Origin: a virus
Length of the DNA stretch: 38,440 nucleotides
Reading direction: 5' to 3' (one strand)
IMG/VR virus record: IMGVR_UViG_3300006737_000069
Coordinates: 1-38,440 of that record
The notes below the pieces were generated by a model. It saw nothing but the letters and a program-made list of their open reading frames with translations. It had not been told where the DNA came from and ran no database searches. Below, piece by piece: positions 1-38,440 of this stretch. The stretch's first letter is position 1, and every line of letters begins with the position of its first letter. The translations under genes were made by a program, and so were the position numbers.

Positions 1-1355
1 GGTGTTGTTACTTTAGGACTGTCACTTCTGCCCAATATCGTGGGCGATTTGCCACTTGGGTCATACACCCTGCGTTGTCTTTCGTTGTCTTTTAGTATCT
101 CTCTAGGTATGTCGTATGCTTTTTTAGGCTTAGTTTCTTTTTTTGTTTCTATTACCTTTGGTATGTTGCCACTGCCACTGCTAGATTTTAAAGACCTAGT
201 TTTTTTACTATCTTTGCTATAAGTTTGTTGCTCAAAGAACCACGATTTACCACTTGTTCCTTTTTTAATATTTGTTATGCCATTATCCGAAGTGGTAGTC
301 TCTATTATCTGGTCTTTGTTAGATGCAGTAAGCGTAGGTGACTTACCTTCTTCGCTGTAAACCCTTTGTGTGCTTTCAAATACACCGTCACGATACTCAA
401 ACTCCATGATGGACTTATCATACTTATCGGTCTTGATGTTTAGTATTTCTTTTAGCTGTGGCCAATGCTCATCTGATGGTATAGCAAAGTATTCGCTACC
501 AATGTTTCTAAAATAATGTTCTACCGTAGAATATTTATCGTCAAGCTGCTTAGCTATCTCTTTTTTACTGATACCACACTTAGCGTAATGGCTTAAAATA
601 CATTGTTGCAATCCAACTATATCAACCTCATGCTTTCTAATCTTTACTTGCTCTACGTTCATGCCTACCTTAATAGGTTTGTTAGGAACCAAGGTCATAC
701 CATTATTGCCTGCACCCTTGTACATAGTAGCTGTCATACACAAAGACTTCTCATCTTCATCCCTGTAATGCCTTTGATTTCTTTCTGTGTCCTTAACAGG
801 TTGCTCATCTGTTTCTGTCTCTAATATATCCCTAAGCACGATACCTCGTTCTTCAGGTTGTTTGATTCCGGGTATGTTAGTCCAATAGTAGCGTTGGCGA
901 GATTGTGCTGATACCAACGAACTATTTATGAAAAGGGGTTCTATGCCAAAAGGTATTTCAGGATAACACTCTGACACCTGTTCAGAGATGACCTGTAGAA
1001 ACTCTTTCTTCATTCTTACATTCTCTAATAAAAAATACTTTGGCTTTATTGCTTTAAGCAAGCGTATAAATTCAAAAAACAATGCACTCCTTGGGTCATC
1101 AAAAGCTAGTTGCTTGCCTGCAAAACTAAATCCTTGACATGGACTGCCTGCAAGCATTAAGTCCACATCCATGTAATCTTTTGGGTCTAGGTCGCATATA
1201 TTACCCACTTGTATGATTTCTGGATAATTTGCTTGACTGACTTGAATAGCATACTTATCTATTTCACTAGCGTAGTAAGTTTCGACAGGTATGCCTAGTT
1301 GGTCTAAGGCAATACGGCCACAACTCATGCCATCAAATAAACTTAATACCTTCAT
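1..1355 (-). CDS. C5 cytosine DNA methyltransferase with inserted helix-turn-helix-like segment (3' end cut by window)
   Basis: Transfers a methyl group from SAM to C5 of cytosine in DNA, most likely to protect or mark phage DNA. The 451 visible residues show motif I FDGMSCG (7-13), the catalytic Cys73 in GSPCQGFS, ENV at 111-113 and QSRQR at 151-155. Residues about 262-310 look like a helix-turn-helix (SKKEIAKQL) followed by a WPQLKEIL stretch, an insertion I remember from phage C5 enzymes. Three related R-x-Y-x(n)-KSPT/KSLCMTA segments occur near 195-210, 331-345 and 429-441. The usual motif X has not been reached when the sequence leaves the window, so the gene is partial. The start ATG overlaps the TGA of the gene before it. 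It is the last visible gene of the 2829-to-1 operon. No cognate restriction enzyme is seen, so an orphan enzyme is likely. Confidence 0.93.
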   Translation of the reverse strand, partial: MKVLSLFDGMSCGRIALDQLGIPVETYYASEIDKYAIQVSQANYPEIIQVGNICDLDPKDYMDVDLMLAGSPCQGFSFAGKQLAFDDPRSALFFEFIRLLKAIKPKYFLLENVRMKKEFLQVISEQVSECYPEIPFGIEPLFINSSLVSAQSRQRYYWTNIPGIKQPEERGIVLRDILETETDEQPVKDTERNQRHYRDEDEKSLCMTATMYKGAGNNGMTLVPNKPIKVGMNVEQVKIRKHEVDIVGLQQCILSHYAKCGISKKEIAKQLDDKYSTVEHYFRNIGSEYFAIPSDEHWPQLKEILNIKTDKYDKSIMEFEYRDGVFESTQRVYSEEGKSPTLTASNKDQIIETTTSDNGITNIKKGTSGKSWFFEQQTYSKDSKKTRSLKSSSGSGNIPKVIETKKETKPKKAYDIPREILKDNERQRRVYDPSGKSPTILGRSDSPKVTT

Positions 1356-1519
1356 TCTAGTGTGTATGGTTTTTCATATACTTTCTTATAAGGCATGACG
1401 GTACTTATTTCACAGTCATGACAAAAGTATTCATCTTCACCTGTACCATCACCCCAATCCGTGTTGTCAGAAAAATCTGCTAAGCTTTTCTTACACTTTT
1501 CACATTTAACTTGATTCAT
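1352..1519 (-). CDS. 55-aa zinc-ribbon-like protein
   Basis: A short protein with two CxxC pairs, CEKC near residues 6-9 and CHDC near 33-36, an arrangement typical of a small zinc ribbon. An acidic loop lies between the pairs. The ATG has GGAGAG a few bases upstream, and the stop overlaps the methyltransferase start as ATGA, so the two are translationally coupled. Function is unknown; zinc ribbons of this size often bind nucleic acid or protein partners. No similarity to a named family is recognised. Confidence 0.72.
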   Translation of the reverse strand: MNQVKCEKCKKSLADFSDNTDWGDGTGEDEYFCHDCEISTVMPYKKVYEKPYTLE

Positions 1520-1532
1520 TTATCTCTCCATT

Positions 1533-1610
1533 CTACATGTATATAACTAGCCACACAAAGAACATCAGACTGCCCACAGCAATCCAATACATTTGCTCAT
1601 CGTGTTTCAT
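1533..1610 (-). CDS. 25-aa predicted single-span membrane peptide
   Basis: The ATG at 1610 opens a 25-codon frame: a charged start (MKHDEQ) followed by one hydrophobic stretch (YWIAVGSLMFFVWLVIYM) long enough to cross a membrane once. It overlaps the 3' end of the 56-aa gene by 14 bases and is followed 13 bases later by the zinc-ribbon gene, which fits the compact early operon. It could be a membrane-acting host-takeover peptide, but its small size means chance cannot be excluded. Confidence 0.45.
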   Translation of the reverse strand: MKHDEQMYWIAVGSLMFFVWLVIYM

Positions 1611-1767
1611 CTATTCTTTGTTCTGCAATCATATAGAGTATTTCATCTATATCATTAGTTTCATCAAGATTCAGATTATGCACAATGTTTTGTACTTGGT
1701 TCTCTAATTTACCATCAGCATAATCTTGTTTAACTTTTAGCAATACCATTTCGTGTAAATTAATCAT
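1597..1767 (-). CDS. 56-aa acidic helical protein, unknown
   Basis: A small frame whose ATG overlaps the TAA of the upstream 100-aa gene (TAATG), a coupling used repeatedly in this phage. The product is rich in Asp, Glu, Asn and Leu and is likely helical; there is no signal peptide, membrane span or cysteine motif. The 3' end overlaps the 25-aa membrane peptide. The tight packing, rather than homology, supports it as a real gene. Function unknown. Confidence 0.6.
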   Translation of the reverse strand: MINLHEMVLLKVKQDYADGKLENQVQNIVHNLNLDETNDIDEILYMIAEQRIDETR

Positions 1768-2069
1768 TACGCTACCTCTATTTCTTCTACATCAAGACAT
1801 CTGCCAAAGTTGTCATCATAATTAACTGTTGCATAACCCCTTAAAACATCTTTACCCTGCCAATCTTTTTGCACTTGCTTTATCTCATATATTTCAGTAA
1901 GTGCATACCTTCCAACGCTTCTTAAAAAAGAAGGGTTTTCTAGCAATTCTTTTTTGTATCTAACTTTTTTACCTAAGAACTTACCAAGTTCAAGGTTGTC
2001 AGTAATTGCTGATATTTGAAATTTATCTGCCAAACCACTTTGACTTAAATCTTTATGTATGTTTTCCAT
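1767..2069 (-). CDS. 100-aa protein of unknown function, early operon
   Basis: A soluble, mixed-charge protein with no motif I recognise. Its ATG follows an AGGAGAAAA ribosome-binding site inside a leader that is duplicated in front of the 74-aa gene upstream (19 identical bases). The stop overlaps the next start as TAATG. The position in the methyltransferase operon and the small size fit the host-takeover or accessory genes of the early region. The C-terminus is acidic (DVEEIEVA). Confidence 0.75.
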   Translation of the reverse strand: MENIHKDLSQSGLADKFQISAITDNLELGKFLGKKVRYKKELLENPSFLRSVGRYALTEIYEIKQVQKDWQGKDVLRGYATVNYDDNFGRCLDVEEIEVA

Positions 2070-2071
2070 GG

Positions 2072-2090
2072 TTTTCTCCTATTTAAAATT
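2072..2090. repeat. Copy A of duplicated ribosome-binding leader
   Basis: Nineteen bases (plus-strand TTTTCTCCTATTTAAAATT) are identical to 2322-2340. Read on the minus strand each copy places AGGAGAAAA just before an ATG. The copies lie in front of the 100-aa and 74-aa genes. Confidence 0.85.
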
Positions 2091-2094
2091 TATA

Positions 2095-2319
2095 TTATCT
2101 TGCCCAAACTTCATCTTCTGCAATGTCAATGGTATCGCCACCATCTAATGCAAACTCAAACAATTCTTTGCCTAGCAAAGCTTTCATTTTTGGCATATCT
2201 TCTGCAACAACTTCGTTCCAAAAGTTTTCAGTAGTTGTAAACCTAATGCCCCCAATGTTGACTTCGGTTCTGTCAAAAGTGACCCAACTATTGTCTGTGA
2301 ATGTTTTTACATCTTTCAT
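2095..2319 (-). CDS. 74-aa acidic protein of unknown function
   Basis: A small acidic soluble protein (many Asp and Glu in the second half, ending EDEVWAR). The ATG has an AGGAGAAAAAT ribosome-binding site in the duplicated leader. No motif is recognised. It lies between the 91-aa and 100-aa genes in one minus-strand operon behind the 2861-2888 promoter. An acidic DNA-mimic role is possible but nothing in the sequence proves it. Confidence 0.75.
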   Translation of the reverse strand: MKDVKTFTDNSWVTFDRTEVNIGGIRFTTTENFWNEVVAEDMPKMKALLGKELFEFALDGGDTIDIAEDEVWAR

Positions 2320-2321
2320 AT

Positions 2322-2340
2322 TTTTCTCCTATTTAAAATT
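2322..2340. repeat. Copy B of duplicated ribosome-binding leader
   Basis: Identical over 19 bases to 2072-2090. Identity extends only over the AT-rich spacer and ribosome-binding site, not into the flanking genes, so it is a duplicated or converted leader and not a gene duplication. Confidence 0.85.
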
Positions 2341-2344
2341 AATA

Positions 2345-2620
2345 TTATTGACCAATGCAGTTCCAATAACCACTTGCATAGACCACCATCTTCTTGTATG
2401 TCAGCTTTTCTTCAACTTCCAAAGGACTACCACATACAAATGCAACAGCATCTGCAAATTTGTTAAAGTCTTTTGGATTAATTACTGCATACATCTCATC
2501 TTTCCAATGTAGGTCTTCTTTATTCTTAGCAAGACCAAACTGTCTGAAGTGATGCATTTTGTTTGCAAGTTTGTAGAACTCTGCAAAGTTATCTCTTTTT
2601 TGCTCAGTTGTGTGTTTCAT
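2345..2620 (-). CDS. 91-aa protein of unknown function
   Basis: A soluble protein with a basic, His-containing N-terminal half (KMHHFRQF) and a C-terminal half containing KKMVVYASGYWNCIGQ. There are two cysteines but no metal-binding pattern, and no family is recognised. The start overlaps the TAA of the upstream 69-aa gene by one base (TAATG), which indicates coupling. It is the second gene of the operon from the 2861-2888 promoter. Confidence 0.75.
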   Translation of the reverse strand: MKHTTEQKRDNFAEFYKLANKMHHFRQFGLAKNKEDLHWKDEMYAVINPKDFNKFADAVAFVCGSPLEVEEKLTYKKMVVYASGYWNCIGQ

Positions 2621-2829
2621 TACGCCACCTCCTTGTTTTTTACAACCATTGACATTGGTACTCTGTACAAAGTTTGCGTTTTGTTATCTACAAATAAAGC
2701 AAGCTTTCTGTTTGCTTCATATTTACCTTGAGCATACATTCCTTGAACGCCCACAACCTTTGCTTTTTGTCCAAGCAAGCTTACAATTTCTTTCGTTCTT
2801 TGGTGTTGTTTAATTTTGTATTCTTTCAT
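2620..2829 (-). CDS. 69-aa basic protein, first gene of the early operon
   Basis: A basic protein (MKEYKIKQHQRTKEI...) with a predicted beta-rich middle (KVVGVQGMYAQGKYEANRK). It could be a small SH3-like or OB-like fold, but I do not recognise the family. It is the promoter-proximal gene: the -10 box of the promoter lies 32 bases upstream, and the ATG has GGAG seven bases before it in an A-rich leader. The next gene starts on its stop codon. Confidence 0.78.
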   Translation of the reverse strand: MKEYKIKQHQRTKEIVSLLGQKAKVVGVQGMYAQGKYEANRKLALFVDNKTQTLYRVPMSMVVKNKEVA

Positions 2830-2860
2830 ATCATTTCTCCTTTTTTTTTGATATACCTAT

Positions 2861-2888
2861 ATTATACACAGCTAACATTTATTATCAA
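2861..2888 (-). promoter_or_regulatory. Sigma70-type promoter TTGATA-N16-TATAAT for the early operon
   Basis: On the minus strand TTGATA (2888-2883) and a perfect TATAAT (2866-2861) are 16 bases apart. The 11 bases TCAACACTTTT (plus strand, 2885-2895), covering part of the -35 box and its upstream flank, recur at the 36421-36448 promoter with the same 16-base spacer. It would give a leader of roughly 20-25 bases for the 69-aa gene. Confidence 0.85.
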
Positions 2889-2911
2889 CACTTTTGAACA
2901 CTTTATTTCAT

Positions 2912-3130
2912 TTATTTTTCATCAGCAATTATGATTGCACCATCAACTTTTATGTCAGTAAAGTTCAATCCACTAACCTCTTCTTTGTTGACTTTAAAAA
3001 TTACATCTCTAACCAAGAGCCTAAGCATTGCTGCTTTTTGGTAAAGATTTAATCTTGCATAGGTATCAATGACTTCTTCGCCTGTCATCTTGCTTGCGTT
3101 TTGTAACGCATCAGTTTTTTTATTAAACAT
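2912..3130 (-). CDS. 72-aa protein of unknown function, end of primase operon
   Basis: The start is set at ATG 3130 (MFNKKTDAL) because AAGGAGATAAAA sits at ideal distance; a longer frame from 3160 lacks such a site. The product begins with a helical region containing ALQNASKMTGEEVIDTYARL and LYQKAAMLRLLVRD, then a short strand-rich tail ending IADEK. No family is recognised. It is the last gene after the primase and nuclease, so a helper role in replication is possible by position only. The 2861-2888 promoter lies just beyond its stop. Confidence 0.7.
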   Translation of the reverse strand: MFNKKTDALQNASKMTGEEVIDTYARLNLYQKAAMLRLLVRDVIFKVNKEEVSGLNFTDIKVDGAIIIADEK

Positions 3131-3149
3131 TTTTATCTCCTTGTAAAAA

Positions 3150-3488
3150 TTAATTAACATCAGTATGTAGCTTTACAAAATACTCTGCATCTAAAACTAC
3201 TAGGACTTTGCTCCTGTTTCTTTTTATTACCAACAACGGCTCATAACCCTTGCAATTTGTTTGTGCTTGGTCGTACGACTTCCACACGTTTAAACTTTCC
3301 TGATTCTTACACTCAACGCTGTAGGGAAACTTCTCTCTTGATTGCTTGCCCATAATAATATCTTCGCCTTGACTACCCATAGGCCTACTCTCTAAGTCTT
3401 CTTCATCAAGTCCAAGTAAGTCCACTAGCATCTGTTTAAACTTCTGCTGTAACAACCTACCCTTTTGTTTTGCTGATTGTGGTTTCAT
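3150..3488 (-). CDS. PD-(D/E)XK-type nuclease, Holliday-junction-resolvase-like
   Basis: A 112-aa protein with GSQGEDI followed about 20 residues later by VECKNQ, the E/D...ExK core of PD-(D/E)XK nucleases, then a helix with SYDQAQ and the strand PLLVIKR. The layout (basic helical N-terminus, GED, ECK, Q-containing helix) resembles small phage resolvases and recombination endonucleases. The start ATG at 3488 overlaps the primase stop region (TAATATG); an earlier in-frame ATG at 3536 would overlap the primase by 47 bases. It probably resolves branched DNA during replication and packaging. The exact substrate cannot be told from sequence. Confidence 0.75.
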   Translation of the reverse strand: MKPQSAKQKGRLLQQKFKQMLVDLLGLDEEDLESRPMGSQGEDIIMGKQSREKFPYSVECKNQESLNVWKSYDQAQTNCKGYEPLLVIKRNRSKVLVVLDAEYFVKLHTDVN

Positions 3489-3489
3489 A

Positions 3490-5607
3490 TTAAAACGGTG
3501 ACTCTTCCCACACCTTGTTATCATCTGGTAAATCAACTAAATGCACATCATAAACTTTTTTACCGTTAGTCTTCCTTGGTTCAATACCACGGTCAGTCAA
3601 TACTCTACTTGCATCTTTAAAATCTATGTTACGAGGATTGCGTATGCCCAATGCTCTGAGCAAGGCTGTAAGTTGCCATGGCTCTTTGTCTTCTGCGTCA
3701 GCCATAAAGTCCACGTGTTGCAACAGCAAGTCTTCGACCGCACCCTGTGTTCTGAAACCTTCATTGCTTTCTTGCAACATATCTCTTTCCTCTGTGCTTA
3801 GGTACCAATTCTTATTGCCCGGCTCATAGATAGTTGCCTTAACCTCTGCCCACACTTGTTGCATATCAATACCATGGTGAGGGTTTATGTCTGTAACCTT
3901 AATGCACCAAAATCTTCTATTACCACTACCGTCTGCTAAAAACTCAGGCTCGTTCACAGATGCAAAGAAAGCTGTACGCCTTTGGTAGTTTGTAAAACTT
4001 CGGTCATAGGGCAAACGCATCTCATCGCTGCGGGAGGTAATGAACGCTTTGAGTTGATTGATGTCTGCTTTCTTAAAAGTAGACTCTAGCTCACCCAGTT
4101 CTACAATCCAATGACTGACAGCTTTCTTTACGGAATCTTTATCTTTTGGGTCTAGTGTTGCGCCTTCTAACAACCAACCCTTACCAAAATCAGCGAGTCG
4201 TTTGAACCACAATGTCTTACCCATACCTTGTGCGCCTTGAAACACTAGCAAGCCTTCTAAGGCCACACCGTCTACTTCAAAGGCAGCAGCAACACATGAT
4301 AGTAACCATTTGCGCATAAGCATGTTTTTTAGTTGCGTATCTTTACTGCTGACCGTGTTGCAAAATTCATCAACCCTGTTAATACCATCCCAAGGCTTAG
4401 AATCTATCCACCTTGCTACCGGGTTGACTTCTTTAGCTATTATCTTCATAGCGTCTCTGACTCTTTGATGTGGCACAAAGTTTTTGATACATAGGTTCTC
4501 AACCTCTACCAATAAAGCCTCATCTTTTAAATCAGCTATTGGCACAAAGTTAGGTATGTGTATGTCTATGCGTTTTTTAATTACATCGTAATAACACTCA
4601 ATACCGTGACTGCCCATAAGAGCTTCGTAGTTGTCTGTGGTAGCCATAATTCTACCGTTCGATGTCTTGGCATACTCTACCAACTCAGGCACTGCTACAC
4701 GCTTCTCTATCAGCTCTCCTGTAACAGCTACTTGGTCGTTAAAATCCATGCCTTCTTCTTCAGGCATTACCACTTCTGCATTAGATATCTGTGCGGCTTC
4801 TACCGCTTTTGTAACACCAACCTCGTTAGTGTCGTTGTCTGCATAAATAGTAAACTCTTTGCCGGGCAGTGCATCAGCTAATTTTTGCGATACGCTTTTA
4901 AGATTACCTGCATTGAAACAGACCACCATAGGTATCTTTTTTTGCTCGTAGATAGTCATGCAAGTTGCATAACCTTCAGCTAGGCCAACCTGTAGGGCTT
5001 CTTTAATAAGGTTAGTGCCAATAATGTAAAAGCAACCACCCGTCTTACCTCCCGGCAGAAATCTTTTTGCACCACCTTCATCAATCATTTGTAGACTCCA
5101 CAGCTTACCTGTTTCATCTAGTATGGGTATGATGAGATTGCCCTTATGTGAACGTAGGGAATGGGATGCAACACCTTTACTTGACAAGTATGGATGAGAG
5201 TCGCATGGCAGTGCCACACCCCAAATCGTTTGTGCCTTATCTGAAACTTTTATCCATTTATGTTCTTGGCTTTCTTTAGCTTCTTGCTTAAATCTTTCTA
5301 AAGCTTCAGTGTTTACTTTGCTAGACCTAGTGCCTGATATTTTAAACTTATGTGTTTGCCCGGTACGATAATCAGCAGCAAAGCCTACAGGCGTACCATA
5401 GTTATCGTAGAAAGCATAATAACCTGACAAAGCTCTTTTGTTATTAATGGTGGTAAAAGCTCTTTGTGGTTTCTCTGGGTTGATTTCTAAAGTGTCTTTT
5501 ACTTCAAAACCATGTGATTCTAAAAATTGTTCAAACTTAAAAATCGCATTACTTAATAGTGGTTTTTCTATCTGTTTGTCTTGTCCCTGTACATTTTTTA
5601 TTCCCAT
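3490..5607 (-). CDS. Primase-helicase: TOPRIM domain plus VirE-type P-loop ATPase
   Basis: 705 residues. The N-terminal half carries a TOPRIM signature: the Glu in LAEGYAT (209-215), FNAG (231-234) and YADND (255-259), but no obvious zinc-binding N-terminus. A WDGINR segment (406-411) leads into a virulence-associated-E-type helicase: Walker A GAQGMGKT (458-465), Walker B-like WIVELGELE (500-508), ASVNEPEFL (549-557) and an arginine-finger-like GNRRFW (562-567). In this family the protein both primes and unwinds at the phage fork. The start has a GAGAGAG site. The gene heads the leftward operon from the promoter at 5658-5686. No DNA polymerase is in the window, so one must lie outside or come from the host. 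Confidence 0.93.
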   Translation of the reverse strand: MGIKNVQGQDKQIEKPLLSNAIFKFEQFLESHGFEVKDTLEINPEKPQRAFTTINNKRALSGYYAFYDNYGTPVGFAADYRTGQTHKFKISGTRSSKVNTEALERFKQEAKESQEHKWIKVSDKAQTIWGVALPCDSHPYLSSKGVASHSLRSHKGNLIIPILDETGKLWSLQMIDEGGAKRFLPGGKTGGCFYIIGTNLIKEALQVGLAEGYATCMTIYEQKKIPMVVCFNAGNLKSVSQKLADALPGKEFTIYADNDTNEVGVTKAVEAAQISNAEVVMPEEEGMDFNDQVAVTGELIEKRVAVPELVEYAKTSNGRIMATTDNYEALMGSHGIECYYDVIKKRIDIHIPNFVPIADLKDEALLVEVENLCIKNFVPHQRVRDAMKIIAKEVNPVARWIDSKPWDGINRVDEFCNTVSSKDTQLKNMLMRKWLLSCVAAAFEVDGVALEGLLVFQGAQGMGKTLWFKRLADFGKGWLLEGATLDPKDKDSVKKAVSHWIVELGELESTFKKADINQLKAFITSRSDEMRLPYDRSFTNYQRRTAFFASVNEPEFLADGSGNRRFWCIKVTDINPHHGIDMQQVWAEVKATIYEPGNKNWYLSTEERDMLQESNEGFRTQGAVEDLLLQHVDFMADAEDKEPWQLTALLRALGIRNPRNIDFKDASRVLTDRGIEPRKTNGKKVYDVHLVDLPDDNKVWEESPF

Positions 5608-5639
5608 ACTTGCTCTCTCATCTGTTTTACTTTATCATG

Positions 5640-5667
5640 TTGCTTTGAACACCTTACAATATAAAAT
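5640..5667 (+). promoter_or_regulatory. Candidate promoter TTGCTT-N16-TAAAAT for the SSB-like gene
   Basis: TTGCTT (5640-5645) and TAAAAT (5662-5667) lie 16 bases apart, the spacing seen in the other promoters here. The transcript would start about 45 bases before the ATG at 5721, which has a strong AAGGAGATATAG site. Its -10 box overlaps that of the opposite promoter. Confidence 0.6.
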
Positions 5668-5686
5668 AATGTGAGGGAGATAACAA
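5658..5686 (-). promoter_or_regulatory. Candidate promoter TTGTTA-N17-TATATT for the primase operon
   Basis: On the minus strand TTGTTA (5686-5681) and TATATT (5663-5658) are 17 bases apart. The start point would be about 45 bases before the primase ATG. The -10 boxes of the two divergent promoters share bases 5662-5663. Confidence 0.6.
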
Positions 5687-5720
5687 GAACTTTATTAATT
5701 TTTTTTAAAAGGAGATATAG

Positions 5721-6386
5721 ATGGCACTTACAATTAGTGATACAGGCGGGGGTTCTTTCGAACAAGCACCACAAGGAAACCACAATGCTACATGTTATAG
5801 ACTTGTAGATGTTGGTACACACAATGAAACTTTTGAGGGTGAAACCAAAAAAAGACATAGCATATTTATTTCTTGGGAGCTTAACGATGTCAAAATGGAA
5901 GACGGCAGACCCTTTACGATATTAAAACAATACACGCTTTCTTTAAATGAAAAGTCTGCGTTGTATAAAGACTTATGCCAATGGCGTAAAAAACCTTTTA
6001 CACCAGAAGAGTTACAAGGCTTTGACCTTACAAAAATTTTAGGACTGACTTGCGAACTTGCAATTGGTGAAACCAAAACTGGTAACTCTAAAGTAGTTAA
6101 TGTGTTTGCACCTGATGGTGGTGCAAAAAAACAACCTACTGTAAATGAGGTTGTTGCTTTTGACATAGACGAATATATAAACGGTAACAAAGATATGATT
6201 GGCGTATGGGTGGATTTACCTAGTTGGTTACAAACTAAAATAGATGATTCTATTGAAGTTAAAACTAAAGATAACAAACCAAGTGATAAGTCTGAGTTTG
6301 AATCTTTAGATTCAATGAACCAAGAAAAAGCTTTTCCATCTGACGAAGAACTTGCAGATGATGAAGACGAATCATTGCCGTTTTAA
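5721..6386 (+). CDS. SSB-like single-stranded DNA-binding protein with acidic C-terminal tip
   Basis: 221 aa. The body matches a phage family I remember as following primases and preceding recombination nucleases: a GGGSFEQAP start, a THNETFEG strand, SIFISWEL, GRPFTILKQYTLSL and WRKKPFTPEEL. The C-terminal 35 residues are disordered and very acidic and end DEDESLPF, closely resembling the DDDIPF tip by which bacterial SSBs recruit partner proteins. The likely role is coating single strands during replication or recombination and recruiting enzymes. The ribosome-binding site AAGGAGATATAG is near perfect. The nuclease gene follows after two bases. The family assignment is from memory; the tail is seen directly. 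Confidence 0.75.
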   Translation: MALTISDTGGGSFEQAPQGNHNATCYRLVDVGTHNETFEGETKKRHSIFISWELNDVKMEDGRPFTILKQYTLSLNEKSALYKDLCQWRKKPFTPEELQGFDLTKILGLTCELAIGETKTGNSKVVNVFAPDGGAKKQPTVNEVVAFDIDEYINGNKDMIGVWVDLPSWLQTKIDDSIEVKTKDNKPSDKSEFESLDSMNQEKAFPSDEELADDEDESLPF

Positions 6387-6388
6387 TA

Positions 6389-7207
6389 GTGGATAACGTA
6401 ATCAAGTTTACTCCCAAGGATAGTGTTGAGGTAATTGAAGAAGGCATCTATTTAGACATGCCTTTTAATAAATACAATGACCTCGATGCTATACGTTCTC
6501 ACGACTTAACATCTTTTATAAAAGACCCATACACATGGAAGTATGAAGAAAAGCCTAACAGTGAAGCAAGCTTCTTTGTAGAAGGTAGATTGCAACATTG
6601 TTTGTTTTTAGAACCACATGTGTTTCACGATGAGTTTGTGGTAGCGCCACAGGTGGATAAAAGAACTAAAGCAGGTAAAGAAGCTTACGAAGATTTTATG
6701 GCATCTGTTAACGACAGAAGTGTAGTATCGCAAGACCTATACGATGCTTGTCAAGGCAGAGTAGAAGTTTTAGATGCTTTCAAACCACAAAAGGATGATA
6801 AGACTGAGGTAAGTATTGTTTTTGATTATTATGGTCATTTGTGTAAAGCACGATTTGATATGTTGCAAAACAATGTCATTATTGATTTGAAAACTTGTAG
6901 AGATGCTAGTCCGTCTGGGTTTAAAAGAGCCATTCGCAACTTTGGTTATCATCAACAGGCTGCGTTTTATTTAGATGCGGCAGCATCAGTTGGCCTAATT
7001 GACGTTGATAGGTTTCAGTTTTTGGCAATACAAAAGACACAACCATATCCGTATGCAGTATATGAGCTTAGTCCTGAGTCAGTAGAATACGGCAGGTCGC
7101 TAAACGAAAAAGCAATAGAACAAATGCAGTTATGTAAAAAGACAGGAATCTACACGCCATTCAATTTGCATAATAAAATCGTTGAAGTGCATTTAACAGA
7201 TTTATAA
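6389..7207 (+). CDS. RecE/YqaJ-like PD-(D/E)XK exonuclease
   Basis: 272 aa starting with GTG two bases after the SSB-like stop, so coupled to it. The core of an exonuclease VIII-type fold is visible: SFFVEGRLQHCLFLEP (61-76, with the conserved His70), Asp157 in CKARFDML, then IIDLKTC with Asp166 and Lys168, and YHQQAAFYLD (187-196). Such enzymes resect double-stranded ends so that strands can be annealed or invaded. With the adjacent SSB-like protein it forms a recombination module, though no annealing protein of the Redβ/RecT/Erf type is seen here. The family's usual length fits a complete nuclease domain without the long N-terminal part of E. coli RecE. Confidence 0.85.
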   Translation: MDNVIKFTPKDSVEVIEEGIYLDMPFNKYNDLDAIRSHDLTSFIKDPYTWKYEEKPNSEASFFVEGRLQHCLFLEPHVFHDEFVVAPQVDKRTKAGKEAYEDFMASVNDRSVVSQDLYDACQGRVEVLDAFKPQKDDKTEVSIVFDYYGHLCKARFDMLQNNVIIDLKTCRDASPSGFKRAIRNFGYHQQAAFYLDAAASVGLIDVDRFQFLAIQKTQPYPYAVYELSPESVEYGRSLNEKAIEQMQLCKKTGIYTPFNLHNKIVEVHLTDL

Positions 7208-7270
7208 GGTGCAGAGGTTGAGTCCATCACAAACCCCCCCAATGGTTATTACTTGACCTCTAAGCCTTCC

Positions 7271-7537
7271 ATGAAACCACAACACGACCATTTGTATTGG
7301 GCGGACAAAGCAAGCCAATATAATACACACCAAGAAAGAAAAAATTATTTATTAGATAATGGATTTACTGATGAAAAAAGAATAGACTTCATCTTGCATT
7401 TGGCCGTTAGCTTTTTACCACAACGTATGCACAAACTTTCTAATAAAGAAATTGCAGCAGCTTGGCACGACCTACCTGACAATACCAAAAAGACTATGTT
7501 TGCAGTCGGTATTAAAGGTTATAAAAATAAAACTTAA
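7271..7537 (+). CDS. 88-aa protein of unknown function
   Basis: A soluble, Lys- and His-containing protein (MKPQHDHLYWADKASQY...). No motif or family is recognised. The start is uncertain: ATG 7271 is chosen, but TTG 7253 is in frame and neither has a good ribosome-binding site. The 63 bases after the exonuclease hold a C7 run and nothing else obvious. The stop overlaps that of the convergent methyltransferase within a CTTAAG palindrome. It is the last gene of the rightward recombination operon. Confidence 0.6.
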   Translation: MKPQHDHLYWADKASQYNTHQERKNYLLDNGFTDEKRIDFILHLAVSFLPQRMHKLSNKEIAAAWHDLPDNTKKTMFAVGIKGYKNKT

Positions 7538-8103
7538 GGCAATATCTCATACACATAACCATGAACTTTTCGTGGTTTTTTTAATTTAATTTCGTGTAAG
7601 TTACCTTCAACCTTTTCCGTTAGTTTCCAAAATGTATCTCTTCCGGGGTCAGCAATTAATGTGGTGCCTTGGGATTTTTTTACCAAACTTACAATATTAT
7701 CAATGTGTGTTTCCCAATAACAAATATCACAACCAATCAACAAATCAATTTGTTCAAAAGCTTTTTTTGGCAGTTCTGTGTAATCCATGTAAATAACTTC
7801 AACATCTGTATTGTTGATTTGGTTTACCACACCTACATAATCTTGCATGCTTTCATCTATATCTATGCCACCACAATCAAATCCTTGTTTTTGTAAATAT
7901 GCTAATACAAGACCCCAGCCACAACCAACATCAACGACTGTGTTTATGTCTTGTAGATTATATCGAGATAGAAAGTCTATGATAGTTAGTGATGAGTTCC
8001 ATACCTTGTTGCCATGACTTATAGGCTTATCGTTTATTCTTTTAATTTTCTTAATAACTGGGTCAGAAGATAGTGGTATATTTATGTTGTGAATTTTTTT
8101 CAT
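7534..8103 (-). CDS. SAM-dependent methyltransferase, METTL-like (protein or small-molecule substrate)
   Basis: 189 aa with a clear class I Rossmann methyltransferase: motif I VVDVGCGWG (56-64), acidic GIDID (79-83) and IGCDICYWETH after strand 4. The N-terminal HGNKVWNSSL resembles the W-x-SS entry of the METTL21/ETFB lysine methyltransferase-like group, so a protein substrate is more likely than DNA; no DNA-methylase catalytic motif (NPPY or PC) is present. It stands alone on the minus strand between two plus-strand genes, with its own promoter and almost no leader, which looks like an accessory (moron-type) gene. The host target is unknown. Confidence 0.85.
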   Translation of the reverse strand: MKKIHNINIPLSSDPVIKKIKRINDKPISHGNKVWNSSLTIIDFLSRYNLQDINTVVDVGCGWGLVLAYLQKQGFDCGGIDIDESMQDYVGVVNQINNTDVEVIYMDYTELPKKAFEQIDLLIGCDICYWETHIDNIVSLVKKSQGTTLIADPGRDTFWKLTEKVEGNLHEIKLKKPRKVHGYVYEILP

Positions 8104-8114
8104 GGTGTTAAAAT

Positions 8115-8142
8115 ATATTACATTAAGTTAAGATTAATGCAA
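8115..8142 (-). promoter_or_regulatory. Promoter TTGCAT-N16-TAATAT for the METTL-like gene
   Basis: On the minus strand TTGCAT (8142-8137) and TAATAT (8120-8115) are 16 bases apart. The expected start near 8108 leaves only about five bases before the ATG at 8103, and no ribosome-binding site is seen, so the mRNA may be nearly leaderless. Confidence 0.7.
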
Positions 8143-8160
8143 CATTATACGGAGTTTTAA

Positions 8161-8322
8161 ATGGGCGACTACAACAAAGGCTACAGGACCCTTACTGTAG
8201 ATTTAGAAACATATAAAATGTTAGAAGAAATCTGCACATCTGAGCGCAGAAAAAAAATTGATGAAATCAGTCTTATGGTTGAAAAACGTCATAAAGAAGT
8301 TATGGCTGTAGCTGAAGACTAA
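8161..8322 (+). CDS. 53-aa ribbon-helix-helix-type regulator
   Basis: A small frame with GGAG six bases before its ATG. The product has a strand RTLTVDLETYK followed by two helices (MLEEICTSERRK and ISLMVEKRHKE), the size and layout of an Arc/MetJ-type ribbon-helix-helix DNA-binding protein. It reads toward the virion operon and its stop overlaps that of the 849-aa gene by four bases. It is the only transcription-factor-like gene recognised in the window; the divergent promoters at 8108-8142 and 5640-5686 are natural candidate targets. A weak plus-strand promoter (TTAAAA-N15-TAAGAT, 8108-8134) may drive it. The assignment rests on pattern only. Confidence 0.65.
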   Translation: MGDYNKGYRTLTVDLETYKMLEEICTSERRKKIDEISLMVEKRHKEVMAVAED

Positions 8323-10868
8323 GCTAAAGAACCAATACCACCTCTACCTGTCACTAGCCTTCTGGCTATCTCTCTATCATCAGGGTTGGGTAACACAGTT
8401 TCAGATAACATTGCATCAGGCGTGACAGCATTTGCTGGTGGCACTATTGGTATGTTTGATGGTGTGAATGATTCTAATGCACTATCTAGCTGTGATTGTA
8501 GGTTAGAGTCTATTTCTTGTAACCCCTCAATCACATCGTCTTGTGTCATTACGTTTTCATCTTCTTCTCTTCTTATTTCTCTAGCGCCTCTTGTTGTAGC
8601 TTGTTGGCTAGCATAAAGGTAAGGTAACACAACATTCATTGCTTCATTTAAAGTATCTAAATTTTCAGGAGCAGATGTAAGCATGTCTATCATTAATCTT
8701 TCAGTTTGGTCTGCTGTATTTTTTTTAAAAGTATCTCTAGCCGCCCTTGGTGTTATTAAATTTAGTAAATTCAATACAGCATCTGCTAATTTGCCACTTT
8801 TACCCCTAAATTGGTCAACTATATCCTCTCTAATTTGTTGAAAGCCATAAGTAGCAGATTCACTTCTACCTTTAATAAAACTTGCTTTTTGTATTGTGTC
8901 CATAAGTCTTACCAAAGTTTCAAACTCTTCTGGCTCAAACAAAGATTGATATACTTTTTTTCTTTGGTCTAAAAACCTAGACGCTTCCGTAAATTTATCA
9001 TCTGCTAATCTTTTTGTATTGCCAGCAATAGTAGCTTCTTGCGAATTTCTACCAAATTGTTCTATGGCATCAATAAAATTTTTGTTTGCTAATCTTTTTT
9101 CATCTAGTGCGTTAACATAGCGTGGGTCTAAATTACCAAAACCGACCTTTCTTATAAATTGTGGCATACCTGAAGCAGTTGCTATTTCATCTTGTAAAAA
9201 CATGTGTTTAAGATTTTGAAAAGCTTGTGCGTCTTTTGTTTGCATCAATCTTCTAAATGCTCTTACTTCTCTTTCTGATGCATTTCCCTTAAAAATTCTT
9301 TGCAATGTTTTAGCTGTTTTAGTGTCATCACCAATTACTTTACTTAACACACCTACAATGCTTTTTTCTAACACCTGTGTGTGCGGCTTGGTTGGGTCAT
9401 ATACACTGTTAGCTAACTTATAATCTTCCGAAGCCAATTTCATAAGATGATTTAACTCTTGTTTAAAATGATAAGGTAATTTAGATTTTTGATAAGCTCC
9501 CTGTTTCACATTAGTTGTAGCAAGATTATCTAAATCAATTTTTCTTACTTCATCTAGGTCTGCAAGTGTGCTTTTTAATGTGTCACCGTCATAAAAAGTT
9601 TTTTTAATCTTTTCTAAAGTTTCTTTAACAATAGGACTATTTGTTTGTGCCATTTGTTCATCTATCTTATTTATTATTGGCATTACGTCTATTTTTATTA
9701 ATTCATTTTTGGCGGTTAGTCCATTTTGTTTCATGTATGCGTTTGCAGTAGCATCGTCTACACCAAGTAATAAGTCTTGTATATCTGCTTGTTGTATGGG
9801 GTCTAACAAGTTTCCGTCAGAACCATAATAATATACTCTTGTTTCTTCTTTTGCTTTATTAAGTAAGTTTAAATATCTAGCCTCTTTTTTTTCAGCCATT
9901 TTTTTAATTACGTTTTCTGATATGTTTTTAGCTGTTTCTAGGGGATTTGCGTCACCCTCTCCTGTGATGCTTGCTGCTTTTTTTCCTGTCACATATTTAC
10001 CAGATTGTAATTCGGCTAAATAAGTATCTAAAGCCTCATCTATTTGTGCTGAAGTGTTTGCATAGTAATCTGCTAACTTATATCCCTCTTTACCCCTAGA
10101 TAAATAACTTTGTAGTTGTACCAACCTAGATGGGTTTTTTCCATATTCTATTTCCGCAACTGTCAAATCTATGCCGAAATCTTCTTTTGCCTGTTTTCTT
10201 GCAGTTTGATTGTCTGCATCTTGCGCTGTCCTCATAATTAGGCCTAAATCATTATCTCCACCTGCATAACCAAATTTGTTTATAATTTTAGCCTGTTGAC
10301 TGATGCCGATAGGTATGCCACCAAAAATAGAATTCGTGACCAAATCGTCTGCTAGTTTATCAAAATTAAGTTCAGGACCACCAACCAACTCTGATAATAT
10401 TTCTCTGCCTGTATATACTGCACCACTTGCAAGACCTGTGCCAAATGCACCACCCCCAGCACCACCCAATCTACCCTTTGGCAATGGTATAGAAATGCCT
10501 CGCATGTTTATTGTTTGCCCTTTATATCCACCCTCTAGTCCAAGAATACCTCCAACAATTTCTGCTCCAACTTGTACAGCAGGTATTATTTTGCCAAAAA
10601 TATCATAGCTATCTACCCAATCATTATATTCTCTAAACTCTTTTTTTATTTCTTTGGTCGTAGGGTCTATGTAAGCCAAATCGTTGTCTTCATCTTTGAA
10701 ATATATGACATTAGGGTTATCAGGAAATCTTTTTCTTTTGAGGTATTCAATTCTAGCGCCCTCATCATTGGTCAAAGATGCAATAACTGCATCTATTTCG
10801 TTTGATGGTTTGTTGCGCTTCCTTAATTCTAATTCAGCTTGTAATTCTTCTTTTGTAAACTCAGCCAT
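8319..10868 (-). CDS. 849-aa large virion protein, probable internal/ejection protein
   Basis: A long protein with a charged helical N-terminus (FTKEELQAELELRKR), a glycine-rich hydrophobic stretch at about 105-160 (GGILGLEGGYKG, GGAGGGAFGTGLASG) that could insert in membrane, and a long, mostly helical body. Last gene of the virion operon, directly after the other large internal-type proteins; in short-tailed phages genes at this place commonly encode proteins ejected with the DNA. No lytic transglycosylase or peptidase motif is seen. The role is inferred from position, size and composition only. Confidence 0.65.
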   Translation of the reverse strand: MAEFTKEELQAELELRKRNKPSNEIDAVIASLTNDEGARIEYLKRKRFPDNPNVIYFKDEDNDLAYIDPTTKEIKKEFREYNDWVDSYDIFGKIIPAVQVGAEIVGGILGLEGGYKGQTINMRGISIPLPKGRLGGAGGGAFGTGLASGAVYTGREILSELVGGPELNFDKLADDLVTNSIFGGIPIGISQQAKIINKFGYAGGDNDLGLIMRTAQDADNQTARKQAKEDFGIDLTVAEIEYGKNPSRLVQLQSYLSRGKEGYKLADYYANTSAQIDEALDTYLAELQSGKYVTGKKAASITGEGDANPLETAKNISENVIKKMAEKKEARYLNLLNKAKEETRVYYYGSDGNLLDPIQQADIQDLLLGVDDATANAYMKQNGLTAKNELIKIDVMPIINKIDEQMAQTNSPIVKETLEKIKKTFYDGDTLKSTLADLDEVRKIDLDNLATTNVKQGAYQKSKLPYHFKQELNHLMKLASEDYKLANSVYDPTKPHTQVLEKSIVGVLSKVIGDDTKTAKTLQRIFKGNASEREVRAFRRLMQTKDAQAFQNLKHMFLQDEIATASGMPQFIRKVGFGNLDPRYVNALDEKRLANKNFIDAIEQFGRNSQEATIAGNTKRLADDKFTEASRFLDQRKKVYQSLFEPEEFETLVRLMDTIQKASFIKGRSESATYGFQQIREDIVDQFRGKSGKLADAVLNLLNLITPRAARDTFKKNTADQTERLMIDMLTSAPENLDTLNEAMNVVLPYLYASQQATTRGAREIRREEDENVMTQDDVIEGLQEIDSNLQSQLDSALESFTPSNIPIVPPANAVTPDAMLSETVLPNPDDREIARRLVTGRGGIGSLA

Positions 10869-10869
10869 G

Positions 10870-12246
10870 TTAAGTATTTAATTTGTCCAAAAGTTCTTGA
10901 ATTTCATCCTCTGTAAAATCGTTAATGTCTGTTTTTTGTGGAGTTGTAGTCACCGTGCTAACTGTATCAAAATATCTTAGCGCTTCATCTGCAATTTTCT
11001 TTCTGTCTGCATTAGCCTCAGTTTCTAATGCTTTATCCCTAAACATATCTAATTGGTCTTTTGAGAAGACTCTGTTTTTTTGTCGCCATTCTGTTTCCCA
11101 ACCTTTCATGTGTGCTTGTAATCCTGAAACAGTACCTCCATCTCTTGACAAATAACTATCTCTTTCTTTAAGTCTTGCAGTTTCAAAATTTATAATAAAG
11201 TCATTTATTTCTCGCATAATTTTTATAGTGTTGTAATAACCGTCTTTGGTTTGTGCAATACTAGGTATAGAGCTAATAAATAATCTCATTTCTGTATCAG
11301 AAATAGGTCCTTTGGTTTTTTGCACGTTCATCATAGCTAAATTTACGGTGACACTAGCCATTGGCTCTCTTTTGCTTTGTATTTCTGCTAGACCGTCTGC
11401 AATGGGTAAATCTCTAATGCCGGGAAAAGATATTATAAATCTGTTGATAGGCTCAAACACCTGAGGCGCTAAACCAAAAGCTTCTTCAGGTAAATCTTGA
11501 CCGTAACTTTCCATTTGGTCAAGTAACTGATTACTTTTTTGTGCAAGCTCATAATCTTGTCCATATACTTCTTCACTTTTAGCTGCAGCTCTACCGACTC
11601 CTTTATAAAATTCATCTAATCCTGTAGAACCACCACCTATTTGTACCATAGGCTTCTCAACTTTTAAATATCCAGCTTCTGTTGCATCTTTAATCTTATC
11701 CAGTTCTTTATTACCAAAAGTTTGATAAGACATAGTGCCATCTGTAGCTTTTTTACCATAAGTAACAGCAGTACCCCTGTCAGGGTCGATAGCGTTTAAC
11801 ATTTCTTTATACAACAAATCGTTGTAATTTTGTTCTGCTTTTTGTTTATCGCCCAAAGCCATGCTAACTGATTGCAATGCTATTTTATCCATTTGTTCAT
11901 CAATGGCTTTATTTTTTGCATCTAACTCTTGTTTAAAGTTTTGAAAACCAATGCCAATACTTCTACCTATGGAGGGGAATCTTTCTTTGGCTGGCTGTGC
12001 TAAAAGCGCTGCCCCAATATCAGAGGCTAAATCGAAAAAGCTAGGCCTTGTTGGTGGTCTTACTGTGCTTTGTAAAACCTGTTGATACTCTTTTGCTTTT
12101 TTGTTTACATCAACCGCGGGCGGCTTAAGAGCCTGCAAGACTAAGGTCTTAAGACCTTGTTGATTGTTATTTTGTAAGTTTGCATCTGCATCGCCACCAT
12201 TTGCGAAACCCATTAACGAAGATATACCCATTCTACTTATAGTCAT
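10870..12246 (-). CDS. 458-aa virion-associated protein, probable internal protein
   Basis: The N-terminus contains a short NGGDADAN motif, then SFFDLASDIGAALLAQP and RSIGIGFQNFKQELDAK, a type of sequence I remember from marine phage virion proteins next to ejection proteins. The rest is helical and charged, with Q-rich segments and an acidic C-terminus (DINDFTEDEIQELLDKL). Its start overlaps the stop of the 421-aa gene by one base and it ends just before the 849-aa gene, so the three are made together. There is no enzymatic motif. A structural or internal role is inference. Confidence 0.6.
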   Translation of the reverse strand: MTISRMGISSLMGFANGGDADANLQNNNQQGLKTLVLQALKPPAVDVNKKAKEYQQVLQSTVRPPTRPSFFDLASDIGAALLAQPAKERFPSIGRSIGIGFQNFKQELDAKNKAIDEQMDKIALQSVSMALGDKQKAEQNYNDLLYKEMLNAIDPDRGTAVTYGKKATDGTMSYQTFGNKELDKIKDATEAGYLKVEKPMVQIGGGSTGLDEFYKGVGRAAAKSEEVYGQDYELAQKSNQLLDQMESYGQDLPEEAFGLAPQVFEPINRFIISFPGIRDLPIADGLAEIQSKREPMASVTVNLAMMNVQKTKGPISDTEMRLFISSIPSIAQTKDGYYNTIKIMREINDFIINFETARLKERDSYLSRDGGTVSGLQAHMKGWETEWRQKNRVFSKDQLDMFRDKALETEANADRKKIADEALRYFDTVSTVTTTPQKTDINDFTEDEIQELLDKLNT

Positions 12247-13511
12247 TAGAAACCGAAACCTTGTTGAAAGCTTGGTGGTGGAGTTTGTTGTTGTGGTTGA
12301 ATTGGTGGTGCAGGCTCTTCTTGTTGGGTTTGAGGGGAACCATAATTAATATTAGTTTGTGGTGGATTAAAGAAACTTCCTAACCCACCTAATGTGCTTA
12401 AACCTGCACCTAAACCAGCCATTAAGGGCGATGGCTGAGTACCAAATTGTGTTTGTATATTACTAAAGCCTGCGGGTACTGCTGATACAAACGGCAATAA
12501 GGATTGCATCTGCTGTAGTGGTGCCATTTGTTGTTGCATCGCATTGGCTCTTGCTGCATCAAGTTGAGCTTGTTGTTGTCCTTGTGTCAAACCACCTATT
12601 CCTAAACTTCTTTGTATATCTGCTTGTGCAGCTTGTTGAGCCTGTGTGCCTAAATTAGACACAGCACTACCTGCTCCAAACAATGCTTGTTGTCCTGTTT
12701 GACCTAGGCCTGCAATAGTGCTACCTAAACCACGTAATCCTGCGGCTCTTTGTCCTGCTACACCTGCTAAACTACCACCAAGCCCGGTTAAAGCTTGTTG
12801 CTGTCTACCAAACTCACCTAAAGCTGATTGTTGCGCTTGTTGAAAACCTCTACTTCTAATACCTGCTAAGGCTTCACCTAAGCCTCTTCCAAGCGCTTCT
12901 TGTCTCTCTGTGGCTCCTAACCTTGCTCTTGAACCAAAAGCAGACTCACCACCTCTAGCGATGTCTGATGCTCTAGCTTGTATATCCTGTTTTGCACCAG
13001 CTTCTAAAATATCTTCTCTTGTTTGGTCAACTACCGCTTGTTCAAACGGGTCTAAAAACTGTTGTGTCATATCTTGACTAAACTGACCCGTGCCACCTCT
13101 TCTTAAAAATTCACTGGCTGCATCTAATCCTGTACCAAAACCAGCTTCTGCACCTCTTGCAATATCTCTCGCTTCGCCTAAGCCACCAAATAAAGTTTCT
13201 AAGCCTGTGCCTAAGGATTGCCCTGCCTGTTCTAAAAATGGTGTTTGTATGCCTGTAGCTTGTCTTGATAATTGTATGGCTCTAGCTTGTTCAGGTGATA
13301 AGCCAGCAACTCTTTGTGGTGCAATAATTGGATTACCTTGCTCATCAAAAAAGGTTCTGTTGCTAGCTTGAAATGCTTGTTGCAAAAATCCCGGTCTAAA
13401 TGATGCAGTTCCGGGTATGCCTGAGCCATAAAATAATTCTCTTGTTGCTGGGTCTAAAGTTCTAAACGTTTGTTGTACGTCTAATGCAATAGGTTCTTGT
13501 GGTTCAGCCAT
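12246..13511 (-). CDS. 421-aa Gln/Ala/Gly-rich virion protein
   Basis: Low-complexity, rich in Gln, Ala and Gly, with a conserved-looking core: FLDPFEQAVVDQTREDIL, then ARGGESAFGSRARLGATER and ALAGIRSRGFQQAQQS. I remember this core from internal virion proteins of marine phages, where the function is unproven. The C-terminus is Pro/Gln-rich (QTPPPSFQQGFGF) and likely disordered. One-base overlaps with both neighbours show strict co-translation. An internal core or ejection-channel component is the likely role, by composition and location. Confidence 0.6.
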   Translation of the reverse strand: MAEPQEPIALDVQQTFRTLDPATRELFYGSGIPGTASFRPGFLQQAFQASNRTFFDEQGNPIIAPQRVAGLSPEQARAIQLSRQATGIQTPFLEQAGQSLGTGLETLFGGLGEARDIARGAEAGFGTGLDAASEFLRRGGTGQFSQDMTQQFLDPFEQAVVDQTREDILEAGAKQDIQARASDIARGGESAFGSRARLGATERQEALGRGLGEALAGIRSRGFQQAQQSALGEFGRQQQALTGLGGSLAGVAGQRAAGLRGLGSTIAGLGQTGQQALFGAGSAVSNLGTQAQQAAQADIQRSLGIGGLTQGQQQAQLDAARANAMQQQMAPLQQMQSLLPFVSAVPAGFSNIQTQFGTQPSPLMAGLGAGLSTLGGLGSFFNPPQTNINYGSPQTQQEEPAPPIQPQQQTPPPSFQQGFGF

Positions 13512-15001
13512 TACGCCATACTCCCAAAGTGTTCCATAAGTTTATACATAATCCTTGTGCCTGATTCTCTACCGGGGTTACCGCTAGGTGTTAATGTAAC
13601 AATACCATTATCACCCTTTGCCATATCAAAACCACCAGCGCCTCTTACAGCTTTTGCTGTCATGACAAACTCACCATCTGATAACATAGCTGGTATATCG
13701 TCCGATGTTTCTGTACCCGGACCGTTTATATCTCCGTCCATAGGTGGAAAGTTTGCAGGGTCAATAGGTGGCTCACCACCATCCTGCATCTGTACTACGC
13801 CACCATCTGCAAAAGCCATGATGCCTCCCATAGCAGCACTTCTAGGTGTTATACCTGTGCCACTACCTTGTAATACAGGCATACCTGAAGGGTTTAGTCC
13901 AAACTCTACTCTGCTTGGCATTTCTTCACCTTTTTGTCTAGCAATCTCAGCAGCTATGTTGTATCTGCCTAATTGGTCCATAGTTGTTAGTGGTGTAAGT
14001 GGCACACCTTTATTTTTCTGTGCTTCTTCATAAGCTAGCTTGCCAACTAATCCAGCAAGACCTGATATTGCTAAATTTCCTAAACCACCGCCTGCACCAC
14101 TGCCTGTACCTGTTCCAGTTCCTGTTCCTGTTCCTGTGCCACCGCCAAATGTACCGCCCGGACCTGTGCCTAAAACATTTTCAACGCCCTGTGGTAAAAG
14201 CTTTGCGCTTAAAAACTCCATAGGTGATTTACCATCCATAAAGTTACCCATAGGTTGTGTTTGCGTTGGCGCTATGGGATTACCAGCAGCATCGAAACTA
14301 AAACCCATTTTTTGTAATTCTGCTACTGTAACTGGCTCTCCTTCTATAGTGTATGTTTGACCACCAAAAGGCCCGCCATCAACAACATCAACCTGTGGTA
14401 ATTGGTCTTGTGGTGTAAAAGCTTGACCAAAAAACTGTCCAATACCTTTTCTTATATTAGGCCCTAATGTTCCTTTGCCAATACCAAACCTACTTTTTAG
14501 TATGCCTTCTGCACCTTCACCGGGTGTAAAAAAATTTTTTAATCTTGAAAACTTACCACCTTTTACTGCGCTACCTATTTTGCTACCACCAAAACTTAAC
14601 GCACCACTAAGTAATGCTTCTTTAGTAGACATGCCTGATGCTTTGCCGACACCTGTTGCAACTAAAGCTTTTTGTAAAGGTCCAAGTGCTTGCATGCCGG
14701 GTATAAAGTTTATTGCTATTGGTGCAACTTTCTTTACAATATTTTTTACTTTTTTAAATAATTTTTTAATAAAAAACTCAGGCATACCTGTATTTGGGTT
14801 TATTGAATTTTCACCGCCCACCACATATTGATTTGGGTTCATACCCATGTTCATCATATCTGACTCAATCATGCTTCTTGTTTGTGGTGTTATAGACTGT
14901 GGTGGTACTATCATTTCACCTGTAGCAACGTGTGCTAAGGTGTCATCTTCAAATCTACCTAAACTTGCTAATCCTTTCATTTGTGATTCCATGTGTGGCA
15001 T
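13511..15001 (-). CDS. 496-aa virion protein with GEMIV/GEFVM-type motifs and a Gly-Thr repeat
   Basis: Contains two related sequence modules: near the N-terminus DTLAHVATGEMIVPPQSIT and near the C-terminus DDIPAMLSDGEFVMTAKAVRG. The second is a motif I remember as widespread in marine phage virion proteins of unknown role. Between them lie a basic hydrophobic segment (FFIKKLFKKVKNIVKKVAP, amphipathic and possibly membrane-active) and a (Gly-Thr) run coded by a hexamer repeat at 14103-14140. Overlaps its downstream neighbour by one base. Likely a virion or ejection protein; the amphipathic helix fits a membrane-penetrating role but this is inference. Confidence 0.65.
   Translation of the reverse strand: MPHMESQMKGLASLGRFEDDTLAHVATGEMIVPPQSITPQTRSMIESDMMNMGMNPNQYVVGGENSINPNTGMPEFFIKKLFKKVKNIVKKVAPIAINFIPGMQALGPLQKALVATGVGKASGMSTKEALLSGALSFGGSKIGSAVKGGKFSRLKNFFTPGEGAEGILKSRFGIGKGTLGPNIRKGIGQFFGQAFTPQDQLPQVDVVDGGPFGGQTYTIEGEPVTVAELQKMGFSFDAAGNPIAPTQTQPMGNFMDGKSPMEFLSAKLLPQGVENVLGTGPGGTFGGGTGTGTGTGTGTGSGAGGGLGNLAISGLAGLVGKLAYEEAQKNKGVPLTPLTTMDQLGRYNIAAEIARQKGEEMPSRVEFGLNPSGMPVLQGSGTGITPRSAAMGGIMAFADGGVVQMQDGGEPPIDPANFPPMDGDINGPGTETSDDIPAMLSDGEFVMTAKAVRGAGGFDMAKGDNGIVTLTPSGNPGRESGTRIMYKLMEHFGSMA
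14103..14140. repeat. In-frame hexamer repeat coding a Gly-Thr run
   Basis: Imperfect CCTGTT/CCTGTA/CCAGTT units in a row, read on the minus strand as GGT/ACA-type codons for alternating Gly and Thr inside the 496-aa virion protein. Gain or loss of a unit would change linker length without a frameshift. Confidence 0.8.
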
Positions 15002-15002
15002 A

Positions 15003-15491
15003 TTATTTTAAACCTTCTATACCCATAGGCATTGGCCTTGGTGGGGTTGGTGGTGAGTCAGGCAATCCTTCAGGATTTATTAAATCTGCTGGTCTTGGTT
15101 CTTTTGATACCATATTAATCATCATATCAAATTCTTCAGGGTTAAACTCTTCATCTACTTGCGCCATAATTTCCGCTAAAGCTATTGAGGCTTGGTCGTG
15201 TTCTGGCGAGTCTTTTGGTTTAGTCAATATAATATTAACTATGTCGCTATATCCTGAATCAGACAACGGCATAAGCACCTCGTCAATCAATTCTTGTCTT
15301 GCTTGTATAAATTGTTGTCGTTCGGGTGGCATTTTAACAGCATCATCCATTTGTTGCTGTATTGCAGCTATGTTTTGTTCAATGGTGTTATCTGACATGT
15401 CTTTACTGAGTTGCACTTCAGACGATAACTGTGGTCTTGGAGACTCCATTTCGCCAGCTAACATGTTAATTCTTTCTTGTAATGTTGCCAT
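15003..15491 (-). CDS. 162-aa acidic protein in virion operon, unknown
   Basis: A helical acidic protein with Met-rich stretches (FDMMINMV) and a proline-rich C-terminus (PDSPPTPPRPMPMG). It has no cysteine, signal or membrane span. It sits one base before the 496-aa gene and ten bases after the 109-aa gene. It could be an assembly chaperone or minor virion component for the internal proteins made after it; no family is recognised. Confidence 0.6.
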   Translation of the reverse strand: MATLQERINMLAGEMESPRPQLSSEVQLSKDMSDNTIEQNIAAIQQQMDDAVKMPPERQQFIQARQELIDEVLMPLSDSGYSDIVNIILTKPKDSPEHDQASIALAEIMAQVDEEFNPEEFDMMINMVSKEPRPADLINPEGLPDSPPTPPRPMPMGIEGLK

Positions 15492-15500
15492 ACTTCTACC

Positions 15501-15830
15501 CTAATTTATGTTTACAGATATATTACCACTTGTTTTCACTGAAACAAAGCCTAATGATGTAGTTGCTTTTAAGCCTTTTTCATTAGCATCTATGGTTAAA
15601 TTAATAAAATCATTACCATTGTACACCTGTAAGACTTCCTTGCTCGTATTAAATATTACATCGCCTTGTAAAAACTTAAACTCTGCTATTTCAGTATCGT
15701 TAAATCTTGGTGTTCTGTTAGGGTCAAACTGACCTAAATTTATTTCTAATATTCTGACTAATTTATTAAATGTTTCAGGCGTAACCTCTTCTAAAGCAAT
15801 GGGTAACCTAGACGGTAGTAGCTTAGCCAC
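15501..15830 (-). CDS. 109-aa small virion-type protein
   Basis: A helical N-terminal half (PIALEEVTPETFNKLVRIL) followed by a beta-rich part with DVIFNTSKEVLQVYNG, a segment type common in phage tail or neck proteins and tail-fibre heads. The ATG overlaps the stop of the 693-aa gene by one base. A small tail or head-tail component is likely from context. The exact function is unknown. Confidence 0.6.
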   Translation of the reverse strand: MAKLLPSRLPIALEEVTPETFNKLVRILEINLGQFDPNRTPRFNDTEIAEFKFLQGDVIFNTSKEVLQVYNGNDFINLTIDANEKGLKATTSLGFVSVKTSGNISVNIN

Positions 15831-17911
15831 TATCTTTTACCGTCAGGTTGTATATCTAGCCTTGTAAAACCAAGTCGCCATTTAACTCCTAATCTATTTC
15901 CTGTTGCAGCATCATCGTCACTTTGCACTCTTAAAACTGCTTGTCTGCCTCTAGCTCTAACATGCACTTGTGCAGTATTATTAGAAATATCTTTAGTAGC
16001 TCTTGTGGTTAAAGATTCGCTAGGTGTATTTCTTGTTTTAAGCAACATATTAATTTGTGGACCGCCAGAAGTAACATTTGTTCCATAAAATTTTACATCA
16101 GGCATCATTCTTCTAACAAAAGCAAAATCATTACCGTCTTGCAAATCAAAATCAGCACTTTCTATAAAAACACCGTCCATCGGCAAGCCATCATCATCCT
16201 CACCACTTTCATGTGCAAATATAACACCACTATTGGTAGCCAAAGGCTTATCAAATATATTTTGGTCTACCCATGCTGTTCTTACTAATTGTCCTATTGA
16301 CCAAACGCCCTCTAAGTAGTTGTAAATAACATATCTTGATATTTCTTCTGTGCCATCGCTTTCTGCTGGATAAAACCACCATACTTCATTGTATTCTTTG
16401 TTAAGGATTGCAAACACTTTGAAGGCTTGGCTTAAATCTAAATCTTCTTGCACGTAACTCAAAACACTACAAGGTAATTTTTGTACAGAACCTGTATAAG
16501 AATAAAAACCATCATCACCCATCCAAAACACTCCATTTGGTGAATTTATGGCTGCATTAGGCCCAATCATACCTGTACCTTCGTTTATTAAATTTAAAGC
16601 AAATGTTAGTGGTGGACCTACGAACTGCATGCTGTACATAGATGTATCAGTCCAAATTAGTATTTCTTGTCTTGCTCTTATGCCACCCCTTATTTCACTA
16701 CCTGAAGATAATCTAACAGAGCCTGCTGTGTTTGTTGTCTTAGGCTCAAACTCTGTAATGCTTTCTTGGTCAGAAAATACAACTAACATAGGGTCTATTG
16801 AACCTGTACGTGCGCCACTTGCTACAGAGTCAGAACCTAATACAATAACATGCCTATCAGTGTCACTTACGATTGTTTGTAGACCTACTGTAGGTGCTAA
16901 ATTAGAGCCTGATAATGATGTTATATTTACTGCCCTAGTGCTAGTGCCATTGCTTTCGTCCCAATAAAAAATACCACCTCCACGTGCATGTAAAATTAAA
17001 TCTTCTCCAAAATTATCAGCAGACCATAATCTTAGTTGATTTGTAAAAGATAGGCTTGTAGATGAACCAAAGCCACCTGCACCCCATGTGCTTACACCCC
17101 AACCTGATGCTTGTACAAAAACATCTAATCCTGAATTAAGTTGATATGCACCAACAACTGATGAACCACCATTACCGCTATCTGATGAGTTTGCAAAAAC
17201 TATATTACTAGAAGTATCTTTTGCTTTTATAGTGTAACTATTTGCATCAATTACATTTAAAACTTGATATTCTTGATTTAGAACGTTAGCAGTTATATTG
17301 CCACCTAAACTTGATGCACCACTAAATGTAACAAAATCGTTTTGCACAGCACCGTGGCTCGTATCAGTAATAGTAATTGTAGCGCACAAAACAGCATCAG
17401 ATGAACTGTGCGTTGCTGCTGTGGTGCTTTCTGCTCCTCTTGTTGCACCAATCAAGTTGTTACCTGATACGGCTGCATAATTAATAGTTTCGCTTCCTAT
17501 CTGTATTGTTCCACTTGCAGGAAATCCTGTTGAACTTGTTAATGGTATAGTAGTGTCAGTAGCAGAAATACTTGAAGAAAGTGTATTTGCTTTTCCAGCA
17601 AATGTAACATCGCCCGCAGATGTAGTTAATCTGATAGGAGTAATATCTGCTAAATTGTCGCCTTCTAGTATGTTTGCTTTTAGGTGCGTTCCGACAAAAA
17701 GGTATTTTGCACCCTCTAATGAAATCCATGGAAATAATTTACGACAAGTGCCTAAAAATGTTGCTGTCGTTTGTTTTGTCCAACCGCCTATTTTTTCTGC
17801 AAAACCTTTTCTAAACCTTACTAAAGACGCATCAAACCAACCACCAGCATTGGTAAGATTGGTTCCTTCTTTGTCTATACCAGCTTTAAACTGAAACTTT
17901 GCAAACGGCAT
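15830..17911 (-). CDS. 693-aa tail or neck structural protein with embedded beta module
   Basis: The start (KFQFKAGIDKEGTNLTNAGG, then DASLVRFRKGFAEKIGGW) is characteristic of a phage family I remember from short-tailed marine phages, loosely comparable to the P22 gp10 or T7 gp12 tail-nozzle class. Residues about 105-170 hold an inserted module (TTIPLTSSTGFPASGTIQIG ... RGAESTTAATHSS), the small beta domain found in many phage surface proteins. The C-terminal half is beta-rich and propeller-like in composition. It sits between the adaptor genes and the internal proteins, where a nozzle or hub protein is expected. The family name is uncertain, but a structural role is quite sure. Confidence 0.72.
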   Translation of the reverse strand: MPFAKFQFKAGIDKEGTNLTNAGGWFDASLVRFRKGFAEKIGGWTKQTTATFLGTCRKLFPWISLEGAKYLFVGTHLKANILEGDNLADITPIRLTTSAGDVTFAGKANTLSSSISATDTTIPLTSSTGFPASGTIQIGSETINYAAVSGNNLIGATRGAESTTAATHSSSDAVLCATITITDTSHGAVQNDFVTFSGASSLGGNITANVLNQEYQVLNVIDANSYTIKAKDTSSNIVFANSSDSGNGGSSVVGAYQLNSGLDVFVQASGWGVSTWGAGGFGSSTSLSFTNQLRLWSADNFGEDLILHARGGGIFYWDESNGTSTRAVNITSLSGSNLAPTVGLQTIVSDTDRHVIVLGSDSVASGARTGSIDPMLVVFSDQESITEFEPKTTNTAGSVRLSSGSEIRGGIRARQEILIWTDTSMYSMQFVGPPLTFALNLINEGTGMIGPNAAINSPNGVFWMGDDGFYSYTGSVQKLPCSVLSYVQEDLDLSQAFKVFAILNKEYNEVWWFYPAESDGTEEISRYVIYNYLEGVWSIGQLVRTAWVDQNIFDKPLATNSGVIFAHESGEDDDGLPMDGVFIESADFDLQDGNDFAFVRRMMPDVKFYGTNVTSGGPQINMLLKTRNTPSESLTTRATKDISNNTAQVHVRARGRQAVLRVQSDDDAATGNRLGVKWRLGFTRLDIQPDGKR

Positions 17912-17919
17912 GTTTCATT

Positions 17920-18348
17920 TTAAGCTATTCTAATTATAGCCGTTGATGCTGCTTTTGCTGGAAATACTATAGTAAAGTCACCTGCTGTGGAGGTTTTATC
18001 TCCACCAAAGTCTATCGTTGCTACTGACTTATCACTGTTTGTATCATTGTAAATCATACAACCTCTTGCAGTTATTGTAGCTGTGCTGAATGTTAAATCA
18101 GCAAAATCAGTTACAGCAGTAGTGCCTGTGGCTGACGGTGTTACATTAGTTAACGCCGCACCACCTGAAGTATAGTTTGTACCACTTGCTTGTCCTGTTG
18201 TAGTAAAAGCAGTAGTAGTAGCACCAAGAGTAGCAGAACTTGTATACAAGGCTAATTTAAAAGTGTTGCCACTAGAATTTGTAAAATTATGTGTGCCTGT
18301 TAAAAGTTCTACTTTAAAACTTGTTGTTAGTGTTGATGATATTGCCAT
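17920..18348 (-). CDS. 142-aa beta-rich virion protein
   Basis: A Thr/Ser/Ala-rich all-beta protein (FKVELLTGTHNFTNSSGNTF, TATITARGCMIYND, STAGDFTIVFPAKAAS). This sequence type is common in marine phage virion regions; I remember it as conserved but without a proven role. Decoration of the head or a small tail ring is plausible. It has no signal peptide and a single Cys. It is transcribed between the 99-aa protein and the nozzle-type protein, two or more bases apart from each. Confidence 0.65.
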   Translation of the reverse strand: MAISSTLTTSFKVELLTGTHNFTNSSGNTFKLALYTSSATLGATTTAFTTTGQASGTNYTSGGAALTNVTPSATGTTAVTDFADLTFSTATITARGCMIYNDTNSDKSVATIDFGGDKTSTAGDFTIVFPAKAASTAIIRIA

Positions 18349-18349
18349 A

Positions 18350-18649
18350 TTAAATACCTTTTATTATTTTTGCTAAATCCTCACTACCTCCCTTACATAA
18401 ATCTTGTATTAAGGTAGCTTTATAAGATTTTATAGCATTTTCAATATATATCAAACAAACTTTATAAATTAAATTTCTATAAGCTCTAGCTTGTGCTTTA
18501 ACGTGTTCTTCATTGTCGTCAGAAACACCAACTATTTTATCTGTCAATTGCTCTGCCCAAAACTCAGGAGGATGTCCACCATACTTGGTTGTTGAAACTT
18601 CTACCATGCCAAGTTCAGGCACACCATCAGGAGTTATTTTTATTACCAT
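18350..18649 (-). CDS. 99-aa conserved-looking phage protein, unknown
   Basis: Contains STTKYGGHPPEFWAEQLTDK followed by a helical region with KAQARAYRNLIYKVCLIYIE. I recall the GGHPPEFWAE segment from other marine phage genomes at this position, without a function. It overlaps the MptE-like gene by seven bases. The high helix content and two-part layout fit a chaperone or connector accessory. This is inference. Confidence 0.65.
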   Translation of the reverse strand: MVIKITPDGVPELGMVEVSTTKYGGHPPEFWAEQLTDKIVGVSDDNEEHVKAQARAYRNLIYKVCLIYIENAIKSYKATLIQDLCKGGSEDLAKIIKGI

Positions 18650-19374
18650 TTGTTAGGCTCCGGGGGTTTTAAATGACTATCGTATCTGTCTGCAACTTGT
18701 GGCAATATTTTATGTTTTTGCACAGTCATTTCGCTTATTTTCTTTAATTCTATGCCGTCAGTACCATCTACAGGCACATAAGGGTCTTGTAATCTATGAT
18801 AACCGTAAAGTCTTTGTTGTCCCGGCACATTGGTATCTAACAAAGAACTGGTTGCTGCTACCTCAACTTGTATGCCTTTTTCCATGCACTTAACTAACCA
18901 AAATTCTACACAAGCTCTACCTTGCTCAGCAAAATGTAAATTGTTGCTATATGTAAAATCAATGCCAAATAGCTTAATATTTGCCACATCATTCCAATAA
19001 GCAAAGGCCACAGTATAAGCGACTGTGTTATTTAGATAATGACAATTTGTGTCTTTAACTATTTCTTTTACAGGATATTCAATAAGATTTTTACATCTTT
19101 TATCTATTTCGCACGTATAGATAGGTTTGTTATGATTTGTTAGTAACTCTTTCATGCTGTCGGTTTGTCCACCAGCATGGTCTGTATCTAAAAATCTTGA
19201 CGGCGGGTCCATCATAAAAACTCTATCGTGGTAAATTACAGATGCTACGGCGTTTATTGCCCATACCTCGTCAAATTTTACGCCGTGTGATTTGGCTAAA
19301 CAAAAGTCAAACCAACTTTTACCCAAGCCTACAATTGCAACGGTTTTACCGTTTAATTTTTTAATTGGTTTCAT
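18643..19374 (-). CDS. 243-aa Rossmann-like protein resembling the MptE/DUF115 group
   Basis: Begins with a nucleotide-binding-type loop GKTVAIVGLGKSWFDF (9-24), then DEVWAINAVA, HDRVFMMDP and, later, IKLFGIDFTYSNN with a following ERGRACVEFW-like helix (EQGRACVEFWL). This order of strands resembles the MptE/DUF115 family, whose members include pterin pyrophosphokinase-like and flagellin-glycosylation-associated proteins. An enzyme inside a virion operon is unusual; modification of a virion protein or host glycan is a guess. A GAGAGAGAG site precedes the ATG. The fold is moderately sure, the activity unknown. Confidence 0.6.
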   Translation of the reverse strand: MKPIKKLNGKTVAIVGLGKSWFDFCLAKSHGVKFDEVWAINAVASVIYHDRVFMMDPPSRFLDTDHAGGQTDSMKELLTNHNKPIYTCEIDKRCKNLIEYPVKEIVKDTNCHYLNNTVAYTVAFAYWNDVANIKLFGIDFTYSNNLHFAEQGRACVEFWLVKCMEKGIQVEVAATSSLLDTNVPGQQRLYGYHRLQDPYVPVDGTDGIELKKISEMTVQKHKILPQVADRYDSHLKPPEPNKW

Positions 19375-19396
19375 CTCTCTCTCTCAAAAATGTAAG

Positions 19397-20044
19397 TTAT
19401 GTAACGTTAATTCTTAGTGAATCATACCTCAATTCATCTCTTGTATCTCGACCCTCACCGAGATTTTTTAATCTTAATAAACTTTCTTTAAATCTAGCCT
19501 CATACATACCAATGTCGTCAGCAGGTAGTTTTAAAAATATTGCACCCTCTAATAAACAACCGTATAACAAAGTATCAGGAGCATCTGTAGACAGATAAGT
19601 AGTTCCTGAGTCTGCACCAGATGTAAGAGAAGTTGGCTTAGCCAAATAATGTAACTCCATGGTGTAATTACTGTCAGGTACAGGTGCTACTTCAAAACTA
19701 CTTTGGTCAAATATTGCATAATATCTTGGGGTGCCTCTTGTTGCCGTGCTAGACACAAACTCTTTAATAAAAGAGTTATGTTTTAAATCTAAATAATCGT
19801 ATGTGTTAGAACTTATTACAGCCAACGAAAAGGGTGCCAAAAAATCTGTTGGCGTGCCTAAAAATCTATTATCTGTGGTTACATTACCTTGAACATTTTT
19901 TCTTTGAACAGGCAACTGTACTGTTTTAAGTATTCTTTCTTCTGCTTGTAATATTATGTTGTTTAAATTATTTACAAAGGTAGTTTCATCTGTTTCTAAA
20001 TAATCTTGTATCGCAGTTTTTAAAGTGGATAACGTAAAACTCAT
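19397..20044 (-). CDS. Head-tail adaptor-like protein (SU10/phage adaptor type)
   Basis: 215 aa. The N-terminus TLKTAIQDYLETDETTFVNN and LNNIILQAEERILKTVQLPV, then DFLAPFSLAV, YAIFDQSSFEVAPVP and ELHYLAKPTSL, are typical of the short helical plus beta adaptor proteins that join portal to tail in short-tailed phages. A late Cys-containing segment (LYGCLLEGAIFLKLPADD) is also typical. It is made directly after the gp4-like protein and a zinc-finger protein. It probably forms a ring beneath the portal. Family recognition is from memory; the context agrees. Confidence 0.78.
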   Translation of the reverse strand: MSFTLSTLKTAIQDYLETDETTFVNNLNNIILQAEERILKTVQLPVQRKNVQGNVTTDNRFLGTPTDFLAPFSLAVISSNTYDYLDLKHNSFIKEFVSSTATRGTPRYYAIFDQSSFEVAPVPDSNYTMELHYLAKPTSLTSGADSGTTYLSTDAPDTLLYGCLLEGAIFLKLPADDIGMYEARFKESLLRLKNLGEGRDTRDELRYDSLRINVT

Positions 20045-20358
20045 GATGTGGTTATTGTAACTGTACCTAAAGCACTTGTCATGCTATCAGGTGTTGTAAT
20101 TTTTGTACCTATAATACCAAGGTCAAAGTTTGTATAAACTGTAAAAATTGTAGGGGATATGCTTATGTCAGGTCTAGGCTCTCTAACGGCTTGGGGGTCT
20201 ACCTTATTTGTTCTTGGTTCAAGCTGTGGGTGTTTTGATTCATAACACTCATGACATGTTTTTAGACCATTCCACTCTTTACGCAACTCACGTAAAAAAT
20301 ATCTAAAGCCACATCTATCGCATATTGCGTATGGATTTTTGTTAGTAGCAAAAGACAT
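20041..20358 (-). CDS. 105-aa zinc-finger phage protein in the connector cluster
   Basis: Two Cys pairs, CDRCGFRY and CHECYESKHPQ, form a zinc ribbon in the first 45 residues, followed by PRPDISISP and a beta-rich C-terminus. The start is set at ATG 20358, which overlaps the stop of the 231-aa gene as ATGA, rather than at the TTG one codon before. I remember this CxRCGF...HPQ layout from phages, between the two connector genes. A structural zinc-binding neck component or assembly helper is likely. Confidence 0.7.
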   Translation of the reverse strand: MSFATNKNPYAICDRCGFRYFLRELRKEWNGLKTCHECYESKHPQLEPRTNKVDPQAVREPRPDISISPTIFTVYTNFDLGIIGTKITTPDSMTSALGTVTITTS

Positions 20359-21053
20359 CAAGCAATATTGTAATGAGATACATCAGGCGTAATTTTTACT
20401 GATGCTCTGTCCTCGTCTGCTGCTAAAGCTCTCTGAAACTCCTCATCGTAAATTGTCTTTAACATTGCTGTTTTTTCGGGACTTTTTTTGATAGATAAAT
20501 AGTATGCTAAACCAGCAGCCAAACAAGGATAAAACCTAAAAGGCATTTGTAGAGTGTCTGTAGCTGCATCCACATCATCCATGCGAGTAAGCACATTCAT
20601 GTGTACTGTATAAGTTGTTGATTTATCAGGAGTAGGATAAACACTTATTGTTGGATTAATTTGTTTATCAATAAAGAACTGTAAAGGTTTGCCTGTGGTA
20701 GATTTGTTAGGAATAGATGCGTATTCGCTTCTTGATAATCTTGTCATTTGTAAGTCGGAGTTTTCTGAGTTAACAGTTTGTCTAACAAAAGAATCTAACA
20801 CGTCAATTGGCGCACTCGCTACACTAGAATCTACATTATAAGTAGTAGTGTCTTTGACCATGGTTACAGTTTTTTCTTGTATAGTCCACTGATTAAGGCC
20901 TCTGTTTGCCCATTCTGCCAACAATAAGTTAAGACTTCTTCTTGCAGTACGTAAGTCGTAAGCAGTTCGTAGCTCTAAGCCACATCTTTCAAACGCTTCC
21001 TCGACATAATCGGCAACATCAAGTTCGAAGTTTTTACTATTTGATAGTGACAT
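20358..21053 (-). CDS. P22 gp4-like head-tail connector / tail accessory protein
   Basis: 231 aa. The N-terminal ADYVEEAFERCGLELRTAYD and LRTARRSLNLLLAEWANRGL, then LNQWTIQEKTVTMVKDTTTY, are the signature of connector proteins that bind under the portal (P22 gp4-like group). The C-terminal half contains PISVYPTPD-like (NPTISVYPTPDKS) and LAAGLAYYLSIK segments of the same family. Its position two genes upstream of the adaptor fits. It probably closes and stabilises the filled head. The stop is shared with the zinc-finger start. Confidence 0.8.
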   Translation of the reverse strand: MSLSNSKNFELDVADYVEEAFERCGLELRTAYDLRTARRSLNLLLAEWANRGLNQWTIQEKTVTMVKDTTTYNVDSSVASAPIDVLDSFVRQTVNSENSDLQMTRLSRSEYASIPNKSTTGKPLQFFIDKQINPTISVYPTPDKSTTYTVHMNVLTRMDDVDAATDTLQMPFRFYPCLAAGLAYYLSIKKSPEKTAMLKTIYDEEFQRALAADEDRASVKITPDVSHYNIA

Positions 21054-21178
21054 TACTTTTTCTTTTTAGTTTTTTTTAAAGTTTTTTCTAATCTAGCTGC
21101 TTGGTTTGCATGCAACCTAGATGCTTTTTTTAGTTCTGCAATCATTTTGCGTTTTTGTGCAATAGTTAATTCAGCCAT
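21053..21178 (-). CDS. 41-aa lysine-rich peptide
   Basis: ATG 21178 opens a frame coding a helix (ELTIAQKRKMIAELKKASRL) with a very basic end (KKTKKKK). The stop overlaps the connector gene start as TAATG, so it is coupled, which supports a real gene. The upstream 135-aa basic protein ends three bases before its start. It is one of a group of small basic proteins in this operon; DNA binding or charge neutralisation in the head is possible. Confidence 0.62.
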   Translation of the reverse strand: MAELTIAQKRKMIAELKKASRLHANQAARLEKTLKKTKKKK

Positions 21179-21181
21179 AAT

Positions 21182-21589
21182 TTACTTCTTTTTTTTGGCT
21201 GAGCCACCTCTACCAAGTTTTTTAACACCTGCCTTGCCTCCACCCATCATTTTTTTAACACCAGCTTTTCCACCGCCCATCATTTTCTTGACGCCAGCTT
21301 TACCGCCACCCATCATTTTTTTGACACCAGTTTTCTTTTTGACACCTGATTTAGCCTTACCACCGCCTTTCATTTTCTTAACGCCAGCTTTGCCACCACC
21401 CATCATTTTCTTAACACCAGCTTTAGGCATGCCACCTTTTCCGACTTTTACAACACCTGATTTAGGAACTGCGCCACCGCCTGCCATTTTTACAGCATTG
21501 CCTTGTTTCATTGACTTGGCTAATTCTGCTTTGTCACCCTTAGATAAACTGCCTACTAATTTTTTTAAGCCTTTTAATTTATTTTTCAC
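21182..21589 (-). CDS. 135-aa Lys/Gly-rich repeat protein
   Basis: A helical N-terminus (KNKLKGLKKLVGSLSKGDK) leads to tandem copies of an 11-residue unit KAGVKKMMGGG at residues 56-129 (about six copies, one degenerate), and a KKKK end. Neighbouring units differ mainly at third codon positions, so the protein repeat seems kept by selection. The strong positive charge suggests binding to DNA or RNA; the histone-like tails of packaged nucleoproteins are the closest idea. The function is unknown. Its start overlaps the 165-aa gene by four bases. Confidence 0.75.
   Translation of the reverse strand: MKNKLKGLKKLVGSLSKGDKAELAKSMKQGNAVKMAGGGAVPKSGVVKVGKGGMPKAGVKKMMGGGKAGVKKMKGGGKAKSGVKKKTGVKKMMGGGKAGVKKMMGGGKAGVKKMMGGGKAGVKKLGRGGSAKKKK
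21203..21424. repeat. 33-bp tandem repeats coding KAGVKKMMGGG
   Basis: Seven related 27-33-base units in frame within the 135-aa protein. The units vary at wobble positions (for example ACACCAGC versus ACGCCAGC) but retain the amino acids. Confidence 0.85.
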
Positions 21590-22083
21590 TTTTTACTCCT
21601 TCGTTTCAAAATATCTTGGAAATCTTTTACATCCCAATCTTTATAATACCCTATTTTTTCTAATGTTTCAGATGCTTTATTCAATTCATCTAATTTTTGC
21701 ATAAAAACCATATTATAACTTTCGTCAAAATGTGGCTCAAAATGTTCTTGGTCTACTACAACCTTTTCATCATGTTGTTGATGAAAACCCATGACCCACA
21801 AGTTTTCACTATTAACAAAAGCATTTAACATGGCTATTCTACTATCAAAAGTAAACATGTCTAAATCCATGTTTGTATCACAATAAATAATAACATCTTT
21901 GTCTGTAGGAAAATTTTTAGTTATATCTACTAGGTCTGTCCAATGTAAACATTTAGACAATATTACGTCTACCCTATTGTTTTCCCATGTTTTTTTTGCA
22001 TAAGGACATACTGGTTTATCTGTTTCTAATACTTCCTTAGACCAATCTCTAACCTCTTGTCTTATAAGCTGTTGACTAATCAT
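21586..22083 (-). CDS. 165-aa protein of unknown function
   Basis: A soluble acidic protein with VCPYAKKTWENNRVDVILSK near residues 25-44 and a DKDVIIYCDTNMDLDMFTFD segment. The CPYAKK stretch recalls the DUF1415-type CPFAR motif, but I cannot confirm a relationship. Two further cysteines are present. It is placed between small basic proteins in the virion operon, and its ends overlap both neighbours by four bases. Enzymatic or assembly function cannot be decided from sequence. Confidence 0.65.
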   Translation of the reverse strand: MISQQLIRQEVRDWSKEVLETDKPVCPYAKKTWENNRVDVILSKCLHWTDLVDITKNFPTDKDVIIYCDTNMDLDMFTFDSRIAMLNAFVNSENLWVMGFHQQHDEKVVVDQEHFEPHFDESYNMVFMQKLDELNKASETLEKIGYYKDWDVKDFQDILKRRSKK

Positions 22084-22337
22084 TTTTTCTTCTTTACAAA
22101 TGTTTTTACGTTTGTTGGCTTGCCGCCAACACCTTGCTTTCTTGCTCTTTTTCTTTTCACAGCAGAACGTTTTTGTGCTTTAGTCATACGATTAGCAACC
22201 CTTTTAGGCACACACTTTGGATATTTTCTTTTAGAACCTTTGGCTTTTTTTCTACCGCACTTTTTATGGCCACCACCTTTCTTTTTTGAGCCAATATCAA
22301 CCCAATCTTCGGCAAACCACTTAGTAAGTCCTTTCAT
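22080..22337 (-). CDS. 85-aa very basic protein (KKCGRKKAKGSKRKYPKCVP type)
   Basis: The start is LTKWFAEDWVDIG, then a lysine- and arginine-rich stretch with two cysteines (KKCGRKKAKGSKRKYPKCVP), MTKAQKRSAVKRKR and GVGGKPTNVKTFVKKKK. I remember this sequence type from marine phages and algal viruses as a conserved protein without a known function. The charge suggests binding to packaged DNA or ribosomal RNA. It overlaps its neighbours by one and four bases. Confidence 0.72.
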   Translation of the reverse strand: MKGLTKWFAEDWVDIGSKKKGGGHKKCGRKKAKGSKRKYPKCVPKRVANRMTKAQKRSAVKRKRARKQGVGGKPTNVKTFVKKKK

Positions 22338-22612
22338 TACCTACCACGCATTTTTGTTTTTTTTCTTCTGTTTTGCATTACTGCACCACAGCCTTTTGCT
22401 ATAAAACCGCCATTTTTAGCGTATATAACTCCTCCCATAGCTTTACCTTTTGCACCCTTATACTTACCACCTCTTTTTTTGTATGTTTTTACAAGCCATG
22501 CTGAGGCGTATGCGCTGGGAAAAACATCAAATTTGCGCTTAGCTTCTGCTTTTACTCTTGAATATAATCCGGGATTTGTAACATTACTTGGTGCAGTAGA
22601 TTTTTTTGCCAT
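22337..22612 (-). CDS. 91-aa basic protein (PSAYASAWLVKTYKKRGGKY type)
   Basis: NPGLYSRVKAEAKRKFDVFP and PSAYASAWLVKTYKKRGGKY form a conserved-looking helical core, followed by GGVIYAKNGGFIAKGCGAVM and a basic RKKTKMRGR end. It resembles small basic proteins I remember from marine phages and algal viruses; no function is known. It overlaps the 85-aa gene by one base. It is probably part of the same functional group as the neighbouring basic proteins. Confidence 0.72.
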   Translation of the reverse strand: MAKKSTAPSNVTNPGLYSRVKAEAKRKFDVFPSAYASAWLVKTYKKRGGKYKGAKGKAMGGVIYAKNGGFIAKGCGAVMQNRRKKTKMRGR

Positions 22613-22617
22613 AATAT

Positions 22618-22752
22618 TTACCTTCTTTTTCTTTTTTTCTTAGCTTTACTTAATGCTATAGCCACAGCTTGTTTCTGTGGTCTACCTTCTTTTTTAAGTA
22701 GTCTAATATTTTTACTAATTGTTTTTCTGCTTTTACCTTTAGCTAAGGGCAT
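22618..22752 (-). CDS. 44-aa basic helical protein (PQKQAVAIALSKA type)
   Basis: ATG 22752 follows directly on the stop of the 103-aa gene. The peptide reads MPLAKGKSRKTISKNIRLL, then KEGRPQKQAVAIALSKAKKK and a basic end. The pattern of I-x-x-N-I-x-x-L followed by G-x-P-Q-K-Q-A-V-A-I-A-L is one I remember from many phages, so conservation supports this small gene. Function unknown; a single amphipathic helix pair is predicted. Confidence 0.78.
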   Translation of the reverse strand: MPLAKGKSRKTISKNIRLLKKEGRPQKQAVAIALSKAKKKRKRR

Positions 22753-23064
22753 CTAACACTTCCATCTTCTTCTTGCTTGTCTAATCCTAGAGTTAGGATT
22801 GTTTCTTGTTTTTGCTGAACTTTTTTTAAGTTGTCCCAAAGACCTAGCACAAAAAGATTTACGCCTTTTAGCCGCTTTACTACCTTTTTTTACTTTGCCT
22901 GTAACTGCTGTTTTTAGCTTAGAACCGGGATTAGCCTTTCTATAAGCAGCCACACCTTTTTTAGTCATGCCAGCACCAGATTTGGTAGGGCGATAGTTAC
23001 CGCCCTTACCAACTGTTCTTCTTATAGATTTTGCTTTTCTAGGTTTTGTTTTAGCCTTAGCCAT
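22753..23064 (-). CDS. 103-aa basic protein of the DUF6321-like type
   Basis: GAGMTKKGVAAYRKANPGSK, then LKTAVTGKVKKGSKAAKRRK and SFCARSLGQLK are the marks of a conserved viral basic protein that I associate with DUF6321 (from memory). The C-terminus has RIRQARRRWKC. The strong positive charge and the location in the capsid-proximal part of the operon suggest a nucleic-acid-binding virion protein. It starts four bases after the stop of the beta-rich 133-aa gene. Confidence 0.75.
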   Translation of the reverse strand: MAKAKTKPRKAKSIRRTVGKGGNYRPTKSGAGMTKKGVAAYRKANPGSKLKTAVTGKVKKGSKAAKRRKSFCARSLGQLKKSSAKTRNNPNSRIRQARRRWKC

Positions 23065-23068
23065 TCAT

Positions 23069-23470
23069 CTAATAATTCTTAGTTAATACTAAAATTATAG
23101 AGTAAGTGTCACCACTAGAATGTCCTTTGGTTGTAAAGTCTATATCACCTGTTACGCCGCTACCTGCATTATTAGGTATGCCTGTAAACAAATCATAATA
23201 CTCATCACCCGTGCTATCTGCTGGTAAACCTATAGCAAGCACATTTGAAGTTGCATCAAACTCTATATTTACTCCCATACCTGCACATGCCCAGTAGATT
23301 CTTGATATAGAAACAGAAGTACAAGCTTCACCTTTATCGTTTTTTTCTAAAGCTGAAACATCTACCTTTTTAACTGCGCTTTCACCTGTGCCATCTGATA
23401 CGTTAGTAAACTTCAAAATGGCCGTTCTCTGGCCATCCTGTATGGTTTGTGAAGTTACTGCGTCTGCCAT
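23069..23470 (-). CDS. 133-aa beta-rich head-associated protein
   Basis: An all-beta protein with GQRTAILKFTNVSDGTGES, SISRIYWACAGMGVNIEFDA and TFTG-like loops (YYDLFTGIPNNAGSG). I remember this sequence type from marine phage virion clusters close to the capsid gene. A head decoration or minor capsid role is likely. It lies ten bases after the next protein of similar composition and ends before the basic cluster. No enzymatic motif is present. Confidence 0.65.
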   Translation of the reverse strand: MADAVTSQTIQDGQRTAILKFTNVSDGTGESAVKKVDVSALEKNDKGEACTSVSISRIYWACAGMGVNIEFDATSNVLAIGLPADSTGDEYYDLFTGIPNNAGSGVTGDIDFTTKGHSSGDTYSIILVLTKNY

Positions 23471-23480
23471 AATTTACTCC

Positions 23481-23987
23481 TTATGCGTCAGCAAATGGTG
23501 TAACTATTGTGCCTGAGCCTAAAATAATACCTTCTACAGCATATTTAGCACTAGCCATAGCAGTTACTTTAACGATACTACCTGCTAATCCGCCTTTTGT
23601 AGAACCATTCATAGTGATTACATCGTTAGATGCTGCTGAGATAAATACTTTACCTGAAGCATCATCTTTACCTGAATATAAACCACCAACAAACTTATCA
23701 GTACCGTCAGTCAAAATATCCATGTCTGTAGCTGCTGTTTCTACTACAAAGAAGAAAGAAGCGCCTAGATTGTTTAATTGATTTGGGTCTGTATTATCAC
23801 CGGGGTCAGTTGTTACTATGCTTGGTAAAGTGAATTTACCGTCTGCGTCATTACAAGTTAAAATTTTACCTGAATGTGCAGCAACTGTTAATGTAGTGTC
23901 TGCTGTTAAGCTAACTACTGAAGCATTACCTGCTGTTATAAATCCAGCTAATGATTTAACTGGACCTGAAAATGTACTCTTTGCCAT
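23481..23987 (-). CDS. 168-aa beta-rich head-associated protein
   Basis: A Gly/Ala/Thr-rich beta protein (TADTTLTVAAHSGKILTCND, GASFFFVVETAATDMDIL, and AKYAVEGIILGSGTIVTPFA at the C-terminus), the style of phage head decoration or head-fibre proteins. It is the first gene after the capsid terminator, with AAGGAG six to eight bases before the ATG. The 140 bases between it and the capsid gene contain the terminator and a CTATCG...CGATAG inverted repeat (24008-24043), which could fold in its 5' leader. Confidence 0.65.
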   Translation of the reverse strand: MAKSTFSGPVKSLAGFITAGNASVVSLTADTTLTVAAHSGKILTCNDADGKFTLPSIVTTDPGDNTDPNQLNNLGASFFFVVETAATDMDILTDGTDKFVGGLYSGKDDASGKVFISAASNDVITMNGSTKGGLAGSIVKVTAMASAKYAVEGIILGSGTIVTPFADA

Positions 23988-24087
23988 ATTAAGTTCTCCT
24001 TAATAAATCTATCGTCTTGGCTTGTCTGCTAGGTCAGTCGATAGAATAGTTATTTTTCCTAGACTTCGATTGTATATTAGTTTATTG

Positions 24088-24116
24088 CAAAAAAAAAGGG
24101 AGCTAATGCTCCCTTT
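24088..24116 (-). terminator. Rho-independent terminator behind the major capsid gene
   Basis: On the minus strand AAAGGGAGC-ATTA-GCTCCCTTT forms a nine-pair stem with a four-base loop, followed by a run of eight or nine T. It begins 14 bases after the capsid stop, so capsid-operon transcripts end here or are attenuated. Confidence 0.92.
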
Positions 24117-24129
24117 ATTGTTTAGAACC

Positions 24130-25047
24130 TTAGGCTCCTTGTGAAGCAAATACTCCACGCCAGTTAGATACACCAAATGAATATCTTTCTCTAGCTCTAT
24201 ATCTAATGTTACCTGTTGAAAATTCAGGCTCCATTGTGGTTTCCATAGGTGTTCTGTTGAACATCTTTAAACCTTCTCCATCTTCATTTACTGATGTAAG
24301 TATGTAATACGCATCAGGGTCTGTGAGATAGTGATTTACACTAAATCCATTAGGTACTGAAGATTGATTCTTAATAGAGTTAATATCATTGTCTGATGTA
24401 GCTGTTCTACCCGGTGTGTTTAAAAGTCTATCAGCCACAAAAACAAGTTGTGGTGGGACGATTAATTTGTCGGGACGAACTGCAATAATCAAGTTCTTAT
24501 CATCAACAAATGTTGATATATCAATAATATTATCTTCTAGTGAAGTTTCATTGAGGTCAGCCATAGTTGTTGCTCTGTTACGAGCAGTACCACCACCCAC
24601 TAATGGGTGTGCTGTGGAAACTAATGGTTGTCCATCACCAATAGTAAAGTCAGTGCTAAACGCATTGTTTAATACATTTGCACCTTTTACTTCTTTGGTA
24701 TGTTGCATTGAACGTGCCAATGCTTTTGTGTATCTACGACCAAGTTGGTCATATAAATTGTCTTCGATTGCCTCTTCTGTAAGAGAGAAAGCAAGTGCCA
24801 CAGTTTCGTGTGTATATCTTGCAGTATATCCTTCTGAAGCATTATCAAAGCTTACGCCAGCACCTTCTTCCTTGACAGGAGCTGCACCAAATCCAACTAC
24901 TAAAACCTCTTCTTCAAAAGCTCTGTCTGAGTCTTCGATAGAATATAGTTCTTCATATTCGTTTTGATATTCGTCATATTCAAGTCCAAAAAGTGCATTT
25001 AGACCGGGTTCAAGTTCTTTCGCTAATTGCGCTCTACTTATAGCCAT
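24130..25047 (-). CDS. Major capsid protein, HK97-fold type
   Basis: 305 aa. The N-terminal ISRAQLAKELEPGLNALFGL, then EVLVVGFGAAPVKEEGAGV and GYTARYTHETVALAFSLTEE, GQPLVSTAHPLVGGGTARNR and RPDKLIVPPQLVFVADRLL are hallmarks of major capsid proteins of the Mu gpT/marine phage group with an HK97 fold. It lies after scaffold and two head genes, and is followed by a strong terminator, as is usual for the most abundant protein. No long N-terminal delta domain is seen, consistent with a separate scaffold gene. An ATG with an AAGGAG site precedes it. Confidence 0.92.
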   Translation of the reverse strand: MAISRAQLAKELEPGLNALFGLEYDEYQNEYEELYSIEDSDRAFEEEVLVVGFGAAPVKEEGAGVSFDNASEGYTARYTHETVALAFSLTEEAIEDNLYDQLGRRYTKALARSMQHTKEVKGANVLNNAFSTDFTIGDGQPLVSTAHPLVGGGTARNRATTMADLNETSLEDNIIDISTFVDDKNLIIAVRPDKLIVPPQLVFVADRLLNTPGRTATSDNDINSIKNQSSVPNGFSVNHYLTDPDAYYILTSVNEDGEGLKMFNRTPMETTMEPEFSTGNIRYRARERYSFGVSNWRGVFASQGA

Positions 25048-25058
25048 CTAATTACTCC

Positions 25059-25643
25059 TTATGCTAAGCCTGCGCCTTTAACGCCTGCTATATGATTTTG
25101 AATAACAACCAAAACATTTGTATTAGCTGAACCGACATCTGAATTTTCAGGGTCTTGGCTAATGTCTATTGCCTTCAAAGGCAAATTTGTTGTAGTTGCA
25201 CCTGTTGTGACATCTAACTCTGCTCCTGAGATACCTGTTGTGGTACTTCCTGAGTTTGTGTAAACGATGTCAAAATTACCAAACAGGTCGGCCACTGGGA
25301 AAGTGTCGTCTGCTTGTATTTCAAAGACCGTGTTAGGGTCATCGTGTACAAAAGCAATAATATCTGAAGCATTAGTGCTTGCAGGGTAATGATTGCTAAA
25401 TACTTGCTCTGATGTTGTTGGGTCTGTGAACATACAGCCGTTGAATACGCCTACAATAGGAACAGTTCCTCCATCTGCATGGATTTCAATGCCACCGCCA
25501 GTAACTTGCATTACCAAGTCGCCTTGAAAGATATTTGTTCCGTAGTTAGCTGCTATTCTGTATCGGCTTTGTCCGCCTGAATAGGGTGAGCCACCCATCA
25601 TTCTTACAGGTTTAAGACCAAATGAAGCGTCTTTATTCGCCAT
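25059..25643 (-). CDS. 194-aa head protein, probable capsid decoration/stabilisation
   Basis: Starts MANKDASFGLKPVRMMGGSP with an N-A-P-F-G-x-x-P-V-like pattern that I know from proteins paired with phage capsid genes, then beta-rich sequences (SRYRIAANYGTNIFQGDLVM, TVPIVGVFNGCMFTDPTTSE). It is located just upstream of the capsid gene, 11 bases away. It is likely a head-stabilising or decoration protein. The role in this phage is inferred from context. Confidence 0.72.
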   Translation of the reverse strand: MANKDASFGLKPVRMMGGSPYSGGQSRYRIAANYGTNIFQGDLVMQVTGGGIEIHADGGTVPIVGVFNGCMFTDPTTSEQVFSNHYPASTNASDIIAFVHDDPNTVFEIQADDTFPVADLFGNFDIVYTNSGSTTTGISGAELDVTTGATTTNLPLKAIDISQDPENSDVGSANTNVLVVIQNHIAGVKGAGLA

Positions 25644-25651
25644 AATTCATC

Positions 25652-26128
25652 CTACCTTTTTTTACCAAATGATACATTAGATTTTCTATTAGAATCATAC
25701 TTCACATATCTGTTATTGCCTTGTAGTTCATTAAACATAGTATTATCTAGTGCTTCGTTTTGTTGCACATTACGATTTTTATAATGTTCATTACGTTCAT
25801 TAACAGTTTCTGTTGGTATTTTTGCTAATATCAAACCACCTACTGATATGACTCCTGCGTGTCTACCATGCTCTATAGTAGGTAAAGGAAAGTCTGGTAT
25901 TTCGTCTTGTCTGACAAACTCCCATCCTTCTCTCATTCTAGCAGAAACATTGTTTCTGTCTTCGATTCCTACATACTCTGACCTAATCCATCGGTATTGA
26001 TATCCCTCTGGTGCAGGTGGAGTTTCAAGCATCCTCGCAGGTTGCCATGGTTTTCTTCTAGCGTTTTTATCGTGTTGCTCTTCATCACGAGATTGGCGTG
26101 TTGTATTTTCAATCGCATCTATATCCAT
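25652..26128 (-). CDS. 158-aa head-region protein of unknown function
   Basis: WQPARMLETPPAPEGYQYRW, then IRSEYVGIEDRNNVSARMRE, GWEFVRQDE and GVISVGGLILAKIPTETV form a conserved-looking set I remember from marine phages in the same position, between scaffold and capsid genes. The ends are hydrophilic and Asn-rich. Its start overlaps the scaffold stop by one base. Probably a minor head or assembly protein. Confidence 0.7.
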   Translation of the reverse strand: MDIDAIENTTRQSRDEEQHDKNARRKPWQPARMLETPPAPEGYQYRWIRSEYVGIEDRNNVSARMREGWEFVRQDEIPDFPLPTIEHGRHAGVISVGGLILAKIPTETVNERNEHYKNRNVQQNEALDNTMFNELQGNNRYVKYDSNRKSNVSFGKKR

Positions 26129-27063
26129 TATTTTGCTCCTTCAAGTTTAACTATTTCTTTACCTACTCTTTTCAGCCACTCTTGTTGCGACATGCCGTAA
26201 GGTTTTAAATTACTCTTTACGGAAGCATGGTTAGAACTAATCTTAATACCGCTTTTCTTACCTTGTGTTCCTTGACGACTTCCTGAGGAAGCAGAAGCAA
26301 CTCTTTGCACAGTTGAGTTAGCCTCTTTTGATACGTCATTAGGCTCTGCCTGTAAATCAGGATAAACCTTTTGTAGCCTTTTGTCTAATTCTTCGTAATA
26401 CTCATTTTCATTACCATCAAATCCTTCTGACAATAAATCCTCGTGTATACCCATGGCTGTATAAGTTTTGACTCTATCTTTTTGAAACCAGTCATTCTTT
26501 TCTTGCCATTCTACAGCTTTAGCATCAGGCTTTGGTTTATCATACACTTGTTGTTGTGTATTTTGTACATTTTGTTCAACAATTGTTGAGTTTTGTTCTT
26601 GTTGTGTTTCAAGCTGCATTTTTGCTAATCTGACTCTTTCTTCCTCTAAAGTAACCTTATTTAACAACTCAACACTTTTTACTTCAAGATTTGGGTCGTT
26701 TGTTTCTCTAGCTTTTCTATATAAGTCTTCAGCTTGTTGCCTTTGTGACTTGACTCTGTTTTCGTATTCCTCAGTATAATTTCTGTCTAAAACTGTAGCT
26801 CTGCTTTTTACTGAAGATAACTCGTTAGATACTTTTGCATACTTTGACTCGGCATCTTCGGCTCTTATCTCCGCAGCTCGTATTCTATCGTTTAATTTGT
26901 TTATTCTTTTTGATACACCTCTAGTGTAACTATCAAGTTCATCATCACCACCTGAGTTGGTTTCGACTGCTTCTGTTTCTGCTAAGTTTTCTGTTGGTTC
27001 TACAACATCAACAACTAGCTCGTTTTCAGCTTGAACCTGATTTTCTTGGTTTGTGTCGTTCAT
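26128..27063 (-). CDS. Capsid scaffold-like protein
   Basis: 311 aa, highly charged and with no hydrophobic core. The acidic N-terminal third is followed by a long coiled coil (KRINKLNDRIRAAEIRAEDA ... KYAKVSNELSSVKSRA), a Gln-rich stretch, then a basic C-terminal helix (LKPYGMSQQEWLKRVGKEIV). A C-terminal helix-turn-helix binding to coat protein is the usual design of phage scaffolds, and the place between portal and capsid genes fits. No protease motif is seen, so it is probably released, not self-cleaved. Confidence 0.78.
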   Translation of the reverse strand: MNDTNQENQVQAENELVVDVVEPTENLAETEAVETNSGGDDELDSYTRGVSKRINKLNDRIRAAEIRAEDAESKYAKVSNELSSVKSRATVLDRNYTEEYENRVKSQRQQAEDLYRKARETNDPNLEVKSVELLNKVTLEEERVRLAKMQLETQQEQNSTIVEQNVQNTQQQVYDKPKPDAKAVEWQEKNDWFQKDRVKTYTAMGIHEDLLSEGFDGNENEYYEELDKRLQKVYPDLQAEPNDVSKEANSTVQRVASASSGSRQGTQGKKSGIKISSNHASVKSNLKPYGMSQQEWLKRVGKEIVKLEGAK

Positions 27064-27074
27064 ATAAATACTCC

Positions 27075-27530
27075 TTATACTGAAACAATGTCATCAGGGT
27101 TTAAAATAGTGGCTATGACTTCGTCATCATTTATTATTCTGACTTCGCTTTCATCAGCCAACCTAAACCTAGAGCCTGCATATCTACCTATCATTATCCA
27201 GTCGCCCTTTTCACACCACACAGACGAAAATCTTTTTTTATCTGCGTAGGCATCAGGACCAACTGCAACAACATAAGCAACTACAGTCGCTAGGGTTTCT
27301 CTGTCGATGGTTTCTTTTACTAATTGAATACCACCTTCTGAAACTCCCTTACCACGGTAAGGAAGCACTAACAAACGCCAACCAGTTGGTTGTGGCATCC
27401 GTTCGAGAACGCTTTTGTCTAATAAACTTGGGTCTAAAACTCTTTTGTCCTCTTCTACAAAAGCTTTATCCAAATCAATAGTTTCTTGTTCTGTTTTTTC
27501 TTCAATGGTTTTTTTTGACTCAACTGTCAT
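27075..27530 (-). CDS. Phage GroES-like co-chaperonin (Cpn10)
   Basis: 151 aa. After a charged N-terminal extension of about 45 residues, RMPQPTGWRLLVLPYRGKG is the GroES start, GVSEGGIQLVKETIDRETLA occupies the mobile-loop region, followed by TVVAYVVAVGPDAYADKKRF, CEKGDWIMIGRYAGSRFRL and a terminal EVIATILNPDDI strand. Such proteins cap host GroEL and help fold phage proteins, as gp31 of T4 does for its coat protein. It lies next to the scaffold and capsid genes. A strong AAAGGAGATATAG site precedes the ATG, and it overlaps the 66-aa gene by 11 bases. Confidence 0.9.
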   Translation of the reverse strand: MTVESKKTIEEKTEQETIDLDKAFVEEDKRVLDPSLLDKSVLERMPQPTGWRLLVLPYRGKGVSEGGIQLVKETIDRETLATVVAYVVAVGPDAYADKKRFSSVWCEKGDWIMIGRYAGSRFRLADESEVRIINDDEVIATILNPDDIVSV

Positions 27531-27720
27531 CTATATCTCCTTTACTTTGTAAGTGTTCTTTTATCTTATCATGAATATAGGATAATGAAGATATTTCACC
27601 CATTAAAAATTGATAATTTTCCATATCTTTAACGCCACCTGACGTAAGAATGGTTACTATTTGTGCCTCTCTCTCATTCAAATCTTTACGAATTGCATGA
27701 ATAAAATCATACATATCCAT
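27520..27720 (-). CDS. 66-aa helical protein, unknown
   Basis: A small helical protein (MDMYDFIHAIRKDLNEREAQ, then YQFLMGEISSLSYIHDKIKE). The sequence type is one I remember from marine phages between portal and scaffold genes, without a role. It overlaps the co-chaperonin start by 11 bases, so the two are co-translated. A small assembly factor is possible. Confidence 0.7.
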   Translation of the reverse strand: MDMYDFIHAIRKDLNEREAQIVTILTSGGVKDMENYQFLMGEISSLSYIHDKIKEHLQSKGDIDDS

Positions 27721-27723
27721 AGT

Positions 27724-27888
27724 TTAGAATACGCCACTGAAATTATTGCCTCTTAGTGCAGCGCCCTTACCTCTACTTTTGCCCTTTCCGTAGCCGGGTT
27801 TGTGTGCTGTATCAACCTTTACTTTTTTAGGTTGTGATAAGGCAATGCTTCCTTGACCTTTAATAGTTATGGAAGTTTTTGCTTTCAT
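27724..27888 (-). CDS. 54-aa basic protein (GKSRGKGAALRGNNFSGVF type)
   Basis: ATG 27888 with GGAG upstream opens a 54-codon frame with MKAKTSITIKGQGSIALSQP, then KPGYGKGKSRGKGAALRGNN and FSGVF at the end. I recall the GAAxRGxxFxGVF end from other phages near the portal gene. It is basic and Gly-rich. The stop lies three bases before the 66-aa gene. A small virion or assembly protein is likely; unknown function. Confidence 0.72.
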   Translation of the reverse strand: MKAKTSITIKGQGSIALSQPKKVKVDTAHKPGYGKGKSRGKGAALRGNNFSGVF

Positions 27889-27898
27889 TTTCTACTCC

Positions 27899-28096
27899 TT
27901 ATTTTTTTGTAGTTTTTTTCTTTGAAACTGTTTTTTTCTTCACTGTTTTTTTCTTAACAGTGGTTTTTTTTGCTTTAGTTTTTGTAGTTGGCTTTACCTC
28001 TACACTTGCAGCTTCTGTATTAGAAACTTGCACTTTTTCTTGCAATTTTTTCTCTTTTATTTGTTGTTTAATTTTTTCGTTTATTGAGCTTGTCAT
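27899..28096 (-). CDS. 65-aa lysine-tailed protein
   Basis: A helical N-terminus (SSINEKIKQQIKEKKLQEKV) is followed by a tail of KKK-T/V repeats (KKKTVKKKTVSKKKTTKK). The sequence resembles an H1-type tail and would bind nucleic acid without sequence choice. Its ATG overlaps the portal stop by four bases (ATGA). It could be packed with DNA or act on host nucleic acid; unproven. Confidence 0.68.
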   Translation of the reverse strand: MTSSINEKIKQQIKEKKLQEKVQVSNTEAASVEVKPTTKTKAKKTTVKKKTVKKKTVSKKKTTKK

Positions 28097-30594
28097 TTAT
28101 TCATCCTCGCTTGTAGGTCTATTAATTTTAATTCAGCTTGCTGTTGCAATCTTTGTTTAGCAATGTCATTTTTTTCATTACCTATAGCAGCTTGTTGGTC
28201 TGCTTTGTTTTGTTGTATTTGCAACTCTGCTGCACTTTCCATGGCATCTTGTTCTTCTTTAGCCATAAACTGTTGATTTTTCAATTCTATTTCCTTATCA
28301 CGCAATCCAAGTTCTTGTTGTCTAATTGACACAAGTGGGTCTTCTTGTTGAGGTGGTTGCACAGAAGCTAAAAACTCAGACGACAACTGGGCTAGTATTG
28401 GTGAGCTAAAGCTTTCAATTATAGTCTGTATTTGTTGTTGTAAAGCCATTTGTGATTGTGGGTCTAATTGTGAGGCCTGTTCTAAAGATGCTTGTATTTG
28501 TTGTTGCACTTCAGGTGGCAGTTGCTGTTCAGCCATCTGATTGGCCATAAATTGTAAATGTTGCATAACATGTGCAATTATTATGGATTGTAGTTGTGGA
28601 TTTGTTATAACCGCTTGTGTTAAAAATAGACTTTTATGTGCCTCAACATGTGCCTGATGATTTTGTTCAGGAAACGCTTGTTGTGGTATACCTTGTAATA
28701 AACCACTATTTTCAATGCCTGCATCCACTGGTTTAGGAGTCGTATCTGCTGGTGGCATAAGTAATGAGTCTATGTTGTCCACACCCAAAGCTGCATACAT
28801 TCTCCTGTAAGCTTCATAGATGCCTTGCGGACCGTGTAGTTGTGGGTTTGATTGCACCATTGTTAACAGTTCTTGCGCCATTATTACTCTTTGGCTCATA
28901 GAAAAAATATTAGGGTCAGATACAGGTATAACATCTACTTTATTATCAAAATCTTCTATTTTAACTTCTCTAGGACCACTACCAGTTTCATAGGGGTACA
29001 CAGGTGGTAAAAACTCTTGAAATACTCTAGCAAGTATTTGAAATTCATTTTTTTGTGAATAGTGCAATCTTTTATGTATAGCACTCATAACTTTTGTGCC
29101 TTTTTCTAATAAAGCAACAGTTGTTCCAACAGGCATAGCAGCATTAGAATCACCTATATTCATGTCTGCAATTGCAGCAAATCTTTTGCCTGAATCAACC
29201 AATAATCCAAGCAATTGAAACAATACATTACTAGGCTCTTTATAGGGTAAGGGCATAAGAGAATCTCTTAATGCGCCACCCGGTGCATCTACATCTCTAA
29301 ATTCACCCGGTTGTAAAGGTGATGCTTCATCTCTAATTCTTATACCTCTAGCTTTGAATCCAGCAGGCAAGTTACTTAATGTACCTGCATCTATAAGTTG
29401 TCTAAGCAAAGATGTTGAGGCTTTGGATAAACCACCAATCATGTGCGACAGACCCAAGCCATAAAAACCCAATCCGGGCAAAAACTTATATTGCACAAAA
29501 TAATTTATTTTGTTTCTTAATACATCTGTTGACTCATAGTTTCTACGTATAGACAAAATCTTTTGTGATGATTCGTCAATGGTTATAATATAGGGTAACT
29601 TTAAGCCAGTTTGCTCACCCGTTTCGTTCGTGTCTTCAAATCCCTCTATGTCTGCAACAGTATGTATTTCATATAATTTTCGTTGCTCATCTTCACCATA
29701 ATCAGGCTCAACACCCTGTATTTTATCTACCTCTTGGTCTATTTCATCTCTGCTTATGTTTTGTGGGTTAATTAAGTCTATATCAGCATAAAAGCCAGAT
29801 AATTGCATTTTTCTAACTTCATTATTGCTCATAGATACTACATGAGTGACTCTTTCGGCTGAAAGTATGTCCGTAGCATTATATGGGACTAACAAGTCTT
29901 CAGCAGGAACAAATTTAGATACAGGCCTACCTTTTGTTGCATCATAGTAAACTTTTTTAAATGCACTACCTGATAAAGGCAAATAGAACAATAATTGGTC
30001 TAGTTCAGGGTCATATTCAGGCATTTCATTCATGATGTAGTAGTTCATAAACTCGCCTACTCTTTCTGCTTGCATTTCTGTATTTGCGTCTCTTTGACCT
30101 ATGACTTGTGTTTTTATAGGACCTTGTGCAGGTAATAATTCTTTATAAGCTTGCGCTTGAAACTGTGTAACTGCTTCTGACAATATTGGATGTATTACAC
30201 CACTTGAACCTTCGAATGGTTGACTTCTTTGCTCATCAAAGCGCATACCAAGATACTTTAGTCCATCTGTGTATGTTTTTTCCCATTCTTTGCGTGATTC
30301 TTTGTCGTTTTCAATAGCGTACAATAATTTAGATGAGATGCTGCCTAATATATCGTCATCTAAAAATTCTACTAAGTTTGCGTCAAAAGGAACTTGTGGC
30401 GCTTCTATTTCCGTTGGCTCATCAAAAACTATTTCATCTTCACTGATGCTAATTTGTAAAGCATCAAACATCTCATCATCAAAAGTTCTTGAAGGTGTTT
30501 CTATATTAATATCATCAACAGGAACACTAACAGACTTTGTTTGGTCTTTTATGTCAGGGTTGTCTTCAGTGCCTAGTTTTCTTTCTGTAACCAT
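28093..30594 (-). CDS. Portal protein (P22 gp1-like size class)
   Basis: 833 aa. A central region with SKLLYAIENDKESRKEWEKT, DGLKYLGMRFDEQRSQPFEG and VIHPILSEAVTQFQAQAYKE, and a later PRPVSKFVPAEDLLVPYNAT-like stretch (GRPVSKFVPAEDLLVPYNA), is characteristic of podoviral portal proteins that form the dodecameric DNA gate. The C-terminal 200 residues are Gln-rich and helical (barrel or coiled-coil region). The gene follows the terminase, after three small genes, the standard order. No frameshift is seen. The N-terminal 60 residues are acidic and low-complexity. Confidence 0.92.
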   Translation of the reverse strand: MVTERKLGTEDNPDIKDQTKSVSVPVDDINIETPSRTFDDEMFDALQISISEDEIVFDEPTEIEAPQVPFDANLVEFLDDDILGSISSKLLYAIENDKESRKEWEKTYTDGLKYLGMRFDEQRSQPFEGSSGVIHPILSEAVTQFQAQAYKELLPAQGPIKTQVIGQRDANTEMQAERVGEFMNYYIMNEMPEYDPELDQLLFYLPLSGSAFKKVYYDATKGRPVSKFVPAEDLLVPYNATDILSAERVTHVVSMSNNEVRKMQLSGFYADIDLINPQNISRDEIDQEVDKIQGVEPDYGEDEQRKLYEIHTVADIEGFEDTNETGEQTGLKLPYIITIDESSQKILSIRRNYESTDVLRNKINYFVQYKFLPGLGFYGLGLSHMIGGLSKASTSLLRQLIDAGTLSNLPAGFKARGIRIRDEASPLQPGEFRDVDAPGGALRDSLMPLPYKEPSNVLFQLLGLLVDSGKRFAAIADMNIGDSNAAMPVGTTVALLEKGTKVMSAIHKRLHYSQKNEFQILARVFQEFLPPVYPYETGSGPREVKIEDFDNKVDVIPVSDPNIFSMSQRVIMAQELLTMVQSNPQLHGPQGIYEAYRRMYAALGVDNIDSLLMPPADTTPKPVDAGIENSGLLQGIPQQAFPEQNHQAHVEAHKSLFLTQAVITNPQLQSIIIAHVMQHLQFMANQMAEQQLPPEVQQQIQASLEQASQLDPQSQMALQQQIQTIIESFSSPILAQLSSEFLASVQPPQQEDPLVSIRQQELGLRDKEIELKNQQFMAKEEQDAMESAAELQIQQNKADQQAAIGNEKNDIAKQRLQQQAELKLIDLQARMNK

Positions 30595-30595
30595 A

Positions 30596-30931
30596 TTAAT
30601 TTATATCTAAAATTTCTTTACGCATTTTGTCTCTTTCTTTTTCAGCTTCTTCTACAGTATTGTAAGCTTTTACTAAACCAAATTTAATTGCAGACTCATA
30701 TTTTTTTAGAATCTCATCGCTATTTAATTGTTTTCCTGTTTTAGGGTCAAGAGCAGGCAAAATATAATGTGTGTTTGCATCTGTACCAACTGTACTTGTT
30801 AACATAGTCATTCTCTCGCCCTTTTCATTTTCAAACACTTTATTACCTTCTAAGATTTTATTATGAAAGCCCTGTAAAAATTTTTTGTTAATATCATATC
30901 GTGCATTTTTATTTTTATTTTCAAACACCAT
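30596..30931 (-). CDS. 111-aa charged protein, unknown
   Basis: A Lys/Glu/Asn-rich soluble protein with a Thr-containing middle (GERMTMLTSTVGTDANTHYI) and a helical C-terminus (VEEAEKERDKMRKEILDIN). It is placed between terminase and portal, two bases before the portal start. A small packaging accessory or a divergent small terminase subunit could be considered by position, but I see no DNA-binding domain. Function unknown. Confidence 0.65.
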   Translation of the reverse strand: MVFENKNKNARYDINKKFLQGFHNKILEGNKVFENEKGERMTMLTSTVGTDANTHYILPALDPKTGKQLNSDEILKKYESAIKFGLVKAYNTVEEAEKERDKMRKEILDIN

Positions 30932-31086
30932 TATTTTTTATATTTTTTTGATTTTACCTTCTTACCTTTGTTTTTACCACCTGTTCTTGCAATCAGACCT
31001 CGTGCCTTAGCTGATGCTTTTTCACTAAATCCAAGCTTTTTGCCTGACCCTATCTTTTTTTTAAGTGTTGATAGTTTTACGACCAT
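30931..31086 (-). CDS. 51-aa basic protein (ARGLIARTGG type)
   Basis: ATG 31086 has AAGGAG at good distance. The peptide reads VVKLSTLKKKIGSGKKLGFS, then EKASAKARGLIARTGGKNKG and a Lys tail. I recall the KARGLIARTGGxxxGKK pattern from other marine phages. It overlaps the 102-aa gene upstream by 26 bases and shares TAATG with the 111-aa gene downstream. It is one of the basic small proteins of unknown role. Confidence 0.7.
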   Translation of the reverse strand: MVVKLSTLKKKIGSGKKLGFSEKASAKARGLIARTGGKNKGKKVKSKKYKK

Positions 31087-31369
31087 GCAGTCTCCTTATA
31101 GCATTTTTACCTTTTTTGAATATACTTGCTATTGCTTTTTTACCCATTACCTTAGCTCGTTGTTCGCCTACTGTAAGTATTTGTATTTTTCTAGCAAATG
31201 GTTTTTTGGTATTTTTAACTTTTTTAACTGTAGCTCTTGCATCGGCTTGTGTTGCAAATTTTATTCTTACTGTGTCTTTAGGGTTTTCATCTGTATATAA
31301 ACGTCTACCACTGCCTTTTGGCTTTTTACCCGTGCCTTTTATTGGGTCTTTTCTTTTTTTTCTAACCAT
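31061..31369 (-). CDS. 102-aa basic protein (KPKGSGRRLYTDENPKDTV type)
   Basis: KGTGKKPKGSGRRLYTDENP is followed by KDTVRIKFATQADARATVKK and FARKIQILTVGEQRAKVMGK. I remember this conserved pattern from marine phages and large algal viruses, mostly near head genes, without a known role. The product is strongly basic. It begins two bases after the terminase stop without a ribosome-binding site, so it depends on coupling. Confidence 0.75.
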   Translation of the reverse strand: MVRKKRKDPIKGTGKKPKGSGRRLYTDENPKDTVRIKFATQADARATVKKVKNTKKPFARKIQILTVGEQRAKVMGKKAIASIFKKGKNAIRRLHGRKTINT

Positions 31370-31371
31370 AA

Positions 31372-32856
31372 TTAATAATATGACAAAGCTGTTCTATCTA
31401 CTTGCATATCTTCTTGATAGTCGCTATCTAACTCCACTAAACCACCTTGTCTTATTCGCATTAAAGCCATAGTGGTAGAGTCACAAAAGTCATCATTTTC
31501 TCCAAAGGGAAAAGCAGCTAACTCTTCTATTACTTCTTCTGCAAAAGCATCTTCTGTAGCATATACCATACCACTTTCAAACATAGGTGCAATAGAGTTC
31601 ATTCTTGCAACCTTGTCTTGTCCTCTACTAGGCGAGTAAGCTTGCACAGGTATTCCTATTTTTCTAAGTTCTTGTGTTAAAGGTGTACCACTAGCTTTGG
31701 CCTCTATTAAAACTATGTCTGGCTCCCAATACTTATATTCCTCTAATGCTATATTTTTCAGTTGTGGAAAGTCTACTCTGTGTCTACTAGCATCTAACAA
31801 TATAATTGCATGTTCGCTACCATCTTCAGGGTCAAATATTCCCCAAGTCGTTATAGCAGAATAGTCTGCTGTTTCTTTTGCGCTAAAAGCAGTATCGTAA
31901 CTTTGCACGATACACTGACAACTAGGTATAGCTTCATTCTCCCATTTCTGCCACCATTCTCTTTTAACTATAGAACCGCTTTCTGCGGTTGGGTTTTGCA
32001 TCCATTGTGCGTTCCATTTGCTTATCGGCAAAGATGCTTTTACTGATAACAATTCCTCTTTCTTCCAAAACTCTTTCCACAAAGGTTCTTCTGAATCAGG
32101 CATGATAGCTGGAAACTCAACTACTTCCCATTGGTCTGCGTGTGTTTCAGATTGTCTTTTAAGCAATCTGCCAGCCAAATCTTTTGTACTCCAACGAGTC
32201 ATAACCAAAACGATGGTGCCGCCGGGCTGCAATCTTTGGCGTGGTCCACTTGTGTACCACTCCCAAGCTGCATCCATTGCAGTCGGCGACATTGCATCTT
32301 GTTCTGAATGAGGGTCATCTATAATTAATAAATCAGCACCACGTCCTGTTATAGCGCCACCAACACCTGAATAGAAAGCTTCACCACCATCATCTGTAGT
32401 CCATCTACCAGCAGACTTATTATCACCTGACAAATTTATGTCAGGAAATATGGTTTGATACTCTTCGCTGTCTATAATATTACGCACTCTTCTACCAAAT
32501 CGCACAGCAAGTTCTGCCGTGTGTGTCGCTTGTATTATTTTTAAACTTGGATTAAGTCCCATCATCCAAGCAGGAAAATATGTAGATGCAAACTCTGATT
32601 TGGTATGTCTAGGTGGCAACATAACCATAAGTCTTTTGCACTTACCTTGTGCTATACGGTTTAGTTTTTTTGCGAGAACTTTATGATGTCTACCCATGAT
32701 AAAGCCATCCCATTGATGTTTTACAAACTCTAAAAAGTCAGACTTACATTTGTCTCTAGCATTTAGATTCTTCCACTTATCAATTAGGGTTAAAGCTTCT
32801 ACTTGCTCATCCCTAGACAAAGCGTCAAAAGATTTAATTTTATCTAAATCAATCAT
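31372..32856 (-). CDS. terL: Terminase large subunit
   Basis: 494 aa from ATG 32856; a TTG five codons upstream is an alternative, and neither has a good ribosome-binding site. The ATPase half has PPRHTKSE (81-88, Walker A-like with the Arg/His form of phage terminases), LKIIQATHTAELAVRFGRRV and LLIIDDP (176-182, Walker B with catalytic acid), then IVLVMTRWSTKDLAGRL. The nuclease half contains QSYDTAFSAKETADYSAITT and PDIVLIEAKASGTPLTQEL, the acidic residues of the RNase H-like fold. It pumps DNA into the prohead and cuts it. No small subunit gene is recognised nearby. Confidence 0.95.
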   Translation of the reverse strand: MIDLDKIKSFDALSRDEQVEALTLIDKWKNLNARDKCKSDFLEFVKHQWDGFIMGRHHKVLAKKLNRIAQGKCKRLMVMLPPRHTKSEFASTYFPAWMMGLNPSLKIIQATHTAELAVRFGRRVRNIIDSEEYQTIFPDINLSGDNKSAGRWTTDDGGEAFYSGVGGAITGRGADLLIIDDPHSEQDAMSPTAMDAAWEWYTSGPRQRLQPGGTIVLVMTRWSTKDLAGRLLKRQSETHADQWEVVEFPAIMPDSEEPLWKEFWKKEELLSVKASLPISKWNAQWMQNPTAESGSIVKREWWQKWENEAIPSCQCIVQSYDTAFSAKETADYSAITTWGIFDPEDGSEHAIILLDASRHRVDFPQLKNIALEEYKYWEPDIVLIEAKASGTPLTQELRKIGIPVQAYSPSRGQDKVARMNSIAPMFESGMVYATEDAFAEEVIEELAAFPFGENDDFCDSTTMALMRIRQGGLVELDSDYQEDMQVDRTALSYY

Positions 32857-32897
32857 AAGGTGGAGAGCCAATAAGTATAATTAGAGGACAAAATTGA

Positions 32898-32956
32898 CTC
32901 TCCTAACATGCTACATCGGAGAGAGGAGATATGTGAACATCCACAAATGAGCATGT
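32898..32956. other. Structured intergenic region between lysis and terminase genes
   Basis: Two nested inverted repeats: CTCTCC (32898-32903) with GGAGAG (32918-32923), and ACATGCT (32906-32912) with AGCATGT (32950-32956). The 103 bases between the terminase and lysozyme genes carry no gene. On the minus strand TATACT (near 32879-32874) could be a -10 for the terminase. It may be a packaging site, an attenuator or a leader; not decided. Confidence 0.5.
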
Positions 32957-32959
32957 CAA

Positions 32960-33433
32960 TTAGACTTTACCCCATTCTTGTCCTTGGAACAATAACGCCT
33001 CAGCCTTTCTTCTTTTTTTTAGGCCTTCATTAGGCACTCCATTAACTTTGTTCCATCTTTGAATTTGATAAGGCACATCATCCCACAATTTGTTGTTCAG
33101 TCTGTTCAATAAACTACTTGAAGATAGGTTTGATGGACCTAAATTGAATACCCATGACACCAAGGCATCAAACTCATTTTGTTTTAAGTCTGAAGTAACC
33201 ATATCGTTAATATAACCTTCGTATTCTTCAAGCTCATGAGCGAGTAAATCTTCCGCTTCTTGTTTTGTAATTGTCATACCGTCTTGTACAGGACTACCAT
33301 CAATAAGCTTTAGACTACCATACCCTATGGTTGGCTTATTTGCTGGGCATCTGTAAGAAACGACCATGCCGTCTTGCATGGGACAACCTTCAAAATGTTT
33401 TATTAAATCAATACCTTCTTTTGATATTTTCAA
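32960..33433 (-). CDS. Phage endolysin, GH24 lysozyme with TTG start
   Basis: Cleaves peptidoglycan at lysis. TTG 33433 is taken as start because AAAGGAG stands exactly before it (AAAGGAGACTAGCTTG); an ATG at 33490 would overlap the holin-type gene by 56 bases and lacks a site. In 157-aa numbering the catalytic residues are Glu15 in KHFEG, Cys29 in YRCPA and Thr35 in TIGYG. This E-C-T form has Cys in place of the T4 Asp and a longer E-to-C spacing (13 residues instead of 8). No signal-arrest-release segment is seen, so it depends on a holin. Confidence 0.9.
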   Translation of the reverse strand: MKISKEGIDLIKHFEGCPMQDGMVVSYRCPANKPTIGYGSLKLIDGSPVQDGMTITKQEAEDLLAHELEEYEGYINDMVTSDLKQNEFDALVSWVFNLGPSNLSSSSLLNRLNNKLWDDVPYQIQRWNKVNGVPNEGLKKRRKAEALLFQGQEWGKV

Positions 33434-33434
33434 G

Positions 33435-33914
33435 CTAGTCTCCTTTTTCAGGAGAGTGAGATGCTCCAAAATAGAACGAAATAATTGCACTAGCTAATCC
33501 TCCAAGATAACCTAACACTAGATTAATTAAGGCTTCAGAGTTTTGTTCTGGTGGTTGTAGTGTTACTAAAAATATGTAGCCTAAAAAACCGCCTATTGTA
33601 AATAACCCTATGATTCTTGCAGTCCAATCTTTACTAAACATGCCTCTAGCATGTTGTTTGTCTTGTGTTTCTAGCTTAAACACATCTACATCAAGCTCTT
33701 TCATTTGAACCTCAAACTCCTGTTCTGCTTTTTTAAGCTCTAACATTTGTTCAGGTGTAGCATTTTGCATAGCTTGTTGTATAGATTTTTGGTCATTAGA
33801 TACACCAAGAACTTGTGCTATTTTGCCCATAGCCATATTGCCTAAGGGACCACCCATAGCTGAACCTAGTGTTGGAGCCACAGCACCAACTATATTTTTT
33901 AGTAATCCTTTCAT
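33435..33914 (-). CDS. Holin-type protein (GTA 3TM holin-like)
   Basis: 159 aa. A Gly/Ala-rich amphipathic N-terminus (IVGAVAPTLGSAMGGPLGNM) and a charged helix (PEQMLELKKAEQEFEVQMKE) precede two clear membrane spans, about 99-119 (RIIGLFTIGGFLGYIFLV) and 126-148 (INLVLGYLGGLASAIISFYF). This arrangement matches the three-segment holin family known from gene transfer agents and marine phages. It overlaps the preceding gene by four bases and leads directly to the lysozyme. It would permeabilise the inner membrane at lysis. Confidence 0.82.
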   Translation of the reverse strand: MKGLLKNIVGAVAPTLGSAMGGPLGNMAMGKIAQVLGVSNDQKSIQQAMQNATPEQMLELKKAEQEFEVQMKELDVDVFKLETQDKQHARGMFSKDWTARIIGLFTIGGFLGYIFLVTLQPPEQNSEALINLVLGYLGGLASAIISFYFGASHSPEKGD

Positions 33915-34126
33915 ATTAATATGCTCGTTAAGACTGCTATACCTATCGCACCAAGAAAGCCAAACACACCAAAAGTGGTGGCTTTAATTGTTGAATTGAT
34001 AAGAGTTATTTCTTGTTTTATGTCAGAAAACTCGTTAAATGCTGTTTTCCAACGCTCGTGAGATATTGTTTCTAACTTTGTAAGTCTTTCTGCAACATCA
34101 TTGACTGTCATTTTTTTATTAACCAT
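33911..34126 (-). CDS. XhlA-like small membrane protein of the lysis cassette
   Basis: 71 aa: a coiled-coil N-terminal part (TVNDVAERLTKLETISHERW, then IKQEITLINSTIK) and one C-terminal membrane span (TTFGVFGFLGAIGIAVLTSI). The layout recalls XhlA-type holin accessory proteins with a cytoplasmic coiled coil. It lies five bases after the cyclase stop and four bases into the next gene. It may be a second holin or an antiholin. Confidence 0.72.
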   Translation of the reverse strand: MVNKKMTVNDVAERLTKLETISHERWKTAFNEFSDIKQEITLINSTIKATTFGVFGFLGAIGIAVLTSILI

Positions 34127-34131
34127 AATTT

Positions 34132-35883
34132 TTATATAGTAAAAATTTTCAGAGGTTTACTTTTGCCTTTAACCTTTATTGGCTTTAATGATTTTAACTT
34201 ATTATTAACACTTTGTGCAGTATTTTCTCCAATAAGTATATCTACGCCAACTTCTTTTGTTGCAGACTCTAGTCTAGCTGCTGTGTTTACAGCATCGCCA
34301 ATGGCCGAATAGTCGAACCGGGTGTCGCTACCTACATTTGCTATTACTGCTTCACCTGTATTAACGCCCACGCCAATAGCTATTTCATGTGGCAGTTCTT
34401 TGTTCAGTTCTTTTATGGCTTCTTGTATTTCAATAGCTGTCTTAACAGCAAGCTCTGCATGGTTTTCTAAGTCTAACGGTGCGTTAAAAATTCCCATTGC
34501 CGCGTCACCGATAAATTTGTCTAGCATCCCTTTATTACGCTGTATACACTCAACTTGCACTGTTAAAGCTTTGTTCATAATTTCTGTGACTTCTTCTGGC
34601 TCTAGTGTTTCTGACAAAGAAGTGAAGCCACGCACATCAGTGAAGAGAAAAGAGCAAAGCCTTCTCTCACCACCTAGCTTTAACAATTCAGGATTGTCTT
34701 GTAGTCTTTTTACCTGTCTTGGGTCTAAGTAATGCTCAAACTGTTTTTTGATTTGTAATCGTAATTTAAACTGTTGTCTAAATCTCAGATAAAAAGCTAT
34801 GGCTCCTGTAATAAAACTTGCGACCAATGTCCACGTTATATCTATTAATAATCCATCTTGTATAAGCCAATAACCACCATAAGCTAAAGCTGTTGTAAAA
34901 ATAGCATAGCTTATTACTCCTAGTGTCATGCCTAACAAATGTATTAAAAACCATGTGGCTGTAACTGATATTATAAAAATACCCATTTCTGCGGCTAAAG
35001 ACCAATCTGGTATGTAGGGCGAATCTTGTATTAATATAGATTCTGCTAGAGCGGCTTGTATTTTATGTGTCTCTAACAAACCCACAGCCGTAGAAATTTG
35101 CGGCATCACACCGTTAGCAGTAACACCCAAAAATACAAACTTATTTGCTACACTCATTTCTTGAAGTGTAGTTTGTGGTGTGTCTACCCAGCTAATCCAC
35201 TTACGACCAAGACTATCTGTTTTAACTGGTGGTATTCCTCGTATTGATATTTCTTCTATACCATTATCATTAGTTTTTATAATGTAAGTTTTTACATCAA
35301 ACAAAGCCTTATATATTTGTGTTCCAAAACTGGGAATCCACTCGCCGTTAGGTGTGCTTACCAATAAAGGTATTCTACGAACGAGTTGGTCAACCTCAGT
35401 TGGTGCAATGGCCAATCCTTGCAAGGCACTATTAGCTAACACATCTATGTTTTGCACTACTCCTTGTGAGACCAAACCTTGTGCTTTGTCACCCATAATT
35501 ACTGTGCCTGTGGCGTTTGGATATTCTCCGCTTGCATTTTCAAACATTGCTAATACTGAGGGTGCATATTGTAAAACTTGTGCAAAAATATCATCACCAC
35601 CCATACGGTCAGGTTGTGGATAGCTTATAACATGACCAACTCCAATAGCTCCTTCGTTGATTAAATCTATCTGTATTTGTGCAAGTGTTTTTCTAGGAAA
35701 AGGCCAACCACCCATATTAGCAACATCTTCTTCAGTAATATTTAGTATGACAAAATTACCTGATTCAGGTTGTTCTTTTACAAAGGCATCAAAGGTTTTA
35801 AGTTTTAGTATTTCTGTTGGTGTAGATTGAAACACCAAGGGTAAGGCTAGTATGGGTAGTATTAATAGTATTAGCTTTTTAAT
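34132..35883 (-). CDS. CHASE2-domain class III adenylate/guanylate cyclase, membrane-bound, probable AUU start
   Basis: 583 aa when read from ATT 35883, which follows GGAGAAACA and gives MKK-LILLILPILALPLVF, a signal anchor; the first ordinary start in frame is TTG 35838, which would lose it. Order: N-terminal span, periplasmic CHASE2 sensor (about 20-285, with ILNITEEDVANMGGWPFPRK), three membrane spans (about 297-318, 319-341, 345-367), then a class III cyclase. The cyclase has metal-binding Asp416 in FTDVRGFT and Asp460 in KFIGDAAMGIF, Lys456, and GDAVNTAARLE with Asn533 and Arg537, so all key residues for catalysis are present. The adenine-Asp site is Ser (YSAIG), as in class IIIb. Makes cAMP (or cGMP). 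The overlap with the 98-aa gene and the lysis genes 5 bases on show it is part of the phage operon. Confidence 0.92.
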   Translation of the reverse strand: MKKLILLILPILALPLVFQSTPTEILKLKTFDAFVKEQPESGNFVILNITEEDVANMGGWPFPRKTLAQIQIDLINEGAIGVGHVISYPQPDRMGGDDIFAQVLQYAPSVLAMFENASGEYPNATGTVIMGDKAQGLVSQGVVQNIDVLANSALQGLAIAPTEVDQLVRRIPLLVSTPNGEWIPSFGTQIYKALFDVKTYIIKTNDNGIEEISIRGIPPVKTDSLGRKWISWVDTPQTTLQEMSVANKFVFLGVTANGVMPQISTAVGLLETHKIQAALAESILIQDSPYIPDWSLAAEMGIFIISVTATWFLIHLLGMTLGVISYAIFTTALAYGGYWLIQDGLLIDITWTLVASFITGAIAFYLRFRQQFKLRLQIKKQFEHYLDPRQVKRLQDNPELLKLGGERRLCSFLFTDVRGFTSLSETLEPEEVTEIMNKALTVQVECIQRNKGMLDKFIGDAAMGIFNAPLDLENHAELAVKTAIEIQEAIKELNKELPHEIAIGVGVNTGEAVIANVGSDTRFDYSAIGDAVNTAARLESATKEVGVDILIGENTAQSVNNKLKSLKPIKVKGKSKPLKIFTI

Positions 35884-36167
35884 TGTTTCTCCTCTAAAAC
35901 CCTAAATGATTTAAGCTGTTGTATGTCATCCCATTTAGACCTTTTAATTTTAGTCCAATGATTCGCTCTATGTGTGCTTAAATAGGTTGGTCTTATTTTA
36001 ACCCATTTCCAACCAATATCGCCAATTTCAAAATGATGGTAGCCATGCGATAATTTGTTGGCTAAAGTTGGGTCGTTGTAAAACCTAACAATATCTCTAG
36101 GCTTTTTTGCATCTGGGTGTTGTTTTATATCTTTAAACTTAGGGTATTTTTTTATAGATTGTTTCAT
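35871..36167 (-). CDS. 98-aa basic protein of unknown function
   Basis: A basic, aromatic and His-rich protein (KKYPKFKDIKQHPDAKKPRD, GYHHFEIGDIGWKWVKIRPT, STHRANHWTKIKRSKWDDIQ). There is no membrane span or known motif. Its last codons overlap the ribosome-binding site and first codons of the cyclase, so its translation may set cyclase expression, including use of the rare AUU start. Two bases separate it from the 73-aa gene. Possibly nucleic-acid-binding by charge. Confidence 0.68.
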   Translation of the reverse strand: MKQSIKKYPKFKDIKQHPDAKKPRDIVRFYNDPTLANKLSHGYHHFEIGDIGWKWVKIRPTYLSTHRANHWTKIKRSKWDDIQQLKSFRVLEEKQLKS

Positions 36168-36169
36168 GC

Positions 36170-36391
36170 TTACACCATGTATTTTTTTCCTTTTTCAAAA
36201 AGAGCTTTCATTTTTGCAGGATATTCTTTTTGATTTCTACAGGCGTTTTGAGAACGCAGCAAAATACGTTCAAAGTTTTCTATCTCTAGCAACGACTCAT
36301 CTTTTGCAACAAGTGATTCAAAAATGTTTTTGACAAGTTTTGTTTCACTCCAGTTTAAATGTACGTTACATGAATGTTTATCTCTACTCAT
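36170..36391 (-). CDS. 73-aa protein of unknown function, first gene behind the strong promoter
   Basis: A soluble helical protein (ETKLVKNIFESLVAKDESLL, then IENFERILLRSQNACRNQKE) ending in KKYMV. Two cysteines but no metal motif. An AGGA sequence lies seven or eight bases before the ATG, and the near-consensus promoter at 36421-36448 is 30 bases upstream, so this is the promoter-proximal gene of the cyclase-lysis-terminase transcript. No family recognised. Confidence 0.7.
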   Translation of the reverse strand: MSRDKHSCNVHLNWSETKLVKNIFESLVAKDESLLEIENFERILLRSQNACRNQKEYPAKMKALFEKGKKYMV

Positions 36392-36420
36392 ATTTTTTCC
36401 TATATTTTGTTAATTTTTTT

Positions 36421-36448
36421 ATTATAAGGATTGTATAACAGATGTCAA
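36421..36448 (-). promoter_or_regulatory. Consensus sigma70 promoter TTGACA-N16-TATAAT before the cyclase/lysis block
   Basis: On the minus strand a perfect -35 TTGACA (36448-36443) and perfect -10 TATAAT (36426-36421) are 16 bases apart. It shares 11 bases (TCAACACTTTT on the plus strand, 36445-36455) and spacing with the promoter at 2861-2888. It separates the csgG-curlin-FecR genes from the cyclase, lysis and packaging genes. Confidence 0.92.
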
Positions 36449-36461
36449 CACTTTTCTACAC

Positions 36462-37607
36462 TTAATTAGATTGTGTAATTTTTATTATAGAGTCACTACC
36501 ACCATTAATCTTAATAACATTCGATACGCCGTCTTGTATAAAAATGACTGTGTAAGCATTTGAACCATCTAAATCTACTCTTACTGTTTCATTAACTTGT
36601 CTACGCAAACTCACTACATTACCTGTTATAAGCGTGGTTATTTGTGTGTCCGGGTCTTTACCTAATGAAGTCCCGGCTATCTGCGTTGTAGTAGCTTGTG
36701 CTAAAACATCCTCATCTTCATCTACAGCCAAGGCATCTAACACATTTAATAAATCCTCTAAATAATTTACATCAAGATAATTTATATCTAATTCTGTAAA
36801 TTGTAAGCTATCTTCTTTTAAATAATCTTCAGCTAAGTAATCAATATCTAGGTCGTTAAAATCTAATACGCTATCTGTTTGTGTGCTTGTGGCTTCTTCT
36901 TCTACTAAAACCTCTTGTTTGGGTGGTGTGACAATAAGCATGTTGTCTATTAGGTCTAGGGTTAAATCTAAAATTACAGGCTTAGTAGGTGCAGACTCAA
37001 ACACGCTAACTGTAGTAGCTTCATAAGGTTTATTAAGTATTACTGTACCCATCGCTGTTACTACTTCTATTTCACCACTAGATAAACCAAAAGCATCAGG
37101 CAAAAGAATTATTAGACTTCTACCTAATTCATCAACCGTAGCAGTAAAATCAGTACCTCTTATTGCTATATTTGCAGTAGGTGTTTTAAGTTTTATGTTT
37201 TGTTTATCTATACGGTTAAGATTGCCTGTAATAAACCTTGCCGTGCCTAAACCAAATGTTAAAGCCATCTTAGATTTACTAGGGTCCGGGTCAAATATAT
37301 ATGAGTCTATGACAAGTTCAGACCATTCTGTAAGTTTAACTACAGAATCATCTAAAAATTTAATAGCCATGCGACCATCTTTAGTTATGGCCTCATCGTT
37401 GCTCTGTATAGCAAACTTTAAATTAGCATCGTATGGTTTGTCTCGGACAATTTGTGCTGTGCCGTTTAGCTCAGATATGTCACCTATATCAACAGCTTGT
37501 GCTTGTACCTTGGTCGTTTTGAATAATACAAACAGTAGAAGCAGCAGTGCCAGAAACCGAAATAACTTTAAGCCAATCGTTGTCCTGTGTTGATAGCTGT
37601 TGTACAT
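36462..37607 (-). CDS. Secreted FecR-domain protein with curlin-like C-terminus
   Basis: 381 aa. A signal peptide (about 1-38: LFRFLALLLLLFVLF, cleavage near VQAQA) is followed by a FecR domain with SELNGTAQIVRDKPYDANLK, VKLTEWSELVIDSY and the hallmark TANIAIRGTDFTATVDE (144-160). An acidic linker (247-300) repeats LDIDYLAEDYL and LDINYLDVNYL. The last 32 residues carry IFIQDGVSNVIKI and GGSDSIIKITQ, a curlin-like pattern (Q-x-G-x-x-N). FecR-domain proteins are often found beside CHASE2 cyclases in bacterial genomes; here the cyclase is two small genes away. The start at 37607 (AGGACTTTTAATG) is needed for the signal peptide and overlaps the curlin gene by 119 bases. Confidence 0.85.
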   Translation of the reverse strand: MYNSYQHRTTIGLKLFRFLALLLLLFVLFKTTKVQAQAVDIGDISELNGTAQIVRDKPYDANLKFAIQSNDEAITKDGRMAIKFLDDSVVKLTEWSELVIDSYIFDPDPSKSKMALTFGLGTARFITGNLNRIDKQNIKLKTPTANIAIRGTDFTATVDELGRSLIILLPDAFGLSSGEIEVVTAMGTVILNKPYEATTVSVFESAPTKPVILDLTLDLIDNMLIVTPPKQEVLVEEEATSTQTDSVLDFNDLDIDYLAEDYLKEDSLQFTELDINYLDVNYLEDLLNVLDALAVDEDEDVLAQATTTQIAGTSLGKDPDTQITTLITGNVVSLRRQVNETVRVDLDGSNAYTVIFIQDGVSNVIKINGGSDSIIKITQSN

Positions 37608-38214
37608 TAAAAGTCCTAGAGCCTCCTGTGTGGTCTAACCAAAAATATCCACCTGCTGATGCTGTAACACCTGTACCTGTATAGGTAACTGTGTTGTCAC
37701 TACCATCTATATCCATATAGTTTGTAGCACCATCAATATTTATATTTGATGTAACTGTGTTATTTGAACCATTAATAATCCAATCTAAGTCAAGTGATGC
37801 AGCTAATGCTGTTGTGCCTTGATTTAAAGTAAAGGTATTACCGCTACCTGTAACATCGACATTTTGATTAGAGCCGTCAGCACTATAAGTATCTGTTGGG
37901 TCTACTTGTATGGTAAAACTATTTGTACCTCCATCAAACTCATAGAATCCTGTAAAGTTATCTGCAAAAATATCACCTAAAAACTTATTAGTTGCACCAA
38001 TCATATTAATATCAAGTGTCATACTATTACCGTCTAAATCAAAAGCATTGACACTGCCAGCAGTTGAATTTAACCCACCTATAATGTTTGAAATACCAAG
38101 TTGCTCTAAATCAATGTTTGCACCTGTTCCTGACTGGTCAACATATATTTCATTGTCAGCAGCAAAAACCACAAGAGAGCATGCAGCTAGTATGCTTATT
38201 AGTTTATTTTTCAT
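37489..38214 (-). CDS. Secreted curlin-repeat-like protein
   Basis: 241 aa with a signal peptide (KNKLISILAACSLVVFA, residues 2-18). The mature start has YVDQSGTGANIDLEQLGISN, matching the curlin repeat Q-x-G-x(n)-N-x(4)-Q-x-G-x-x-N. Further Asn/Gly/Asp/Thr-rich segments (DGNSMTLDINMIGATNKF, GSGNTFTLNQG, INGSNNTVTSNINIDGATNY, DGSDNTVTYTG) would form stacked beta strands, as in CsgA amyloid. The start lies four bases after csgG and is coupled to it. The most likely path is export by Sec and then through CsgG. The last 39 codons also encode the FecR signal peptide in another frame. Fibre formation is inference. Confidence 0.82.
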   Translation of the reverse strand: MKNKLISILAACSLVVFAADNEIYVDQSGTGANIDLEQLGISNIIGGLNSTAGSVNAFDLDGNSMTLDINMIGATNKFLGDIFADNFTGFYEFDGGTNSFTIQVDPTDTYSADGSNQNVDVTGSGNTFTLNQGTTALAASLDLDWIINGSNNTVTSNINIDGATNYMDIDGSDNTVTYTGTGVTASAGGYFWLDHTGGSRTFNVQQLSTQDNDWLKVISVSGTAASTVCIIQNDQGTSTSC

Positions 38215-38218
38215 AATT

Positions 38219-38440
38219 TTATTCTACTCCTTCGTTTTTATTTTGTAAAACCCAAAACCCTTTGTCGTAACCTGTATTAACTATTTCTAGCACAGCGCCT
38301 TCTATGGCTTTCATTAAGGCTATTGTAGATGACTCGTTTCTAGCATTACCAAGCTCTATTTCTACTAACTCGCTATCGGCTTCTACAAAGCGAAATACAT
38401 CTTCTGATTTGCCGTAACTAAAAATAGTTTTTTGACTTAA
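38219..38440 (-). CDS. csgG: CsgG-type outer-membrane secretion channel (C-terminal 73 aa; 5' end outside window)
   Basis: The visible C-terminal part, KTIFSYGKSEDVFRFVEADS, then ELVEIELGNARNESSTIALM, KAIEGAVLEIVNTGYDKGFW and VLQNK, lines up along its length with the end of E. coli CsgG (KTILSYEVQAGVFRF..., ...AIETGVIFLINDGIDRGLWDLQNK). CsgG forms the nonameric outer-membrane pore that exports curli subunits. I remember csgG-like genes from marine myophages of SAR11. The N-terminal lipoprotein signal is off the window, so intactness is unknown. The curlin-like gene follows after four bases. Confidence 0.88.
   Translation of the reverse strand, partial: LSQKTIFSYGKSEDVFRFVEADSELVEIELGNARNESSTIALMKAIEGAVLEIVNTGYDKGFWVLQNKNEGVE

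Follow-up and report, generated by a model that had tools for sequence, protein, structure and literature searches.

A CHASE2 receptor-type class III cyclase gene at the end of the curli/FecR module of a probable SAR11 phage

The cyclase gene and its neighbours

The window, by which we mean the whole stretch of DNA analysed here, is a viral record of 38,440 bases in which the curli/FecR module, the lysis genes and the terminase gene all lie on the minus strand. Two plus-strand ORFs stand among minus-strand genes at 5721-7207, the second of which matches a PDDEXK-like domain (DUF3799). The features of the locus are listed below by coordinate.

31372..32871, minus: large terminase (TerL), HTVC023P-type by TerL identity
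32960..33490, minus: endolysin (phage lysozyme; PF00959, 5e-37)
33435..33914, minus: 159-aa ORF with two C-terminal TM segments, holin-like (phrog_1544; weak GTA_holin_3TM)
33911..34126, minus: 71-aa ORF, possibly lysis-associated, with a single TM segment at its C-terminus (hydropathy; homologues immediately follow the cyclase in many loci)
34132..35883, minus: CHASE2 plus class III adenylate/guanylate cyclase, 583 aa (Pfam, PDB relatives, AF2 model, viral homologues)
34153..34656, minus: class III cyclase catalytic domain, aa 410-577, with D416, K456, D460, S526, N533 and R537 (PF00211, conservation, CyaB/CyaC alignments)
34972..35847, minus: CHASE2 domain, aa 13-304, predicted periplasmic (PF05226, hydropathy, model helices)
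35881..35883, minus: likely near-cognate start ATT (aligned relatives), with an upstream AGAGGAGA and an overlap with the 98-aa ORF at its 3' end
35871..36167, minus: 98-aa ORF between FecR and cyclase, no family (homologues in loci L002, L003 and L012)
36170..36391, minus: 73-aa ORF, no significant family (profile searches)
36421..36448, minus: promoter TTGACA-N16-TATAAT directed toward the cyclase and lysis genes (12/12 consensus)
36462..37607, minus: FecR-domain protein with an N-terminal hydrophobic segment (PF04773, 1.4e-8; phrog_37870, 4.5e-67)
37489..38214, minus: curlin-like repeat protein (homologous to phage curlins)
38219..38440, minus: C-terminus of CsgG, truncated by the end of the contig (NCBIfam, phrog_20175, Pfam)

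The gene order is CsgG end, curlin-like, FecR, two small ORFs, cyclase, two small membrane proteins, lysozyme and TerL. The original prediction had positioned the cyclase correctly but gave no strand, which is minus (35883..34132). The CHASE2 match (PF05226, aa 13-304, 8.5e-25) and the Guanylate_cyc match (PF00211, aa 410-577, 2.3e-21) were both over the curated Pfam cut-offs. The nearest solved relatives were CyaC, Cya2 and P. aeruginosa CyaB, with a Foldseek TM(target) of about 0.8. In the AF2 model (mean pLDDT 86), helices were found at residues 2-18, 295-342 and 350-382, and hydropathy and model together gave a layout of one N-terminal TM helix, CHASE2, a TM bundle and the catalytic output domain, which is that of a CHASE2 receptor. 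The catalytic domain is predicted to be cytoplasmic and CHASE2 periplasmic.

Metal-binding Asp416 and Asp460, together with Lys456 and Arg537, were kept in 83/83 aligned phage homologues. The transition-state Asn533 was kept in 82 of these 83, Melnitz having Ser, and the second base-contact position (S526) was Ser, Thr or Asp across the set. The fold, the two metal Asp, the base selector and the transition-state Asn and Arg of a class III cyclase were thus all found, and the earlier description of an intact membrane sensor-cyclase is borne out at the level of sequence, since both Pfam domains are over cut-off and all catalytic residues are present. In class III cyclases the Lys selects ATP, and the Arg and Asn act in the transition state. 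The combination of Lys456 with Ser/Thr526 therefore argues for ATP rather than GTP as the substrate, and cAMP should be the product. The dN/dS of the cyclase against four relatives was 0.08-0.14, indicating that the protein is maintained by purifying selection.

Translation of the cyclase likely begins at ATT 35881-35883. The aligned start codon is ATG in most relatives, ATC in L002 and ATT in L051, and each near-cognate start, including that of the window, has a ribosome-binding-like purine run upstream. This sequence is strong in the window, where the start codon lies inside the 3' end of the 98-aa ORF, an arrangement that would suit translational coupling. No Pfam or PADLOC match was obtained for the 98-aa ORF, and the 73-aa ORF was, among the compared loci, present only in the window. 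The promoter between FecR and these small ORFs is a sigma-70 consensus, of which the window holds no second TTGACA-N16-TATAAT copy. In about ten subclade relatives TTGACWTCTGTT...TATAAT was retained with a variable spacer, and TCTGTT after the first hexamer was retained as well. Because the promoter and the small ORFs intervene, co-regulation of the cyclase with FecR appears looser in the window's clade.

The FecR-domain protein, homologous to FecR of Melnitz and HTVC008M, is likely exported; its predicted structure was unusable (pLDDT 36). At 37480-37607 the curlin-like ORF and the FecR ORF share bases in different frames. Where FecR truly starts is uncertain, and in several relatives a stop interrupts the aligned N-terminal stretch of FecR. 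Nearly all phage FecR proteins finish with a curlin-like ITITQS motif (36462-36600, ITITQSD in the window). The match of the FecR C-terminus to the curlin profile was weak (best E 0.0025, Z=100), and that of the N-terminal part was 0.12. The Curlin_rpt match of the curlin-like protein was below cut-off in the window (E 0.22) and over cut-off in Melnitz. The CsgG fragment matched NCBIfam CsgG at 3e-13, under the full-length cut-off, phrog_20175 at 5e-12 and Pfam CsgG at 0.0035.

On the other side, 5 bases separate the cyclase stop (ending at 34132) from the ATG of the 71-aa ORF (34126). This gap is as originally reported for holin-type genes. The holin identity itself received weak support, because the GTA_holin_3TM matches of the 159-aa ORF (E 0.075) and of its homologue in L034 (0.0058) were both under cut-off; the 71-aa ORF matched no family. 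The window carries the TerL and the portal of the HTVC023P-type podovirus lineage, its TerL being 60% identical to that of 023Pt_psg01 and 57% to those of HTVC027P and HTVC023P, and its portal 47-52% identical to those of HTVC023P, HTVC027P and 023Pt_psg01. Because these proteins are closest to HTVC023P-type podoviruses, the host of this marine phage is probably SAR11.

Linkage of the cyclase to curli, FecR and lysis genes

A scan of viral contigs gave at least 597 stretches that encode relatives of the cyclase; 80 loci were kept, and the linkage counts use only kept loci with enough flank. Upstream of the cyclase, CsgF was present in 27/27 loci, CsgG in 31/31, a curlin-like gene in 39/39 and FecR in 52/53, a linkage that is near-universal in these sequences. 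The order CsgF-CsgG-curlin-FecR(-curlin)-AC is complete in L002 and other relatives, and the window follows it from the CsgG end to the cyclase (AC). By this conserved linkage the cyclase is the last gene of the pelagiphage T8SS (curli) module. The gene, once described as lying inside the lysis operon, is thus better seen as closing a curli/FecR module, with the lysis genes directly beyond it. A TerL homologue was found near the cyclase in only 8/31 loci, indicating that several phage lineages share the curli-cyclase module.

Chimeric assembly was ruled out. Both joints that needed confirmation (34126-34132 and 36391-36462) recur in L002, whose cyclase is 87% identical, the joint between the cyclase and the 71-aa ORF recurs in many further loci, and the same gene order is found in many loci. 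The arrangement was also found in related phages, as the original prediction had proposed to check, with linkage conserved across the kept viral loci.

The statement that no characterised phage has a CHASE2 cyclase did not hold. Cultured Pelagibacter phage HTVC008M (AGE60353.1) and Methylophilales phage Melnitz both have one, 34% and 30% identical, respectively, to that of the window over 96%, and likewise placed after FecR and curlin genes. Both are myophages, and in both a second curlin-like gene stands between FecR and the cyclase. A T8SS module with FecR and adenylate cyclase was described in 2022 in HTVC023P-type podoviruses and pelagimyophages, some modules lacking AC, and its transfer between viral families was proposed; a histidine kinase was placed upstream of CsgF and CHASE2 was not mentioned (PMC9599517). 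In L002, no obvious kinase was seen upstream of CsgF, the translated ORFs being read by eye only. The module with adenylate cyclase is therefore already published, and the presence of the cyclase in phages is not new. Of the published order, CsgF-CsgG-CsgA/B-FecR-AC, the window shares the part from CsgG to AC, and by TerL it shares the phage type. It differs in that the contig end cuts the module at CsgG, FecR and the cyclase are separated by a promoter and two small ORFs, and the cyclase seems to start at ATT. What is added here, within the sampled genomes, is the cellular pairing of FecR with CHASE2, the cAMP gap of SAR11, and the subclade promoter and ATT start.

A lysozyme gene was found downstream of the cyclase in 47/50 kept viral loci. 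Because of these neighbouring genes and the promoter, which in the window's clade reads through the cyclase into the lysis genes, the main rival explanation is a lysis-timing switch, in which the cyclase would sense the periplasm or envelope and cAMP would set when the adjacent holin and endolysin genes act. A lysis-control role has also been proposed for CsgGF by the authors of Melnitz (PMC9004378). However, no annotated lysis genes follow the module within the 12 kb examined in HTVC008M and Melnitz; HTVC008M has a gene for a baseplate hub/tail lysozyme roughly 9 kb further along. The downstream holin-like genes vary, homologues of the 71-aa and 159-aa ORFs lying downstream of the cyclase in only 28/73 loci, and no cAMP-responsive part was found in 17 phage records. 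The adjacency to lysozyme is thus in keeping with the lysis-timing role first suggested, but the tightest association of the cyclase is with FecR and curli rather than with lysis, and we consider this explanation unlikely.

The FecR-CHASE2 pair in cellular genomes and the origin of the module

In Alphaproteobacteria, a FecR ORF lay within about 1.5 kb of a CHASE2 cyclase in 7/29 loci, compared with 0/43 control loci, which had been fetched for other reasons. Among larger cellular regions, FecR was within about 8 kb of the CHASE2 cyclase in 12 of 20. As in the phages, the FecR ORF of such alphaproteobacterial loci (e.g. L142, L136 and L127) adjoins a homologous CHASE2 cyclase; unlike the phage modules, these loci are cellular and have no nearby curli genes, and surface domains, Ig/cadherin or other, are often part of the same protein as FecR. 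Six such cellular FecR proteins comprised three with Ig/cadherin-type domains (one of them with a nidogen-like domain as well), one with Calx-beta and VWA (von Willebrand) domains, and two with FecR only. A literature search found nothing on FecR-domain adhesins with adenylate cyclase, and the accessible parts of the literature naming CHASE2, FecR and cyclase together held nothing on this pairing.

CsgG was absent from all 20 cellular CHASE2 regions, and neither FecR nor cyclase was found within about 9 kb of five cellular curli loci. Since the FecR-CHASE2 pairing lies apart from curli loci in the sampled cells, the phage module appears to have joined a curli set to a second set made up of FecR and the CHASE2 cyclase. 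On the same counts, a cellular curli operon was rejected as the direct source of the whole module, within a cellular sample of 385 genomes in which a rare intact donor with both sets could be missed. In a tree made by a quick method, one branch (SH-aLRT 99) split 18 phage from 26 cellular cyclases. A scan of genome contigs gave only three loci, L084, L085 and L086. Of these, L084 is viral, a phage contig binned in a Pelagibacter MAG, and L086 has the curli module. In L085 (1-4589), from a Neomarinimicrobiota MAG, curlin, FecR and cyclase genes were found with 54% identity, the contig being otherwise unclassified.

Since FecR and the CHASE2 cyclase form a pre-existing cellular pair, and since modules without AC are known (PMC9599517), the cyclase might be a passenger, acquired along with FecR and of no real importance to the phage. 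The low dN/dS and the catalytic metal residues kept in every aligned phage homologue speak against this, and we regard it as quite improbable.

cAMP in SAR11 and the proposed role of the cyclase

The CHASE2 cyclases CyaD1, CyaD2 and CyaK of Sinorhizobium meliloti, likened here by description, also join a CHASE2 receptor to a class III output. They are a precedent for CHASE2 cyclases signalled via an outer-membrane protein, and CyaD1 without CHASE2 gives constitutive cAMP production. They differ from the phage cyclase in being chromosomal and in acting through Clr, of the CRP family, with NsrA.

The cAMP machinery of the presumed host was surveyed in 147 SAR11-family genomes, of which the completeness is not known and the family assignment is inferred. 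No class I cyclase was found in the 147 genomes, and a class III cyclase match was found in three: in G001 it is the phage contig L084, in G049 it lies on a contig with the module, and the third is weak. Two module-bearing phage contigs, L084 and L148, were binned in SAR11-family MAGs, and through such bins SAR11 would seem to own a class III cyclase. A cNMP-binding domain was found in 9/147 genomes and was CRP-sized in 3; none was found in the 17 phage records. In G012 and G019, of the SAR11 family, open frames of 683 and 666 aa gave CHASE2-like matches and no cyclase-family match.

Control by cAMP-CRP is common in other bacteria. This general point and the intact adenylyl-type active site would favour host reprogramming, in which CRP-type regulons of the host would be driven by cAMP from the cyclase; a rise in host cAMP was one option in the original prediction. 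However, the absence of class I and class III cyclases from the sampled SAR11-family genomes outside phage-module contigs and one weak match, together with the rarity of CRP-like proteins, disfavours a host CRP circuit as the target of cAMP, and host reprogramming is very unlikely. A role in defence or anti-defence, in which the product would belong to or interfere with cyclic-nucleotide immunity of the Pycsar type, was also considered. The catalytic domain is hit by PADLOC PycC profiles (1.6e-26), but only over the class III fold, which is generic, and a PycC identity was set aside for that reason. The linkage, moreover, is to curli genes, and no PADLOC effector was matched among the five neighbouring proteins scanned, so that the Pycsar arrangement was not found. 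No specific evidence was found for the earlier suggestion that the cyclase opposes such immunity, and this role seems most improbable.

The reading we favour, to which we give an even chance, is that a functional CHASE2 receptor cyclase ends the phage curli module and, with FecR, signals the state of the fibre or envelope through cAMP at a late stage of infection. A periplasmic sensing pair may be formed by CHASE2 and the exported FecR-domain protein, because the two are paired with secreted adhesins in Alphaproteobacteria. This pair would read the state of a phage-made surface fibre or of the envelope and would turn what it senses into cAMP within the infected cell at that stage. The target of cAMP would probably be other than a CRP-type host regulator. 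Given the absence of a cNMP-binding domain from the phage records and the rarity of CRP-sized proteins in SAR11, the signalling readout is a proposal only. It is possible, if doubtful, that the phage thereby places a cAMP sensor in a host lineage nearly without cAMP enzymes or CRP receptors, acting through an undescribed phage or host effector and perhaps tying fibre state to lysis.

SAR11 cells are among the most abundant in the ocean, and such phage modules are widespread. The cyclase is of note mainly because SAR11 seems to have almost no cyclic-AMP machinery of its own. If the phage brings a working cAMP sensor to SAR11, there would be a cAMP target there to find, and the reason why phages carry curli genes would become testable: the sensor may tell the phage whether its fibre is made or has met something.
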